A stretch of DNA of 49,967 bases from Synergistaceae bacterium OttesenSCG-928-I11 (lineage in GTDB: Bacteria > Synergistota > Synergistia > Synergistales > Synergistaceae): NCBI GenBank assembly GCA_030266365.1, contig JAJDHV010000005.1:1-49967 (forward strand), in the 5' to 3' direction. Position numbers and translations under genes: made by a program. How positions within the stretch are numbered: position 1 is the stretch's first letter; each line of letters starts with the position of its first letter. This document shows, in pieces, positions 1-49,967 of the stretch. The notes beneath the pieces are model-generated. The model was not told the DNA's origin. It worked only from the letters and a program-made list of their open reading frames with translations, and did no database searches.

Positions 1-28
1 CTTCCCGGCGTGGGACGGCAGGAACTAA
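1..28 (+). CDS. C-terminal end of a probable branched-chain amino-acid substrate-binding protein (partial)
   Basis: One reading frame entering the window ends in FPAWDGRN followed by TAA at 26-28. An aromatic/Pro-rich tail of this type is common at the C terminus of periplasmic Leu/Ile/Val-binding proteins, and the next genes on the same strand are livH, livM, livG and livF, which such a gene usually precedes. Only eight residues are visible, so the identification rests on position rather than on a domain. Confidence 0.35.
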
Positions 29-74
29 GACAGAAGGAATTTCCTCGAAAAATTCAAAATTGCAACACAACAAC

Positions 75-105
75 AAAGACCCCGGGTACCAACACCGGGG
101 TCTTT
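75..105 (+). terminator. 11-bp perfect hairpin between the upstream gene and livH
   Basis: AAAGACCCCGG (75-85) and CCGGGGTCTTT (95-105) form a perfect 11-bp stem around a 9-nt loop. Only three T residues close the stem and no long U tract follows. It may be a leaky terminator or an mRNA-stabilising processing hairpin, either of which would let a binding-protein gene be expressed more strongly than the membrane genes. Confidence 0.5.
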
Positions 106-137
106 GAATAGAAACCACAAGCGCAGAAACGGAGGCA

Positions 138-1004
138 ATGTCCGTGAGCAATTTTGTGCAAGTACTCGTAGACGGTTTGCTGAACGGGGCCGTATATGCC
201 CTCGTCGCCGCCGGCCTCAGCCTCATATGGGGCGTTATGGACGTCATCAACTTCGCGCACGGCGAGTTTCTGATGGTGGCCATGTACGCCTGCTACTGGC
301 TCGGCGTTCTTCTTGGGCTCGATCCCCTCTATTCGTGGGTGTTCACCGGCGCGTTCCTCTTTTTGTTGAGCGCCGCATGTTATAAATTCATCGTCCGGAG
401 AAGCCTCGGCAAAGCTGCGATGGCGCCTCTCCTTGCGACGTTTGGTCTCTCGATCTTTTTGAAAAATTTCTGCCTCAACCGCTTCACACCGAATTTCCGC
501 CTTCTCTCCGGCACCATCATGGACGGCAAGGTCATACGTTTTCTGGACGCTTCCATCCCCGTGCCACAGCTCGTAACCGCGCTCTTCTCGCTTCTTATGC
601 TCGGCGTGCTCTATTACATCATCAAGAAGACGCGCATCGGTTGGGCCATCCAGGCCACCGCGATGGACCGCGAGGCAGCCGAGTTGATGGGGATCGACAC
701 GGAGTGGATCTTCACGCTCGTCTTCGGGCTGGGCGGTCTTTGTGTCGGCATTGCAGGCGGTTTTATGACCTCGTATCTGGCCGTCTTCCCAGAGGCGGGC
801 GCGCTGTTCAGCCTGATCGCCTTCGTGGTCGTGGCGCTGGGCGGCTTCGGCAGTATTCCCGGCGCTCTTCTTGCAGCGATTCTGATCGGACTCGTCGAGT
901 CCTTTGCAGGGTTCTACATCGCGCCGGTCGTGAAATACGTGGCGGTATTCTCGCTCTATCTGATCGTTATCCTCATTCGGCCCAAGGGCCTCTTCGGGTG
1001 GTGA
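138..1004 (+). CDS. livH: Branched-chain amino-acid ABC transporter permease LivH
   Basis: Inner-membrane permease of the high-affinity Leu/Ile/Val (HAAT) ABC transporter, pairing with LivM to form the channel. The protein is 288 residues, the usual LivH length, and strongly hydrophobic. Its N terminus has the family segment GLLNGAVYALVAAGLSLIWG, followed by NFAHGEF. The cytoplasmic coupling loop (AMDREAAELMGI, around residue 180) is the EAA motif that contacts the ATPases. GGAGG at 131-135 is only 2 nt from ATG 138 but 8 nt from the in-frame GTG at 144, so GTG 144 may be the true start. livM follows after 4 nt. Substrate specificity within branched-chain or related amino acids cannot be read from the sequence. 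Confidence 0.95.
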   Translation: MSVSNFVQVLVDGLLNGAVYALVAAGLSLIWGVMDVINFAHGEFLMVAMYACYWLGVLLGLDPLYSWVFTGAFLFLLSAACYKFIVRRSLGKAAMAPLLATFGLSIFLKNFCLNRFTPNFRLLSGTIMDGKVIRFLDASIPVPQLVTALFSLLMLGVLYYIIKKTRIGWAIQATAMDREAAELMGIDTEWIFTLVFGLGGLCVGIAGGFMTSYLAVFPEAGALFSLIAFVVVALGGFGSIPGALLAAILIGLVESFAGFYIAPVVKYVAVFSLYLIVILIRPKGLFGW

Positions 1005-1008
1005 TCGC

Positions 1009-2058
1009 ATGAACGAAGTCAAACACACCGCATCCCGCAACCTGGAGGGGAAGATCTGGATCGGCCTTGTTGCCGCACTTGCAGCGCTCGCCTTCATACC
1101 GGGCGCGATCGGCAACGCGTTCCATGCACACGTCCTTGTGCTGATCCTTTTGTATGCCTCTATGGCGCAGTCCTGGAACATTCTGGGCGGATACTGCGGT
1201 CAGATCTCCTTCGGCCACTCCGTCTTCTTCGGCATCGGCGCGTACGGCGCGGCGCTCGCCATGGTCAAATACGGCGGCACGCCCTGGCTGGGCGCGCTCC
1301 TCGGCGCGGCGACCGCAGCACTCGTCAGCGTCCTGATCAGTTGGCCCTGTTTCAAACTTCGCGGACACTATTTCGCGATCGCGACGTTTGCGATCGTCGA
1401 GATTTTCAACCGCCTCTTCATGGTCTGGGATTGGGTCGAGGGCGCGCTCGGCCTCGATTACCCCATTCTCGAAGACTCCTGGAAATATTTCCTCTGGTCG
1501 TCCGAGAAGGATGGTTATTATATCGGCGTCCTCTGTCTCTTCGTGCTCGTCTTCGGCGTCGTGCGGTTCATCGAGAAACGGCGCTTCGGCTACTACATGC
1601 GCGCGGTGCGGGAAGGGCAGGAGACGGCGGAATCGCTCGGCGTGAACAGCACGAAGGTCAAACTCTCCGCGATGGCCACGTCGGCCTTCTTTGCTGGTCT
1701 CTGCGGTGCGTTCTTCGCGCAGTACAACTACCGCGTCGATCCGCCGATGGTCCTGTCGCTCGACATGTCGATGAAATTCGTCCTCATCACGATCCTAGGC
1801 GGTATGGGGACGTTCTGGGGGCCGCTTCTGGGCGCAGTGATCCTCATTCCGCTCCAGGAGTACACGCGCACATATCTTGCATCGCTCGGCCCCGGCGTCG
1901 ACCAGATGATCTACGGTGCACTCATCATCTTCATGATGGCCCGCCAGCCAAAGGGCGTCATGGGATTCCTCGAGGAGTTCGGCCTCTTCGGCAAGAAGGG
2001 AATTGCCGCGACCGAGTCGGAAATCGTCTCGGTCGAAACGGACGGAGGTGAAGAGTGA
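1009..2058 (+). CDS. livM: Branched-chain amino-acid ABC transporter permease LivM
   Basis: Second permease subunit of the Liv transporter, 349 residues with about nine hydrophobic segments. The family segment SWNILGGYCGQISFGHSVFF lies near residue 60 and the EAA coupling loop AVREGQETAESLGVNSTKVK near residue 200. The C-terminal tail of about 25 residues after the last membrane segment is polar. ATG 1009 follows the livH stop by 4 nt. Its TGA overlaps the livG start by one base (TGATG), indicating translational coupling. Together with livH, livG and livF it forms one operon on the plus strand. Confidence 0.95.
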   Translation: MNEVKHTASRNLEGKIWIGLVAALAALAFIPGAIGNAFHAHVLVLILLYASMAQSWNILGGYCGQISFGHSVFFGIGAYGAALAMVKYGGTPWLGALLGAATAALVSVLISWPCFKLRGHYFAIATFAIVEIFNRLFMVWDWVEGALGLDYPILEDSWKYFLWSSEKDGYYIGVLCLFVLVFGVVRFIEKRRFGYYMRAVREGQETAESLGVNSTKVKLSAMATSAFFAGLCGAFFAQYNYRVDPPMVLSLDMSMKFVLITILGGMGTFWGPLLGAVILIPLQEYTRTYLASLGPGVDQMIYGALIIFMMARQPKGVMGFLEEFGLFGKKGIAATESEIVSVETDGGEE

Positions 2059-2834
2059 TGGCGCTTCTCGACGTACAAGGCATTACGATGAAATTCGGCT
2101 CTCTCGTTGCGAACAACGACGTCTCCTTCACGGTCGACCGGGGTGAGATCGTCGGTTTGATCGGTCCCAACGGCTCCGGCAAGACGACGCTCTTCAACTG
2201 CGTGTCGGGACTGTATAAACCCACAGCGGGCCGAGTCGTGTTCGACGGTACGGAGATCACCGGTATGCCGATGCACAAGGTTGCAGCACTGGGCCTTACC
2301 CGCACGTTCCAGGTCGTTCGTCCGCTCAAGGAGATGACCGTGCTCGAGAACATCATGGTCGGAGCCTACCTTCACAACGCCGACAAGGAGAAAGCGAGGA
2401 AGACGGCGGAAGAATGCCTGAAGCTCTGCTATCTGGAGGAGTGGCGCGACAGGCCGGCAGGCGCGATGACAATCGGCAATAAAAAACGCCTCGAGGTCGC
2501 GCGGGCACTCGCGACTTCCCCGAAAATGATCCTCTTGGATGAAGCGGTTGCCGGCCTCACCTCGACCGAGGTCAACGAAATGGTTGCGCTGATCAAGAAC
2601 CTCCAGAAGAACGGAATGACGATCCTCATGGTCGAACACATCATGGAGGCCATTATGCCGATATCGAGCAAGATCGTCGTCCTGAACAGCGGCATGAAAA
2701 TCGCGGAAGGTGCGCCGGAAGAAGTGACGAACGACGAACAGGTCATCACGGCGTATCTCGGGGAAAAGTTCGCACGTAGGCTTGCGGAGACGAAGGCGAA
2801 ACAAGCGTCCAACCGGGAGAAGAATAATGATTGA
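2058..2834 (+). CDS. livG: Branched-chain amino-acid ABC transporter ATPase LivG
   Basis: Cytoplasmic ATPase of the Liv transporter, 258 residues from ATG 2058. GGAGG at 2044-2048 sits 9 nt upstream, which favours this ATG over the adjoining GTG at 2055. Walker A is GPNGSGKTT near residue 40 and Walker B is MILLDEAVAGL. The Q-loop region TRTFQ is typical of LivG. The signature loop, normally LSGGQ or LSYGQ, reads TIGNKKRLEVARAL, a variant without the Ser-Gly-Gly core; the rest of the ATP site is intact. The last 8 nt overlap livF. Confidence 0.94.
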   Translation: MALLDVQGITMKFGSLVANNDVSFTVDRGEIVGLIGPNGSGKTTLFNCVSGLYKPTAGRVVFDGTEITGMPMHKVAALGLTRTFQVVRPLKEMTVLENIMVGAYLHNADKEKARKTAEECLKLCYLEEWRDRPAGAMTIGNKKRLEVARALATSPKMILLDEAVAGLTSTEVNEMVALIKNLQKNGMTILMVEHIMEAIMPISSKIVVLNSGMKIAEGAPEEVTNDEQVITAYLGEKFARRLAETKAKQASNREKNND

Positions 2835-3552
2835 CGCACGCGAAAAAATTCTGGAAGTTTCCGACATCTATTGCTATTACGACAGCATCCAGGCTGTTCA
2901 CGGCGTTTCGCTCGACGTTGCGCAGGGCGAGATCGTCGCAATCATCGGCGCAAACGGCGCCGGGAAATCGACGGTAATGCGTTCGATCGCGGGTCTGATG
3001 CACCCCCGCAAAGGCAGTATCAAATTTCAGGGCGAAGAGATCTCGGCGACGCCCGCGAATAAGATCATCTACAAAGGAATCAGTTATGTGCCGGAAGGGC
3101 GCAGGCTTTTCGCCAACCTTTCGGTTCGGGAAAACCTCGAGCTCGGTGCCTTCATGGAAAAAGACCGCTCGGTGATCGAACGCCGGCTCGAAGAGGTTTT
3201 CGACCTCTTTCCCATCTTGAAAGAGCGTGCGACACAGCTTGCACAGACGATGAGCGGCGGCGAACAGCAGATGTGCGCCATTGCGCGCGGAATGATGTGC
3301 GCGCCGAAACTCCTGATGCTCGACGAGCTTTCTCTCGGCCTCATGCCGAGCCTCGTCGAAAAAGTGCTCGAGTCCGTCGTGGAGATCAACAGGAAGGGTG
3401 TCACCGTCCTTCTGGTGGAACAGATGGTCCAGGAAGCATTGGAAATCGCAAACCGCGGTTACGTCATTCAGGTCGGCAGGATCGTGCAGCACGGAACTGC
3501 ACGCGAACTGCTCGACTCCGACGAGGTCCGCAAAGCGTACATGGGCATGTGA
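2827..3552 (+). CDS. livF: Branched-chain amino-acid ABC transporter ATPase LivF
   Basis: Second ATPase of the Liv transporter, 241 residues from ATG 2827, which lies inside the end of livG (8-nt overlap) and follows GGGAGAAG. Walker A is GANGAGKST, the signature is the canonical MSGGEQQ, and Walker B is LLMLDELSLGL. The YVPEGRRLFANLSVRENL segment is characteristic of LivF. The canonical signature contrasts with the variant loop in LivG, so the heterodimer probably has one conventional and one unusual ATP site. The gene ends the operon, 24 nt before a strong terminator. Confidence 0.95.
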   Translation: MIDAREKILEVSDIYCYYDSIQAVHGVSLDVAQGEIVAIIGANGAGKSTVMRSIAGLMHPRKGSIKFQGEEISATPANKIIYKGISYVPEGRRLFANLSVRENLELGAFMEKDRSVIERRLEEVFDLFPILKERATQLAQTMSGGEQQMCAIARGMMCAPKLLMLDELSLGLMPSLVEKVLESVVEINRKGVTVLLVEQMVQEALEIANRGYVIQVGRIVQHGTARELLDSDEVRKAYMGM

Positions 3553-3575
3553 CCCAGTCGAAGCCAAACGAAAAC

Positions 3576-3619
3576 GCCCGCGTCGCTTATGCATTGGCAT
3601 AACGACGCGGGCATTTTTA
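3576..3619. terminator. Bidirectional terminator between livF and gspF
   Basis: GCCCGCGTCG (3576-3585) pairs with CGACGCGGGC (3603-3612), and the inner TTATGC (3587-3592) pairs with GCATAA (3597-3602) around a 4-nt loop. This gives 16 bp with one bulged C. ATTTTTATT follows on the plus strand, and AAAA precedes the stem, giving a short U tract for the opposite strand. It serves the convergent livF and gspF ends. Confidence 0.88.
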
Positions 3620-3635
3620 TTCGAAGAACGAAAAA

Positions 3636-4793
3636 TTATATGCCGGCGAGATCGGAGAGATTGAAGATCGGCAAAAGAACCGCCAAAACGACGAATCCAA
3701 CGACGACACCCAGCACCATGATGATGATCGGTTCCGCAAGGCTCGACCACTTCTGCATCGATGTCTGCGCGAACTCCCAGGAGTTGGCGGAGATCCGGTC
3801 GAGGCACTCCGGCAGATTGCCCCCGACTTCACCGATGCGCACGATTGCAACGATGTCCTCGGAGAAGGTTCCCTGCCGTTCGAGGCTCTGAGAAAATCGA
3901 TACCCCTTCCGTACTTCTTCCGCAAGGAAATGAACGCGCCCCTTCACGGGGTCCATTGGCTCGGACATTTCGAGCGCCTGGACGAGCGGTACACCGGTCT
4001 TTATCAGCGTGGAAAGCTGCGAAAAGAGCATCGAAACGGTCAGAAGGTTGCGAACGTCCCTGAAAATCGGAAGGCGAATCCGCTTTCCCTTCCTCTTCAT
4101 GTAAAGATAGGCGAGAAAAAGGATCAGAAGAGTCGGCAGTCCTGCGTTTTTGATCACAGCCGACATCGCGAGCAGGATACGCGTTGCGAGGGGCAGCGTT
4201 TCTCCCGAGTCGACGATGATGCCAGTCAATTGAGGGACGACGTATGCGATCAGAAATGCGACGACGAAAAAACCGACGACGAGCATCAGAATCGGATACG
4301 TCAATGCGGATGAAATTTTTCTGCGAAGCGTGATCTGGCTTTGCAAGAGCGCGGAGGCTTTTTCGAGAATATCCGGAAGCGACGACGAACGTTCTCCGCT
4401 TTCGACCATCCCGATGAGAAAGTCCTGAAAGACGCCCTGCGACTTCATACTCTGGGCAAGCGAACGGCCCGATTCGACGGATTCCCGCAGTTCGGAGAAA
4501 ATCGGCTGGAGCCGTTTGTCTCTCGTCTGTCGTTGAAGCAGCCGCAAAACCTCGGTCAACGAAAGGCCGCTCAGCAAAAATGCTGAGAGCATCGAGCAGA
4601 ACATGTGTTGGTCTTCGAGCTTGAGGGGTTTGGTCTCTTTTTTGCCGTCCTTGTTCTTTTCAAGTTGGAGGGAGATCGGCACATATCCCTCGAAACCGAG
4701 GGTGCGAAGCAGTTCGTCCTCCGTTACGGCCTCCTTGCGAAAAGATTTCAGGTCGCCGTTCAGGTCGTAGGCCTTTACCTTGAAGATCGGCAT
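3636..4793 (-). CDS. gspF: Type II secretion / type IV pilus inner-membrane platform protein GspF (PilC family)
   Basis: Polytopic inner-membrane platform protein that couples the GspE ATPase to pseudopilus assembly. Its 385 residues are close to the family norm. Two T2SSF helical-bundle repeats are visible, one with SGLSLTEVLRLLQRQ and MVESGERSSSLPDILEKAS, the second with TGVPLVQALEMSE and VRIGEVGGNLPECLDRIS. Hydrophobic segments follow each repeat (YPILMLVVGFFVVAFLIAYV and IIIMVLGVVVGFVVLAVLLP). The N-terminal 60 residues form the small domain found in PilC/GspF proteins. It is last in the secretion cluster, 3 nt after gspE. Since no major pilin gene is in the window, PilC cannot be excluded; the neighbouring gspC/L/M/K genes favour GspF. 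Confidence 0.9.
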   Translation of the reverse strand: MPIFKVKAYDLNGDLKSFRKEAVTEDELLRTLGFEGYVPISLQLEKNKDGKKETKPLKLEDQHMFCSMLSAFLLSGLSLTEVLRLLQRQTRDKRLQPIFSELRESVESGRSLAQSMKSQGVFQDFLIGMVESGERSSSLPDILEKASALLQSQITLRRKISSALTYPILMLVVGFFVVAFLIAYVVPQLTGIIVDSGETLPLATRILLAMSAVIKNAGLPTLLILFLAYLYMKRKGKRIRLPIFRDVRNLLTVSMLFSQLSTLIKTGVPLVQALEMSEPMDPVKGRVHFLAEEVRKGYRFSQSLERQGTFSEDIVAIVRIGEVGGNLPECLDRISANSWEFAQTSMQKWSSLAEPIIIMVLGVVVGFVVLAVLLPIFNLSDLAGI

Positions 4794-4796
4794 ACG

Positions 4797-6287
4797 TTAG
4801 ACCTCGCCGACGACGCGCATCATCTCTTCCGACGTCGTCGATCCTGCGGCGACGCTCGCAAGGCCAAGCTCGAGCAGCGACCGCATCCCATTCTTCTTGG
4901 CGAGTGAGCGGAGATCTGCGACGGAAACGCCGTTGGAGATGGCCTCGGCGATTTCAGGTGTAACGTCGAACTGTTCATACAGGCCGAATCGCCCCTTGTA
5001 TCCGGTCTCGCGGCAGACCTCACAGCCGACGCCGCGATAGACGGTGTCGATACCGTATTTTTTCATCGTTGCCGGTGCATCGAGCGATTGCTTGCAGTTC
5101 GGGCAAATGCGCCGAACAAGCCTTTGCGCGACAACGCCTAAAAGAGAGCCTGCGATAAGATACGGTTCGATTCCCATATCGACAAGCCGCGAAACGGCAC
5201 TGACGGAATCGTTGGTATGCAGCGTCGAGAGGACAAGGTGACCGGTCAGCGACGACTGCACGCCGATGTGTGCTGTTTCAAAATCGCGCATCTCACCGAT
5301 CATGATGATATCGGGATCCTGCCTCAGGATCGAACGAAGCGCACTCGCAAACGTCACGCCCGCCTTTTCATTGACGTGAACCTGTCCGACGCCAGGAACA
5401 TCATATTCGATCGGATCCTCAACGGTGATGATGTTGACCTCGGGACGCGCAAGCGCCTGGAGGATCGCGTACAGCGTCGTGCTCTTTCCGGAACCGGTCG
5501 GCCCGGTCAGAAGGATCATCCCGTGTGGGTTACGAATCAGCGAATCGAGCCGCACTTTTTCCTCCGGTGCCATTCCGAGATCCTCGAGCGTGAGCAACCC
5601 GCGCGCTTTGTCGAGCAGTCGCATGACGATCCGTTCGCCGTGTTGAGTCGGCAGAGAACTGACGCGAATGTCTACCGCACGGTCCCCCAACGTGATTCCG
5701 ATGCGTCCGTCCTGAGGGATAAATCGCTCGGCGATATCCATCTTCGCCATGACCTTGATCCTGCTCGTGACCGGCGACTGGTGTCCCTTCGTCAGTTCGT
5801 AGCGGTCGTGAAGGACGCCGTCGATACGATACCGAACGAGCAATTTATCCTCGAATGGTTCGAGGTGGATATCGGTGGCTCGATCCTTGACCGCCTCAAG
5901 CAGAACGCCGTTGACGAGTTTGATGACCGGCGCGTCGACCGTATCGCTCAAGACCTCCTGTCGCGCAAGCTGCGAAAGGTCGTCGACCGACTCGATGGCA
6001 TTGAGCGTGTCTTGTGCAACGCCGCTTTTGAGATCGTAGAGCGCACGAATTACCGCGGTGATCTCCTCTTCGGGATAAAACGCCAACTGCGCCGTTTTAC
6101 CCCCTCCCATCGCAAGAAGCTGTGCGTCGAGGATCGCCGAGGGCGAGGAAGCACCGACAATCAGCGTATTGTCGAAGGAGTCGATCGGGACAATGCCTTT
6201 TTCCCTCAAAGCGTCAATGCTGACGCCCTTGGGGATCAGATCGAGAACCTGCTCCGCTGGAGGAAGTTTTGTCGTGTTTTCAGTCAT
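4797..6287 (-). CDS. gspE: Type II secretion ATPase GspE (PilB family)
   Basis: Hexameric cytoplasmic ATPase powering pseudopilus assembly, 496 residues from ATG 6287. The frame stays open further upstream, but those 48 codons lie inside the secretin gene, and ATG 6287 begins 4 nt after its stop. An N-terminal MshEN/GspE-N domain (about 10-90) precedes the ATPase core. Walker A is GPTGSGKST (262-270), the Asp box contains ITVEDPIEY, Walker B is IIMIGEMRD (327-335), and the His box contains STLHTND. Four cysteines (395, 398, 422, 425; CPNC and CEVC) form the zinc-binding CM domain typical of GspE/PilB and absent from PilT. All catalytic motifs are intact. Confidence 0.93.
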   Translation of the reverse strand: MTENTTKLPPAEQVLDLIPKGVSIDALREKGIVPIDSFDNTLIVGASSPSAILDAQLLAMGGGKTAQLAFYPEEEITAVIRALYDLKSGVAQDTLNAIESVDDLSQLARQEVLSDTVDAPVIKLVNGVLLEAVKDRATDIHLEPFEDKLLVRYRIDGVLHDRYELTKGHQSPVTSRIKVMAKMDIAERFIPQDGRIGITLGDRAVDIRVSSLPTQHGERIVMRLLDKARGLLTLEDLGMAPEEKVRLDSLIRNPHGMILLTGPTGSGKSTTLYAILQALARPEVNIITVEDPIEYDVPGVGQVHVNEKAGVTFASALRSILRQDPDIIMIGEMRDFETAHIGVQSSLTGHLVLSTLHTNDSVSAVSRLVDMGIEPYLIAGSLLGVVAQRLVRRICPNCKQSLDAPATMKKYGIDTVYRGVGCEVCRETGYKGRFGLYEQFDVTPEIAEAISNGVSVADLRSLAKKNGMRSLLELGLASVAAGSTTSEEMMRVVGEV

Positions 6288-6291
6288 CGCC

Positions 6292-8355
6292 TTATTTTTC
6301 GTCTCGATTCCGGCTTCTGTCCGGAAGGCCGGGTTCCTTTTTCTTGGGTTTCTGATCCTCACTGGCCGTGTTTGCAAGGAGATTATCTTTTGCCACGCCC
6401 TCCTTGGCATTCGATTTGAGAAATTCCTCATAATTCTTTATGATTGTCTGTCTCTCGCCAATACTGAGGCCAGATTCTCCCGTAGTGACGGAAATGGTGG
6501 CTTCTCTCGCCTGCTGCGGCGTTTCGATGATCGTCGGCGTCAGAAACACCATCAGGTCGATCTTCTCGCGCGTCCTCTCCTGCGACGTAAAGAGATTCCC
6601 AAGCAGAGGGATGTAAGAGAAACCCGGAACACGGTTTTTCAAGGTTCTCTCGACCTCCCGAATCAACCCGCCCAGAATGATTGTTTCGTTGTTTGCGACC
6701 AATACATTCGTTTTGATCAGGCGCTTGGACGTCGTCGGCGTCGTGTTGCCCGTTGCACTGACAAGGTCCTCCACCGTCTGCTCTATGTCGAGTGCGACGA
6801 GGTTGCCGCTCCGAATGTGCGGTGTGACCTTCAGAATCAGGCCGGTGTCCTTGTATTCGTAGCTGCTCTGTGTCGCGGCAGGGTTGCTGATGTCCGACGT
6901 TTGCCCTTTCATCAGAGGGATGACATGTCCGACCTGAAGCGCGCTCGGCATGTTGTCTGTGCACATCAGCCGCGGCATAGAGAGAATGTTGATGGCGTTG
7001 AACGTGTTCAGCATTTTTATGTATGCATACAAAAGCCCCATACCTTTGGTGCTGGTTTGTTTAATCGCATTTCCGTTCGCGTCGTAGACGATCTCTTCCT
7101 GTTTCGTCATATCGGCGAACCACTGCTGAAACTGCGCGGGGATTCCCGTTGCACCCAACTGTGCGCCGCCACCGATGAGTAAATTGTCGCCTGCATCGCC
7201 GCCCCATGCAGCCCAATCGACGCCCGCGCTGTTGAGTTTGTTCAAGTTCACTTCGGCGATCAACCCGCGCAGAAGAACCTGTTTGGGCTGGACATCGAGT
7301 TCTTCGAGTATGCCTCTGATCGCGTTATATTGCTCCTGTGACGCCGTAAAAACGAGGCTGTTCGTGGAGAGGTCGGGCACAACGCTGCTTTGCGCGGAAG
7401 CGTTATTCGGATCGGGTTGAAGCTTTGCGGCAACGGCCAGAATCTGGCTGATTTGCTCCGACACCGTCTGCGCGTCCGCGTTCTGCAGGCGATAGACATG
7501 AAAATTGTTGACCGAAGACTGAATGTCGAGTTCCAGGATAACTTTTTCCGCTTCCACAAGGGCCTCGCGACTTCCGACGACATTGATTTTGCTGCTCCGC
7601 TCGTCTCCGATCGAGAAAAGTGACGCGAGCTTCGACGTCGGGTCTTGTGCAATCGCATTGAGGTGGCCTTCGACGAGTTTGGCGGACGTGTGCTTCAATG
7701 TAAACGTCTTAATTGTTCGGATGCTGTCCGGTGCGTCAAGGGCGCGGATAATCCGTACGGCATTGTTCAGGAGAACGGACCTGCCGGTCAAAAGCACGCC
7801 GGATCCTCCGGCGAGTGGCGCGATATTCAGCCCAGGCACACCCAGTTTGACCGGTTCGACGACGTATGCTGCTTTGACATATTCGAGCGGGACGATCTGA
7901 ACGGCGACCTGCTCACTGGGCGCGATACTCTGCGGGCCTTTGATCACTTCGTTTGTCGTGGAAGGGCCTTTGTTTGCCGGGCTCAGCTTCGAATAGCCCT
8001 CCATCCCCTGGAGGGAAAGACCGTTCATTTCCAGAACGGAGAGCATGACTTGGCGCGCCTCCTTGATGCTGATGACCTTCGGGGAGACGACGGAAACGGT
8101 TCCCTTTACGGCGGGATCGACAAGGATATTCTCGCCAAGCAGCTCCGACATGAATCGAATGAATTGAATCATTTCGAGATCTTTAAAATTGAACTGCACC
8201 CGACCGCTTTCCCGCATTGCCTGAGCTGCCGCGATCAGGTTCTGCTCGCTCTGCTCGTCTTCAACGACGGGTTCTGCCGCGTATGTCGTAACTGATAAAG
8301 AGGCGACGATAATAAAGGCAAAGAGGAACGCGCCTCTTCGAAATATATGCTTCAC
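6292..8355 (-). CDS. gspD: Outer-membrane secretin GspD (PilQ family)
   Basis: Outer-membrane secretin forming the exit channel, 687 residues from GTG 8355. The start is set by AAGGAG at 8364-8369, 8 nt upstream; earlier in-frame codons run into the preceding gene. A signal peptide (KHIFRRGAFLFAFIIVASLS, then TTYA) is followed by an N0 domain (NFKDLEMIQFIRFMSELLGE), N1-N3 repeats (about 190-390), and the secretin core from about 410 with LQVGHVIPLM, YKDTGLILKVTPHI and VPGFSYIPLLGNLF. A 75-residue polar, Lys/Arg-rich tail follows and could hold an S-domain-like pilotin site; no pilotin gene is in the window. It is direct evidence for a diderm envelope. Confidence 0.93.
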   Translation of the reverse strand: MKHIFRRGAFLFAFIIVASLSVTTYAAEPVVEDEQSEQNLIAAAQAMRESGRVQFNFKDLEMIQFIRFMSELLGENILVDPAVKGTVSVVSPKVISIKEARQVMLSVLEMNGLSLQGMEGYSKLSPANKGPSTTNEVIKGPQSIAPSEQVAVQIVPLEYVKAAYVVEPVKLGVPGLNIAPLAGGSGVLLTGRSVLLNNAVRIIRALDAPDSIRTIKTFTLKHTSAKLVEGHLNAIAQDPTSKLASLFSIGDERSSKINVVGSREALVEAEKVILELDIQSSVNNFHVYRLQNADAQTVSEQISQILAVAAKLQPDPNNASAQSSVVPDLSTNSLVFTASQEQYNAIRGILEELDVQPKQVLLRGLIAEVNLNKLNSAGVDWAAWGGDAGDNLLIGGGAQLGATGIPAQFQQWFADMTKQEEIVYDANGNAIKQTSTKGMGLLYAYIKMLNTFNAINILSMPRLMCTDNMPSALQVGHVIPLMKGQTSDISNPAATQSSYEYKDTGLILKVTPHIRSGNLVALDIEQTVEDLVSATGNTTPTTSKRLIKTNVLVANNETIILGGLIREVERTLKNRVPGFSYIPLLGNLFTSQERTREKIDLMVFLTPTIIETPQQAREATISVTTGESGLSIGERQTIIKNYEEFLKSNAKEGVAKDNLLANTASEDQKPKKKEPGLPDRSRNRDEK

Positions 8356-8380
8356 AAGCACCACTCCTTCATGGAACGTA

Positions 8381-8836
8381 TCAATTCTCAAACGCTGCCG
8401 CATCCTCCGATGCGGCTTTTGCCACTTCTTCGGAATAAGGCAGAAAAACGATCATCGATTTTTTTTGATAAGTTATTTCAAGTTCTCTCCAGCGCAATTT
8501 CTGTTCTCGAAATTTTTCTATCTCTGCTGTAAGCTCATCTCCGCCGATTTTCAGTGCGTTTATGTCGATTTTATCATCGATCCACAAAGATTCCTCCCGC
8601 TCTGTAACGTTCCACTCGAGGTCGTCGCTGATCCCAAACGAATTAAACGGATCAATTGTAAGCGCAATCTGCATCTTCGTCGCCTCGTCGATCAAAGCTT
8701 CTTTTTCACGTACCGCCGACAGACCTCTTTCGGAGAGTGCGACAAGTTTCAAGGACGCCGTAACGACCAAACCCAGCACGAGAACGGAAATCAAGGCCTC
8801 CATCATCGTGAAACCCCGTTTTTTATTTAACGACAT
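8381..8836 (-). CDS. Minor pseudopilin, GspI-like
   Basis: Prepilin-like protein of 151 residues. The N terminus has a short basic leader, then a type III signal: KKRG before the predicted cleavage, Phe9 as +1 and Glu13 as +5 (FTMMEALISVLVLGLVV), continuing into the hydrophobic helix. The rest is polar and acidic with no cysteines. Position between gspC and gspD, short length and lack of a GspG-type C-terminal region suggest a minor pseudopilin; GspI is the closest assignment, GspH possible. It overlaps the end of gspC by 14 nt. A prepilin peptidase would be needed for maturation and none is in this window. Confidence 0.72.
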   Translation of the reverse strand: MSLNKKRGFTMMEALISVLVLGLVVTASLKLVALSERGLSAVREKEALIDEATKMQIALTIDPFNSFGISDDLEWNVTEREESLWIDDKIDINALKIGGDELTAEIEKFREQKLRWRELEITYQKKSMIVFLPYSEEVAKAASEDAAAFEN

Positions 8837-9782
8837 ATCCCAGCTTGCCGCGCTCCGAGCCCCTGACGACGTCGAAATCGAGTCGTGCGCCTGTCATCAT
8901 GGAGTTGATGGCGTTCATGATACTTGGAACATCCTTTATCGATATCCCGTTGATTCCAGTCAATTCATCTTCTGCCTTTACGCCCAATTGATGCAGCAAG
9001 CTGTCCGGGCGCATCATCTTCACTATCATACCCGAAGAAGTCGGAATGAGTCGGAGTTTTCCAAGTTCCGCATAAGGGTTCATCAGGAGGCTATGCAGCA
9101 GTTCTCTGCTGATCGTCCCGTCCTGACCGTTGAATTCGGCGTTTTGTACGTTTGCCCCCTGTGCCGAGGGTGTCGCAGCGGGAGGGGCGGACGCGGTTTG
9201 CTTGGGACGCGCAGACGGCACCGGTTGCTTTGCCGAATAGTTCAGGTAGATCGTGTAATTGTCGCCGTCGAGGGAGAATACGACGCTTCCCGAATCCACC
9301 TGCGATAGGATATACCCGTTAAATTCTTGATCTTTCAGCACCAGTGAAGTGGCGCTTTCCACTGTGACCCACGCCGCGACAGGCGGGATTGTCCCGACAA
9401 GACGAAAGAGGTCGATCGGCGTCGCTTCTTTTTTCTCCTCCTCGACGACCTCGAGAACAGGGGCTTTCTCTGCAACGTTAAAGGCGGAAAATGTGATGTC
9501 GCTTTTGGGGACGGTTGCGACCGCAGAAAAAACACTGGGAGATCTTTGAGAGATGGATTGCGCCAATAGTGTCTGTATCTGCATGGTTTTACCGGCAAGG
9601 AAACCGTCCAGAAGCATGCAGAGTAAAAAAGCCAGCAAAAGCGCCAGAAGAAAGAAACCGAACAGTCGAAGCGCAAAAGTCGAAGCAAGCGTCGATTGAA
9701 TACTTCCATGGTCTCGTCGAATTGTAAAACGAGCAAATGAAAAATTCTCCCAAAATTTAAGCTTATTTATTCTGTGCTTCAT
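8823..9782 (-). CDS. gspC: Type II secretion protein GspC (HR domain plus PDZ)
   Basis: Inner-membrane clamp protein linking the platform to the secretin, 319 residues from ATG 9782, with GGAGAA just upstream; the longer open frame lies within the preceding gene. A cytoplasmic N terminus of about 36 residues is followed by one membrane helix (about 37-60), a periplasmic HR-type beta domain (about 120-200, RLVGTIPP...AAWVTVES), a Pro/Ala/Gln-rich linker, and a C-terminal PDZ-like domain (about 235-319). The PDZ has the substrate-groove segment MRPDSLLHQLGVKAEDELTG. It overlaps the preceding gspN-like gene by 20 nt. Confidence 0.82.
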   Translation of the reverse strand: MKHRINKLKFWENFSFARFTIRRDHGSIQSTLASTFALRLFGFFLLALLLAFLLCMLLDGFLAGKTMQIQTLLAQSISQRSPSVFSAVATVPKSDITFSAFNVAEKAPVLEVVEEEKKEATPIDLFRLVGTIPPVAAWVTVESATSLVLKDQEFNGYILSQVDSGSVVFSLDGDNYTIYLNYSAKQPVPSARPKQTASAPPAATPSAQGANVQNAEFNGQDGTISRELLHSLLMNPYAELGKLRLIPTSSGMIVKMMRPDSLLHQLGVKAEDELTGINGISIKDVPSIMNAINSMMTGARLDFDVVRGSERGKLGYVVK

Positions 9783-10371
9783 AACGGATTCTCCACTCGC
9801 CTTTTTCGTTCGACTCGACAAAACGAGCCAAAATCGGGTTCTTCAACATTGTACCAATGTGTTCCGGTACGGTGAACATGATCGAGCTGTCTATCATTTT
9901 TTTTGTTTGGATATCGTAAACCAAATTCCCCGAAAGTTGCACATCTCCGGAAAATTGCGCGTCTGTGGCACGAAATGTTTCGCGTGTCATTGCAAGTTTC
10001 ACATGTCCGCCGCCTAACTCGAGTTTGTTATTGGGAACGAGTGTGATCGTTCCCCCTGAAAAATCGACCTCACACACCCCGCCAAAGGAAAAAACGCTGG
10101 ATAATGGCAGAATCCTGACCGTTACGTTCGACAAAAAAGCGCGTGCCATCGGCGTTTCGATATCGAATGTACGCATCCGGTAGACCGGAGAAAAGCCTCC
10201 GTCCGCCTCAAAATTGTCGTAATGAACGTAAGTCCCGCTTTTGGCCGCATTGAGCCGAAAAGAATCCAACCCATAAATACCGATCGTCTGCCAAGGAGCA
10301 AACACGAGAAGGCCCAGAAAAAACGCACACAATACGGCGCCAAACGCCAGGAAATATTTCAGAAATTTCAT
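9763..10371 (-). CDS. GspN-like type II secretion accessory protein
   Basis: A 202-residue protein with one N-terminal membrane anchor (about 5-27, YFLAFGAVLCAFFLGLLVFA) and a beta-rich periplasmic remainder containing FSGGTITLVPNN and SGDVQLSGNLVYD. Anchor plus repetitive beta strands resembles GspN, an optional accessory component with AsmA-like character. Position between the gspM-like and gspC genes supports this. The protein is shorter than enterobacterial GspN (about 250 residues). Its start abuts the gspM stop. I rely on architecture and context, not on a diagnostic motif. Confidence 0.62.
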   Translation of the reverse strand: MKFLKYFLAFGAVLCAFFLGLLVFAPWQTIGIYGLDSFRLNAAKSGTYVHYDNFEADGGFSPVYRMRTFDIETPMARAFLSNVTVRILPLSSVFSFGGVCEVDFSGGTITLVPNNKLELGGGHVKLAMTRETFRATDAQFSGDVQLSGNLVYDIQTKKMIDSSIMFTVPEHIGTMLKNPILARFVESNEKGEWRIRYEAQNK

Positions 10372-10847
10372 CAGTTTTGCTCCAGTAAAAGCGTTACGGC
10401 TAGTAAACGCTCATTGTCGACAGGCAACGCTTTTAACTCCGCAGTCTTGATTTTCAGGCCGCGGCTGTCCAGCGTAAGTAAAAAATCCTTTAACTCCTCT
10501 CCGTAAACGCGCTCGAGTTGGAGAGAAATGCCCGAGACATTGGACTGCAACTGCACCATTCGGTCGCGGAGGCCCAGGGTGTTCACGATTTCCGAAAGCA
10601 CGCTCAGCGGTTCACCCCGAATTGCTTGTGTCGGTATCGACGATCCTTTTGACGAAGACGCTTGATAAAGGATGGCGTTATTGACGATCTGATCCCCAGT
10701 GTTCAAACTTGTACGAAGCGAGTGGCTCGTGTCGTATATTCGAAACAAGAGAAATAAAAGAGCAATCCAAAGCAAAACCGCCAATAGGTAAATCAGTGTA
10801 AGTTTTCGGGTTTCTGGCATCTCCCTCAACTCGGCGATGATATTCAT
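10371..10847 (-). CDS. GspM-like type II secretion protein
   Basis: A 158-residue bitopic inner-membrane protein: a short cytoplasmic N terminus with Lys/Arg, one membrane helix (about 17-38, LTLIYLLAVLLWIALLFLLF), then a periplasmic region with a small alpha-beta domain (LSVLSEIVNTLGLRDRMVQL and LERVYGEELKDFLLTLDSRG). This is the GspM architecture, whose ferredoxin-like domain pairs with GspL. The ATG overlaps the gspL stop (ATGA), so the two are probably translated in step. Sequence conservation in GspM is low, so the call depends on layout and the adjoining GspL-like gene. Confidence 0.68.
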   Translation of the reverse strand: MNIIAELREMPETRKLTLIYLLAVLLWIALLFLLFRIYDTSHSLRTSLNTGDQIVNNAILYQASSSKGSSIPTQAIRGEPLSVLSEIVNTLGLRDRMVQLQSNVSGISLQLERVYGEELKDFLLTLDSRGLKIKTAELKALPVDNERLLAVTLLLEQN

Positions 10848-12001
10848 TGTTTTCCACCCCTTGTGATGGACATGTTAAAACGAAGCGCGCCATTGGGAAT
10901 ACGCTGGATGTTATCGACACGCGGAGTATATCCTTCTTCTTCGAGAAGCGACCGCAATTTTTGAATCGACTCGTTGTTTTCAGCCGTTCCCATGACGTCG
11001 GTATTCTCCGAACCATATCTAAGCAATTCCAACGTAATGTCGCTTGAGGTCGCAAAATGACTCCATGCGACAGAAAAACTCCTCACAACTTCAAGCAACG
11101 AAGCATCGGCTCCATCAGGAGAATTCAAAGAGCGAACTTTGGCGCGCGCGGAACTGAGCGGTTGTCTCGAACGTTCGCCGAAGGAAGTAAAATAGAGGGT
11201 TTCAGCGTTAAGAGCCGACGCAGAAAAGAGCGAGTAATGTTGATAGTAGATGCCGGCTGCAACAATCAACAGGAAAGCGGCGGATGCCGCGAGAATTTTT
11301 CCGAACCTTGTAAGTGCAACGGACATCTTCTCGCGCATCTCGAGAAGATTCGTTCCGCGATTTGAAAGGTCCAAAGCGGCATATGCGGGACATGCCGAGA
11401 GTGTGCTTGTTCCAAAGCGTTGTATGTCGTCGTCGGAAAGTTCATTTTTATTTACCGCAAAAAAACGCTCGACTGTTGCGCCTTGAGATGCGATGTATTT
11501 TAAGGCGGCGTCCTTTTCGTGCTCCACATCGCTTTTTTCGGACGGACTCGTCGCGTGGTATTTCGGCGTCCAATTTTCCAGCCAGAGAGTCGTGATAAAC
11601 GCTTCGTCAGAATACACGATCAAACCGGTTCCTTCGACCTCGGCGGCAAAAGCGAGCGCAACAGGCCAAATCGATGTTTTTTCATTTTGAGAAAGAACCT
11701 CATCGTCGAACCCATTTTGACCAAAGAGAAGAAAAACGCAACCGGAGGAGGTTTTTTTTTCGTTCTTGATGAAGAAAGGCACGATGGAGACATTTTGCGA
11801 CGCATCGCCGAGAAGTGGGCGAAATTGAATGCGCAATGCTTCTTTTACACGCGATATCCCTGTAAAAGGAAAATGGAACTGCTGTACCGCGATATTCGTG
11901 AACGTGTATAATAAAATACAATTTCCATTGTAAAGCGATGTTTTGGATCGATTGGAGTCGTCAAGCAGGATAAATTTATTATATTCCAAAGGTTTCTTCA
12001 T
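10844..12001 (-). CDS. GspL-like type II secretion protein
   Basis: A 385-residue protein with a large soluble N-terminal region (about 1-230), one membrane helix (about 234-253, KILAASAAFLLIVAAGIYY) and a periplasmic C-terminal domain of about 130 residues. This matches GspL: a cytoplasmic actin-like fold that binds GspE and a periplasmic ferredoxin-like domain that binds GspM. Nucleotide-binding motifs are not evident in the N-terminal domain, as is usual for GspL. Codon use here is somewhat AT-richer than in the flanking housekeeping genes. It starts 3 nt after the gspK stop. Confidence 0.7.
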   Translation of the reverse strand: MKKPLEYNKFILLDDSNRSKTSLYNGNCILLYTFTNIAVQQFHFPFTGISRVKEALRIQFRPLLGDASQNVSIVPFFIKNEKKTSSGCVFLLFGQNGFDDEVLSQNEKTSIWPVALAFAAEVEGTGLIVYSDEAFITTLWLENWTPKYHATSPSEKSDVEHEKDAALKYIASQGATVERFFAVNKNELSDDDIQRFGTSTLSACPAYAALDLSNRGTNLLEMREKMSVALTRFGKILAASAAFLLIVAAGIYYQHYSLFSASALNAETLYFTSFGERSRQPLSSARAKVRSLNSPDGADASLLEVVRSFSVAWSHFATSSDITLELLRYGSENTDVMGTAENNESIQKLRSLLEEEGYTPRVDNIQRIPNGALRFNMSITRGGKQ

Positions 12002-12004
12002 TTT

Positions 12005-12931
12005 TCATTCTCCCCAGCTGAGAATTTGGCAGGCTTGACCATTTCTCTTCAGCATAACTGAAAAATTTCGTTCGCGATTGGCGTTTGTCACTTTCATGTC
12101 TAACAAAAAAAAATTGCTTTTATATGCCAAGACATTGGACAACCTGGTATGCGCTGCCATCGGGAAACCTGGAATTTTTACCAAATCCTTTTCCCCTTCG
12201 ATTATATTTTCCGACCGATAAATGGCAATGGCGTCGGCAACATCCGGTCCGATTTCCGAGTCAAGTGCGGCAAGGATTTCCCTCGGGGCAAGGTTGACGT
12301 TGATAGGTCCATCTCCGTATACGGTGAAAAACCGATCGATCGTCTGCTTATCTGAATCGGGTTGTGCGTAAACCATATCACGTTCTATTTTTTTGATTTT
12401 GAGCAACTCGCTAAGGTGGCTGATTTTTCGGTTGACATAATATTCCTCTTCCATGCTCCCAGGGCGCGCTTCCGTATCGCTATCCAAAAAATCGAGAATC
12501 AGCAGTGACAATTGATCATTTCCCATTTGTTTCCAGAACTCCTGCCACACATACTCGAATTCGGTTTTCATTGTAATGCCGTCAGGCAAAAACAACCCGT
12601 TTATTGGAACCAATCGATCTTGCGGCGTAATCTTCGCCGTCACTTCCCAGTTGCCGAAGAACAACAAAAAAGGATAATCCGGCATGTATAACAGTTCTAG
12701 TTCAGAATCATAATTGTTGCTATCGCCTCCGATCCAACTGCCGATTATCTGGCATGCGACGGAAGCGAGGCTTCTGGAAACGAGCGCGAATTCTTCATGG
12801 GACGCCCTTCTCATCTCTTGACGCGCAAACCACGCGAATGTCGTTGCCGCACTGAGGAGAAGCGTCGATATAAAGAGAACCGTGATCAGAACAAAGCCGC
12901 TCTTCCTAGGAGTTCGGAAACCACGCTTCAT
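12005..12931 (-). CDS. gspK: Minor pseudopilin GspK-like
   Basis: Large minor pseudopilin of the pseudopilus tip, about 308 residues. The N terminus has a basic leader ending RKSG, then the hydrophobic helix FVLITVLFISTLLLS without a +5 Glu, which is the GspK hallmark. Further family features are ILDFLDSDTEAR near residue 150 and GPINVNLAPREILAALD near 220, the segment that carries the helix-hairpin-helix-like fold. ATG 12931 has GGAAAG 5 nt upstream; ATG 12952 is an in-frame alternative. The start lies inside the end of gspJ. GspK with GspI and GspJ would form the tip complex. Confidence 0.83.
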   Translation of the reverse strand: MKRGFRTPRKSGFVLITVLFISTLLLSAATTFAWFARQEMRRASHEEFALVSRSLASVACQIIGSWIGGDSNNYDSELELLYMPDYPFLLFFGNWEVTAKITPQDRLVPINGLFLPDGITMKTEFEYVWQEFWKQMGNDQLSLLILDFLDSDTEARPGSMEEEYYVNRKISHLSELLKIKKIERDMVYAQPDSDKQTIDRFFTVYGDGPINVNLAPREILAALDSEIGPDVADAIAIYRSENIIEGEKDLVKIPGFPMAAHTRLSNVLAYKSNFFLLDMKVTNANRERNFSVMLKRNGQACQILSWGE

Positions 12932-13511
12932 AAATTCTTTCCGCATCTTCATATTCGAACGTCACGCGAAGTGCCTGAGGCGTCGTGCCGTTATAACCGT
13001 CCAACCATTCCGAACCTCGCAACATTTGTACAGAAAACCCCTCCAGTTGGGGCAGCAACAACTGCGAATCTTCCTCTTCAAGAGTTTTCTGCAGGTCCGT
13101 TTCCTGTGTGATATCTTCGACGATAATCCACCGATAGAGACCAGAACCCTTCGAATCAGAGAATAAGTTTTCTTTTGGGATGGCATAAACGACATTTCCC
13201 ACCGGTCCTCCGGCATAAGAAGGAGTTACGGTCCAAGCAATCAGCGCGTCCCTCGGTTTTTCCGCCAATTCCTCGCTTTGTATCACCTTGATCGGCGATG
13301 CGACATGGAGTTGTGCGGTTTCTCTTAAATCTTGAACGATCCGATTGAAGACAGAGCGTTCTCGATTTGTTTCTGTGAATACCTGCCTCGTGTTCGAAAG
13401 AGTGCGAACGGTAAACAACAGAGGTGTCACACCAGCAGATACGATTATACCTGCAATACCCAGCACGATGAGGATTTCAACGAGTGTAAAAGCTCCTTTT
13501 TTCTTTGCCAT
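12906..13511 (-). CDS. Minor pseudopilin GspJ-like
   Basis: Prepilin-like protein of 201 residues. The leader is MAKKKGA and the mature helix begins FTLVEILIVLGIAGIIV, with Phe as +1 and Glu as +5. Ala rather than Gly precedes the predicted cleavage site, which prepilin peptidases tolerate less well but do accept. The C-terminal beta-rich region (GFSVQMLRGSEWLDGYNG and TPQALRVTFEYED) matches the GspJ layout. It stands directly before gspK, the usual order, and overlaps it. GspG or GspH are less likely given the length. Confidence 0.75.
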   Translation of the reverse strand: MAKKKGAFTLVEILIVLGIAGIIVSAGVTPLLFTVRTLSNTRQVFTETNRERSVFNRIVQDLRETAQLHVASPIKVIQSEELAEKPRDALIAWTVTPSYAGGPVGNVVYAIPKENLFSDSKGSGLYRWIIVEDITQETDLQKTLEEEDSQLLLPQLEGFSVQMLRGSEWLDGYNGTTPQALRVTFEYEDAERIYEAWFPNS

Positions 13512-13521
13512 CGCAGAGGAA

Positions 13522-15387
13522 TTACTGTGATTGAGCCTCGGAAGCCGGTTGGATCCGATACATCGACGGACTCAGATATTGCGTCAATTCTCTGAGAAGC
13601 TCCTGGCTTCTGAACTCCTGCGCATGATTGAGCAACTCGAAGAGTAACTTGGATGTCGGCCTCTTTTTAAACGCCTGATAGAGATTGTTTATACCTTGTG
13701 TTACGATTTCATCATTTTTTTGGAGTTTCCCGACATTGATGAAAAGCTGAGCGAGTTGCTCCTTTGCATCGTCACGAGACATCAAACGCGTTTCAGCTTT
13801 TTTCAGTAATTCCTGTTTCTCAAGAACACTGCTCTGTTTGGCGACGGCATTGTAGATAAGCTGGTCCCCCTCGATTCCGCCCGCAAGGAAAACAAAACCG
13901 TAAACGGCGATTCCCGCGATGAGCCCTCCAAAACACTTATAGATAAAGTCACTCACCGTTGCCGTTAATTTGATCGATCGCGGCAGAATGGAGCGATTCG
14001 CCAGCGCAAAGGCAAGTGCCATCCATACCGAATTTTCAATTCGATGAAATGGGCGGCTGAACAAAGCGTCGAACCACAGAAGAAAGGTCATCGCAATCCC
14101 CCAAATTGCTTCGGGCGGCAGTTGTTTGCGTTGTACGAGGGCTTTTATGAACGCGTACAACCACCAAATGCCCAGCAGGAGCAGGATACCAGCTCCGGCA
14201 ACACCCGTTTCCGCAAGCCATTGAATATATTCGCTGTGTGCCCAATATGTAAACTGCCAATTATAGCCTGGTTTGTCGTAAAGTTCTGGGTATTTTTGGT
14301 ACATAATTCGCTGCGCATCCAAAAAATGCCATTTATATTGACCGAGACCGACCCCGGTAATCGGTTGCTTGAGATAGACTTCCCAACTGGTTTTCCATAT
14401 GCTCGCTCGCCCGGCAATCGAAGCCGGGTTCTTGAACATATCGAGCATCTTCCAAACCAAAGAACCGCCCCGGTCGGTTCCTAAGACGGAACTTGCCGCC
14501 AACACGATGACCACGAAAAAAACGATGACTCCAAAGAGCTTGAAAGATCTGCGCAACGCCTTGTGTTGCCCTGTTCTCCAAAGGCTGAGGACGAGAACGA
14601 CGAACGCGACGATCAGAGAAAGGATCCCTCCTCTTGCGGTCGAACTCCATAACCCCCACGCGTTGACGGCAAGAACGACGAGATTTGCCCATATGATTGG
14701 TTTTTTCATGGCATTTTGGCCTTCTTCAGTCTCGTCGATATAATTTAAATGAAGAAAAAGACCGTTCAACACAGTCATTGCAGTCCAAAGCCCAAACATC
14801 TCCTGTTGCGCCGTATTGCCAATATAATTACCGGGAACGTCTAGAATGAAGGGGAAACCGGAATTCAATCCGCGTATCAGCAATTCCGCGAAAATGACGT
14901 TGATCGCAGCGTTTACATTTCCACCCCAGAGAATGATTTTATGCAGTCGTTTGGATTTGAAAACATTGTATGCGAGAAAATAAACTGCAAAGAGGGATGC
15001 AAAATAGAACCACTCTTTGGCGAATGTAGAAGCAGAAGAAAGTTTGATATATAGCGGCTGAAGGGAAATGATTAAAAGCAGAATCAACCATGCGAAGGCG
15101 AACGGGTCCAGGGTGAAGTCGGTTCTTTTTGCACCGAAACGAATTAACTGCACACCGGCAATCAAAGTCATCACGCCGATCGGGGCCATCGTAACCGTCC
15201 ATTTCATGATATGCAGCGTGTCGAAAAAATGCCTGCCGGAAAAGACCAGATTGGGCAGCGCAAAGGAAATGAAAAAAGCGATAGAAAGCAACCACATGGG
15301 TACAAGTGGTTGCTTTTCTGCAATAGCACTTCTAGCGCCTTTGAATTTTTCGGCGTTCTTAAATTTGTTTTCTTTGGTCTGTGCCAT
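13522..15387 (-). CDS. O-antigen ligase family membrane protein (Wzy_C; possible pilin O-oligosaccharyltransferase)
   Basis: Polytopic membrane protein of 621 residues with about 12 hydrophobic segments and a C-terminal soluble extension of about 110 residues. The Wzy_C family signature is the periplasmic loop ending in WAHSEYIQWLAETGVAGAG, containing the conserved His, preceded by GVGLGQYKW. Such enzymes transfer lipid-linked glycans to lipid A (WaaL), to growing O antigen (Wzy) or to pilins (PglL/TfpO). The helical C-terminal extension resembles the TPR tails of PglL-type ligases. The ATG overlaps the parB-like stop by one base (TAATG), and three pseudopilin genes lie downstream, so a pilin-linked role is plausible but not proven. 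Confidence 0.82.
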   Translation of the reverse strand: MAQTKENKFKNAEKFKGARSAIAEKQPLVPMWLLSIAFFISFALPNLVFSGRHFFDTLHIMKWTVTMAPIGVMTLIAGVQLIRFGAKRTDFTLDPFAFAWLILLLIISLQPLYIKLSSASTFAKEWFYFASLFAVYFLAYNVFKSKRLHKIILWGGNVNAAINVIFAELLIRGLNSGFPFILDVPGNYIGNTAQQEMFGLWTAMTVLNGLFLHLNYIDETEEGQNAMKKPIIWANLVVLAVNAWGLWSSTARGGILSLIVAFVVLVLSLWRTGQHKALRRSFKLFGVIVFFVVIVLAASSVLGTDRGGSLVWKMLDMFKNPASIAGRASIWKTSWEVYLKQPITGVGLGQYKWHFLDAQRIMYQKYPELYDKPGYNWQFTYWAHSEYIQWLAETGVAGAGILLLLGIWWLYAFIKALVQRKQLPPEAIWGIAMTFLLWFDALFSRPFHRIENSVWMALAFALANRSILPRSIKLTATVSDFIYKCFGGLIAGIAVYGFVFLAGGIEGDQLIYNAVAKQSSVLEKQELLKKAETRLMSRDDAKEQLAQLFINVGKLQKNDEIVTQGINNLYQAFKKRPTSKLLFELLNHAQEFRSQELLRELTQYLSPSMYRIQPASEAQSQ

Positions 15388-16616
15388 TACGCATCGCTCT
15401 CCTGTGAAACAGCGGTGTTGCCGAGAAAGTCGACGGAGATTTCTACGACAAGCGCACTTTGGTCCATTTGTTTTACCTTCCACTGCGCGGAGATCCCTCG
15501 GTTCCTGTGTTTGTTGATCAACGTTGCGAGATCGCCGAGCAACTCTCCGGCCGGACCGTCCGTCGCTTCCTGAGATCTTTTTTCGTTTCTGCGGTTTGTT
15601 TTTTTGCCGTCGTGCCAGCTTTCTGAGAGAAGCTCAAGCGCTCTGGCACTTAAATCTTCGTCGATCGCTTTTTGCGCGAGCATCCGCTGTTCCTCAACGG
15701 AGAGGCTTAGAAGGGATCTGGCTTGGCGTTCGCCGAGTTTCCCGGAAATGACAAGATCCTGCACGGATTGGTCCAGGCGCAAAAGCCGCAATTTGTTTGC
15801 GATGGACGCTTGTGAACGACCGGTTCTGCGAGAGAGTTCCGTCTGGCTCCACCCTGTTTTTGAAATAATATCCTGCAAACACATCGCTTCTTCGATCGCT
15901 GACAGGTTTTTTCTTTGAATGTTTTCAACCAAGGCAATAATTTGCTGTGTCAAAGGTTGCGTCGCGACAACCATCGCGGGAATTTCAGTCAACCCTGCTC
16001 TTTGTGCCGCACGCAACCTTCGCTCGCCGGCTATCAACTCGTATGCATTCCCGACCTGTCTGACCAATATCGGCTGAAGCACACCGAGTTCCTTTATCGA
16101 CTGCGAGAGTTCCGTAATTTCATTCTCACCCATAATCTTTCGTGGTTGAAATGGGTTGGGTTTTACGCGTGCGACCGATATTTTTAGTAACGTTTCGTCG
16201 CCATGTCCCTGCACATCCATGATGCCCGTCATTGTTGCAGCGTCCAAAGTATTTGTGTCCAAGTTTTCAGCAGTCGGTGTGGATTCCTCTGCCGGAGTTT
16301 CTGCATTGCCCACTTCTTTTTCAGCCTCAAGAAGTTCGGAATCAGTTTGTTGGTTTTGCGTGTCTGCATGCAGGTCGGTTAATTGGGGAAAAGCCTCCGG
16401 GTTTTCGGCAGGGCGTGATATTTCCGTCAAAAGAGTATCTGGATTTTCATTCTCGATAACGTCATCAATAGCGCGCTCTGTATGCTCGAGAGCGGCCATC
16501 AATTGGTCGTTGATCTGTTTTTTTTCATTTTCGGAATGAAGCGTCGTCTCACCCGGTGCATCCTCGCCATCGGGGTTTTTCAAAAATCTTAAAATGTCCC
16601 ACATTTTATCGGCCAC
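15387..16616 (-). CDS. ParB/Noc-family CTP-dependent DNA-binding protein with a long acidic N-terminal extension
   Basis: A ParB-fold protein of 409 residues from GTG 16616, with AGGGGG 7 nt upstream. The ParB core starts at about 142: KPNPFQPRK, box I SIKELGVLQPILVR, the CTP-binding box II GERRLRAAQRAG (197-208), box III ENIQRKNLSAIEEA (231-244), then a helix-turn-helix (WSQTELSRRTGRSQASIANK, 256-275). Ahead of this is an amphipathic segment (MWDILRFLK, 5-13), reminiscent of the membrane-targeting helix of Noc, and about 125 acidic, Thr/Asn/Glu-rich residues probably disordered. The C terminus (about 365-400) is the likely dimerisation domain. No partner parA is present. It is translationally coupled to the ligase and follows dnaB by 82 nt. 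Chromosome-segregation ParB is the alternative reading. Confidence 0.82.
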   Translation of the reverse strand: MADKMWDILRFLKNPDGEDAPGETTLHSENEKKQINDQLMAALEHTERAIDDVIENENPDTLLTEISRPAENPEAFPQLTDLHADTQNQQTDSELLEAEKEVGNAETPAEESTPTAENLDTNTLDAATMTGIMDVQGHGDETLLKISVARVKPNPFQPRKIMGENEITELSQSIKELGVLQPILVRQVGNAYELIAGERRLRAAQRAGLTEIPAMVVATQPLTQQIIALVENIQRKNLSAIEEAMCLQDIISKTGWSQTELSRRTGRSQASIANKLRLLRLDQSVQDLVISGKLGERQARSLLSLSVEEQRMLAQKAIDEDLSARALELLSESWHDGKKTNRRNEKRSQEATDGPAGELLGDLATLINKHRNRGISAQWKVKQMDQSALVVEISVDFLGNTAVSQESDA

Positions 16617-16659
16617 AATAACGCCCCCTGCTGATTACCATAAATTCACAAGCTGTAAT

Positions 16660-16681
16660 TTTGTATGTATATATGTACAAA
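16660..16681. promoter_or_regulatory. Near-palindrome in the dnaB-parB gap
   Basis: In the 82-nt gap before parB, TTTGTA (16660-16665) and TACAAA (16676-16681) are perfect 6-bp arms around an alternating pyrimidine-purine core (TGTATATATG). The gap is the most AT-rich stretch of the operon and the element lies 44-65 nt upstream of the parB start. It could be an operator or part of an internal promoter; no convincing -35/-10 pair stands out. Confidence 0.3.
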
Positions 16682-16698
16682 GTATCGATAAACACGTA

Positions 16699-18054
16699 TT
16701 AATTCGGATAGTACGCAATACTCTCGAAACGCGATATTTCTTTGTAAAAAACGAGATCGATCTTTCCGGTCGGACCGTTGCGATGCTTGGCAATTGCCAG
16801 TTCGGCAGTCGGGTCGGACGACTCTTTATCCTGCTGATAATATGCGGGGCGATACAAAAACGCAACCAAGTCCGCATCTTGCTCAATTGCACCGCTGTCT
16901 CTCAGATCCGAAAGCATGGGGCGTTTATCCGCACCTCTTTTTTCTACCTCGCGCGACAACTGAGACAACGCGATAACAGGAACCTCGAACTCCCTCGCAA
17001 CACCCTTCAAAGCTCTGGATATGTCCGAAACCTCCTGCTGGCGATTTTCCGCCCTCTTGCTGTTTGCCATTAACTGCAAATAATCAACGATGACCAACGA
17101 TTTCTCTTCCCGATGCTTGCTGAAAAAACGACGGCATTTCGATCGAAGTTCCAAAGTCGACAGCATCGAACTGTCGTCGATAAAAATCGGTGACCGGCTC
17201 AATCTCGCAACGGCATCCGTCAGAGCGTTCCATTGATCGCTTCGCACTTTGCCCGCCTGCTGAAGTTCCTTCAGATTCACTCTGGCTTCCGAACTCAAGA
17301 GACGTCCTGCCAACTGCTCTGCGGACATTTCGAGGCTGAAGAGCAACACGTTGACGTCGTCTTCGAGAGCCGCTTTTTGGGCGACATTCAAAGCGAGAGC
17401 CGTTTTACCCATAGACGGTCTTGCTGCGATGATGTTCAGACTGCCGGGCTGGAAACCGCCCGTCAATTTGTCGAAATCGCCGAAACCGGATGCAATGCCG
17501 TTGGCCGTCGGGCCTTCGGAGATGCTTTTTTCGATTTGATTGAACGTACCGATGACAACGCTCGATATCTCTTTGAATGCGCTTTTGGAACCGAGCCCGG
17601 CGATTTCGAAAACGCGTTGTTCCGCAGCCGCAAGGGCATCCGCCGAATCCATTTCTTCACTGAAACCTGTACGCGCAATATCTGCACCGACGCGTATCAA
17701 ATCTCGATGAATCGATTTATCCTTGACAATCGAACAGTGGTGTTCCGTGTTGGCGGTCGTTGTAACACAATCCACAAGCATGGCTACGAAAGAAATCCCA
17801 CCGACTCGCTCCAGCAAATTGCGCTTCAGCAACTCTTCGCGAAACGTCAGGGAATCGACAGCCCTGTCTTTCGACGCCATCTCCGACATAACCTCGAAAG
17901 CAACGCTGTGCCGGGGTTCGTAAAAATCCTCAGGTCTAAGGGACTCTACGACGAATAGCAGAGCGTCCTTATCCAGTAAGGATGCTCCCAGTACTGCCCT
18001 TTCCGCATCCAGGCTGTTGGGCGGAACTCTGTCCGGTGTGCCGTAATCCTGCAA
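16699..18054 (-). CDS. dnaB: Replicative DNA helicase DnaB
   Basis: Hexameric replication-fork helicase, 451 residues. The N-terminal domain (VPPNSLDAERAVLGASLLD, about 10-105) is followed by a linker and the RecA-like domain with Walker A ARPSMGKTA (211-219), Walker B SLVIVDYLQLM and the arginine-finger region ALSQLSREVEKR. No intein is present. The start is TTG 18054, 1 nt after the rplI stop (18056-18058); no ATG exists before residue 57, and AGAGG lies within the end of rplI. The rplI-dnaB order is a widely conserved bacterial arrangement. Confidence 0.95.
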   Translation of the reverse strand: MQDYGTPDRVPPNSLDAERAVLGASLLDKDALLFVVESLRPEDFYEPRHSVAFEVMSEMASKDRAVDSLTFREELLKRNLLERVGGISFVAMLVDCVTTTANTEHHCSIVKDKSIHRDLIRVGADIARTGFSEEMDSADALAAAEQRVFEIAGLGSKSAFKEISSVVIGTFNQIEKSISEGPTANGIASGFGDFDKLTGGFQPGSLNIIAARPSMGKTALALNVAQKAALEDDVNVLLFSLEMSAEQLAGRLLSSEARVNLKELQQAGKVRSDQWNALTDAVARLSRSPIFIDDSSMLSTLELRSKCRRFFSKHREEKSLVIVDYLQLMANSKRAENRQQEVSDISRALKGVAREFEVPVIALSQLSREVEKRGADKRPMLSDLRDSGAIEQDADLVAFLYRPAYYQQDKESSDPTAELAIAKHRNGPTGKIDLVFYKEISRFESIAYYPN

Positions 18055-18055
18055 A

Positions 18056-18502
18056 TTATTCGGCCTCTACCGCGAGTGTCAACTCGACCTCCACACCTGT
18101 GTAGAGTTTTATGCGAAATGGATATGTGCCGAGCTGTTTTATTGTTTCGTCCAGCTTCACGTCCTTTTTATCCACTTCGACCGCGTATTGCTCGTTGACG
18201 GCTGTCGCAATTTGCGCCGAAGTGACGCTGCCAAAGAGTTTGCCTTCATCGCCAGCGCTCATTTTCACGACAACTTTCTTGCCGCCAATTTTCTTTTTGA
18301 TTTCGATGGCGTTCTTTTCAAGTTTCGCTTCGCGGTTTTTCTTCAACCGCTGCTGTTCTTCCCATTCTTTTAACTTACCAGGCGTCCCTTCGATCGCGAG
18401 GTTTTTTTTGAAGAGGAAGTTCCGTGCATACCCATCGGACACTTCGACCATGTCGCCCTTCACGCCAAGTTTGTTCACATCTTGCGTTAAAATAACCTTC
18501 AT
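18056..18502 (-). CDS. rplI: 50S ribosomal protein L9
   Basis: Large-subunit ribosomal protein, 148 residues, full length. The N-terminal 23S-rRNA-binding domain begins [20 protein letters not shown] and contains the conserved segment [17 protein letters not shown] long Lys/Glu-rich connecting helix (about 45-78) leads to the C-terminal domain. It overlaps the DUF2232 gene by 4 nt (ATGA) and is followed at once by dnaB. Confidence 0.97.
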
Positions 18503-19455
18503 TGCGTCTCCCCCTTAATCCTTTTTCTCAGATTGAACCCAAGGTCGATAATCCCCACGATGGAAAAAATATCGCCCAGCAAAGTAATGATCGGCGTTGC
18601 AATTATGATAGCAACTCGCAAGAATTTAGAAAAGCCGCGGAACTTCAGAAAAAAACAGGTAACGGCGAGTCCCTGTACAATAAACAGCGTTCTGCTCACC
18701 GCGTTCAAATTGGCACCGACCTGTCTTAAAACCGCCATATCTGGATTATTCGACGCCGCAAGATCGCACAAAAAACCAATCAATAGAACGAATAAAATAT
18801 TTTTTGGGAACGCCCATTCGCTGAAAGGGGGGAGTAAAAAAAACGAATCCCCCGTGATCTTTCGATGAATAAATGATGCCGACCAGAAAGACACCAGCAC
18901 CTCTGCGGTTGAAAAAAAGATCACGCTGTAAGGTATTAACATAATAAGATATTGCACCGATTGACTCAGGTTTTCTTTGATCGCCTGGATATTGTTTCCG
19001 GCAAGCGAGGCGAAGTTCGATTCTGTAAAGGTGATAAGCGCATTTTCTATTTGAGCGGCATCCGGCATCAAAAAATTTGTTCCAGTGAGTTTGAACACGA
19101 GGTAAACGGCGGTTAATTTACATAAAAGAGAAATTGAGACAGAGACAAGAAGCATATCGCCAGGAGATGTCATTTTTCGGGCAACAAGTCCCAGCAGTAC
19201 GCCCGATAAACCGAACGACAGGAAATAAGTCAAAGAAAAAAGCGGGTGAAAAAAGATATTCAAAAGCAGCGAAGTAAACAATGCACTGAACAAGGCAGGG
19301 AATGTACCGTGCTCGTAGGACAACGATAATGTCGGGAATATGAAAAACAGCATAACCGGTAACGCTACCAATGGTAACGTTACGCCAGCCAGAAAAAAAG
19401 CAAAGCTGGCGGCGGTACATATCAATATGTTTTTTAGAGGAAGCGCAAGTCGCAT
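18499..19455 (-). CDS. DUF2232 (YybS-like) integral membrane protein
   Basis: A 318-residue protein composed almost entirely of hydrophobic segments (about eight), with short polar loops and a basic C terminus ([10 protein letters not shown]). Size, topology and position just upstream of rplI match the DUF2232/YybS family, which occurs at this place in many Gram-positive-related genomes. Its function is unknown; some relatives resemble the membrane part of ECF-type transporters, which is only a weak hint. The gene lies 44 nt beyond the terminator after rpsR, so it probably depends on readthrough or a weak local promoter, and its stop overlaps the rplI ATG. Confidence 0.75.
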
Positions 19456-19486
19456 GTCGATTTTTATCCTGATTTCGATCGTTTGA

Positions 19487-19519
19487 AAAAAGGGAGAGCT
19501 TGAAAAGCCCTCCCTTTTT
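19487..19519 (-). terminator. Terminator after rpsR
   Basis: On the minus strand GGGAG plus GCTT arms (19492-19496 and 19498-19501) pair with AAGC and CTCCC (19505-19508 and 19510-19514), with one A-C mismatch. A6 on the plus strand at 19486-19491 gives a U6 tail for minus-strand RNA. This closes an rpsF-ssb-rpsR operon and separates it from DUF2232-rplI-dnaB. A U5 tract on the other side would also work in the opposite direction. Confidence 0.8.
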
Positions 19520-19527
19520 ATGATGTT

Positions 19528-19764
19528 CTAATCCGATGTAAAAGGCAGGAGCGCCAGGAAGCGGGCTCTCTTTATCGCCCTCGTGAGCTGTCGCTGGTGT
19601 TTCGCGCAGGCTCCCGTGACTCTCCTGGGGATGATTTTACCCCTGTCGGTAATATAGCGGCGAAGTTTTTCGGATTCCTTATAATCCACATGCGTAATTT
19701 TGTCCACGCAATAATGGCAAACTTTTGGGCGACGCTTGCGCCTCTTTCTAAATTGGTTGTCCAT
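19528..19764 (-). CDS. rpsR: 30S ribosomal protein S18
   Basis: Small-subunit protein, 78 residues, full length. The conserved core reads [20 protein letters not shown] followed by [13 protein letters not shown]. Cysteines in VCHYC and GACAKH give a Cys/His set of the zinc-binding (C+) S18 type. GGGAG lies 10 nt before ATG 19764. It follows ssb by 25 nt in the standard rpsF-ssb-rpsR order, and S18 and S6 bind each other on the 30S platform. Confidence 0.97.
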
Positions 19765-19789
19765 TGTTTTTCAACTCCCTTATCGACCG

Positions 19790-20341
19790 TTAAAATGGAA
19801 CGTCCACGTCATCGCCGGATGAATCGCCAAGATCCGAGAAATCAAGAGGGAAATCCTCTTCGAAGTCGATATCGTCTCTCAGACTGCCAGCATCCGGGCC
19901 GCCGTAAGCTGGTGCACTGGGCTGCTTGGCTTGGGGCGGCGCGTATGATGACGCTTGGGGCCTTGGCGCGGGGATGTCTCCGTAAGAATCGTCTTCCCTG
20001 CGTCCGGATGGAAGCATCGTGAGATTTTCCGCGACGACCTCGGTCGCCCACTTGCGTCCGCCCGTTTTGGGATCCTCGTACTCCCGAACCTGCATCCTTC
20101 CCTCCACCAGAACGGGTTTGCCTTTCCGTAGGTACCGCTCACAGATATCCGCAAGGAAAGCCCACGCCACGACAGGTATGAAGTCCGTTTGTGTCTGGAG
20201 TTCGCCGGTAACCTTATTCTTCCACTGGCGACCAACAGCTACGGTAATACGAGCGACTTTCTGCTTACTCGGCGTATGCCTGACATCCGGGTCCCTTGCC
20301 AGGTTCCCCATCAAGATGACTTTGTTAAATCCTCTAGACAT
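19790..20341 (-). CDS. ssb: Single-stranded DNA-binding protein
   Basis: Tetrameric ssDNA-binding protein, 183 residues. An N-terminal OB fold (about 1-110) contains NKVILMGNLARDPDVR and WKNKVTGELQTQTDFIPVVA. A Pro/Gln/Gly-rich flexible linker follows, and an acidic tail ends in DDVDVPF, the partner-binding tip that recruits replication and repair proteins. It lies 9 nt after rpsF. All expected functional parts are present. Confidence 0.96.
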   Translation of the reverse strand: MSRGFNKVILMGNLARDPDVRHTPSKQKVARITVAVGRQWKNKVTGELQTQTDFIPVVAWAFLADICERYLRKGKPVLVEGRMQVREYEDPKTGGRKWATEVVAENLTMLPSGRREDDSYGDIPAPRPQASSYAPPQAKQPSAPAYGGPDAGSLRDDIDFEEDFPLDFSDLGDSSGDDVDVPF

Positions 20342-20350
20342 AATGGTTGT

Positions 20351-20635
20351 CTATTCCTCGTCCGTCGCAACGACCAAATGTCTCAGCAACTGAGGTCTCA
20401 GACTGAGAACGCGATCGAGTTCGCGCAGTTGGTCGGCGGGCATTTTCATGGTAAGCAACGCATAGAAACCCTCTTGTTGTTTCTTGATCGGGTATGCGAA
20501 GCGCTTTTTGCCCCAGAGGTCGATCTTTTCAACCTCTGCACCCAAACCGCGCGCGACCTCGGCGATTTCTTCCGTTGCTGCCTTATGATCCTCCATTTCC
20601 GCTGCGAGAATCACTGTCAATTCGTAAAGTCGCAC
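20351..20635 (-). CDS. rpsF: 30S ribosomal protein S6
   Basis: Small-subunit platform protein, 94 residues from GTG 20635. The start is chosen because a GGAGGAGG purine run lies 9-10 nt upstream and the S6 N terminus (RLYELTVILA) begins there; the longer frame reads through the leader hairpins and does not look like protein. The segment GKKRFAYPIKKQQEGFYALL is the S6 core that binds S18. The gene heads the rpsF-ssb-rpsR operon. Confidence 0.95.
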   Translation of the reverse strand: MRLYELTVILAAEMEDHKAATEEIAEVARGLGAEVEKIDLWGKKRFAYPIKKQQEGFYALLTMKMPADQLRELDRVLSLRPQLLRHLVVATDEE

Positions 20636-20645
20636 GTACTTCACC

Positions 20646-20710
20646 TCCTCCCTATGGTCTAGTGAGCCGCTTGGGCTCATCCGGCCTCCATGTGGAGGCA
20701 GGGATAACAA
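20646..20710 (-). promoter_or_regulatory. Structured rpsF leader RNA (candidate S6:S18 autoregulatory site)
   Basis: Read on the minus strand, the leader forms two adjacent perfect hairpins: GCCTCC (20699-20694) with GGAGGC (20689-20684) around a 4-nt loop, and TGAGCC (20679-20674) with GGCTCA (20668-20663) around a 5-nt loop, separated by CGGA. The first arm is also complementary to the rpsF Shine-Dalgarno run at about 20646-20652. Many bacteria carry an S6:S18-binding element here; I infer that role from position and structure. Confidence 0.5.
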
Positions 20711-20716
20711 CAGAGT

Positions 20717-20745
20717 ATTATATCGGTCATACGTTATTTGCGCAA
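20717..20745 (-). promoter_or_regulatory. Promoter of rpsF-ssb-rpsR
   Basis: Minus strand: -35 TTGCGC (20745-20740), exactly 17 nt, then a perfect -10 TATAAT (20722-20717). Transcription would begin near 20710 and enter the structured leader. The promoter overlaps the last codons of the upstream divIC-like gene. Confidence 0.8.
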
Positions 20746-21030
20746 GCGATCTTCCGAAATGATCTCGATTCGATAAATTTTTTCGCCGGGTTTTACAAGA
20801 TTGAATTCCTCGCGAGCCAAGTGTGCAATGCCCGCCGGCGTTTTATAGTAGCTGATTTTTTCCTGTATTTCCTGATTTTTGCGCGTCAATTCGACAAGCT
20901 CTTCCATTCTGGATTCAAGGGCTGTGCTGAGACGATCGATTCTGCCCACCTCTTTGAAAAAGGTCACAACCGTAACGGCGACAATAAATACTGCAAAGGC
21001 ATATACCACGATCCAGCGGAGCTTGGGCAC
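20734..21030 (-). CDS. DivIC/FtsB-family septum formation initiator
   Basis: A 98-residue bitopic protein: a short N terminus, one membrane helix (about 6-25, WIVVYAFAVFIVAVTVVTFF), then a coiled coil (about 30-62, rich in Glu/Leu/Arg) and a small C-terminal motif (YYKTPAGIAHLAREEFNLVK PGE region) characteristic of DivIC/FtsB. These proteins join FtsL in the divisome. The start is GTG 21030, 6 nt after the argS stop, with GAGAGG in the end of argS. Its 3' end contains the -35 element of the rpsF promoter. Confidence 0.8.
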   Translation of the reverse strand: MPKLRWIVVYAFAVFIVAVTVVTFFKEVGRIDRLSTALESRMEELVELTRKNQEIQEKISYYKTPAGIAHLAREEFNLVKPGEKIYRIEIISEDRLRK

Positions 21031-21036
21031 GGACGA

Positions 21037-22713
21037 TTACATCCTCTCCGGGGCCTCGACACCCAACAGGCGAAGCGCGTTTGAAATTGTGATTCTTGTC
21101 GCCTCTACGAGAAGCAGGCGGGCTTTCATCACGCCTTCGGTCTCCCCGAGTACCTTGAGCGTATTATAGAAGGCATGGAAAGCCTCTGCGAGATCTGTCG
21201 CATAAAACGCAATTTTATGCGGCTCCAGATTTTGAGCTGCTTTCATGACTTCTTCCGGGAAACGGGAGATTTCTTTGGCCATGCGAATTTCGCTCGGTTC
21301 GCCAAGCAGCCCAAGGTCGGCCTCCTTAACGTCCGGTACGCTTACTCCCCTCGCAGCGGCTTCGCGCAGAATGCTGCAAATTCTGGCGTGTGCATATTGA
21401 ACATAGTACACAGGATTGTCTGAGGAGGTTTGTTTTGCGATTTCAAGATCGAAATCGAGGTGCGAATCGCATTTTCTGTTGACGAAGGAAAAACGCGTGG
21501 CATCGCGGCCAACTTCGTCCATTACTTCACGCAATGTCACAAAAGTCCCCGCGCGTTTCGACATGGATACGGGCACACCGTTTCTGAGGAGGCTGACAAA
21601 TTGTATCAACAAAAACTCCAAACTCTCGTCAGACGCACCCAATGCCTTGTTGACGGAACGAATGCGCGGAACGTAACCGTGGTGGTCGGCGCCCCATACA
21701 TAGATCAACAAGTCGAACTTGCGCTCGTATTTATTTTGAAGATACGCCGTGTCGGAGGTGAAGTAAGTCGGAACACCATTGTTTCTGATCATGACGCGAT
21801 CCTTGTCGTCTCCGAACTCGGTCGATTTGAACCAGACGGCACCATCCTTATCGTAAGCGTATCCGTGTTTTTTGAGAATTTCTATCGTCCTGGGGACAAG
21901 GTCGTCGTCATATAACGACCGCTCGGAGAACCAGACATTGAAATTGACACCGAAATCCGAGAGGTCCTTGCGGATCATCTCAAGAACCTGTTCGCATGTT
22001 CGGTCTCTGAAGAGTGACACCGTCTCGTCCAACGGTTTCGAAAGAAGCGTGTCGCCGTATTCATCGATAATATTACGTGCGATATCGTCTATATAGTCGC
22101 CCGGATAACCATCCTCTGGAAACGGGGCTTCGTTCTCGCGACCGAGAAGCGCGAAATATCGGGATTGCGTCGACTTCCCGAGATTTTCCATCTGCAACCC
22201 GGCGTCGTTGATGTAATATTCTCGTTCGACGTCCCATCCGGAAAAATCGAGAATCGAGGACATCACGTCTCCGACGGCGGCACCGCGGCCATGGCCAAGA
22301 TGTATGGGGCCCGTCGGGTTCGCGCTCACAAATTCGACTTGAACCCTGCGTCCTTTGCCATGGGCATTTCTGCCGTAATTCGGTCCTTGTGCGAGGACAC
22401 CGGCAAGCGTATCGCCGATCCAGTTGTTCGTCAGTGAAACGTTCATGAAACCCGGAGCCGCAACCTCGATCGTGTCGATATTCGCGCCTTTTTCAACTCT
22501 CGCGGCGATCTCGTTCGCCAGAGCCATAGGAGACATTTGAAAAAGTTTGGCAAGTTTCATCGCGACGTTCGTCGCCCAATCCCCTTGTCCTTCGCGTTTC
22601 GGTCGCTCAAGCAACACTTTGAATCCTTCAGGGAGTGAAACGTTTTTTTCGTCTGCAAATAATTGTGCCGCTTCGAGAATTGCTCTTGCTAACTCATGCG
22701 TTTTATCTTCCAT
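21037..22713 (-). CDS. argS: Arginyl-tRNA synthetase
   Basis: Class I aminoacyl-tRNA synthetase, 558 residues. An N-terminal Add-1 domain (about 1-100) precedes the catalytic domain with NPTGPIHLGHGRGAAVGD (the HIGH box reads HLGH). The second signature appears as SMSKRAGTFVTL, the ArgRS form without a KMSKS lysine. The C-terminal DALR anticodon-binding domain ends in RITISNALRLLGVEAPERM. The gene lies between the DUF3857-like gene and the divIC-like gene with gaps of about 30 and 6 nt. Confidence 0.97.
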   Translation of the reverse strand: MEDKTHELARAILEAAQLFADEKNVSLPEGFKVLLERPKREGQGDWATNVAMKLAKLFQMSPMALANEIAARVEKGANIDTIEVAAPGFMNVSLTNNWIGDTLAGVLAQGPNYGRNAHGKGRRVQVEFVSANPTGPIHLGHGRGAAVGDVMSSILDFSGWDVEREYYINDAGLQMENLGKSTQSRYFALLGRENEAPFPEDGYPGDYIDDIARNIIDEYGDTLLSKPLDETVSLFRDRTCEQVLEMIRKDLSDFGVNFNVWFSERSLYDDDLVPRTIEILKKHGYAYDKDGAVWFKSTEFGDDKDRVMIRNNGVPTYFTSDTAYLQNKYERKFDLLIYVWGADHHGYVPRIRSVNKALGASDESLEFLLIQFVSLLRNGVPVSMSKRAGTFVTLREVMDEVGRDATRFSFVNRKCDSHLDFDLEIAKQTSSDNPVYYVQYAHARICSILREAAARGVSVPDVKEADLGLLGEPSEIRMAKEISRFPEEVMKAAQNLEPHKIAFYATDLAEAFHAFYNTLKVLGETEGVMKARLLLVEATRITISNALRLLGVEAPERM

Positions 22714-22743
22714 AATGAACCCTCCGACTTGGTATGCGAATTT

Positions 22744-24588
22744 TTATTTTCTCAGAGGTATCGACGTGCGCGACCAGTTCAAAGCGGCCCGCGCCTGCTC
22801 GAGAATCGTTTTGGCAAAAAAATCGTCGATCGACGTATTTCTCACCGTCCACTTGAAGTCCGTCTCCGCTCTTCGTCGTTTGGGCCAATGGACAACCGAA
22901 GATTCGAGCGTTGCGTTGGTGTTGCCCTCCTGATTTTTGCCCGGCAGCATAAATGTGCGATATCCTGCCGGTGTTGTGACAACGGCGTTTTGCTCCAATA
23001 TAAACGGGAATTTAAAAGCAAAGCCCTCGCCATTGGCAGGAATCTGTCCCAGAGCGTTCGGAACGCCGCCAGGCAGCTTCACGAGGATATCCGTCCCCGA
23101 CACGATGCCGAGTTGCGCGCGCAGATCGAATACAAAGCGATAACCGGAAGACGTCGGCTTCATCGATTTTCCAACGAGGGAGAGGCCGGGCATCGAAAAG
23201 ACGATTTTTTTCTCAAGCAAAGAGGCGACATCTTCGAGTCTCAGCGTTGGCGCGAGATCAAAAACGTCGACCCAGCCGCCGGTGATATGCAAATCGAGCG
23301 TCCCCTCGACTTCGCCCGTTTCGGATAGGTTCAACCGCCACATCTGTTGCAACTGGTGTTCCGATGCGGAGCCCTTGGGAAGTGAAAAACGTTCGATATT
23401 TCCCTCCGCAAAACGATAGATCGGCATTCCATACAAAGATGGATCGAGTTTGCCAAAATCGAATCGCTGTCCGGATGTGAAATAAATATCGTCTTTTCCG
23501 CTGCCCTGTCCGATCTTGAGTATCGGTTCGTCCCACAAAACCGAAGAACTCGCCCCACTGGCTCCGACCGGGAGTTTTTGACTCCAGAAAACTTTCACGT
23601 CGAATCCCAGTGATTGCAGCCACTTCCCCGCAATCAAGGTTTGTTCCCAGGAAGTCCAGGATCCTTCGCCCGTTATGTAGCGAGCGTTGCGAATCAACTT
23701 CGGCGAATTGCCATTCACGACCAAGCGTCTGTCGCGCATATATGAAAGAATGGCACTGCCCGCTTTCAGGAGGTTGTTGCCGGACGAGGCGATGGAGGAG
23801 GGAATTTGCGGTGCTTTAAAAAGAGCCTCCGTCATCGAAAGGTTTTTGAGGTGTGTCGTCAACCCTCTCTGTAGGCTGAAAAGAAGGGTGGGTGCCTTTT
23901 CTGCCACGATTCCGTCGTCTTGCCAGGCAGGTTGGTTGAGGAGCGTCCACTTGATTTTCTCCACGCCGCCGCTGTCGCGCTCGCGCGTTGGTGTGCGAAC
24001 GCCGATCCCTTCCCAATAAACATCCATACCTGCCGGTATCTCCACGCTCACATTCTGCTCCCAGATTGGAAGGCTTCCCGAGAGCGTCAAAACATCATCG
24101 AGGTAGTATCGCATAGGGCTCGTCGCAGTGTAGCCGATCGCGACAACATGGCGCTTCGCCCCGTCCGGAATGGAAATCGACATATAACGGATCCCCTCTT
24201 CGTCCATCATATTCGAGGAAAGATCGCCGCGCAGCGCTCCGGTTTGGGCGTCATACCACGCAGCGGAGTCGATGGTGAGGTTTGCCCCTTCCCCGTCCGG
24301 AAACGGGATGATGTAGGTGGAGAGTTCGGGAGAAGCGCTCTCGGCGAGAAGCATCAGCAATTGCCGTTTTTTTCTGGTCGTGCCATCCGGCATCAGGTCG
24401 TATTCGTAAAAACTGCGCCAAATGACGCCCTCGGCACCATCGAACGCTTCGAGAGAGGGGACTTCCGAACGCAATCGCATGATATCCGAGCGTACGTCCC
24501 ATTCCGCAGCTGCGGCAAGGGAAGCAGAGAAACAGAAAAGAGTGAGTGCAAAAAAAACAGGTGGTAGGCAGATGCGTATTTTTTTCAT
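22744..24588 (-). CDS. Exported DUF3857/transglutaminase-like protein lacking an evident catalytic triad
   Basis: A 614-residue protein with a signal peptide (MKKIRICLPPVFFALTLFCF, then SASLAAAA) and no later membrane helix, so probably periplasmic or outer-membrane associated. The N-terminal half (about 45-250) resembles DUF3857. Residues about 270-395 follow the layout of the transglutaminase core of such proteins: where a Cys normally stands there is GEGSWTSWEQTL, and the expected His and Asp positions read DEPILKIG and DDIYFTSG. The Cys-His-Asp triad therefore seems lost. ATG 24588 overlaps the secA stop (ATGA), indicating coupled translation. Its role is unknown; a binding or scaffolding function is an inference. 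Confidence 0.6.
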   Translation of the reverse strand: MKKIRICLPPVFFALTLFCFSASLAAAAEWDVRSDIMRLRSEVPSLEAFDGAEGVIWRSFYEYDLMPDGTTRKKRQLLMLLAESASPELSTYIIPFPDGEGANLTIDSAAWYDAQTGALRGDLSSNMMDEEGIRYMSISIPDGAKRHVVAIGYTATSPMRYYLDDVLTLSGSLPIWEQNVSVEIPAGMDVYWEGIGVRTPTRERDSGGVEKIKWTLLNQPAWQDDGIVAEKAPTLLFSLQRGLTTHLKNLSMTEALFKAPQIPSSIASSGNNLLKAGSAILSYMRDRRLVVNGNSPKLIRNARYITGEGSWTSWEQTLIAGKWLQSLGFDVKVFWSQKLPVGASGASSSVLWDEPILKIGQGSGKDDIYFTSGQRFDFGKLDPSLYGMPIYRFAEGNIERFSLPKGSASEHQLQQMWRLNLSETGEVEGTLDLHITGGWVDVFDLAPTLRLEDVASLLEKKIVFSMPGLSLVGKSMKPTSSGYRFVFDLRAQLGIVSGTDILVKLPGGVPNALGQIPANGEGFAFKFPFILEQNAVVTTPAGYRTFMLPGKNQEGNTNATLESSVVHWPKRRRAETDFKWTVRNTSIDDFFAKTILEQARAALNWSRTSIPLRK

Positions 24589-27287
24589 TTTTCCTGTACC
24601 CCCGTCGGGACTTGTTCGCGACCGCAACAGTGTTTGTATTTTTTGCCGCTGCCGCACGGGCATGCGTCGTTTCTGCCTACTTTCGGCCCTTTTCTGAGGG
24701 GCTGCGCGCGCGGTTCGCTCGTTTCTTCTTCACCGCCATCCATTCTTCGAGAGCCCGGAAGCAACATGTCGCGCCCTTCGCGCGTCACGCGCGCGCGTCG
24801 ACCGTCTGCGTTTTCCGTGACGACCGCAACGCGCAGTGCGTACTCCGTAACCTTTTCACGAACCCCCTGCAACATTTCCTGAAAGAGGCTATAGGATTCG
24901 AACTGGTACTCCAAAAGCGGATCTTTTTGCCCGATTGCGCGCAACCCGATTCCCCGGCGCAGTTCGTCCATGCCGAGAAGGTGCTCTCTCCAACTCGCAT
25001 CCAGAACCTGCAAGAGGATGTAGCGAAAGAGGCCTTCCGCGGTTTCCCGCCCAAGTTCTTCGACTTTTTTATTGAAACGTTCCCGCAGTTCGATACGCAT
25101 TTTCTCCTGTGCTTCCGTCAATTCTTCCTTGACGGAGACGTTCTTCAGGGGTTTTTCAATGCCTTGCCAGAACAATGAGCGCAGCCTTACGGAAGCCGCG
25201 TTGATCGACGGTTCGTAATCGTCGCTGTCTTCCTCGAAAATCTTTTCGAGGACAGAGGCAAGTGTGTCGTCAAGGATGCCCCAGGTCCGATCGACGATAT
25301 CTTCGTCGGTGAGAATCGCCGCACGCTCTTTATAAACAGCCTCACGCTGCTGGTTCATGACATTGTCGTACGCGAGAAGTTGTTTTCTGATGTCGAAATG
25401 CATCGATTCGATTTTTTTCTGGGCACTCTCGATCGTCTTGTTGAGCAGCGAGTGTTCGATAGACTCGCCCTCTTCCATGCCCAGCTTCGTCATAATGCTT
25501 TGAACACGCTCGCCGCCAAAAAGGCGCAACAGGTCGTCCTCAAGGGCAACGTAAAAACGGCTTTCCCCGGGGTCGCCCTGCCTTCCGGAGCGACCTCGCA
25601 ACTGATTGTCGATACGGCGGGATTCGTGGCGTTCGACGCCGACGATGCGCAGTCCACCGAGTGAAACCACCTGTTCATGTTCCGCCGCGCATTTTTCCCT
25701 GAAATCATTCAGGATCGCCTCGTATTCGGGCGTCGCGGGTTCGATGTTGTTTTTTGTGGCCTCTTCCCGCGCCATGAACTCCGCATTGCCGCCCAGCACG
25801 ATGTCGGTGCCGCGTCCCGCCATATTCGTCGCGACCGTGACGGCGCCGAGCCTGCCTGCCTGTGCGACGATCGCTGCCTCTTTGTCGTGGACTTTCGCAT
25901 TCAAGACGTTATGGGGGATTTTTCTCGCTTTCAGGAGTTTGCTCATTTTTTCGGAATTCTCGATCGACGATGTGCCGACGAGCACGGGTTGCCCTGTCTT
26001 ATGGCTCGCTTCGACCTCATCTGCGACAGCGACGAATTTTTCGCCCTTCGTGCGATAGATGACGTCCGGGTTGTCGACTCGAATCATGGGGACGTGCGTC
26101 GGAATCGTGACGACATCGAGTCCGTAAATTTCCTTGAACTCCTCCGCCTCCGTCAACGCGGTTCCCGTCATCCCGGACAATTTACGATACATGCGGAAAT
26201 AATTTTGGAGTGTGATCGTCGCCAATGTCTGGTTTTCGCGGCCGATCTGCACGCGCTCTTTGGCTTCGATCGCCTGGTGCAGGCCCTCCGAGTATCTTCT
26301 GCCGACCATGAGGCGACCGGTGAACTCGTCGACGATGACGATTTCGCCGTCCTTCACGACGTAGTGAATATCGCGCTTGAAGAGGTGATGTGCTTTTAAA
26401 CTCTGTGTAATTTTGTGCGCCAATTCGGTATTCGCGTAATCCGTAAAGAGGTCGGGAAGGTTCAATAACGATTCGCAGCGCGCGATGCCTTCTTCCGTCA
26501 ACGCGACGTTTCGTTCTTTTTCGTCGATCTCGAAATCTGCGCCTTTACGAAGAGAGCGTGCAACGGAATCCGCGCGTTTGTAAGGTTCGATGCTGTCCTC
26601 GGAGGGACCGGAAATGATCAACGGTGTACGCGCCTCGTCGATCAGAATGGAGTCCACCTCGTCGACGATGCAGAAATGGTGTCCTCTTTGCACCTGCGCT
26701 TCGGCGGAATGGGCCATATTGTCGCGCAGATAGTCGAAACCGAATTCGCTGTTCGTTCCGTATGTGATGTCCGCCCGATATGCGTCCATTCGCTCTTGCG
26801 GGTCCATGAAAGGGGAAATGACACCGACCGTGAGGCCCATCCCCTCGTATACCGGACCCATCCATTCGGCGTCACGACGAGCCAGATAATCGTTGACAGT
26901 GATGACGTGAACACCTTGCCCCTCCATCGCGTTCAACACAACGGCAAGGGTTGCGACGAGGGTCTTTCCTTCGCCGGTCTTCATCTCTGCGATTTTACGA
27001 TCGTGAAGCGACATTCCGCCGATCAGCTGAACGTCGAAATGCCGCATGCCGAGCCTTCGCCTGGAAACCTCGCGCACGCGGGCAAATACCTCCGGCAGTA
27101 TGTCGTCGAGCGTCTCTCCGTCGTCGAGCCTTTCACGAAAAAAAACCACGGAATTTTCGAGTTCTTCATCCGATAATGTTTCTACCGTTTTTTCCAACAC
27201 GCCGATGTCTGATGCCAAATCTCTGTATCGGGCCACAAGCCTGTCGTTTGGGTCGAGCCCAAAGGCTTTCAAGATGCCTTTTAACAT
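24585..27287 (-). CDS. secA: Preprotein translocase ATPase SecA
   Basis: Motor of Sec-dependent export, 900 residues, almost the length of E. coli SecA. Walker A is MKTGEGKT (102-109) and the DEAD-type motif is IVDEVDSILIDEARTPL. The preprotein cross-linking and helical scaffold regions are continuous, and RGRSGRQGDPGESRFYVALE is the conserved motif VI region. The C terminus ends with a zinc-binding SEC-C motif, CPCGSGKKYKHCCG. GGAGG lies 7 nt before ATG 27287. It is downstream of nth with its own candidate promoter and is coupled to the DUF3857-like gene. Confidence 0.98.
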   Translation of the reverse strand: MLKGILKAFGLDPNDRLVARYRDLASDIGVLEKTVETLSDEELENSVVFFRERLDDGETLDDILPEVFARVREVSRRRLGMRHFDVQLIGGMSLHDRKIAEMKTGEGKTLVATLAVVLNAMEGQGVHVITVNDYLARRDAEWMGPVYEGMGLTVGVISPFMDPQERMDAYRADITYGTNSEFGFDYLRDNMAHSAEAQVQRGHHFCIVDEVDSILIDEARTPLIISGPSEDSIEPYKRADSVARSLRKGADFEIDEKERNVALTEEGIARCESLLNLPDLFTDYANTELAHKITQSLKAHHLFKRDIHYVVKDGEIVIVDEFTGRLMVGRRYSEGLHQAIEAKERVQIGRENQTLATITLQNYFRMYRKLSGMTGTALTEAEEFKEIYGLDVVTIPTHVPMIRVDNPDVIYRTKGEKFVAVADEVEASHKTGQPVLVGTSSIENSEKMSKLLKARKIPHNVLNAKVHDKEAAIVAQAGRLGAVTVATNMAGRGTDIVLGGNAEFMAREEATKNNIEPATPEYEAILNDFREKCAAEHEQVVSLGGLRIVGVERHESRRIDNQLRGRSGRQGDPGESRFYVALEDDLLRLFGGERVQSIMTKLGMEEGESIEHSLLNKTIESAQKKIESMHFDIRKQLLAYDNVMNQQREAVYKERAAILTDEDIVDRTWGILDDTLASVLEKIFEEDSDDYEPSINAASVRLRSLFWQGIEKPLKNVSVKEELTEAQEKMRIELRERFNKKVEELGRETAEGLFRYILLQVLDASWREHLLGMDELRRGIGLRAIGQKDPLLEYQFESYSLFQEMLQGVREKVTEYALRVAVVTENADGRRARVTREGRDMLLPGSRRMDGGEEETSEPRAQPLRKGPKVGRNDACPCGSGKKYKHCCGREQVPTGVQEK

Positions 27288-27300
27288 TTTTCATCCTCCG

Positions 27301-27332
27301 TAAAATGAAGCACATAGATCCGTTTCATTTTA
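27301..27332 (-). promoter_or_regulatory. secA leader: extended -10 element overlapping a 9-bp dyad
   Basis: TAAAATGAA (27301-27309) and TTCATTTTA (27324-27332) are perfect 9-bp arms around a 14-nt spacer, ending just before the secA Shine-Dalgarno sequence. On the minus strand the distal arm contains TAAAAT (27332-27327) preceded by TGA, an extended -10 sequence; no good -35 is visible. The dyad could be an operator or a 5' hairpin. Confidence 0.45.
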
Positions 27333-27373
27333 TCACACTGTTTCAACGAACATTGTACCTGTCGACGCAACGG

Positions 27374-28171
27374 TCATTCCGGACGATCGCGACTCACCCG
27401 ATGAAATTTGCAGAGGTCCGAGGCATTGCAGAGGTCGCACGCGGGTTTTCGAGCGTGGCACACCCGCCTGCCGTGCTCGATCATGTTGAGGTGTCCCCCT
27501 CTGCATCGCTCTGCTGGGACGGTCTCTTCGAGAAAAAGTTGAATTTTTTCCGGTGACGTTTTCTCCCCCGCCCAGCCGAAACGTTTTGAAAGGCGCGCAA
27601 CATGCGTGTCGACGGGGAAAGCCGGCATGCCCAAGTCGAATACCATCACGCACGCAACCGTCTTTGGACCAATGCCCGGGAGGGCAGAGAGATATTCGCG
27701 CACATCTGTCTGCGAGCAGTCGAACATTTTTTTGAGGCTGTAGTCGCCGAAATCGAGGCGAATCTTTTGGAGGATGTCTTTCATCCGTGCCGCTTTTGTG
27801 TCGCCCAGTCCGGCCGATTTGATCAACGATGCGATTTCTTCGGTCGACAGGACGGCGACCTCGCGCCATGTCGAATATGCCGAGCGCAGTTTTTCATACG
27901 CCATATCCCGGTTCCGATCGTTCGTGTTCTGGGAAAGCAACGTCAGCAACAGGCCGTCGAGCGGCTCGCCCGTCGCGTACAGATCCGCGGGCGATTCGTC
28001 ATAACGGTAGGCCTCGTTCAATCGATCGAGTACGGCTAATATATGCGGCAACGTGCCGTAACTGGATTCGTCCGTGACTTGCTGCCGGGAGACAGGTTTT
28101 TTATTTCTCTGTTCTCTTTTTTCTCCTTCTGGTTTTGGGGGTGCTTTTGCCTGTTTCGTCATCCTGCTCAT
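27374..28171 (-). CDS. nth: Endonuclease III family DNA glycosylase
   Basis: Base-excision-repair glycosylase, about 265 residues, with a Lys/Pro-rich N-terminal extension of about 35 residues. The helix-hairpin-helix reads LPGIGPKTVACVM and includes the catalytic Lys; FPVDTHVARL supplies the catalytic Asp. The C-terminal 4Fe-4S cysteines appear as VCHARKPACDLCNASDLC. LLTLLSQNTND is the usual SQxTxD motif. The start is uncertain: ATG 28171 has AAGGA 11 nt upstream, GTG 28180 and ATG 28162 are alternatives, and all lie inside the 3' end of the preceding Lon-like gene. Overlap of about 70 nt suggests coupling. Confidence 0.9.
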   Translation of the reverse strand: MSRMTKQAKAPPKPEGEKREQRNKKPVSRQQVTDESSYGTLPHILAVLDRLNEAYRYDESPADLYATGEPLDGLLLTLLSQNTNDRNRDMAYEKLRSAYSTWREVAVLSTEEIASLIKSAGLGDTKAARMKDILQKIRLDFGDYSLKKMFDCSQTDVREYLSALPGIGPKTVACVMVFDLGMPAFPVDTHVARLSKRFGWAGEKTSPEKIQLFLEETVPAERCRGGHLNMIEHGRRVCHARKPACDLCNASDLCKFHRVSRDRPE

Positions 28172-30629
28172 CGTCTTCACTGTCCTTGTTCATCTTTGAC
28201 AACTCAGCCTTCAGTTTCGCGGATTTCTCGATCCAGCTTCGCAGGCAGGATTTCGTCAGGCCGTGGATGCTTTTTCCCGGATAATTGCCTTGCTTGTTCT
28301 GTTTCCCAGCCGGGACGCCTGTAAGTATCTCCAGCCCTTCGTCGATCGTCGACACCGCCCACACGCTGAATTTCCCCTCCCGGACGGATTCGAGCACATC
28401 ATGGTGCAACATGAGATGTTGTACGTTCGAAGCGGGGATCATGACGCCCTGTGTTCCGGTGAGGCCTCTCGATTTGCAGTAGCCGTAGAAGCCCTCGATT
28501 TTTTCGTTGACGCCGCCGATCGCCTGGACGTTGCCGAACTGATCGACCGAGCCGGTCACGGCGATGTCCTGTCGCAACGGTACGCCCGAGAGGGCGGAGA
28601 GCAGGCAGTAGAGCTCCGTCGAGGAAGCGCTGTCGCCCTCGATCCCCGCATAGGTCTGTTCGAAGGCGATGCGGGCGGATATGGAGATCGGCATGTCTTG
28701 CGCGTACTTTCTGCCGAGATAGCTGGAGAGCGTGAGGAGGCCCTTGTTGTGGATGGGGCCGGTCAGCTTTACCTCGCGCTCGATGTTGACGATCCCCTCC
28801 TGCCCCATGAAGACGTTGGCACTGATGCGGACGGGGTGACCGAACGAATGGTCGACGAGCGAGATAACCGTCAATCCGTTGATCTGCCCGATCGCTGTCC
28901 CCTCGGTGTCGATCCGGATGACGCCGTTCTCGTACGAGCGCCGATAGCGCTCTTCGATCAGGTTGACGCGATCCGTTTTTTCGTCGAACGCCTTGATGAC
29001 GTGTTTCAGGTCGACGTGTTCCGCGTTGTCCATCTTCGCCCAGACGGTCGCCTCGGTGAGGATTTCGGATATCTTGTTGAACTGCGTCGACATCCGCTCC
29101 TGGTCGTCGACGAGGCGCGACGCACACTCGATGACCTCTCCGACCGCTTCGGCCGTGAAGGGAATGTTTCCGTCGTTGCTCACAAACTCCGCGATCACGC
29201 AGGCAAGGTTGTACTCCATCTCCCGGCTGCGCGGCATGTCGGACTCGAAGTCGGCCTTGATCTTGAAAATTTTCTGGAACTCCGGGTCGTAGACATTGAG
29301 CAGATAATACAGATAATACGTGCCGACGATGACGACCTTCACGTCGATCGGTATCGCCTCCGGTTTGAGCGACGCGACGGGGATGTAGCCAAGGTGTTCG
29401 CCCAGGTTTTCGATCGTTAGTTCGCCGGAGTTGAGCACGCGTTTCAGCGCATCCCATGACATGAACTGGCGAAGCACGTTTTCCGCTTCGAGAAGCAGGA
29501 AGCCACCGTTCGCCTTGTGGATGGCGCCGGGTTTGATCCTGTGAAAATCTGTGTAAAGATAGCCTTGCCTGCTCTCATACTCGATTTTGCCGACGAGGTT
29601 GTAGTAAGTCGGGTTCGTCTCGCGGATGACGGGCGCGCCCAGATCGGGATCGTTCGAGACGAAGACGTTGACGGTGAAGCGTGAAAAATCGACGTCCACG
29701 TTCTCGTCGCGCGTTGCGGCGACGAACATGCCGAAATTCTCGATGATGTCCTCCGTTAACTTGTCCATCCACTCGGTCAATTTTTCGTTGTCGCGGAAAT
29801 CTTCCTTCAACTCGGAGAGGACGGGCTGAATGGCGTTGCGGCAGATCTCTCCCTCGAGCTCTTTGATCTTGTCCTTGAGATCTTTCTCGCGTTCGCGCAT
29901 AGTACGCAGGGTTTCCAGCGTTTTTTGTGCGATCTCCTCGGATTTTTTCTGAATTTCGCTCTGCTCTTCGTCCGTCAGTTTTTCGAATTCGTCCGGCTGC
30001 ATTTCGCGCGTGACGACCTTCGGTTCGACGGGCGTTCCGTCTTCGGATGTCTCCGCAGGGGTTTCCTCCTGGACGAGGGGCAGGTTGACGAAGCCCTGGG
30101 GCGTCCGTTTGATCGAAAAATTTTGCTCCTGCGCGTATGCGCGAAGGGATTCCATCAATTCGCCGACGCCCTCCTGGAACACTTTGACGAGCGCGGCTTT
30201 GTTGTCCTCGTATTCGCTGTTGTCGAACGCCTTGGCGAGGTTGACCTTGAGATCCTCGACCAGATTGTCCATCGCGGTCGCAAGAGACTTTCCACAACCT
30301 GCGGGCAGGTTGATCGTGAGCGGTTCGCCCGGTTCGTCGAAATTGTACACGTAGATCCAATCGTCGGGCGCGGGCATGTTTGCCGCACGCGTTTTCATTT
30401 CTTCCAGCGTATAGGTTGTGCGTCCACTCCCCGGGTCGCCAGCGACAAAAAGGTTGTAACCCTTCTTCTCGACGGTGAGGCCGAAGGAAATCGCATTGAC
30501 GGCACGTCTTTGCCCGATGAGCTGTTTCAGACAGGCCAGTTCGTCGGTCGTCCGAAAGCCGAGTGATGCAATATCGGTTTTTCGGCGCAACTGTTCGATC
30601 GGTATTTTTTTCTCTTCGATGAAAGACAT
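28101..30629 (-). CDS. Lon-like AAA_32 family ATP-dependent protease (LonB/YcbZ type)
   Basis: A two-part AAA+ protease, 842 residues from ATG 30629, with GGAGG 7 nt upstream. The P-loop reads GDPGSGRTT (Arg70 where Lys is canonical), as commonly seen in this family rather than in classical Lon. A large helical insert (about 120-310, many Glu/Lys) precedes the remaining ATPase part. The protease domain has Ser667 in EGDSASSTEL and Lys710 in GGVNEKIEG, 43 residues apart as in Lon, so the dyad is intact. The C terminus is highly charged. It lacks the Lon N-terminal domain. Classical Lon is also present at 40597-42930. ATP use is not certain given the P-loop. Confidence 0.88.
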   Translation of the reverse strand: MSFIEEKKIPIEQLRRKTDIASLGFRTTDELACLKQLIGQRRAVNAISFGLTVEKKGYNLFVAGDPGSGRTTYTLEEMKTRAANMPAPDDWIYVYNFDEPGEPLTINLPAGCGKSLATAMDNLVEDLKVNLAKAFDNSEYEDNKAALVKVFQEGVGELMESLRAYAQEQNFSIKRTPQGFVNLPLVQEETPAETSEDGTPVEPKVVTREMQPDEFEKLTDEEQSEIQKKSEEIAQKTLETLRTMREREKDLKDKIKELEGEICRNAIQPVLSELKEDFRDNEKLTEWMDKLTEDIIENFGMFVAATRDENVDVDFSRFTVNVFVSNDPDLGAPVIRETNPTYYNLVGKIEYESRQGYLYTDFHRIKPGAIHKANGGFLLLEAENVLRQFMSWDALKRVLNSGELTIENLGEHLGYIPVASLKPEAIPIDVKVVIVGTYYLYYLLNVYDPEFQKIFKIKADFESDMPRSREMEYNLACVIAEFVSNDGNIPFTAEAVGEVIECASRLVDDQERMSTQFNKISEILTEATVWAKMDNAEHVDLKHVIKAFDEKTDRVNLIEERYRRSYENGVIRIDTEGTAIGQINGLTVISLVDHSFGHPVRISANVFMGQEGIVNIEREVKLTGPIHNKGLLTLSSYLGRKYAQDMPISISARIAFEQTYAGIEGDSASSTELYCLLSALSGVPLRQDIAVTGSVDQFGNVQAIGGVNEKIEGFYGYCKSRGLTGTQGVMIPASNVQHLMLHHDVLESVREGKFSVWAVSTIDEGLEILTGVPAGKQNKQGNYPGKSIHGLTKSCLRSWIEKSAKLKAELSKMNKDSEDDEQDDETGKSTPKTRRRKKRTEK

Positions 30630-30660
30630 GGAAATGCCTCCGGATTCGTAATGATGATTG

Positions 30661-30689
30661 ATCATAAATCCATCAGGAAGCTTTGTCCA
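30661..30689 (-). promoter_or_regulatory. Promoter of the lonB-like gene
   Basis: Minus strand: -35 TGGACA (30689-30684), 17 nt, -10 TATGAT (30666-30661). Both hexamers match five of six consensus bases. Transcription would start near 30654, about 25 nt before the start codon, and would carry through nth and perhaps secA. Confidence 0.72.
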
Positions 30690-30722
30690 CAGAGTGGTGC
30701 GGAAACGAAAACAAAAAAAAAA

Positions 30723-30745
30723 GAGGAGCGATTCGATCGCTCCTC
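30723..30745 (-). terminator. Terminator after cspA
   Basis: GAGGAGCGAT (30723-30732) pairs with ATCGCTCCTC (30736-30745) around a 3-nt loop (9 bp if the loop is widened to 5 nt). The A10 run at 30713-30722 gives a long U tract on the minus strand. It stands about 90 nt after the cspA stop and ahead of the lonB promoter. Confidence 0.88.
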
Positions 30746-30835
30746 GAAAATGGTCACCTGTTTTATGTAAAAAGAAATGGAATAACGCAGGTCACTTCTT
30801 GACAGTTACTCTTTAAGAAAAAAGACCTCTGTCGA

Positions 30836-31039
30836 CTAGATTTTCACAACGTCGGAAGCCTGCGGCCCCTTGGTACCCTGTGTGATTTCGAAGGAGACCT
30901 TCTGCCCCTCGTCGAGCGTCTTGAATCCCTCGCCCTGAATCGCGCTGAAGTGAACGAAAACGTCGCTTCCTTCGTCGGTGGTGATGAATCCATAGCCCTT
31001 AGTCGCGTTGAACCATTTTACTGTGCCGTTGCTTTTCAA
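30836..31039 (-). CDS. Cold-shock protein (CspA family)
   Basis: Single-domain nucleic-acid chaperone, 67 residues, full length. RNP1 is KGYGFI and RNP2 is VFVHFSAI; the N terminus SNGTVKWFN is typical. The start codon is TTG 31039, with CCTCCC (31049-31054, GGGAGG on the coding strand) 9 nt upstream. It is transcribed alone, from a good promoter at 31094-31122 to a terminator at 30723-30745. The 5' leader is about 48 nt and begins with a hairpin, much shorter than the long cold-sensing leader of E. coli cspA. Confidence 0.95.
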
Positions 31040-31068
31040 AACGTGTTGCCTCCCAACAAGTTGTTATC

Positions 31069-31087
31069 GTCGACGGCGCCTGTCGAC
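31069..31087 (-). promoter_or_regulatory. Hairpin at the 5' end of the cspA transcript
   Basis: Two copies of GTCGAC (31069-31074 and 31082-31087), itself palindromic, flank GGCGCCT. In the RNA they form a 6-bp stem near the predicted transcription start. It may stabilise the mRNA or take part in temperature response; that is inference from position. Confidence 0.4.
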
Positions 31088-31093
31088 CATTGG

Positions 31094-31122
31094 ACAATAG
31101 TTGAATTTAAAGGATATGTCAA
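31094..31122 (-). promoter_or_regulatory. Promoter of cspA
   Basis: Minus strand: perfect -35 TTGACA (31122-31117), 17 nt, -10 TATTGT (31099-31094). The predicted start is near 31087, giving a leader of about 48 nt. Confidence 0.75.
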
Positions 31123-31291
31123 GCACAGAAGGAAGATTATCGGTATTTTCCCGTGCGTGAATTGTAAGAATCGAAGTGCCGTTCCTGCATTGAATTGAAA
31201 CAAACCGAAATATCGTGTAATTTTATAAATGCATGCCTTTACTAGAAATATTTATGCGTAAAGCGATCTATTTCATTTTGTAAAATATATA
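31123..31291. other. AT-rich spacer between the cspA and clpB promoters
   Basis: No credible coding frame and no RNA gene recognised. The stretch is strongly AT-rich towards clpB. Together with the cspA leader (31040-31122) and the clpB promoter region (31292-31389) it makes up the 350-nt divergent region. Confidence 0.6.
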
Positions 31292-31326
31292 TTGACATTG
31301 CTTGATTTATCATAAAATATGATAAT
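31292..31326 (+). promoter_or_regulatory. clpB promoter with an overlapping palindromic operator
   Basis: TTGACA (31292-31297) is a perfect -35. Candidate -10 boxes are TAAAAT (31313-31318, 15-nt spacing) and GATAAT (31321-31326, 17 nt from TTGCTT). TTATCATA (31307-31314) and TATGATAA (31318-31325) form a perfect 8-bp inverted repeat around AAA across the -10 region. Outer CTTGA (31301-31305) and TCAAG (31329-31333) add a second dyad. It matches neither CIRCE, CtsR nor HspR consensus spacing. Confidence 0.6.
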
Positions 31327-31389
31327 GGTCAAGATTAATCAACATAAAAATCCCGCGTTCATGTCTATCACTATTTGGAGGATGTCGAA

Positions 31390-33990
31390 ATGAATTTGAA
31401 TAAAATGACGGAAAAATCGCAGGCCGCGATCATGGAGGCGCAAAATATCGCCATCTCTTACGGTCATCAGGAGGTCGACGAGCTGCACATGCTCCTCTCC
31501 CTTCTGCGGCAGCAGGATGGACTCATCCCGAGAGTGATCGAAAATATGGGATTGTCGGCCGATGCGGTTTCCAGGAACACGGAACAAATGCTGGAAAACA
31601 GGCCCAGGCTTTCAGGGTCCGGGTATCAACCGGGAAAAATTCTCATATCGCAAACGCTCGCCACTGTTTTGATGGAAGCGGAAAACGTGGCGAAGCGGAT
31701 GAAAGACGACTATGTCTCCGTCGAGCATATTTTTCTACAACTGATCAATGCGCCTGCCTCATCAAGCGTACACAAGGTTTTTGCGACGTTCGGCATCACG
31801 GAGGACCGCTTTCTCTCCGTTTTGACGAGCGTTCGAGGCAATCAGCGCGTCACATCCGCAAATCCGGAGGACACTTACGAGGTGCTTGAAAAATACGGCA
31901 GGGATCTCGTCAAGGAGGGCCGCGAGAACAAGTTGGACCCGGTCATTGGACGCGATGAAGAAATTCGTCGCGTGATCCGTATTTTAAGTCGCAAGACGAA
32001 AAACAACCCCGTCCTGATTGGAGAACCGGGGGTCGGAAAGACCGCGGTCGTCGAGGGCCTCGCCATGCGAATCGTCCGGGGAGACGTTCCTGAAAGTCTG
32101 CGAGATCGTGCAGTGTTTGCGCTGGACATGGGATCGCTCATCGCGGGTGCGAAGTATCGCGGCGAGTTCGAGGAGCGCCTGAAGGCCGTCCTCACGGAAG
32201 TGCAGAAGAGCGAGGGGCGCGTCATTCTCTTCATCGACGAGCTGCACACCATTGTCGGTGCGGGGAAGACGGACGGCGCACTCGATGCGGGCAACATGCT
32301 CAAACCGATGCTCGCGCGCGGCGAACTTCACTGTATCGGGGCAACGACGCTCGAGGAATATCGACTGCACATCGAAAAGGACGCCGCGTTGGAGCGACGC
32401 TTTCAACCCGTGCTGATCGAGCAGCCGGACGTGCAGGACACAATTTCGATCCTCCGGGGACTCAAGGAACGCTTTCAAGTTCATCACGGCGTAAAAATTC
32501 AGGACAACGCCCTCGTTTCGGCGGCGCTTCTCTCGGATCGTTACATCGCGGACCGTTTTCTCCCCGACAAGGCGATCGACTTGATCGACGAAGCATGCGC
32601 CATGATCCGTACGGACATCGACTCGATGCCGGCGGAGTTGGACGGTGTGTCGCGCCGAATCATGCAATTGGAGATTGAAGAGGCCGCGCTCAAGAAAGAA
32701 AGCGACAAGGCGAGCGCCGAACGACTCGAGGTTCTCGTCCGTGAATTGTCGAATTTGCGCGAGGAGTCGGACGCGCTCAAACTGCAATATGAAGCGGAAA
32801 AGGCGAATATCGCAGCGGTACGCGCGCTTCGCGAACAGATCGAGTCGACGAACCGGGAGATCGAGAAAGCCGAGCGAGAGTACGACCTGAACAAGGCTGC
32901 CGAACTGCGCCACGGAACTTTGCCGGACTTGCAGAAACAATTGAAGGAAGCCGAAGAAGCGCAGGATAAAACGAATGGCACCCGCCTTCTCAGGGAGGAG
33001 GTCACCGAGGACGAGATTGCGCAGATCGTCTCGAAATGGACGGGAATTCCCGTGACGAAACTCGTCGAGGGGGAACGCGAAAAACTTCTCCGCTTGCCTG
33101 AAATTCTACACGAGCGTGTCGTCGGTCAGAACGATGCGGTCGAACTCGTCGCGGACGCCGTTCTTAGCGCGCGCTCCGGCATCAACGATCCGAAGCGGCC
33201 GATCGGCTCCTTCATTTTCCTTGGGCCGACCGGTGTCGGAAAGACGGAACTCGCGCGGACGCTCGCCGAGGCGCTCTTCGACTCCGAGGAAAATATGATC
33301 CGCATCGACATGTCCGAGTACATGGAACGGCATGCCACATCCCGCCTCATCGGCGCACCGCCCGGTTACGTCGGTTACGACGAAGGCGGGCAATTGACGG
33401 AAGCGGTACGCAGACGCCCCTATTCCGTCGTGCTGTTCGACGAGATCGAAAAGGCGCACCCCGACGTCTTCAACGTGCTGCTGCAAATCCTCGACGACGG
33501 AAGGGTGACCGACAGCCACGGTTTGACGGTGAGCTTCAAGAACACCGTGATTATCATGACGAGCAATATCGGCGCGCATCGAATCGCGAACGGATTGACG
33601 GACGACGGCGAGATCGACGAAGCGGCAAAAGAAGGGGTTATGAACGAGATGAAGTCGCACTTCCGCCCGGAGTTCCTCAACCGGGTGGACGACATCATCC
33701 TCTTCAAGCCGCTCAAACTTGCGGAGATCGAGGCGATCGTCAAACTCACGATCGAGAGCGTGCGGAAGCGCCTCGCAGAGCGCGGCGTTTCGCTCGACGT
33801 CACACCGTCGGCATTGACGACCATCGCGAAAAACGCATACGATCCGATTTACGGTGCGAGGCCGATCAAACGTTATGTCCAGCGGCATCTGGAAACGGCC
33901 ATTGCGAAGGAGTTGATTCGGGGAGAGGTCGGCGACGGCGGTCGCGTCACCGTGGAAAATCAGGGCAACGAAATCGTCGTACGCGTATAA
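31390..33990 (+). CDS. clpB: ClpB disaggregase chaperone
   Basis: Hexameric AAA+ disaggregase acting with DnaK, 866 residues from ATG 31390, with GGAGG 8 nt upstream (the open frame itself begins at an in-frame TTG within that SD). The N-terminal domain (1-145) is followed by NBD1 with GEPGVGKTA, a Glu/Lys/Arg-rich coiled-coil middle domain (about 405-525), and NBD2 with GPTGVGKTE. Both Walker B motifs are present ([20 protein letters not shown]). The middle domain and lack of an IGF loop identify ClpB rather than ClpA/ClpC. It is monocistronic, diverging from cspA. Confidence 0.97.
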
Positions 33991-34011
33991 AGCGACGTCC
34001 TTCACAAAAAA

Positions 34012-34041
34012 ACCGCCTTCATCGCGAAGGCGGTTTTTTTA
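34012..34041. terminator. Bidirectional terminator between clpB and the Gfo/Idh gene
   Basis: ACCGCCTTC (34012-34020) pairs with GAAGGCGGT (34026-34034) around a 5-nt loop. T runs follow on the plus strand and an A run precedes the stem, so it can act for both convergent genes. Confidence 0.92.
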
Positions 34042-34074
34042 TTTTTGAGCTCTATCGTTCTATTTGTTTGCGCG

Positions 34075-35046
34075 TCAGATCGCGACGCGTCTGTTTGCCG
34101 AGACGGCGGCCTCGCCGTGAATCTGTCGCAGCATCGCGACGCAGACTTCGAGTGCGCGTTTTCCGTCGCGTAAACCGACGAGCGGTTCGCGTCCTTCGCG
34201 AATGCAGTTGACGAAATCCTGAAGTTCCAGCTTCAACGGCTCGCGTTTCGGGAACACGGGGTGCTCGACGACTTCGACCATTCCCCGGCCCGGTTTCTGC
34301 ACGCAGTGGTTGAGCGTCACATCCTGTGTCTCGTAATTGACGATCAAATACCGCTCCGGTTCGGTGATCTCCAACGTGCGCATCCGTTTCTCCGTGACGC
34401 GGCTGACCAGAATGTGTGCGATCGTGCCGTTCTGGAACTGAATCTGCGCAGAGGCGATGTCCTCGTGATCCGTGCGTACACAACGACCCATCGCGGAAAT
34501 CGCCGCGATCTCCGAATGAACGAGCGACAGGATGATGTCGACATCGTGAATCATGAGATCCAGAACGACGCCGACGTCGCTGATGCGCGAGGAAAAAGGG
34601 CCCATTCTGCGGGATTGGATGAAGATTGGTTCCGACACCATGTCGCGTACCTGTTGAACCGCGGAGTTGAAGCGTTCGATGTGTCCGACTTGCAGGATCA
34701 GGTTTCGGTCGCTTGCGATGCGAAGAAGTTCTTCCGCCTCCTCTGTGCTTGCCGTCACTGGTTTTTCGATCAGAAGGTGAACGTTTCGTTCCATTGCCTT
34801 TTTTGCGACTTCGAGGTGTTTGACGGTTGGGACGACGATGCTCAATGCATCGGGTTTCGTCTCGTCCAGAAAACGATCGAGATCGGTATAGGCGGGAACG
34901 CCCAGATTTTCCGCGACATCGTTCGCACGCGACTCGTCGACATCCACAACGCCGACCAGCCGAGTCCCCAGAATTTCCGTATAGACTCTCGCATGATGCA
35001 CGCCCAAGTGACCTACTCCAATCACACCAACTCTGACCGTGTTCAT
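34075..35046 (-). CDS. Gfo/Idh/MocA family NAD(P)-dependent oxidoreductase
   Basis: A 323-residue dehydrogenase. The Rossmann fold opens with GVIGVGHLGVHHARVY, and the family EKPVT motif with the catalytic Lys lies near residue 95. The segment GHIERFNSAVQ and the DLMIHDVDIILSL helix are typical of members acting on nucleotide sugars such as UDP-GlcNAc, including the GnnA-like enzymes for 3-amino lipid A precursors. That substrate is inference; inositol and other sugars remain possible. AGAGGAG lies 7 nt before ATG 35046. It lies 61 nt after pgeF in the same direction and may belong to that operon. Confidence 0.82.
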   Translation of the reverse strand: MNTVRVGVIGVGHLGVHHARVYTEILGTRLVGVVDVDESRANDVAENLGVPAYTDLDRFLDETKPDALSIVVPTVKHLEVAKKAMERNVHLLIEKPVTASTEEAEELLRIASDRNLILQVGHIERFNSAVQQVRDMVSEPIFIQSRRMGPFSSRISDVGVVLDLMIHDVDIILSLVHSEIAAISAMGRCVRTDHEDIASAQIQFQNGTIAHILVSRVTEKRMRTLEITEPERYLIVNYETQDVTLNHCVQKPGRGMVEVVEHPVFPKREPLKLELQDFVNCIREGREPLVGLRDGKRALEVCVAMLRQIHGEAAVSANRRVAI

Positions 35047-35107
35047 CGGATCACTCCTCTTTCGGAACTATATACATTGTCACGCCTCGGCACGTGTTTG
35101 TGGCATT

Positions 35108-35890
35108 TCAGAAATCCCGCAGCTTCACGAGAAGCAGCATTCGGTTTTTCTCGTCACCGCCGCGATAGGAGTAAAGATGATCGGTATTGCAGCAAGTGCA
35201 GAGGGGAAAGCGGAAGACGTTTTCGGTGGGGATCCCCACGCCGTGAATCTGTGCGGCGATTTCCGCGTGCAGATCGAACCGGACGAACGTCTCCCCTTTC
35301 TCGAAATTCGCCGGATGCCATGTTTTACATGCCCGCAATGTCGTGGGGTCATCCTTCCTTCTCGTATAGCAGCAAGGTCCGATTGCGGGACCAAGCCAAA
35401 CAGATACCGATGCCGGTAAAAGGCTTCCGTAAAAATTTTTTGCGCGAGCCCAGGCAGAGGCAAAAATATTTTTCGTCGTCCCTTGGAAGCCGGAATGAAG
35501 GGCGATCGCCCAAGGATGCGGTTCGTAACTCGTGAGGACGATTGGCGAGCAGTCGGCGAAGCGAAGAGAAGCCGTCACAACCGAAGCGGGGTCGAAGGAG
35601 GGATCGAGATGCACGCCGTCCGCCATCACACGCTGCGGCAACGCCCATATCCGGCGTGCCTCGGCGATCGCGGTCCCGTGCACCTGATACGGCGCGATCA
35701 GCGAGTGCTCTCCGAGAAGAGGCCTGATCGCGCGCGCGATGCGCAGCGGGTCCCCTTCCGTCGAATCCATAAGCTTACCTCGCACGAGGAAATTCGCGGA
35801 GATGGCACCGGAGAGCGCCGGCGGCATAACGCACTCGATCCTCGTGCCGCTTTCAGCGTCGTGCCACCGAAAACCATGAAAGGCATTCAT
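35108..35890 (-). CDS. pgeF: Laccase-domain protein (YfiH/PgeF, DUF152 family)
   Basis: About 260 residues. The family is a single-domain multicopper-oxidase-like fold; E. coli PgeF is implicated in removing mis-incorporated serine from peptidoglycan precursors. Metal-site features visible here are the His in YQVHGT, Cys in FADCSPIVL and His in ALHSGFQGT; GPAIGPCCY is a further family motif. The longer open frame runs back through the end of folC and is not plausible. ATG 35890 has GGAA 5 nt upstream, and ATG 35902 is an in-frame alternative overlapping folC by 11 nt. Confidence 0.83.
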   Translation of the reverse strand: MNAFHGFRWHDAESGTRIECVMPPALSGAISANFLVRGKLMDSTEGDPLRIARAIRPLLGEHSLIAPYQVHGTAIAEARRIWALPQRVMADGVHLDPSFDPASVVTASLRFADCSPIVLTSYEPHPWAIALHSGFQGTTKNIFASAWARAKNFYGSLLPASVSVWLGPAIGPCCYTRRKDDPTTLRACKTWHPANFEKGETFVRFDLHAEIAAQIHGVGIPTENVFRFPLCTCCNTDHLYSYRGGDEKNRMLLLVKLRDF

Positions 35891-35891
35891 G

Positions 35892-37229
35892 TTATTCCGC
35901 ATATCGCGCTCGAATATGTCCGGCGAGAAAAAGGCTGCCGCAACAAAGAACGAAACCGGATGGATTCGATGCCATCCGCGCCGCATGCAACGCATCGAAA
36001 GGGTCCTCCCAGGAGCCTGCCACGTCGACTCCGAGCGACAACGCAATCTCCGCCAGTTCCGCGTGCGGCATGGCACGCGGATTGGGAGGCTCCGTGCAGT
36101 ACAGCGGTCGTCGCAGGGTCTTTAACTGTTCCAGGACAGGCGCGATGTCCTTATCCTTCATCACGGCAAAGACGACCGCACCGACGGTTGAGGCGGCGCT
36201 TCCCTTTCCCTCTCCTTCGATCGCAGACAACGTCTCGACCAATGCCCGCATGCCGTGTGCGTTGTGTGCACCGTCGACGACAATATCCGGCAAGCCGTCG
36301 TCGCAACGAAATCGTTCGAAGCGCCCCGGCCAGTTCGTATCGCGCAGCCCGTCGCGAAGAATTTTTTCGTCGATTGAACAGCCAGGGGGAAGAATTTTTT
36401 TCGAGAGAAGCGTCTGCAGAACGACGACTGCATGCGCCGCGTTTTCGGCCTGATGGACCCCGATCAGGGGCGTATGAAAATTCGATATGTTCGAAAGGGA
36501 AAAAGAGGTGCCGTCCAAATCGCAGCGAACGTCCCGAGGTAACGCGATGCGGTCCAACAGAAAGGGTTGCGCGCCGACACGATCACAGGTTGCGAGAAAT
36601 TGGTCGGTCAAAGTGGCATCGTCCGCGGCATAGAAAGCGGGGACGCCGCCCCGCACCGCGGCAAATTTTTCCGAGGCGATCGCCTCGATCGTCGAACCCA
36701 GGTACTCCATGTGGTCCATGCCGATGGGGGTGATGACGGTCGCAATGGGGTCGCACGTCGAAGTCGCGTCGTACCTGCCCCCCATCCCCGCTTCGATCAC
36801 CGCAATTCCGACATTTTCATCCGTAATCATCGAAAAAGCCATGGCGGTGAGATTTTCGAAAAAAGTCGGCTTCGAAGACCCTAGAACCTCATCATGTTCC
36901 ACCGCCGATCTCATGGCATCGAAGGCGGCATTCCACGATTCGATCGGAAGAGGGCGCCCGTCGATTCGCAGGCGCTCCTGCAATGAAACCAAATGTGGAC
37001 TTGTGTAAAGCGCCGTTCTGACGCCGGCGCGTTTTAGAATCGCCTCCAACGTCGCGGCGGTCGAGCCCTTGCCGTTCGTGCCAAGGACGTGAATTGCGCG
37101 AAATCGTTTCTGCGGCGATCCGAGCAAAGACAGAAGCCTCGACGTCCGCTCCAGTCCGGGGCGGATGCCGAGGCTCGAAAATTGCATCAAAGAATCAGTC
37201 AATCGGTGAAAATCATGTGTTCGATTCAT
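35892..37229 (-). CDS. folC: Bifunctional folylpolyglutamate/dihydrofolate synthase
   Basis: Mur-ligase-family enzyme, 445 residues, adding glutamate to folates and, in many bacteria, to dihydropteroate. The P-loop is GTNGKGSTAATLEAI (about 49-63), and the C-terminal domain carries DGAHNAHGMRAL. SPHLVSLQERLRIDG is a strongly conserved FolC segment. It lies 10 nt after valS and touches pgeF; valS-folC adjacency is common in Firmicutes-like lineages. Whether both activities are present cannot be decided by eye. Confidence 0.94.
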   Translation of the reverse strand: MNRTHDFHRLTDSLMQFSSLGIRPGLERTSRLLSLLGSPQKRFRAIHVLGTNGKGSTAATLEAILKRAGVRTALYTSPHLVSLQERLRIDGRPLPIESWNAAFDAMRSAVEHDEVLGSSKPTFFENLTAMAFSMITDENVGIAVIEAGMGGRYDATSTCDPIATVITPIGMDHMEYLGSTIEAIASEKFAAVRGGVPAFYAADDATLTDQFLATCDRVGAQPFLLDRIALPRDVRCDLDGTSFSLSNISNFHTPLIGVHQAENAAHAVVVLQTLLSKKILPPGCSIDEKILRDGLRDTNWPGRFERFRCDDGLPDIVVDGAHNAHGMRALVETLSAIEGEGKGSAASTVGAVVFAVMKDKDIAPVLEQLKTLRRPLYCTEPPNPRAMPHAELAEIALSLGVDVAGSWEDPFDALHAARMASNPSGFVLCCGSLFLAGHIRARYAE

Positions 37230-37239
37230 TTCTCGTCTT

Positions 37240-39906
37240 CTACTTCAAACCGGCGATGTTCTCCTTGATCCTTGCCATTTGCAACTCTGCGTTTTCGAGT
37301 GCGAGACGCTCTTTTTCAACGACGTCGGCCGGTGCGCGATCGACGAAATTTTTATTGGCGAGCTTGCCGGAAATTTTTTGCGCCTCCTTCTCCAGCTTGG
37401 AGAATTCAGCCTCGAGCCGCGCGATCTCCTTCTCGGTGTCGAGCAGTTCGCCGACGGGAAAATAGAGCTCCCATTCGCTTGTGATGTACGAGATGCTCTT
37501 CGACGGTTTCACGGCGTCTGCGGGCAGAAACTCGATTGCTTCGACCTTTGCAAGGAGACGTGCCAAATCTTCGTTGTTCGAAAGGGCTTCGGTGTCCGCG
37601 GCGTGCTTGACCTTGAGACACATCTTCGGGGCGGTCTGTTGCGGGGGCATTTTGATCTCCGCGCGAAGATTTCGCATCGCGCGAACGACGGTTTGAATCG
37701 TATCCATTGCAGTTTTTGCAGCCACTCCCCCGTCGGGACATTTGGGCGTCGGCCACACGCTGCGTCCGAGAATCGACTGTGTATAGCCGAACGCGCTCCA
37801 CAGCTCCTCCGTTGCGAAGGGGATGATCGGGTGCAGCAATTTCAAAACGTCTCTAAAAACGGCGTACAGCACGGACTGCGTCGCCCGCTTCCGTGCGTCG
37901 CCCTCGTCGCCGCGCAGCGCCGGTTTCGAGAGTTCGAGATACCAATCGCAGAGTTCCCCCCAGACGAAATCGTACATGAGACGGGAGGCTTCACCAAAGA
38001 AGTAGCCGTCGAGCAACCTCGTCATCTCTTCCGTAACGTCGGCAAGCCGCGACAATATCCACAGATCCTGCGTACGCAAGGAGGTCTCGTCGATCGCATC
38101 GAGGTCGTGTTGGGCATCTTCTATGTTCATCAATGCGAAACGCGCCGCGTTCCAGAGTTTGTTGAGGAAGAAACGATACGTCTCGATCCGGCTCTCGGAG
38201 AGGAAAATATCCCTTCCTTGCAGCGTCAGCGCCGCCAACGTGAGGCGCAGAGCATCCGCACCGTATTTGTCGATGATGTCGAGCGGATCGATGACGTTCC
38301 CCTTCGACTTGCTCATCTTCTGGCCCTTTTCGTCGCGCACGAGCGCATGGATGTAGACGTCGCGGAATGGCGGTTCTTTCATGAACTCGAGTCCCATCAT
38401 GATCATGCGGGCGACCCAGAAGAAGATGATGTCGAAACCTGTCACGAGGACCGACGTTGGGTAAAACGTTTTCAACTCCGGCGTCTCGTCGGGCCAGCCC
38501 ATCGTCGAGAAGGGCCAGAGGGCGCTGGAAAACCACGTGTCCAAGACGTCCTCGTCCTGACGCAGGTTGGTGCTGCCGCACTTGCATCCCGATGGTGTTT
38601 CCATGGAAACGAGCACTTCGCCGCAGTCGTCGCAGTACCAAGCTGGGATACGATGCCCCCACCAGAGTTGTCTCGAGATACACCAGTCGCGAATGTTCTC
38701 CATCCACTGAAAGTATGTCGTCGTCCACTGTTCGGGGATGAATTTGATGTCACCCGCACGAACGGCAGCCATATCGGCCTCGGCAAGCGGTTTCGTTCGG
38801 ACGAACCACTGTTCGGAGAGGTAGGGCTCGATGACCGTGTTGCAGCGATAACAATGCCCGACCGAATGGCGGTGCTCCGTCTCGCTGAGGAGCAATCCCG
38901 CTTCGGATAGGTCGCGAACGATTTGGGTTCTTGCGTCGAAACGGTCCATCCGGGCGTATTTCCCTGCGTTCTCGTTCATCACGCCATGGTCGTCGATGAC
39001 CTGGATCTGTTCGAGATTGTGGCGCTGTCCGACCAGAAAATCATTGGGATCGTGCGCCGGTGTGATTTTCACGGCACCCGTTCCAAACTCCGGGTCTACC
39101 ATGTTGTCCTCGACGATCGGTACGACGCGTCCGACGAGCGGAACGACGGCACGCTTGCCGATGAGGTGTCGGTTTTTTTCGTCACGCGGATGAACGGCAA
39201 TCGCTGTGTCTCCGAGAATCGTCTCGGGGCGGGTCGTCATGACGGTGACGGATCCGCTGCCGTCATCGAAATCGTAACGAACGCTGTATAGCTTGCCGTC
39301 GAGTTCCTTGTGGTCCACTTCGAGGTCCGAAAGCGCCGTTTGGCAGCGTGGGCACCAGTTGATCAAGTATTTGCCGCGATAGATGAGATCTTTCTCATAG
39401 AGATCGACGAAAACCTTTCGCACCGCACGAGAAAGTCCCTCGTCCATCGTGAAACGCTCGCGTGCCCAATCGCACGACGCGCCGAGTTTTTTCAGCTGGT
39501 TGATGATTCGGCTTCCGTACTCTTCCTTCCACTCCCATACGCGCTCGATGAACGCCTCGCGGCCGAGCTCCTGCCGTGTCTTGCCTTCGGCTTGAAGCGT
39601 TCTTTCCACGACGTTCTGGGTTGCGATCCCCGCATGGTCCGTTCCCGGCATCCAGAGCACATTGTAACCCTGCATCCGCTTCGTACGGCACAGGATGTCC
39701 TGGAGCGTGTTGTCCAGTGCGTGTCCGAGGTGGAGAGACCCGGTTACGTTCGGTGGCGGAATGACGATGCTGAACGGTGGCTTCTCGCTTTTGGGCTCTG
39801 CGGCAAAGATTCCGTCGTCGAGCCATTTCTCATACCACTTGTCCTCTATCGGTTTTGGGTCGTAGCTTTTAGACAACCCTTCCAAGCCGGTTTTGTTGCG
39901 TTCCAT
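37240..39906 (-). CDS. valS: Valyl-tRNA synthetase
   Basis: Class Ia synthetase, 888 residues. The HIGH box reads PPNVTGSLHLGHALDN and the KMSKS box GQKMSKSKGNVIDPLD. The editing (CP1) domain lies between them and contains TTRPETILGDTAIAVHP. CPRC and CKC-type cysteine pairs suggest zinc knuckles. The C-terminal tRNA-binding coiled coil (about 820-888) is Glu/Lys-rich. GGGGAGG is 11 nt before ATG 39906 and 8 nt before an in-frame TTG at 39909, so the start is ambiguous by one codon. The 67-nt gap to engB is the largest in this operon; a weak promoter is possible but not clear. Confidence 0.97.
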   Translation of the reverse strand: MERNKTGLEGLSKSYDPKPIEDKWYEKWLDDGIFAAEPKSEKPPFSIVIPPPNVTGSLHLGHALDNTLQDILCRTKRMQGYNVLWMPGTDHAGIATQNVVERTLQAEGKTRQELGREAFIERVWEWKEEYGSRIINQLKKLGASCDWARERFTMDEGLSRAVRKVFVDLYEKDLIYRGKYLINWCPRCQTALSDLEVDHKELDGKLYSVRYDFDDGSGSVTVMTTRPETILGDTAIAVHPRDEKNRHLIGKRAVVPLVGRVVPIVEDNMVDPEFGTGAVKITPAHDPNDFLVGQRHNLEQIQVIDDHGVMNENAGKYARMDRFDARTQIVRDLSEAGLLLSETEHRHSVGHCYRCNTVIEPYLSEQWFVRTKPLAEADMAAVRAGDIKFIPEQWTTTYFQWMENIRDWCISRQLWWGHRIPAWYCDDCGEVLVSMETPSGCKCGSTNLRQDEDVLDTWFSSALWPFSTMGWPDETPELKTFYPTSVLVTGFDIIFFWVARMIMMGLEFMKEPPFRDVYIHALVRDEKGQKMSKSKGNVIDPLDIIDKYGADALRLTLAALTLQGRDIFLSESRIETYRFFLNKLWNAARFALMNIEDAQHDLDAIDETSLRTQDLWILSRLADVTEEMTRLLDGYFFGEASRLMYDFVWGELCDWYLELSKPALRGDEGDARKRATQSVLYAVFRDVLKLLHPIIPFATEELWSAFGYTQSILGRSVWPTPKCPDGGVAAKTAMDTIQTVVRAMRNLRAEIKMPPQQTAPKMCLKVKHAADTEALSNNEDLARLLAKVEAIEFLPADAVKPSKSISYITSEWELYFPVGELLDTEKEIARLEAEFSKLEKEAQKISGKLANKNFVDRAPADVVEKERLALENAELQMARIKENIAGLK

Positions 39907-39973
39907 CAAATTCGCTGCCTCCCCTGGTCAAAATAGAAGGTGTATCGGTATTGAATTGCCATATTGCATTCGC

Positions 39974-40600
39974 TTAATTCATATCCACCCGCAGATCCCG
40001 AACCGCTTGTTCGACGACGTCCCGCAAGCGGTCGACCTCCGCGTCGTTTTTTCCACCGGTTACGGAAGGAGGGGCGAGAGAGACAAGACCGTCTTTCATA
40101 TATTTGCCGTATGTACTCTTTGCCTTCCCCTTTGGCAATTTATCCCCCTTCGTAAAAACAACGAGGCGGGGCATATCCAGACGATCCAGCCACTCGATCA
40201 ATTCTTCGTCCGCGGCGAGCGGCCCGTGGCGAAAGTCGATCAGATGTACGACGAAGAGAATCGGCCTGTCGCCCTCGAAATATTGGTCGATCAGTCGCCA
40301 CCAACTGTCGCGCTCGTCCCGGCTTCGCGCCGCATATCCATAGCCGGGTAAATCGACGAGAGAGAAAACGCACGCGTCTGGTGAATCCGCCGTGACGCGG
40401 TAAAAATTCAGACTTCTCGTCTTGCCGGGCGTCGAGCTGACGTGTGCGATTTTTTTGCTCGTCCTGTTCAGCAACGCGTTGATCAAGGTCGATTTGCCGA
40501 CGTTCGATCGTCCGACCAATGCAATTTCCGGCACATCCGGTGCGGGCAGTTGCGTTTTATTGAACGCGGTGCAGGTCAGTTCGAATTTCCAGCGACTCAC
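39974..40600 (-). CDS. engB: GTP-binding protein EngB/YsxC
   Basis: Ribosome-biogenesis TrmE-Era-type GTPase acting on the 50S subunit, 208 residues, full length. G1 is GRSNVGKST, G3 DLPGYGYA, G4 FTKGDKL; the switch region TPGKTRSLNFY is typical. The start is GTG 40600, whose TG is shared with the lon TGA stop (GTGA). The frame remains open upstream within lon but that part is not protein-like. The lon-engB coupling is a well-known gene order. Confidence 0.95.
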   Translation of the reverse strand: MSRWKFELTCTAFNKTQLPAPDVPEIALVGRSNVGKSTLINALLNRTSKKIAHVSSTPGKTRSLNFYRVTADSPDACVFSLVDLPGYGYAARSRDERDSWWRLIDQYFEGDRPILFVVHLIDFRHGPLAADEELIEWLDRLDMPRLVVFTKGDKLPKGKAKSTYGKYMKDGLVSLAPPSVTGGKNDAEVDRLRDVVEQAVRDLRVDMN

Positions 40601-42930
40601 GGTTTTCGAGCATCGGCGAGTGTCAGTTTGAACACCTCGGAGACGTTTGTAACATAATGAAACGTCATACCATCTCTTGCCCAGTCGGCAAGCTCGTCGA
40701 CATCCACCTTGTTCTCCTTCGGCACGATCACTGTGTAAATGCCGTTGCGCTTCGCCGCCAGAATTTTTTCCCGTACACCGCCAATCGGCAGCACGGAACC
40801 GCGCAACGTGAGTTCTCCGGTCATGGCGATATCGGAACGAACCGCGCGTTTCGAAAGAACGGAGAGTACGGAGAGTGCGAGCGTAACACCCGCGGATGGG
40901 CCATCTTTGGGGATCGCGCCCTCGGGGACGTGAATGTGTATATCGGTCTTGTCCCACTCGACGGAGGAGAGCTTATACTTCGCGGAATTCGCCCGCAGAT
41001 AACCCAAGGCGGTCTGTGCCGACTCCTGCATGATCTCTCCGAGGTTGCCCGTGCAGGTAACGCGTCCTGAACCCTTCATTGCGGCGCTTTCGATGACGAG
41101 GACATCGCCGCCGGATTCCGTCCAGGCAAGACCCAAGGCAGCACCGATCGCGTCTCGCTTCGGCACGTTCGTCCCGTGCAGCTTGGGTGCGCCGAGATAC
41201 TGTTTCAACGACGCATTCGAGATCGAAATGCGTTTGGGGATTTTTTTGCCCGCTTCTTGGTCGGCGACAATCTTCGTCGCGACTTTTCTCGCGATCTTCG
41301 AGAGCTGTCGATCGAGATTGCGGACACCTGCTTCCCTCGTATATTCCGTGATGACTGTTTTCATGACCTGCTCGGAAATCGAGACGTCATACCTGGAAAG
41401 TCCGTTGTCGTCAAGAATTTTCGGCCAGAGGTGGCGTTCGGCAATATGTAGCTTCTCTTCGACCACGTAGCCCGGTATGGAGATGATCTCCATACGGTCC
41501 AACAGGGGCCGCGGTATCGTGTGCGTGACGTTCGCCGTTGTGATGAACATCACCTGGCTCAGATCGAACGGCACCTCCAGAAAATGGTCCGTGAATAAAT
41601 TATTCTGTTCTGGATCGAGGACTTCAAGCAATGCCGAAGAAGGGTCGCCGCGAAAATCCGTCCCGACCTTGTCGATTTCATCCATCAGCATCACGGGATT
41701 TTTGACCTCGGCCTGTTTCAGCTTTTGGATGATACGGCCCGGCATGGAGCCGATATATGTCCGGCGGTGTCCGCGAATCTCGGCCTCGTCGCGCATCCCG
41801 CCGAGCGAAAAATTGACGAATTTCCGATTGAGCGCCCGTGCGATCGATTTACCAAGAGAGGTCTTGCCGACACCGGGAGGGCCGACGAAACAGAGCACCT
41901 GGCCGCGCCGTGCTTTGTTCTCGCTCAGACGCTGCACAGCGAGGAACTCGAGGATCCGTTCCTTGACTTCGTCGAGGCCGTAATGGTCCTCATCCAGAAC
42001 CTCCTTCGCGATACCGAGGTCGAGGCGGTCGGACGATTTCTTCTTCCACGGCATGTCTGCCAGCCATTCGATATACGTACGGGATACCGTGGCTTCCGCC
42101 GACATGTGCGGCATTTTCGAGAGGCGCTCCAACTCGAGCCGCGCCTTTTTCTCGACATCCTTCGGCATTTTGGCCTTTTTGATCTTTTGCAGCAATTCGT
42201 CGAACTCCGAAGAGGGATCCGATTGGCCGAGTTCCGCCTGAATCGCCTTCATCTGTTCTTTCAGGTAATACTCTTTGTTGTTGCGCTCGATCTCTCGGCG
42301 GACGCGATCGTGGATTGAGTGTTCCATCTCGAGCAAATCCGTCTCGCGGAGAAGAATGCGCAGCAATTTGTCCAAACGTTCTTCAGGGTCCAGAAGTTCG
42401 AGCAATTCCTGTTTGTCGGAAATTTTCACCTGGATGTGGGAAGCCACAATGTCGGCGAAAAGAAAGGGATCTTCTACATTGCTCAGCGAAAAAGCGATTT
42501 CCACCGGCAGTTTGGGGTGAAGGTTGACGTACCGTTCGAATTGTTCGGACACAGCACGCCGCAGCGGCTCCGCCCCGTCGGATACGTCGCCCTCGAAGGC
42601 AATCGGGATGACGTCTGCCGCAAGGTAATCGCCGGTCTGGATATAATCCTGCACGAGAGCCCGGGAATTTCCTTCGATCAGAATTTTCGTGGAACCGTCC
42701 GGTATCCGCACCATCTGAATGACACGGCAGAGCGTGCCGATCGTATAAAGCTCTTCGGGGTTGGGGTCGTCCGGCGTGTTTTCGCGTTGCGCCACGACGA
42801 ACAGGTTTTTGTCGTTGAGCGACGCCTCCTCCACGCTTTTAAGAGAACGTGATCGCCCCACAAAGAGTGGGGCGATCACGCCGGGAAAGATCACGAGATC
42901 TCGAACCGGCAAAACGGGGAGAACCGACAT
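40597..42930 (-). CDS. lon: ATP-dependent protease Lon
   Basis: Classical LonA, 777 residues. The N-terminal LAN domain begins [21 protein letters not shown] coiled-coil linker (about 185-260) leads to the AAA+ module with Walker [10 protein letters not shown] and Walker [12 protein letters not shown]. The catalytic Ser lies in [12 protein letters not shown] and the Lys in [14 protein letters not shown]. All motifs are canonical, in contrast to the Lon-like enzyme at 28101-30629. ATG 42930 shares a base with the clpX stop (TAATG), with GGGAGG 7 nt upstream. Confidence 0.98.
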
Positions 42931-44219
42931 TATGCGACCTCCCGCGAGTGTCTCGGCACGAACTCCGCCTCGCCCTGTCCGTTCACAAAATCGGCGGTGA
43001 TGAGAATCTTGCCCGTTTTCTGGGTACGAGAGGGAAGTTCGAACATCAGGTCCAGCATGGAGCTTTCAAGGATGCTTCGCAAACCGCGTGCACCGGTCTT
43101 CTGGGCGAGTGTGAGCGTCGCGATTGCGTCGATGGCGTCCCCGGTGAAGGCGAGCTCGACATCCTCGAGAGAAAAAATGCGCTGGTACTGTTTGATGAGC
43201 GCATTGCGCGGCTCCTGTAAAATACGCACGAGCGTTTCATGATCGAGCGCATCCATCGGGACGCACACCGGAAGGCGACCGACGAACTCCGGGATAAAGC
43301 CGTACGACGTCAGGTCGCTCGGTTGAATTTCCTTCAGCAGTTCGTGGCTCTCTTCGGAATAATTGCTCAACAATTCGCCGCCAAAACCGATCGTCTTTTT
43401 ATTCACCCTGCGCGCAATGATCTGTTCGAGCCCGTCGAACGCGCCGCCACAGATGAACAGAATGTTCTTCGTGTCGATTTGTACGAAGTCCTGATTGGGG
43501 TGCTTGCGCCCGCCTTTCGGCGGAACGTTCGACACCGTCCCCTCGAGGATGCGAAGGAGCGCCTGCTGCACCCCTTCGCCCGAGACGTCGCGTGTGATCG
43601 ATTGCGATTCCGACTTTCTGGAAATCTTGTCTATTTCGTCGATATAGATGATTCCATGCTCTGCGGCCTTCGGGTCGTAATCCGCGGCCTGCAAGAGCCG
43701 GACCAGGATGTTTTCCACATCCTCGCCGACGTAGCCCGCTTCCGTAAGCGTCGTCGCGTCGGCCATGGCGAACGGCACTTTCAGGTAGTTTGCGAGGCTC
43801 TGTGCCAGCAGCGTCTTGCCACAACCGGTCGGTCCGAGGAGCAGGACGTTGCTCTTCGGAAGCTCGACTTCTTCCTTCGTACCGGACGCGATGGAGCGGA
43901 TCCGCTGATAGTGATTGTAGACGGCGACGGACAAAACTTTTTTCGCCTTCTGCTGGCCGACGACGTATTTGTCGAGGTATTCCTTGATTTCCTCCGGCTT
44001 CGGCAGTTTTTCCTGCGTCGACGGGAGCGGGGCCGCATGATGTGCGGCCGGCGCATCCCCTTCGTCGCGTATGATCATATTGCAGAGTTGCACACAATCC
44101 GTGCAGATATAGGCGCTCGAACCTGCGATGAGTTTCGGAACCTCGTCCTGGCTCTTTCCGCAGAATGAGCAGCGCACCTTCCGCTTGCGACCGTCTCCGC
44201 TGTTATCGTATGGAAACAT
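42930..44219 (-). CDS. clpX: ATP-dependent Clp protease ATPase subunit ClpX
   Basis: AAA+ unfoldase partner of ClpP, 429 residues from ATG 44219; GTG 44228 is an in-frame alternative. The N-terminal zinc domain has four cysteines (17, 20, 39, 42 in CSFCGKS and ICTDC). Walker A is GPTGCGKT and Walker [11 protein letters not shown]. The IGF loop that docks into ClpP is present ([10 protein letters not shown]). AGTAGG lies 8 nt before ATG 44219. Order clpP-clpX-lon is conserved in many bacteria. Confidence 0.97.
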
Positions 44220-44250
44220 ATTGTTCACCTACTCTTGGCAACGAGGACAT

Positions 44251-44859
44251 TCAGCGCTTCGCGATGACTTTGTCGACCAGCCCGTACTCGACGGCGTCCT
44301 CGCCCGACATGAAGAAATCCCTGTCCGTGTCCTGTTCGATGCGCTGCATGGGCTGTCCGGTATGTTTCACGAGAATGTCGTTCAACGTCTGCCTCGTGCG
44401 GAGAATCTCGTCTGCCATGATTTTGATATCCGTCGCCTGCCCCTGTGCGCCGCCGCTCGGCTGATGGATCATGATCCGCGCGTTGGGGAGGGCGATGCGC
44501 TTGTCCTTGTCGCCTGCCGCGAGCAGAACAGCCGCCATACTCGCCGCCTGACCGGTGCAGATTGTCGATACCGGACACTTGATGTACTGCATCGTGTCGT
44601 AGATTGCGAGCCCGGCGGTCACGACACCGCCGGGGCTGTTGATGTAAAGGAATACGTCCTTATCGGGGTCTTCGCTCTCCAGAAAAAGCAATTGCGCGAT
44701 GATGAGGTTGGCCATGCCGTCCTCGATCGGCGAACCGATGAAGATAATCCGGTCTTTCAGCAATCTGCTGTAAATGTCGTAGGATCGCTCGCCTCTTCCG
44801 GTCTGTTCCACCACGATTGGGACGAGATAGGATGTCGTGTCTATTCTTTTTTCCTGCAT
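44251..44859 (-). CDS. clpP: ATP-dependent Clp protease proteolytic subunit ClpP
   Basis: Serine peptidase forming the tetradecameric proteolytic chamber, 202 residues. The triad is Ser107 in [10 protein letters not shown], His132 in [11 protein letters not shown] and Asp181 in TDRDFF; spacing matches E. coli ClpP. The N-terminal region is short, with a propeptide of few residues. AGGA precedes ATG 44859 by 7 nt. It lies between tig and clpX. Confidence 0.98.
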
Positions 44860-44904
44860 ATTCCGTTCCTGTTCTCCGTTCTGATTGATTTGTTTAATCG
44901 GTCG

Positions 44905-46302
44905 TTATTCGTCGGTCTGCTGCGAAGTCTCCTCTGCCTGATCCGGCGTCTGTGTTTCGTCGCTCGATGCAGGTGTCTCCGCTGGAGGGTCGACTTCCTT
45001 GACCTTGACGAGCGTCGTCAGATGAGTCAGCGTATTTTTCGTGCGGACGCGGTTGGCGACGCTCGCGAACTCGTCGCGATTTTTACTGAGCATATCGGCA
45101 AGCTCCTGCGGATTTGCCCGCATGGAGCGTGCGATCTGTATGATCTCCTCGTTGAGTTCGTCACTTGTAAAGCTGATTTCATCCCTCTCCGCAAGGGCGT
45201 CCAGTACGAGTGAGTTGCGCACGGCTTGCGCTGCGCGCTTGCGAAGGTTGTTCTCGAATTCGGCGACATTGAGATTGTTCTTTTCGAGATATTCCTCGAG
45301 CGACTGATTCAAGTCCCGCTGAACCTGGTTGCTCTGGTCGCGTCTCATCGACTCATACTGCCGCTCGACCATCGTGTCCGGTACGTCGACTTCGGAAGCG
45401 TCCGACAAAACGGTGAGCGCGGACTCGCGGAGCGTCGCATCCGAACGATCGGACGCATTCTGCTCCATCTGTCGTTTCAATTCCGCCTTGATTTCGTCGA
45501 CGGCCTTATACTTGCCCTTCGTGATCTCTTCGATCGTCTCATCGGTCTCTTCCGGGACGACCCGCTTCAAAAACTGAAGAATCTCCATGTCGTAACGCAG
45601 CGTCGCGCCGGCCATCCGCTCGTCGGGATAGTCGTCCTCGAGTTTGATGTCGAATGAAAATTCCTCGGCCAGTTTGTGCCCGACAATCGATTCGGCGATG
45701 TCTTTGCGGAGCGTCGAGAGGTGCAGCGTGTTTTTCTGGTCGCTCTCCAATGCTTCGGCCTTGTCTTCGCCCTCGACTCGATAGGAGGTGTACTGCGTTT
45801 CCACGATGTCGTCCATCGTCGCTTCGCGATCCTCGCCGGTCGGCTCGAATTTCGCATTGGCCTCCAGTAAATGGTGAAGTTCCTCGTCGACATCGACGTC
45901 CTCGACCCGATACACGATCTTCTCCGCTTCGAGCGTCGCGATATCCGGCAGCTTCACCTCCGGCCGCACCTCGAATGTGAAAGTGACTTCCAGCGGCTCG
46001 CCCTCTCTGAGTTCTTTCACATCGAGGTTGGGGTTCGCAACCAAGTCGAGGTCGTACTCCGAGACGATTTCTTCCAGCGCACTCTGCGCAAGGTTCTCCA
46101 ACGTTTCTTTGTAGATCGCGCCGCGACCGAAATACATCTCCAACGTCTTCCTGGGGACATGTCCCTTGCGGAAACCTTTTATATTGACCTTGTTCGAGAG
46201 TTCTCGGACAGTGCGGGAAACCGCTTTGTCCACCTCGGACGCTTCATACACCGATTTTACAACGACAACGTTCCGCTCCTGAGAGAGGATTTCCGACTTC
46301 AA
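44905..46302 (-). CDS. tig: Trigger factor (ribosome-associated chaperone/PPIase)
   Basis: 465 residues, slightly longer than E. coli trigger factor. The N-terminal ribosome-binding motif is GFRKGHVPRK, near residue 43. The FKBP-like domain region (about 150-240) contains YTSYRVEGEDKAEAL in place of the strongest PPIase signature and looks divergent, so isomerase activity is uncertain. The helical C-terminal chaperone arms follow, and the tail is rich in Glu, Thr, Pro and Gln. The start codon is TTG 46302, with AAAGGGG 9 nt upstream. It heads the tig-clpP-clpX-lon-engB operon behind a good extended -10 promoter. Confidence 0.95.
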   Translation of the reverse strand: MKSEILSQERNVVVVKSVYEASEVDKAVSRTVRELSNKVNIKGFRKGHVPRKTLEMYFGRGAIYKETLENLAQSALEEIVSEYDLDLVANPNLDVKELREGEPLEVTFTFEVRPEVKLPDIATLEAEKIVYRVEDVDVDEELHHLLEANAKFEPTGEDREATMDDIVETQYTSYRVEGEDKAEALESDQKNTLHLSTLRKDIAESIVGHKLAEEFSFDIKLEDDYPDERMAGATLRYDMEILQFLKRVVPEETDETIEEITKGKYKAVDEIKAELKRQMEQNASDRSDATLRESALTVLSDASEVDVPDTMVERQYESMRRDQSNQVQRDLNQSLEEYLEKNNLNVAEFENNLRKRAAQAVRNSLVLDALAERDEISFTSDELNEEIIQIARSMRANPQELADMLSKNRDEFASVANRVRTKNTLTHLTTLVKVKEVDPPAETPASSDETQTPDQAEETSQQTDE

Positions 46303-46348
46303 ATATGACAGCCCCTTTCGGATTACCGACTACACGTCTAACCTGACA

Positions 46349-46379
46349 ATTGTATCACAGAAATTATTTTTTTTGACCA
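46349..46379 (-). promoter_or_regulatory. Promoter of the tig-clpP-clpX-lon operon
   Basis: Minus strand: extended -10 TGaTACAAT (46357-46349), with -35 TGGTCA (46379-46374) 19 nt upstream of the -10 hexamer. The TG extension compensates for long spacing. The predicted start near 46342 gives a leader of about 40 nt. Confidence 0.6.
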
Positions 46380-46396
46380 TTCGCAACGAAACAAAA

Positions 46397-46418
46397 AAGA
46401 GGCCCGTTCGGGCCTCTT
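46397..46418 (-). terminator. Terminator after the small orphan gene
   Basis: AAGAGGCCCG (46397-46406) and CGGGCCTCTT (46409-46418) form a 10-bp stem (the terminal loop is tight, so the inner pairs will open). On the minus strand a T run follows (A6 on the plus strand at 46393-46398). It closes transcription of the gene ending at 46458. Confidence 0.85.
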
Positions 46419-46457
46419 GGAAGATGTTCGGTTCGCGTTCGGTCAGTGGCCGCTACG

Positions 46458-46763
46458 TCAAATAAGCCAGCTGTTCGTCGTCGTGTTACTCATCCGCTTG
46501 TGTTGATTCGAGAAGATCTGTTTGGTGTATTCATACGATCTGTGCGCCATCATGACTGTGAAGGTCACCGGCACATCCCCCAGCCAACCGTTGATATTCG
46601 CATACTGATAGTTGGTTTCCATACGCCCTCTTCCGGGCAGAACAACATCCGGTTCGGGGGTCGGGGATTTCGGCGGGAGCAATTGTTTGCCGATGTCGTA
46701 CGTGTACATCGATTGATGCGCAATGTCCTGAATTCTTACGGGGGCGACTGTTTTGATATTCAT
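46458..46763 (-). CDS. Small unrecognised protein (101 aa)
   Basis: A 101-residue frame with ATG 46763 preceded by GGAG at 9 nt and followed by a terminator 40 nt after its stop, so it is probably a real gene. I do not recognise the family. It has no signal peptide, no membrane helix and no cysteine. It is rich in Asn, Tyr, Met and Pro; a Pro-rich segment (QLLPPKSPTPEPDVVLPGRG, about 27-46) precedes a possibly folded half containing NINGWLGDVPVTFTVMMAHR. It lies between trigger factor and cheR behind a leader of about 245 nt. A motility or surface role is possible from position only. Confidence 0.6.
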   Translation of the reverse strand: MNIKTVAPVRIQDIAHQSMYTYDIGKQLLPPKSPTPEPDVVLPGRGRMETNYQYANINGWLGDVPVTFTVMMAHRSYEYTKQIFSNQHKRMSNTTTNSWLI

Positions 46764-47016
46764 CCGTGATCACTCCATATACGTCAGACGTTCTGGATTT
46801 CCTTGTACAATCATTATCGGACGTTTCGCCGATAAAATGACAGCAGATCGTCACATATGCGAGAGCGATTCGAGTAAGAAATGAACCATTGCACAACGTT
46901 TCGGCATACCCGACATCATTTTTCGCTCATCGCAAAAAACCTCCGTGTAAGAAATTCACGGCTTCCCTGCCGTGAGGATTTCGCAGAAATTAACAAACAT
47001 TCGACCTAGCGTTGTA
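46764..47016 (-). promoter_or_regulatory. Long structured leader of the small gene, with a GGA-loop hairpin
   Basis: Read on the minus strand, TCACGGC (46975-46969) and GCCGTGA (46962-46956) enclose the 6-nt loop AGGGAA; flanking GAAAT and ATTTC extend the stem past a 2-nt bulge. Shortly after comes CACGGAGG and an ATG beginning a four-codon frame (MSEK, stop). A GGA in a hexaloop followed by a GGA in the SD is the layout of CsrA-regulated leaders. A second dyad, TTATCGG/CCGATAA, lies at 46814-46835. No longer gene is seen in the leader. Confidence 0.4.
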
Positions 47017-47045
47017 ATTTTAACATAAACGAACGCTTTTGAAAA
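47017..47045 (-). promoter_or_regulatory. Candidate promoter for the small gene and its leader
   Basis: Minus strand: -35 TTTTCA (47045-47040), 17 nt, -10 TAAAAT (47022-47017); four and five of six consensus matches. The AT-rich surroundings fit a promoter. Transcription from near 47010 would read the hairpin leader and end at 46397-46418. Confidence 0.5.
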
Positions 47046-47183
47046 CACTTCTTCATTTTTTCGTCAAATTCGTTAATGAGTAGAACAGCCTTTCGAACGT
47101 TGAAAAAATATAGTATGATTTGGATATGCTTGAGGAGGGTTGACACTCAAATATTATCGACCATAAACATTGGAGGTTACAAA

Positions 47184-47999
47184 ATGTCTTTGCAGGATTC
47201 CGCCATCTACCCGGCACCACCGGAATACAATACATTCAAGAAAAAAATTCAGGATTTGACGGGGATCGACCTCGACGCGTACAAATATCAGATTCATCGC
47301 CGCATTCACATGCTGATGCAGAGATGGAACATGAAGACGTACGAAGATTATTACAAGACGATCGCGAACAACCCCGAGAAGCTCCGCGAATTCCTCGACT
47401 ATCTCACGATCAACGTCACGGAATTTTTTCGTAACACGAACAGGTGGTGGGAGCTGCGCGACAAGATCATCCCCGAAATGTTCAAGGAACTTGGGCATCA
47501 GCGCATCAAGCTGTGGAGCGCTGGATGCTCGACGGGAGAGGAACCGTACTCGCTCGCCATTCTCGCGCTCGAGACGAAAGTCGCAACACCGCAGCCGGTG
47601 CTCGCGGCCGACATCGATAAGGGCGTCCTTGCAAAAGCGGAGAAGGGCGTCTACAACAAACGGCAGATCGCGAGCACGCCGAAGGAGTGGGTGCCGCGGT
47701 ATTTCACCGACGTCGATGCGAACAACATACAAGTGAAGCAACAGGTGAAGGACAAAGTGAAGTTCAAACACATGAACCTCATCAAGGACCGCTTCGAGGC
47801 GGGTTTCGACATCATTCTATGCCGCAACGTCGTCATCTACTTCGGCCCCGAGACGAAGTCCGCGCTGTACAAAAAATTTCACGACGCACTGCGCCCCGGC
47901 GGCTATCTCATGACCGGCGCGACGGAGCAGATATTCGACTACAAAAATCTCGGCTTCGAGTCCGCGGGGCCGTTTCTCTACCGACGCCCAAAACGCTGA
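47184..47999 (+). CDS. cheR: CheR-type chemotaxis protein methyltransferase
   Basis: SAM-dependent methyltransferase for glutamates of chemoreceptors, 271 residues from ATG 47184 with TTGGAGG 7 nt upstream; the longer frame has no SD. The N-terminal helical domain (about 15-75) contains YKYQIHRRIHMLMQRW, followed by NVTEFFRNTNRWWELR, the SAM-binding GCSTGEEPYSLAIL and FDIILCRNVVIYFG. All are canonical CheR motifs. No methylesterase, receptor or CheA is adjacent. It is monocistronic and ends just before the long inverted-repeat terminator. Confidence 0.95.
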   Translation: MSLQDSAIYPAPPEYNTFKKKIQDLTGIDLDAYKYQIHRRIHMLMQRWNMKTYEDYYKTIANNPEKLREFLDYLTINVTEFFRNTNRWWELRDKIIPEMFKELGHQRIKLWSAGCSTGEEPYSLAILALETKVATPQPVLAADIDKGVLAKAEKGVYNKRQIASTPKEWVPRYFTDVDANNIQVKQQVKDKVKFKHMNLIKDRFEAGFDIILCRNVVIYFGPETKSALYKKFHDALRPGGYLMTGATEQIFDYKNLGFESAGPFLYRRPKR

Positions 48000-48010
48000 A
48001 GCCAACCTAT

Positions 48011-48068
48011 GCACCAACGAAAAAGGAGACGATGCCAAAACCGGCATCGTCTCCTTTTTCGTTGGTGC
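48011..48068. terminator. 26-bp perfect inverted-repeat bidirectional terminator
   Basis: Positions 48011-48036 are the exact reverse complement of 48043-48068, with a 6-nt loop (AAAACC). The inner GC-rich part (GGAGACGATGCC and its complement) is flanked by A5 and T5 inside the stem, so either strand can use it as an intrinsic terminator. It serves cheR (plus) and the C45-family gene (minus). The outer 9-bp GCACCAACG/CGTTGGTGC extension is longer than needed. Confidence 0.9.
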
Positions 48069-48100
48069 TCATTTTATTCATCGCGATTGCGCTCGCAAAG

Positions 48101-49222
48101 TCAACCGGCTTTCGTCAGAAAATCTCCGATCTGAATGTCGACCCAGTCGGTCCGCTCCGGGACCTTGAGCGAGATCGTCATCGTGCCTGGCACGGCGATC
48201 ACCTGATAGATGGTGTTCTCCGTCGTCGCCCCGAGGTCCTCGAGCCTTGTGTCCATGATTTTCTTCATGCGGGGGACGTCGATGCTTCCCTTGAAGTGTT
48301 CGGCCAGATTGAGCAGGTTCTGTCTGCGCGAACGCGTGTAGGAAAATTTCTTGTCGTCCGGCCGCGGAAGTCCCCAGGAGGGTTCCGTGAAGTGGTTAGT
48401 CGCGACCATGAGCCCCGGTCGTTTAACGGAGAGGCGTCTTTTGACGTCGAAAACAGGCCACTCGTAACAGCGCGACGTCTGATCGTCCGCCGCGCCGACG
48501 ACATAGGCAAAGTTGGAGCGGGTCGTGTAGAAGAAGCTCTCGAGCTGTCCCAGATCCGGGGAGTCGAGAAGAAACAGGAAGAGTTCGGCGATCGTGGGGA
48601 CTCGGTTGTGGTATTGCAACGCGCCGCCCGAAGGTTCTCCATTGTTCAGCGCAAGGAAAATGCCACGTTCGTTCATCCCGGTCGTGAGGTAGACGCAGCC
48701 CGGAAAACCGATCGTCGCGGTGGCAAGGGATCCATCGCTGGGGTGATAGACCGCGACGACCAGTTTCAACGCAAGTTCGCGAAACCAGCCGAAATAGTCG
48801 TAGTTGCGACCGTAGATGAGATGCGAGGACGAATACTCGCCCCATACGGCAATACCGGTGCAGTGCGTGGGTTTCGTCATGGCATCGGCGTTCTGCCAGA
48901 CTTCCGCTGCGACGAGCACCTCCATGGCGTTTAGCAGGATATGCTGCGACAGGTCGAGGCCGGACGTTTCGGACATGCCCGCCAGAACCTCGCGCAGCTT
49001 GTGCGGATAGTTTGCGTAAAAGCTGCCGGCAACGGCTTCCGCCGACTCCTTCGTCAAGCGGTTCGATTTGAGAAGAACCTCTTCGACCGCATATGCATAA
49101 GCCGCTTTGAGGTGTCCGGACAGGAGCGCTCCATATTGCCGCCCCATTTCACGCCAAGTGCCGTGAAGGTCGACGACGGAAAAGTTTTCGAATTTGCTTA
49201 CGGAACCGTTTCTATCCGACAA
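48101..49222 (-). CDS. C45-family autoproteolytic acyltransferase/hydrolase
   Basis: An Ntn-hydrolase-fold protein of 373 residues from TTG 49222, placed 8 nt after AGAGG; GTG 49231 overlaps that SD. The predicted nucleophile is Cys121 in PTHCTGIAVWG, which becomes N-terminal after self-cleavage, with YGRNYDYFGWFRE downstream as in penicillin acyltransferase/choloylglycine-type enzymes. TTGMNERGIFLALNNG is the other conserved segment. No signal peptide is visible, so the enzyme is probably cytoplasmic. The substrate (N-acyl amino acid, lactam or amide) cannot be told. Confidence 0.85.
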   Translation of the reverse strand: MSDRNGSVSKFENFSVVDLHGTWREMGRQYGALLSGHLKAAYAYAVEEVLLKSNRLTKESAEAVAGSFYANYPHKLREVLAGMSETSGLDLSQHILLNAMEVLVAAEVWQNADAMTKPTHCTGIAVWGEYSSSHLIYGRNYDYFGWFRELALKLVVAVYHPSDGSLATATIGFPGCVYLTTGMNERGIFLALNNGEPSGGALQYHNRVPTIAELFLFLLDSPDLGQLESFFYTTRSNFAYVVGAADDQTSRCYEWPVFDVKRRLSVKRPGLMVATNHFTEPSWGLPRPDDKKFSYTRSRRQNLLNLAEHFKGSIDVPRMKKIMDTRLEDLGATTENTIYQVIAVPGTMTISLKVPERTDWVDIQIGDFLTKAG

Positions 49223-49292
49223 TACAATCACCTCTTATTCGATTATAACAGCAACCGCGCATTTTTTTCCTGCAAGATGCTAAAATGCTGCA

Positions 49293-49967
49293 ATGTTCAA
49301 ACAAAATATTTTTTCAAAAGAAACGATCGTTCCGAACCAGACGCCATTGGATCGCGACGTGGAGGAAAAGCTTTGCGCGTACGCACGCCTCCTGTCGGAG
49401 GGCAATGCACGCGCACGATTGACCGGTCCCTCCGACCCCGGCACGATTTACGAGGAGCACATCCTCGACTGCCTCTACGCCCTCCCCTTTCTCGAAGGGG
49501 CTGAGTCCTTCATCGACGTTGGCACAGGAGGCGGATTGCCCGGCCTCGTGTTCGGCATCTGTCTACCGAATTCGCGCGGCGTCCTCATCGACAGCGTGGG
49601 CAAAAAAGTCAAAATCGTCGCAGACATCGCATCACAACTCGGCTGTTCGAACATCGAAGTCCAGCACGTGCGCTCCGAGGAATATGCACAGGAAACGCGC
49701 GAGCATTTTTCCGTCGCGACCGCCCGCGCAGTCACATCCGCACCCGTCCTTGCCGAATATCTCTCCCCTTTCGTCAAGACAGGCGGGCGGATCGTCGCGT
49801 TCAAAGGCCGCAATGCCGAATCGGAGATCGAACCCGCGCGCGCCAGATGGGAAACGCTCGGACTCTCGGAACCGCGCCTCTATCCCTACACCCACAAAGA
49901 AAAATCTCGTTTCATCGTTGTATGGACGAAGATAAAAAATGCCCGGCTCGCTTCCCGCGCAAGCCGG
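49293..49967 (+). CDS. rsmG: 16S rRNA (guanine-N7) methyltransferase RsmG, partial at the window edge
   Basis: An open frame from ATG 49293 runs to the last base without a stop (225 codons). It encodes a SAM methyltransferase: the N-terminal region has LTGPSDPGTIYEEHILDCL, the SAM motif is DVGTGGGLPGL (about 75-85), and ATARAVTSAPVLAEYL with GGRIVAFKG follow, all RsmG/GidB features. RsmG modifies G527 of 16S rRNA. No strong SD is seen before ATG 49293. The last codons enter a GC-rich dyad (CCGGCT at 49943-49948, AGCCGG at 49962-49967), perhaps the start of a terminator, so the stop should lie just outside. Confidence 0.88.
   Translation, partial: MFKQNIFSKETIVPNQTPLDRDVEEKLCAYARLLSEGNARARLTGPSDPGTIYEEHILDCLYALPFLEGAESFIDVGTGGGLPGLVFGICLPNSRGVLIDSVGKKVKIVADIASQLGCSNIEVQHVRSEEYAQETREHFSVATARAVTSAPVLAEYLSPFVKTGGRIVAFKGRNAESEIEPARARWETLGLSEPRLYPYTHKEKSRFIVVWTKIKNARLASRASR

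Follow-up and report, generated by a model that had tools for sequence, protein, structure and literature searches.

Noc has been described as restricted to the Firmicutes, and the residue pair R173/G201 as invariant in ParB; DNA reading has been assigned to individual positions, Q173 reading A at site position 1 and R201 reading C at position 6, with a lysine at 179 or 184 being permissive (PMC7383237). Bacillus Noc carries a 10-residue N-terminal amphipathic helix, which CTP is proposed to release (PMC4331003, PMC8429893). The Noc sites of Bacillus subtilis and Staphylococcus aureus are dispersed and origin-proximal, with 41 loci in S. aureus (PMC5540599). Among the open-access papers that we searched, none described Noc in Synergistota. 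Here we describe a Noc-type ParB paralogue from Synergistaceae bacterium OttesenSCG-928-I11, encoded in a stretch of 49,967 nucleotides (contig JAJDHV010000005.1) that is referred to below as the window, and we compare it with its relatives.

The gene lies on the minus strand, with a GTG start at 16616 and a TAA stop at 15389-15387; the equivalent start in relatives is also preceded by a ribosome site. The features of the locus, and the basis on which each was assigned, are as follows.

13522..15387, minus strand: O-antigen-ligase-like membrane protein (Pfam Wzy_C; one-base overlap with the noc-type gene; synteny)
15387..16616, minus strand: Noc-type ParB paralogue, 409 aa, GTG start (open reading frame and Pfam domains)
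15429..15554, minus strand: C-terminal helix and beta hairpin, dimerisation-like, residues 355-396 (AlphaFold prediction)
15618..15911, minus strand: ParB HTH DNA-binding domain (HTH_ParB), residues 236-333, containing the four specificity residues (Pfam PF17762; alignment to Noc 7ng0)
15915..16193, minus strand: ParB_N CTPase domain, residues 142-234 (Pfam PF02195; GERR and ENxxR motifs; invariant columns)
16194..16577, minus strand: variable acidic spacer, residues 14-141 (composition; AlphaFold helix 29-55; poor conservation)
16578..16613, minus strand: N-terminal hydrophobic/amphipathic segment, residues 2-13 (ADKMWDILRFLK), a candidate membrane-targeting sequence (muH, f1 conservation, AlphaFold helix)
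16624..16629, minus strand: Shine-Dalgarno sequence AGGGGG, 7 nt ahead of the GTG (sequence)
16699..18054, minus strand: dnaB, the upstream neighbour in all relatives whose contig spans the region

A single base, at 15387, belongs both to the noc-type stop and to the ligase ATG (TAATG). Pseudopilin and T2SSK-like genes, recognized by weak Pfam matches, come after the ligase, and no parA adjoins the noc-type gene in this neighbourhood. A preliminary description of this DNA had placed the start of the ParB core near residue 142, with no parA alongside and a one-base overlap with a membrane ligase, and the Pfam boundaries and the sequence agree with it on each of these points. With the GERR and ENxxR motifs present in the window protein, CTP binding and hydrolysis are putative activities, as is inhibition of division.

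Residues Q269, K275, R280, and R297 of the window protein correspond to positions 173, 179, 184, and 201 of Jalal 2020. Q173, K179, and R201 were found in all examined orthologues, and the four positions read QK(K/R/Q/H)R in the paralogues versus RKxG in nearly all canonical ParBs of Synergistales; throughout the order, canonical ParB has R173, K179 in nearly all cases, and G201 save in part of genus g32. The LGxGL ParA-binding motif is absent from the window protein, as from the other sampled members of its family, and R173 and G201 are missing from the window protein too. In the window genome, which is 55.6% complete at 1.85 Mb, contig C2 encodes a further ParB, of the canonical type, with an LGKGL ParA-binding motif and an overlapping parA. 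One exact parS (GTTTCACGTGAAAC) and three parS with a single mismatch all lie on this 35-kb contig, as does dnaA, which in relatives is about 9-100 kb from parAB. A search for another ParB with a ParA had been suggested as a check on the Noc-like reading; it yielded this canonical ParA-ParB-parS set on a separate contig near dnaA, and the reading survives. The same results bear on the possibility that the window protein is an ordinary second chromosome-segregation ParB acting on parS with a distant ParA. Its score against the TIGR04285 Noc model (about 219-220 bits, the curated cut-off being 315) is no better than that of the canonical ParB of the same genome (219.4 bits), as might be argued in favor of such a role; however, LGxGL and R173/G201 are missing, and a canonical ParB with its own parA and parS is already there. 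We consider this role very improbable. TIGR04285 was rejected as a discriminator of Noc, as it gives the canonical ParBs of these genomes the same scores, and a PDB search was uninformative in telling Noc from Spo0J, the phmmer scores of the window protein being tied at 138.6 bits to Noc 7ng0 and 138.3 to Spo0J 6sdk.

The window protein begins with MADKMWDILRFLKNP, in which residues 5-13 (MWDILRFLK) form the short amphipathic segment recognized in the preliminary description. The helical moment, muH, is 0.64 for MWDILRFLKNP (P about 0.05 versus shuffles of the first 25 residues); among the paralogues it is moderate, reaching significance in some only and not in several relatives. AlphaFold places a helix at residues 2-13 of the window protein, with low pLDDT. 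In relatives from family f1 the N-terminal tip is near-identical and the spacer behind it can hardly be aligned, so that conservation of the tip is more than would be expected by chance. In most paralogues a short hydrophobic stretch (MADKMWDILRFLK, MDVVRFLK, EWDVARFLN, MAGVLNFLR, or MLGAGRFF) comes straight after the ribosome site, which answers the concern, raised at the outset, that homologues might lack the helix. The segment is absent from the paralogues of genus g32, G144, and G099. At loci L200, L210, L211, L182, and L192 the noc-type paralogue was kept and the N-terminal segment is missing. We infer that the segment of the window protein would bind membrane. Residues 15-141, described beforehand as about 125 acidic and probably disordered residues, are indeed acidic (26% D/E, 4% K/R); they are not wholly disordered, as AlphaFold predicts a helix at 29-55 and disorder at 76-138.

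We searched 20-kb intervals around canonical parB for the NBS consensus, ATTTCCCGGGAAAT. Most genomes with the paralogue have an NBS near parB, usually forming its last codons and stop (TTA TTT CCC GGG AAA TAA, encoding L F P G K stop), and in most of them one to three canonical parS lie beside it. NBS14, allowing up to one mismatch, was found in 27 of 32 intervals with the paralogue versus 3 of 19 without it (Fisher 3e-6, kinship uncorrected). The three intervals having an NBS without the paralogue came from G051, G012, and G116, the last two being drafts of 82% completeness. At locus L169 (G051, 99% complete) the NBS lies at the parB end and the noc-type gene was not found; it looks like a relic, or the gene was missed. 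In the window genome parB1 ends in TTATTCCCTAGGGAATAA (LFPRE), which is fully palindromic and retains A1 and C6, and the NBS variant is ATTCCCTAGGGAAT; in f2 the parB end is TTATTTCCGCGGAAATAA (LFPRK). The variants LFPGK, LFPRE, and LFPRK indicate that the C-terminal peptide of ParB varies along with the palindrome. That the LFPGK peptide itself drives the DNA pattern was rejected by G090 and G111, which encode LFPGK without the NBS codons; the paralogue was found in neither. Also rejected was a role for the parB-end palindrome as a transcription terminator: none of the four ends that were folded is followed by a U-run, in two of them the palindrome is not what folds, and more copies lie off gene ends.

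For genome-wide scans we used the degenerate pattern ATTYCCNNGGRAAT, which covers the NBS variants. Because this pattern was framed after the window-genome site had been seen, what counts in that genome is that nothing else matches and that there is a second site: over the 1.85 Mb only two matches occur, both at parB1 and separated by 1.05 kb, one of them being the parB1 stop region. In other genera, scanning for the exact NBS leads to the same outcome as the degenerate pattern. The 20 genomes that have the paralogue contain 53 matches in all, 30 of them no more than 10 kb from parB1, where 0.19 were expected; such matches are present in 19 of the 20 genomes, and in 12 every match is there. 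In 24 genomes without the paralogue none of the 22 matches lies near parB1, 10 of the 24 having no detectable parB and so none by default. In three single-contig relatives the sites with up to one mismatch to NBS lie at parAB in every case (3/3 in G002, 4/4 in G022, and 2/2 in G005). A genome-wide count of ATTTCCCGGGAAAT at two mismatches gave no enrichment in the window family; the only informative features of NBS are where they lie with respect to parB and the exact core.

Two further observations concern individual sites. Of the two NBS-type sites in the window genome, the one outside parB1 (L150, 10328-10341) falls 1.05 kb beyond that gene, within a YigZ-like reading frame; G016 and G115 have similar codons, which are lost in G018 and G129. 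On contigs C2, C5, and C7 of G029 there are recurrent dispersed copies of TTTTCCCGGGAAAC, distinct from the NBS at its parB, which could be a repeat element.

This distribution is what classical nucleoid occlusion has to be weighed against. According to that explanation many origin-proximal NBS would be bound and the divisome blocked there, as by Noc of Bacillus and Staphylococcus, and the specificity residues, the consensus NBS, and the N-terminal segment are the same as in Noc. Away from parB1, however, matches occur at 0.48 per Mb in genomes with the paralogue versus 0.43 per Mb in those without it, which is background (strongly degenerate sites would escape the scan), and we judge nucleoid occlusion of this kind distinctly unlikely. 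As far as predicted sites go, the confinement of NBS is a real difference from Noc of B. subtilis and S. aureus. The Noc-like reading of the preliminary description is supported by the specificity residues and the matching NBS, and most homologues carry the candidate N-terminal segment; genome-wide nucleoid occlusion is unsupported by the site distribution.

Orthologues of the window protein occur in families f1, f2, f3, f4, f5, f6, and f8 and in one f10 genome of the order. The gene order secA...argS-ftsB-like-rpsF-ssb-yybS-rplI-dnaB-noc-type gene-ligase is shared by 22 contigs, as far as each contig reaches, the ligase not being found beside the noc-type gene in 3 of the 22; judged by this synteny, the paralogues across families are orthologous. 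A noc-type gene without a detected canonical parB was seen in draft genomes only, and several f1 genera have neither gene. The f1 genomes G001, G003, G006-G008, G010, G011, G015, G019, and G020 gave no match to the window protein or the Noc model and appear to be without both chromosomal ParBs. In the deep-branching family f11 (L217, L218, and L219) noc lies beside parA-parB as in Firmicutes, and the NBS is inside the noc gene itself, with one mismatch in L218.

Gene order had also suggested that the protein links DNA to the secretion/pseudopilus apparatus encoded downstream, and the order noc-ligase-pseudopilin is widely conserved, with its one-base overlap. But the upstream neighbors dnaB, rplI, and rpsF are at least as constant, the 50-kb window contains no NBS-type site, and the sites lie instead at parAB near dnaA. 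We regard this suggestion as extremely improbable.

With a little more confidence than doubt, we propose that the protein is a Noc-type CTP clamp loaded beside parAB that would tether the origin region to the membrane, and not a chromosome-wide division inhibitor. It would load as a CTP clamp on the few NBS at parAB and slide over the adjoining parAB and origin DNA, and its N-terminal segment would attach the loaded DNA to the cytoplasmic membrane; the origin region, with its ParB-parS complexes, would be held at the envelope alongside ParABS and in coordination with it. The protein would be Noc-like in DNA loading and membrane binding, but would serve as a single-locus origin tether. Sequence alone cannot separate tethering from gene regulation or replication control, and the protein might be a local regulator, whose binding at the 3' end of parB would tune expression of parAB or flanking genes, limit ParB spreading, or restrain replication initiation. 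In its favor, there are only a few sites, located at parB and no more than tens of kb from dnaA; Noc of S. aureus has an effect on replication initiation, which it restrains (PMC5540599); and lineages without the N-terminal segment retain both the gene and the NBS. Such a regulator would, however, leave the conserved N-terminal segment of most lineages unexplained, and the site lies at the 3' end of parB rather than at an evident promoter; on balance we think local regulation rather unlikely. On the proposed tethering function, Synergistota would provide a Noc-type clamp in many families of a second phylum with predicted sites only beside parAB, a case that would separate loading and membrane binding from chromosome-wide nucleoid occlusion.

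Genus g32 offers a natural test of the specificity residues. Its canonical ParBs read RKKR in G036, G065, and G075 and RKNR in G083 (L161, L162, L187, and L188). These R201 loci contain no GTTTCACGTGAAAC and have instead one to three copies of GTTTCCCGGGAAAC, a hybrid with G1 from R173 and C6 from R201, exactly as expected from PMC7383237; the congener G097 (L189), with RKNG, kept two normal parS. We regard the combination of R201 and hybrid parS as natural confirmation of the published specificity code.

In a tree built with the four specificity residues masked, the Synergistales paralogues form one clade (100/99), joined to the canonical ParB of Synergistales (95/84); Firmicutes Noc and the deep Synergistota Noc of f11 group together (93/88), apart from these paralogues. 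A single Noc clade was not rejected by the AU test (p 0.473; p 0.676 in a larger set), and following these tests we withdrew convergent origin as a firm claim; it is possible that the Synergistales paralogue is convergent with Firmicutes Noc. Tentatively, and with more doubt than confidence, we suggest that Synergistales may have gained Noc-type specificity independently, from a ParB with the permissive K179, that the product may act as an origin-membrane tether, and that its loading site in the parB stop region may shape the C-terminal peptide of ParB.

Compared with canonical ParB/Spo0J, the window protein has the same ParB_N and HTH domains, ties in the phmmer search, and joins Synergistales ParB in the free tree, but it lacks a ParA-binding motif and a neighboring parA and has other residues at 173 and 201. 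With the noc-type genes of f11 (L033-L036) it can be likened in specificity residues, which are QK(K/R)R in f11, and in having an N-terminal tip, MWFGK in f11; those genes differ in lying beside parA-parB, in grouping with Firmicutes Noc, and in having the NBS inside the noc gene. The closest comparison is with Noc of B. subtilis, Geobacillus, and S. aureus (TIGR04285). Unlike them, the window protein belongs to another phylum, is encoded next to dnaB rather than next to parAB, falls below the TIGR04285 cut-off, has a 127-residue acidic spacer, and has its sites confined to parAB. Like them, it combines a ParB CTPase domain and an HTH with Q173, K179, and R201 and no ParA-binding motif, begins with a short hydrophobic/amphipathic segment followed by a variable spacer, and is matched by the NBS consensus ATTTCCCGGGAAAT.
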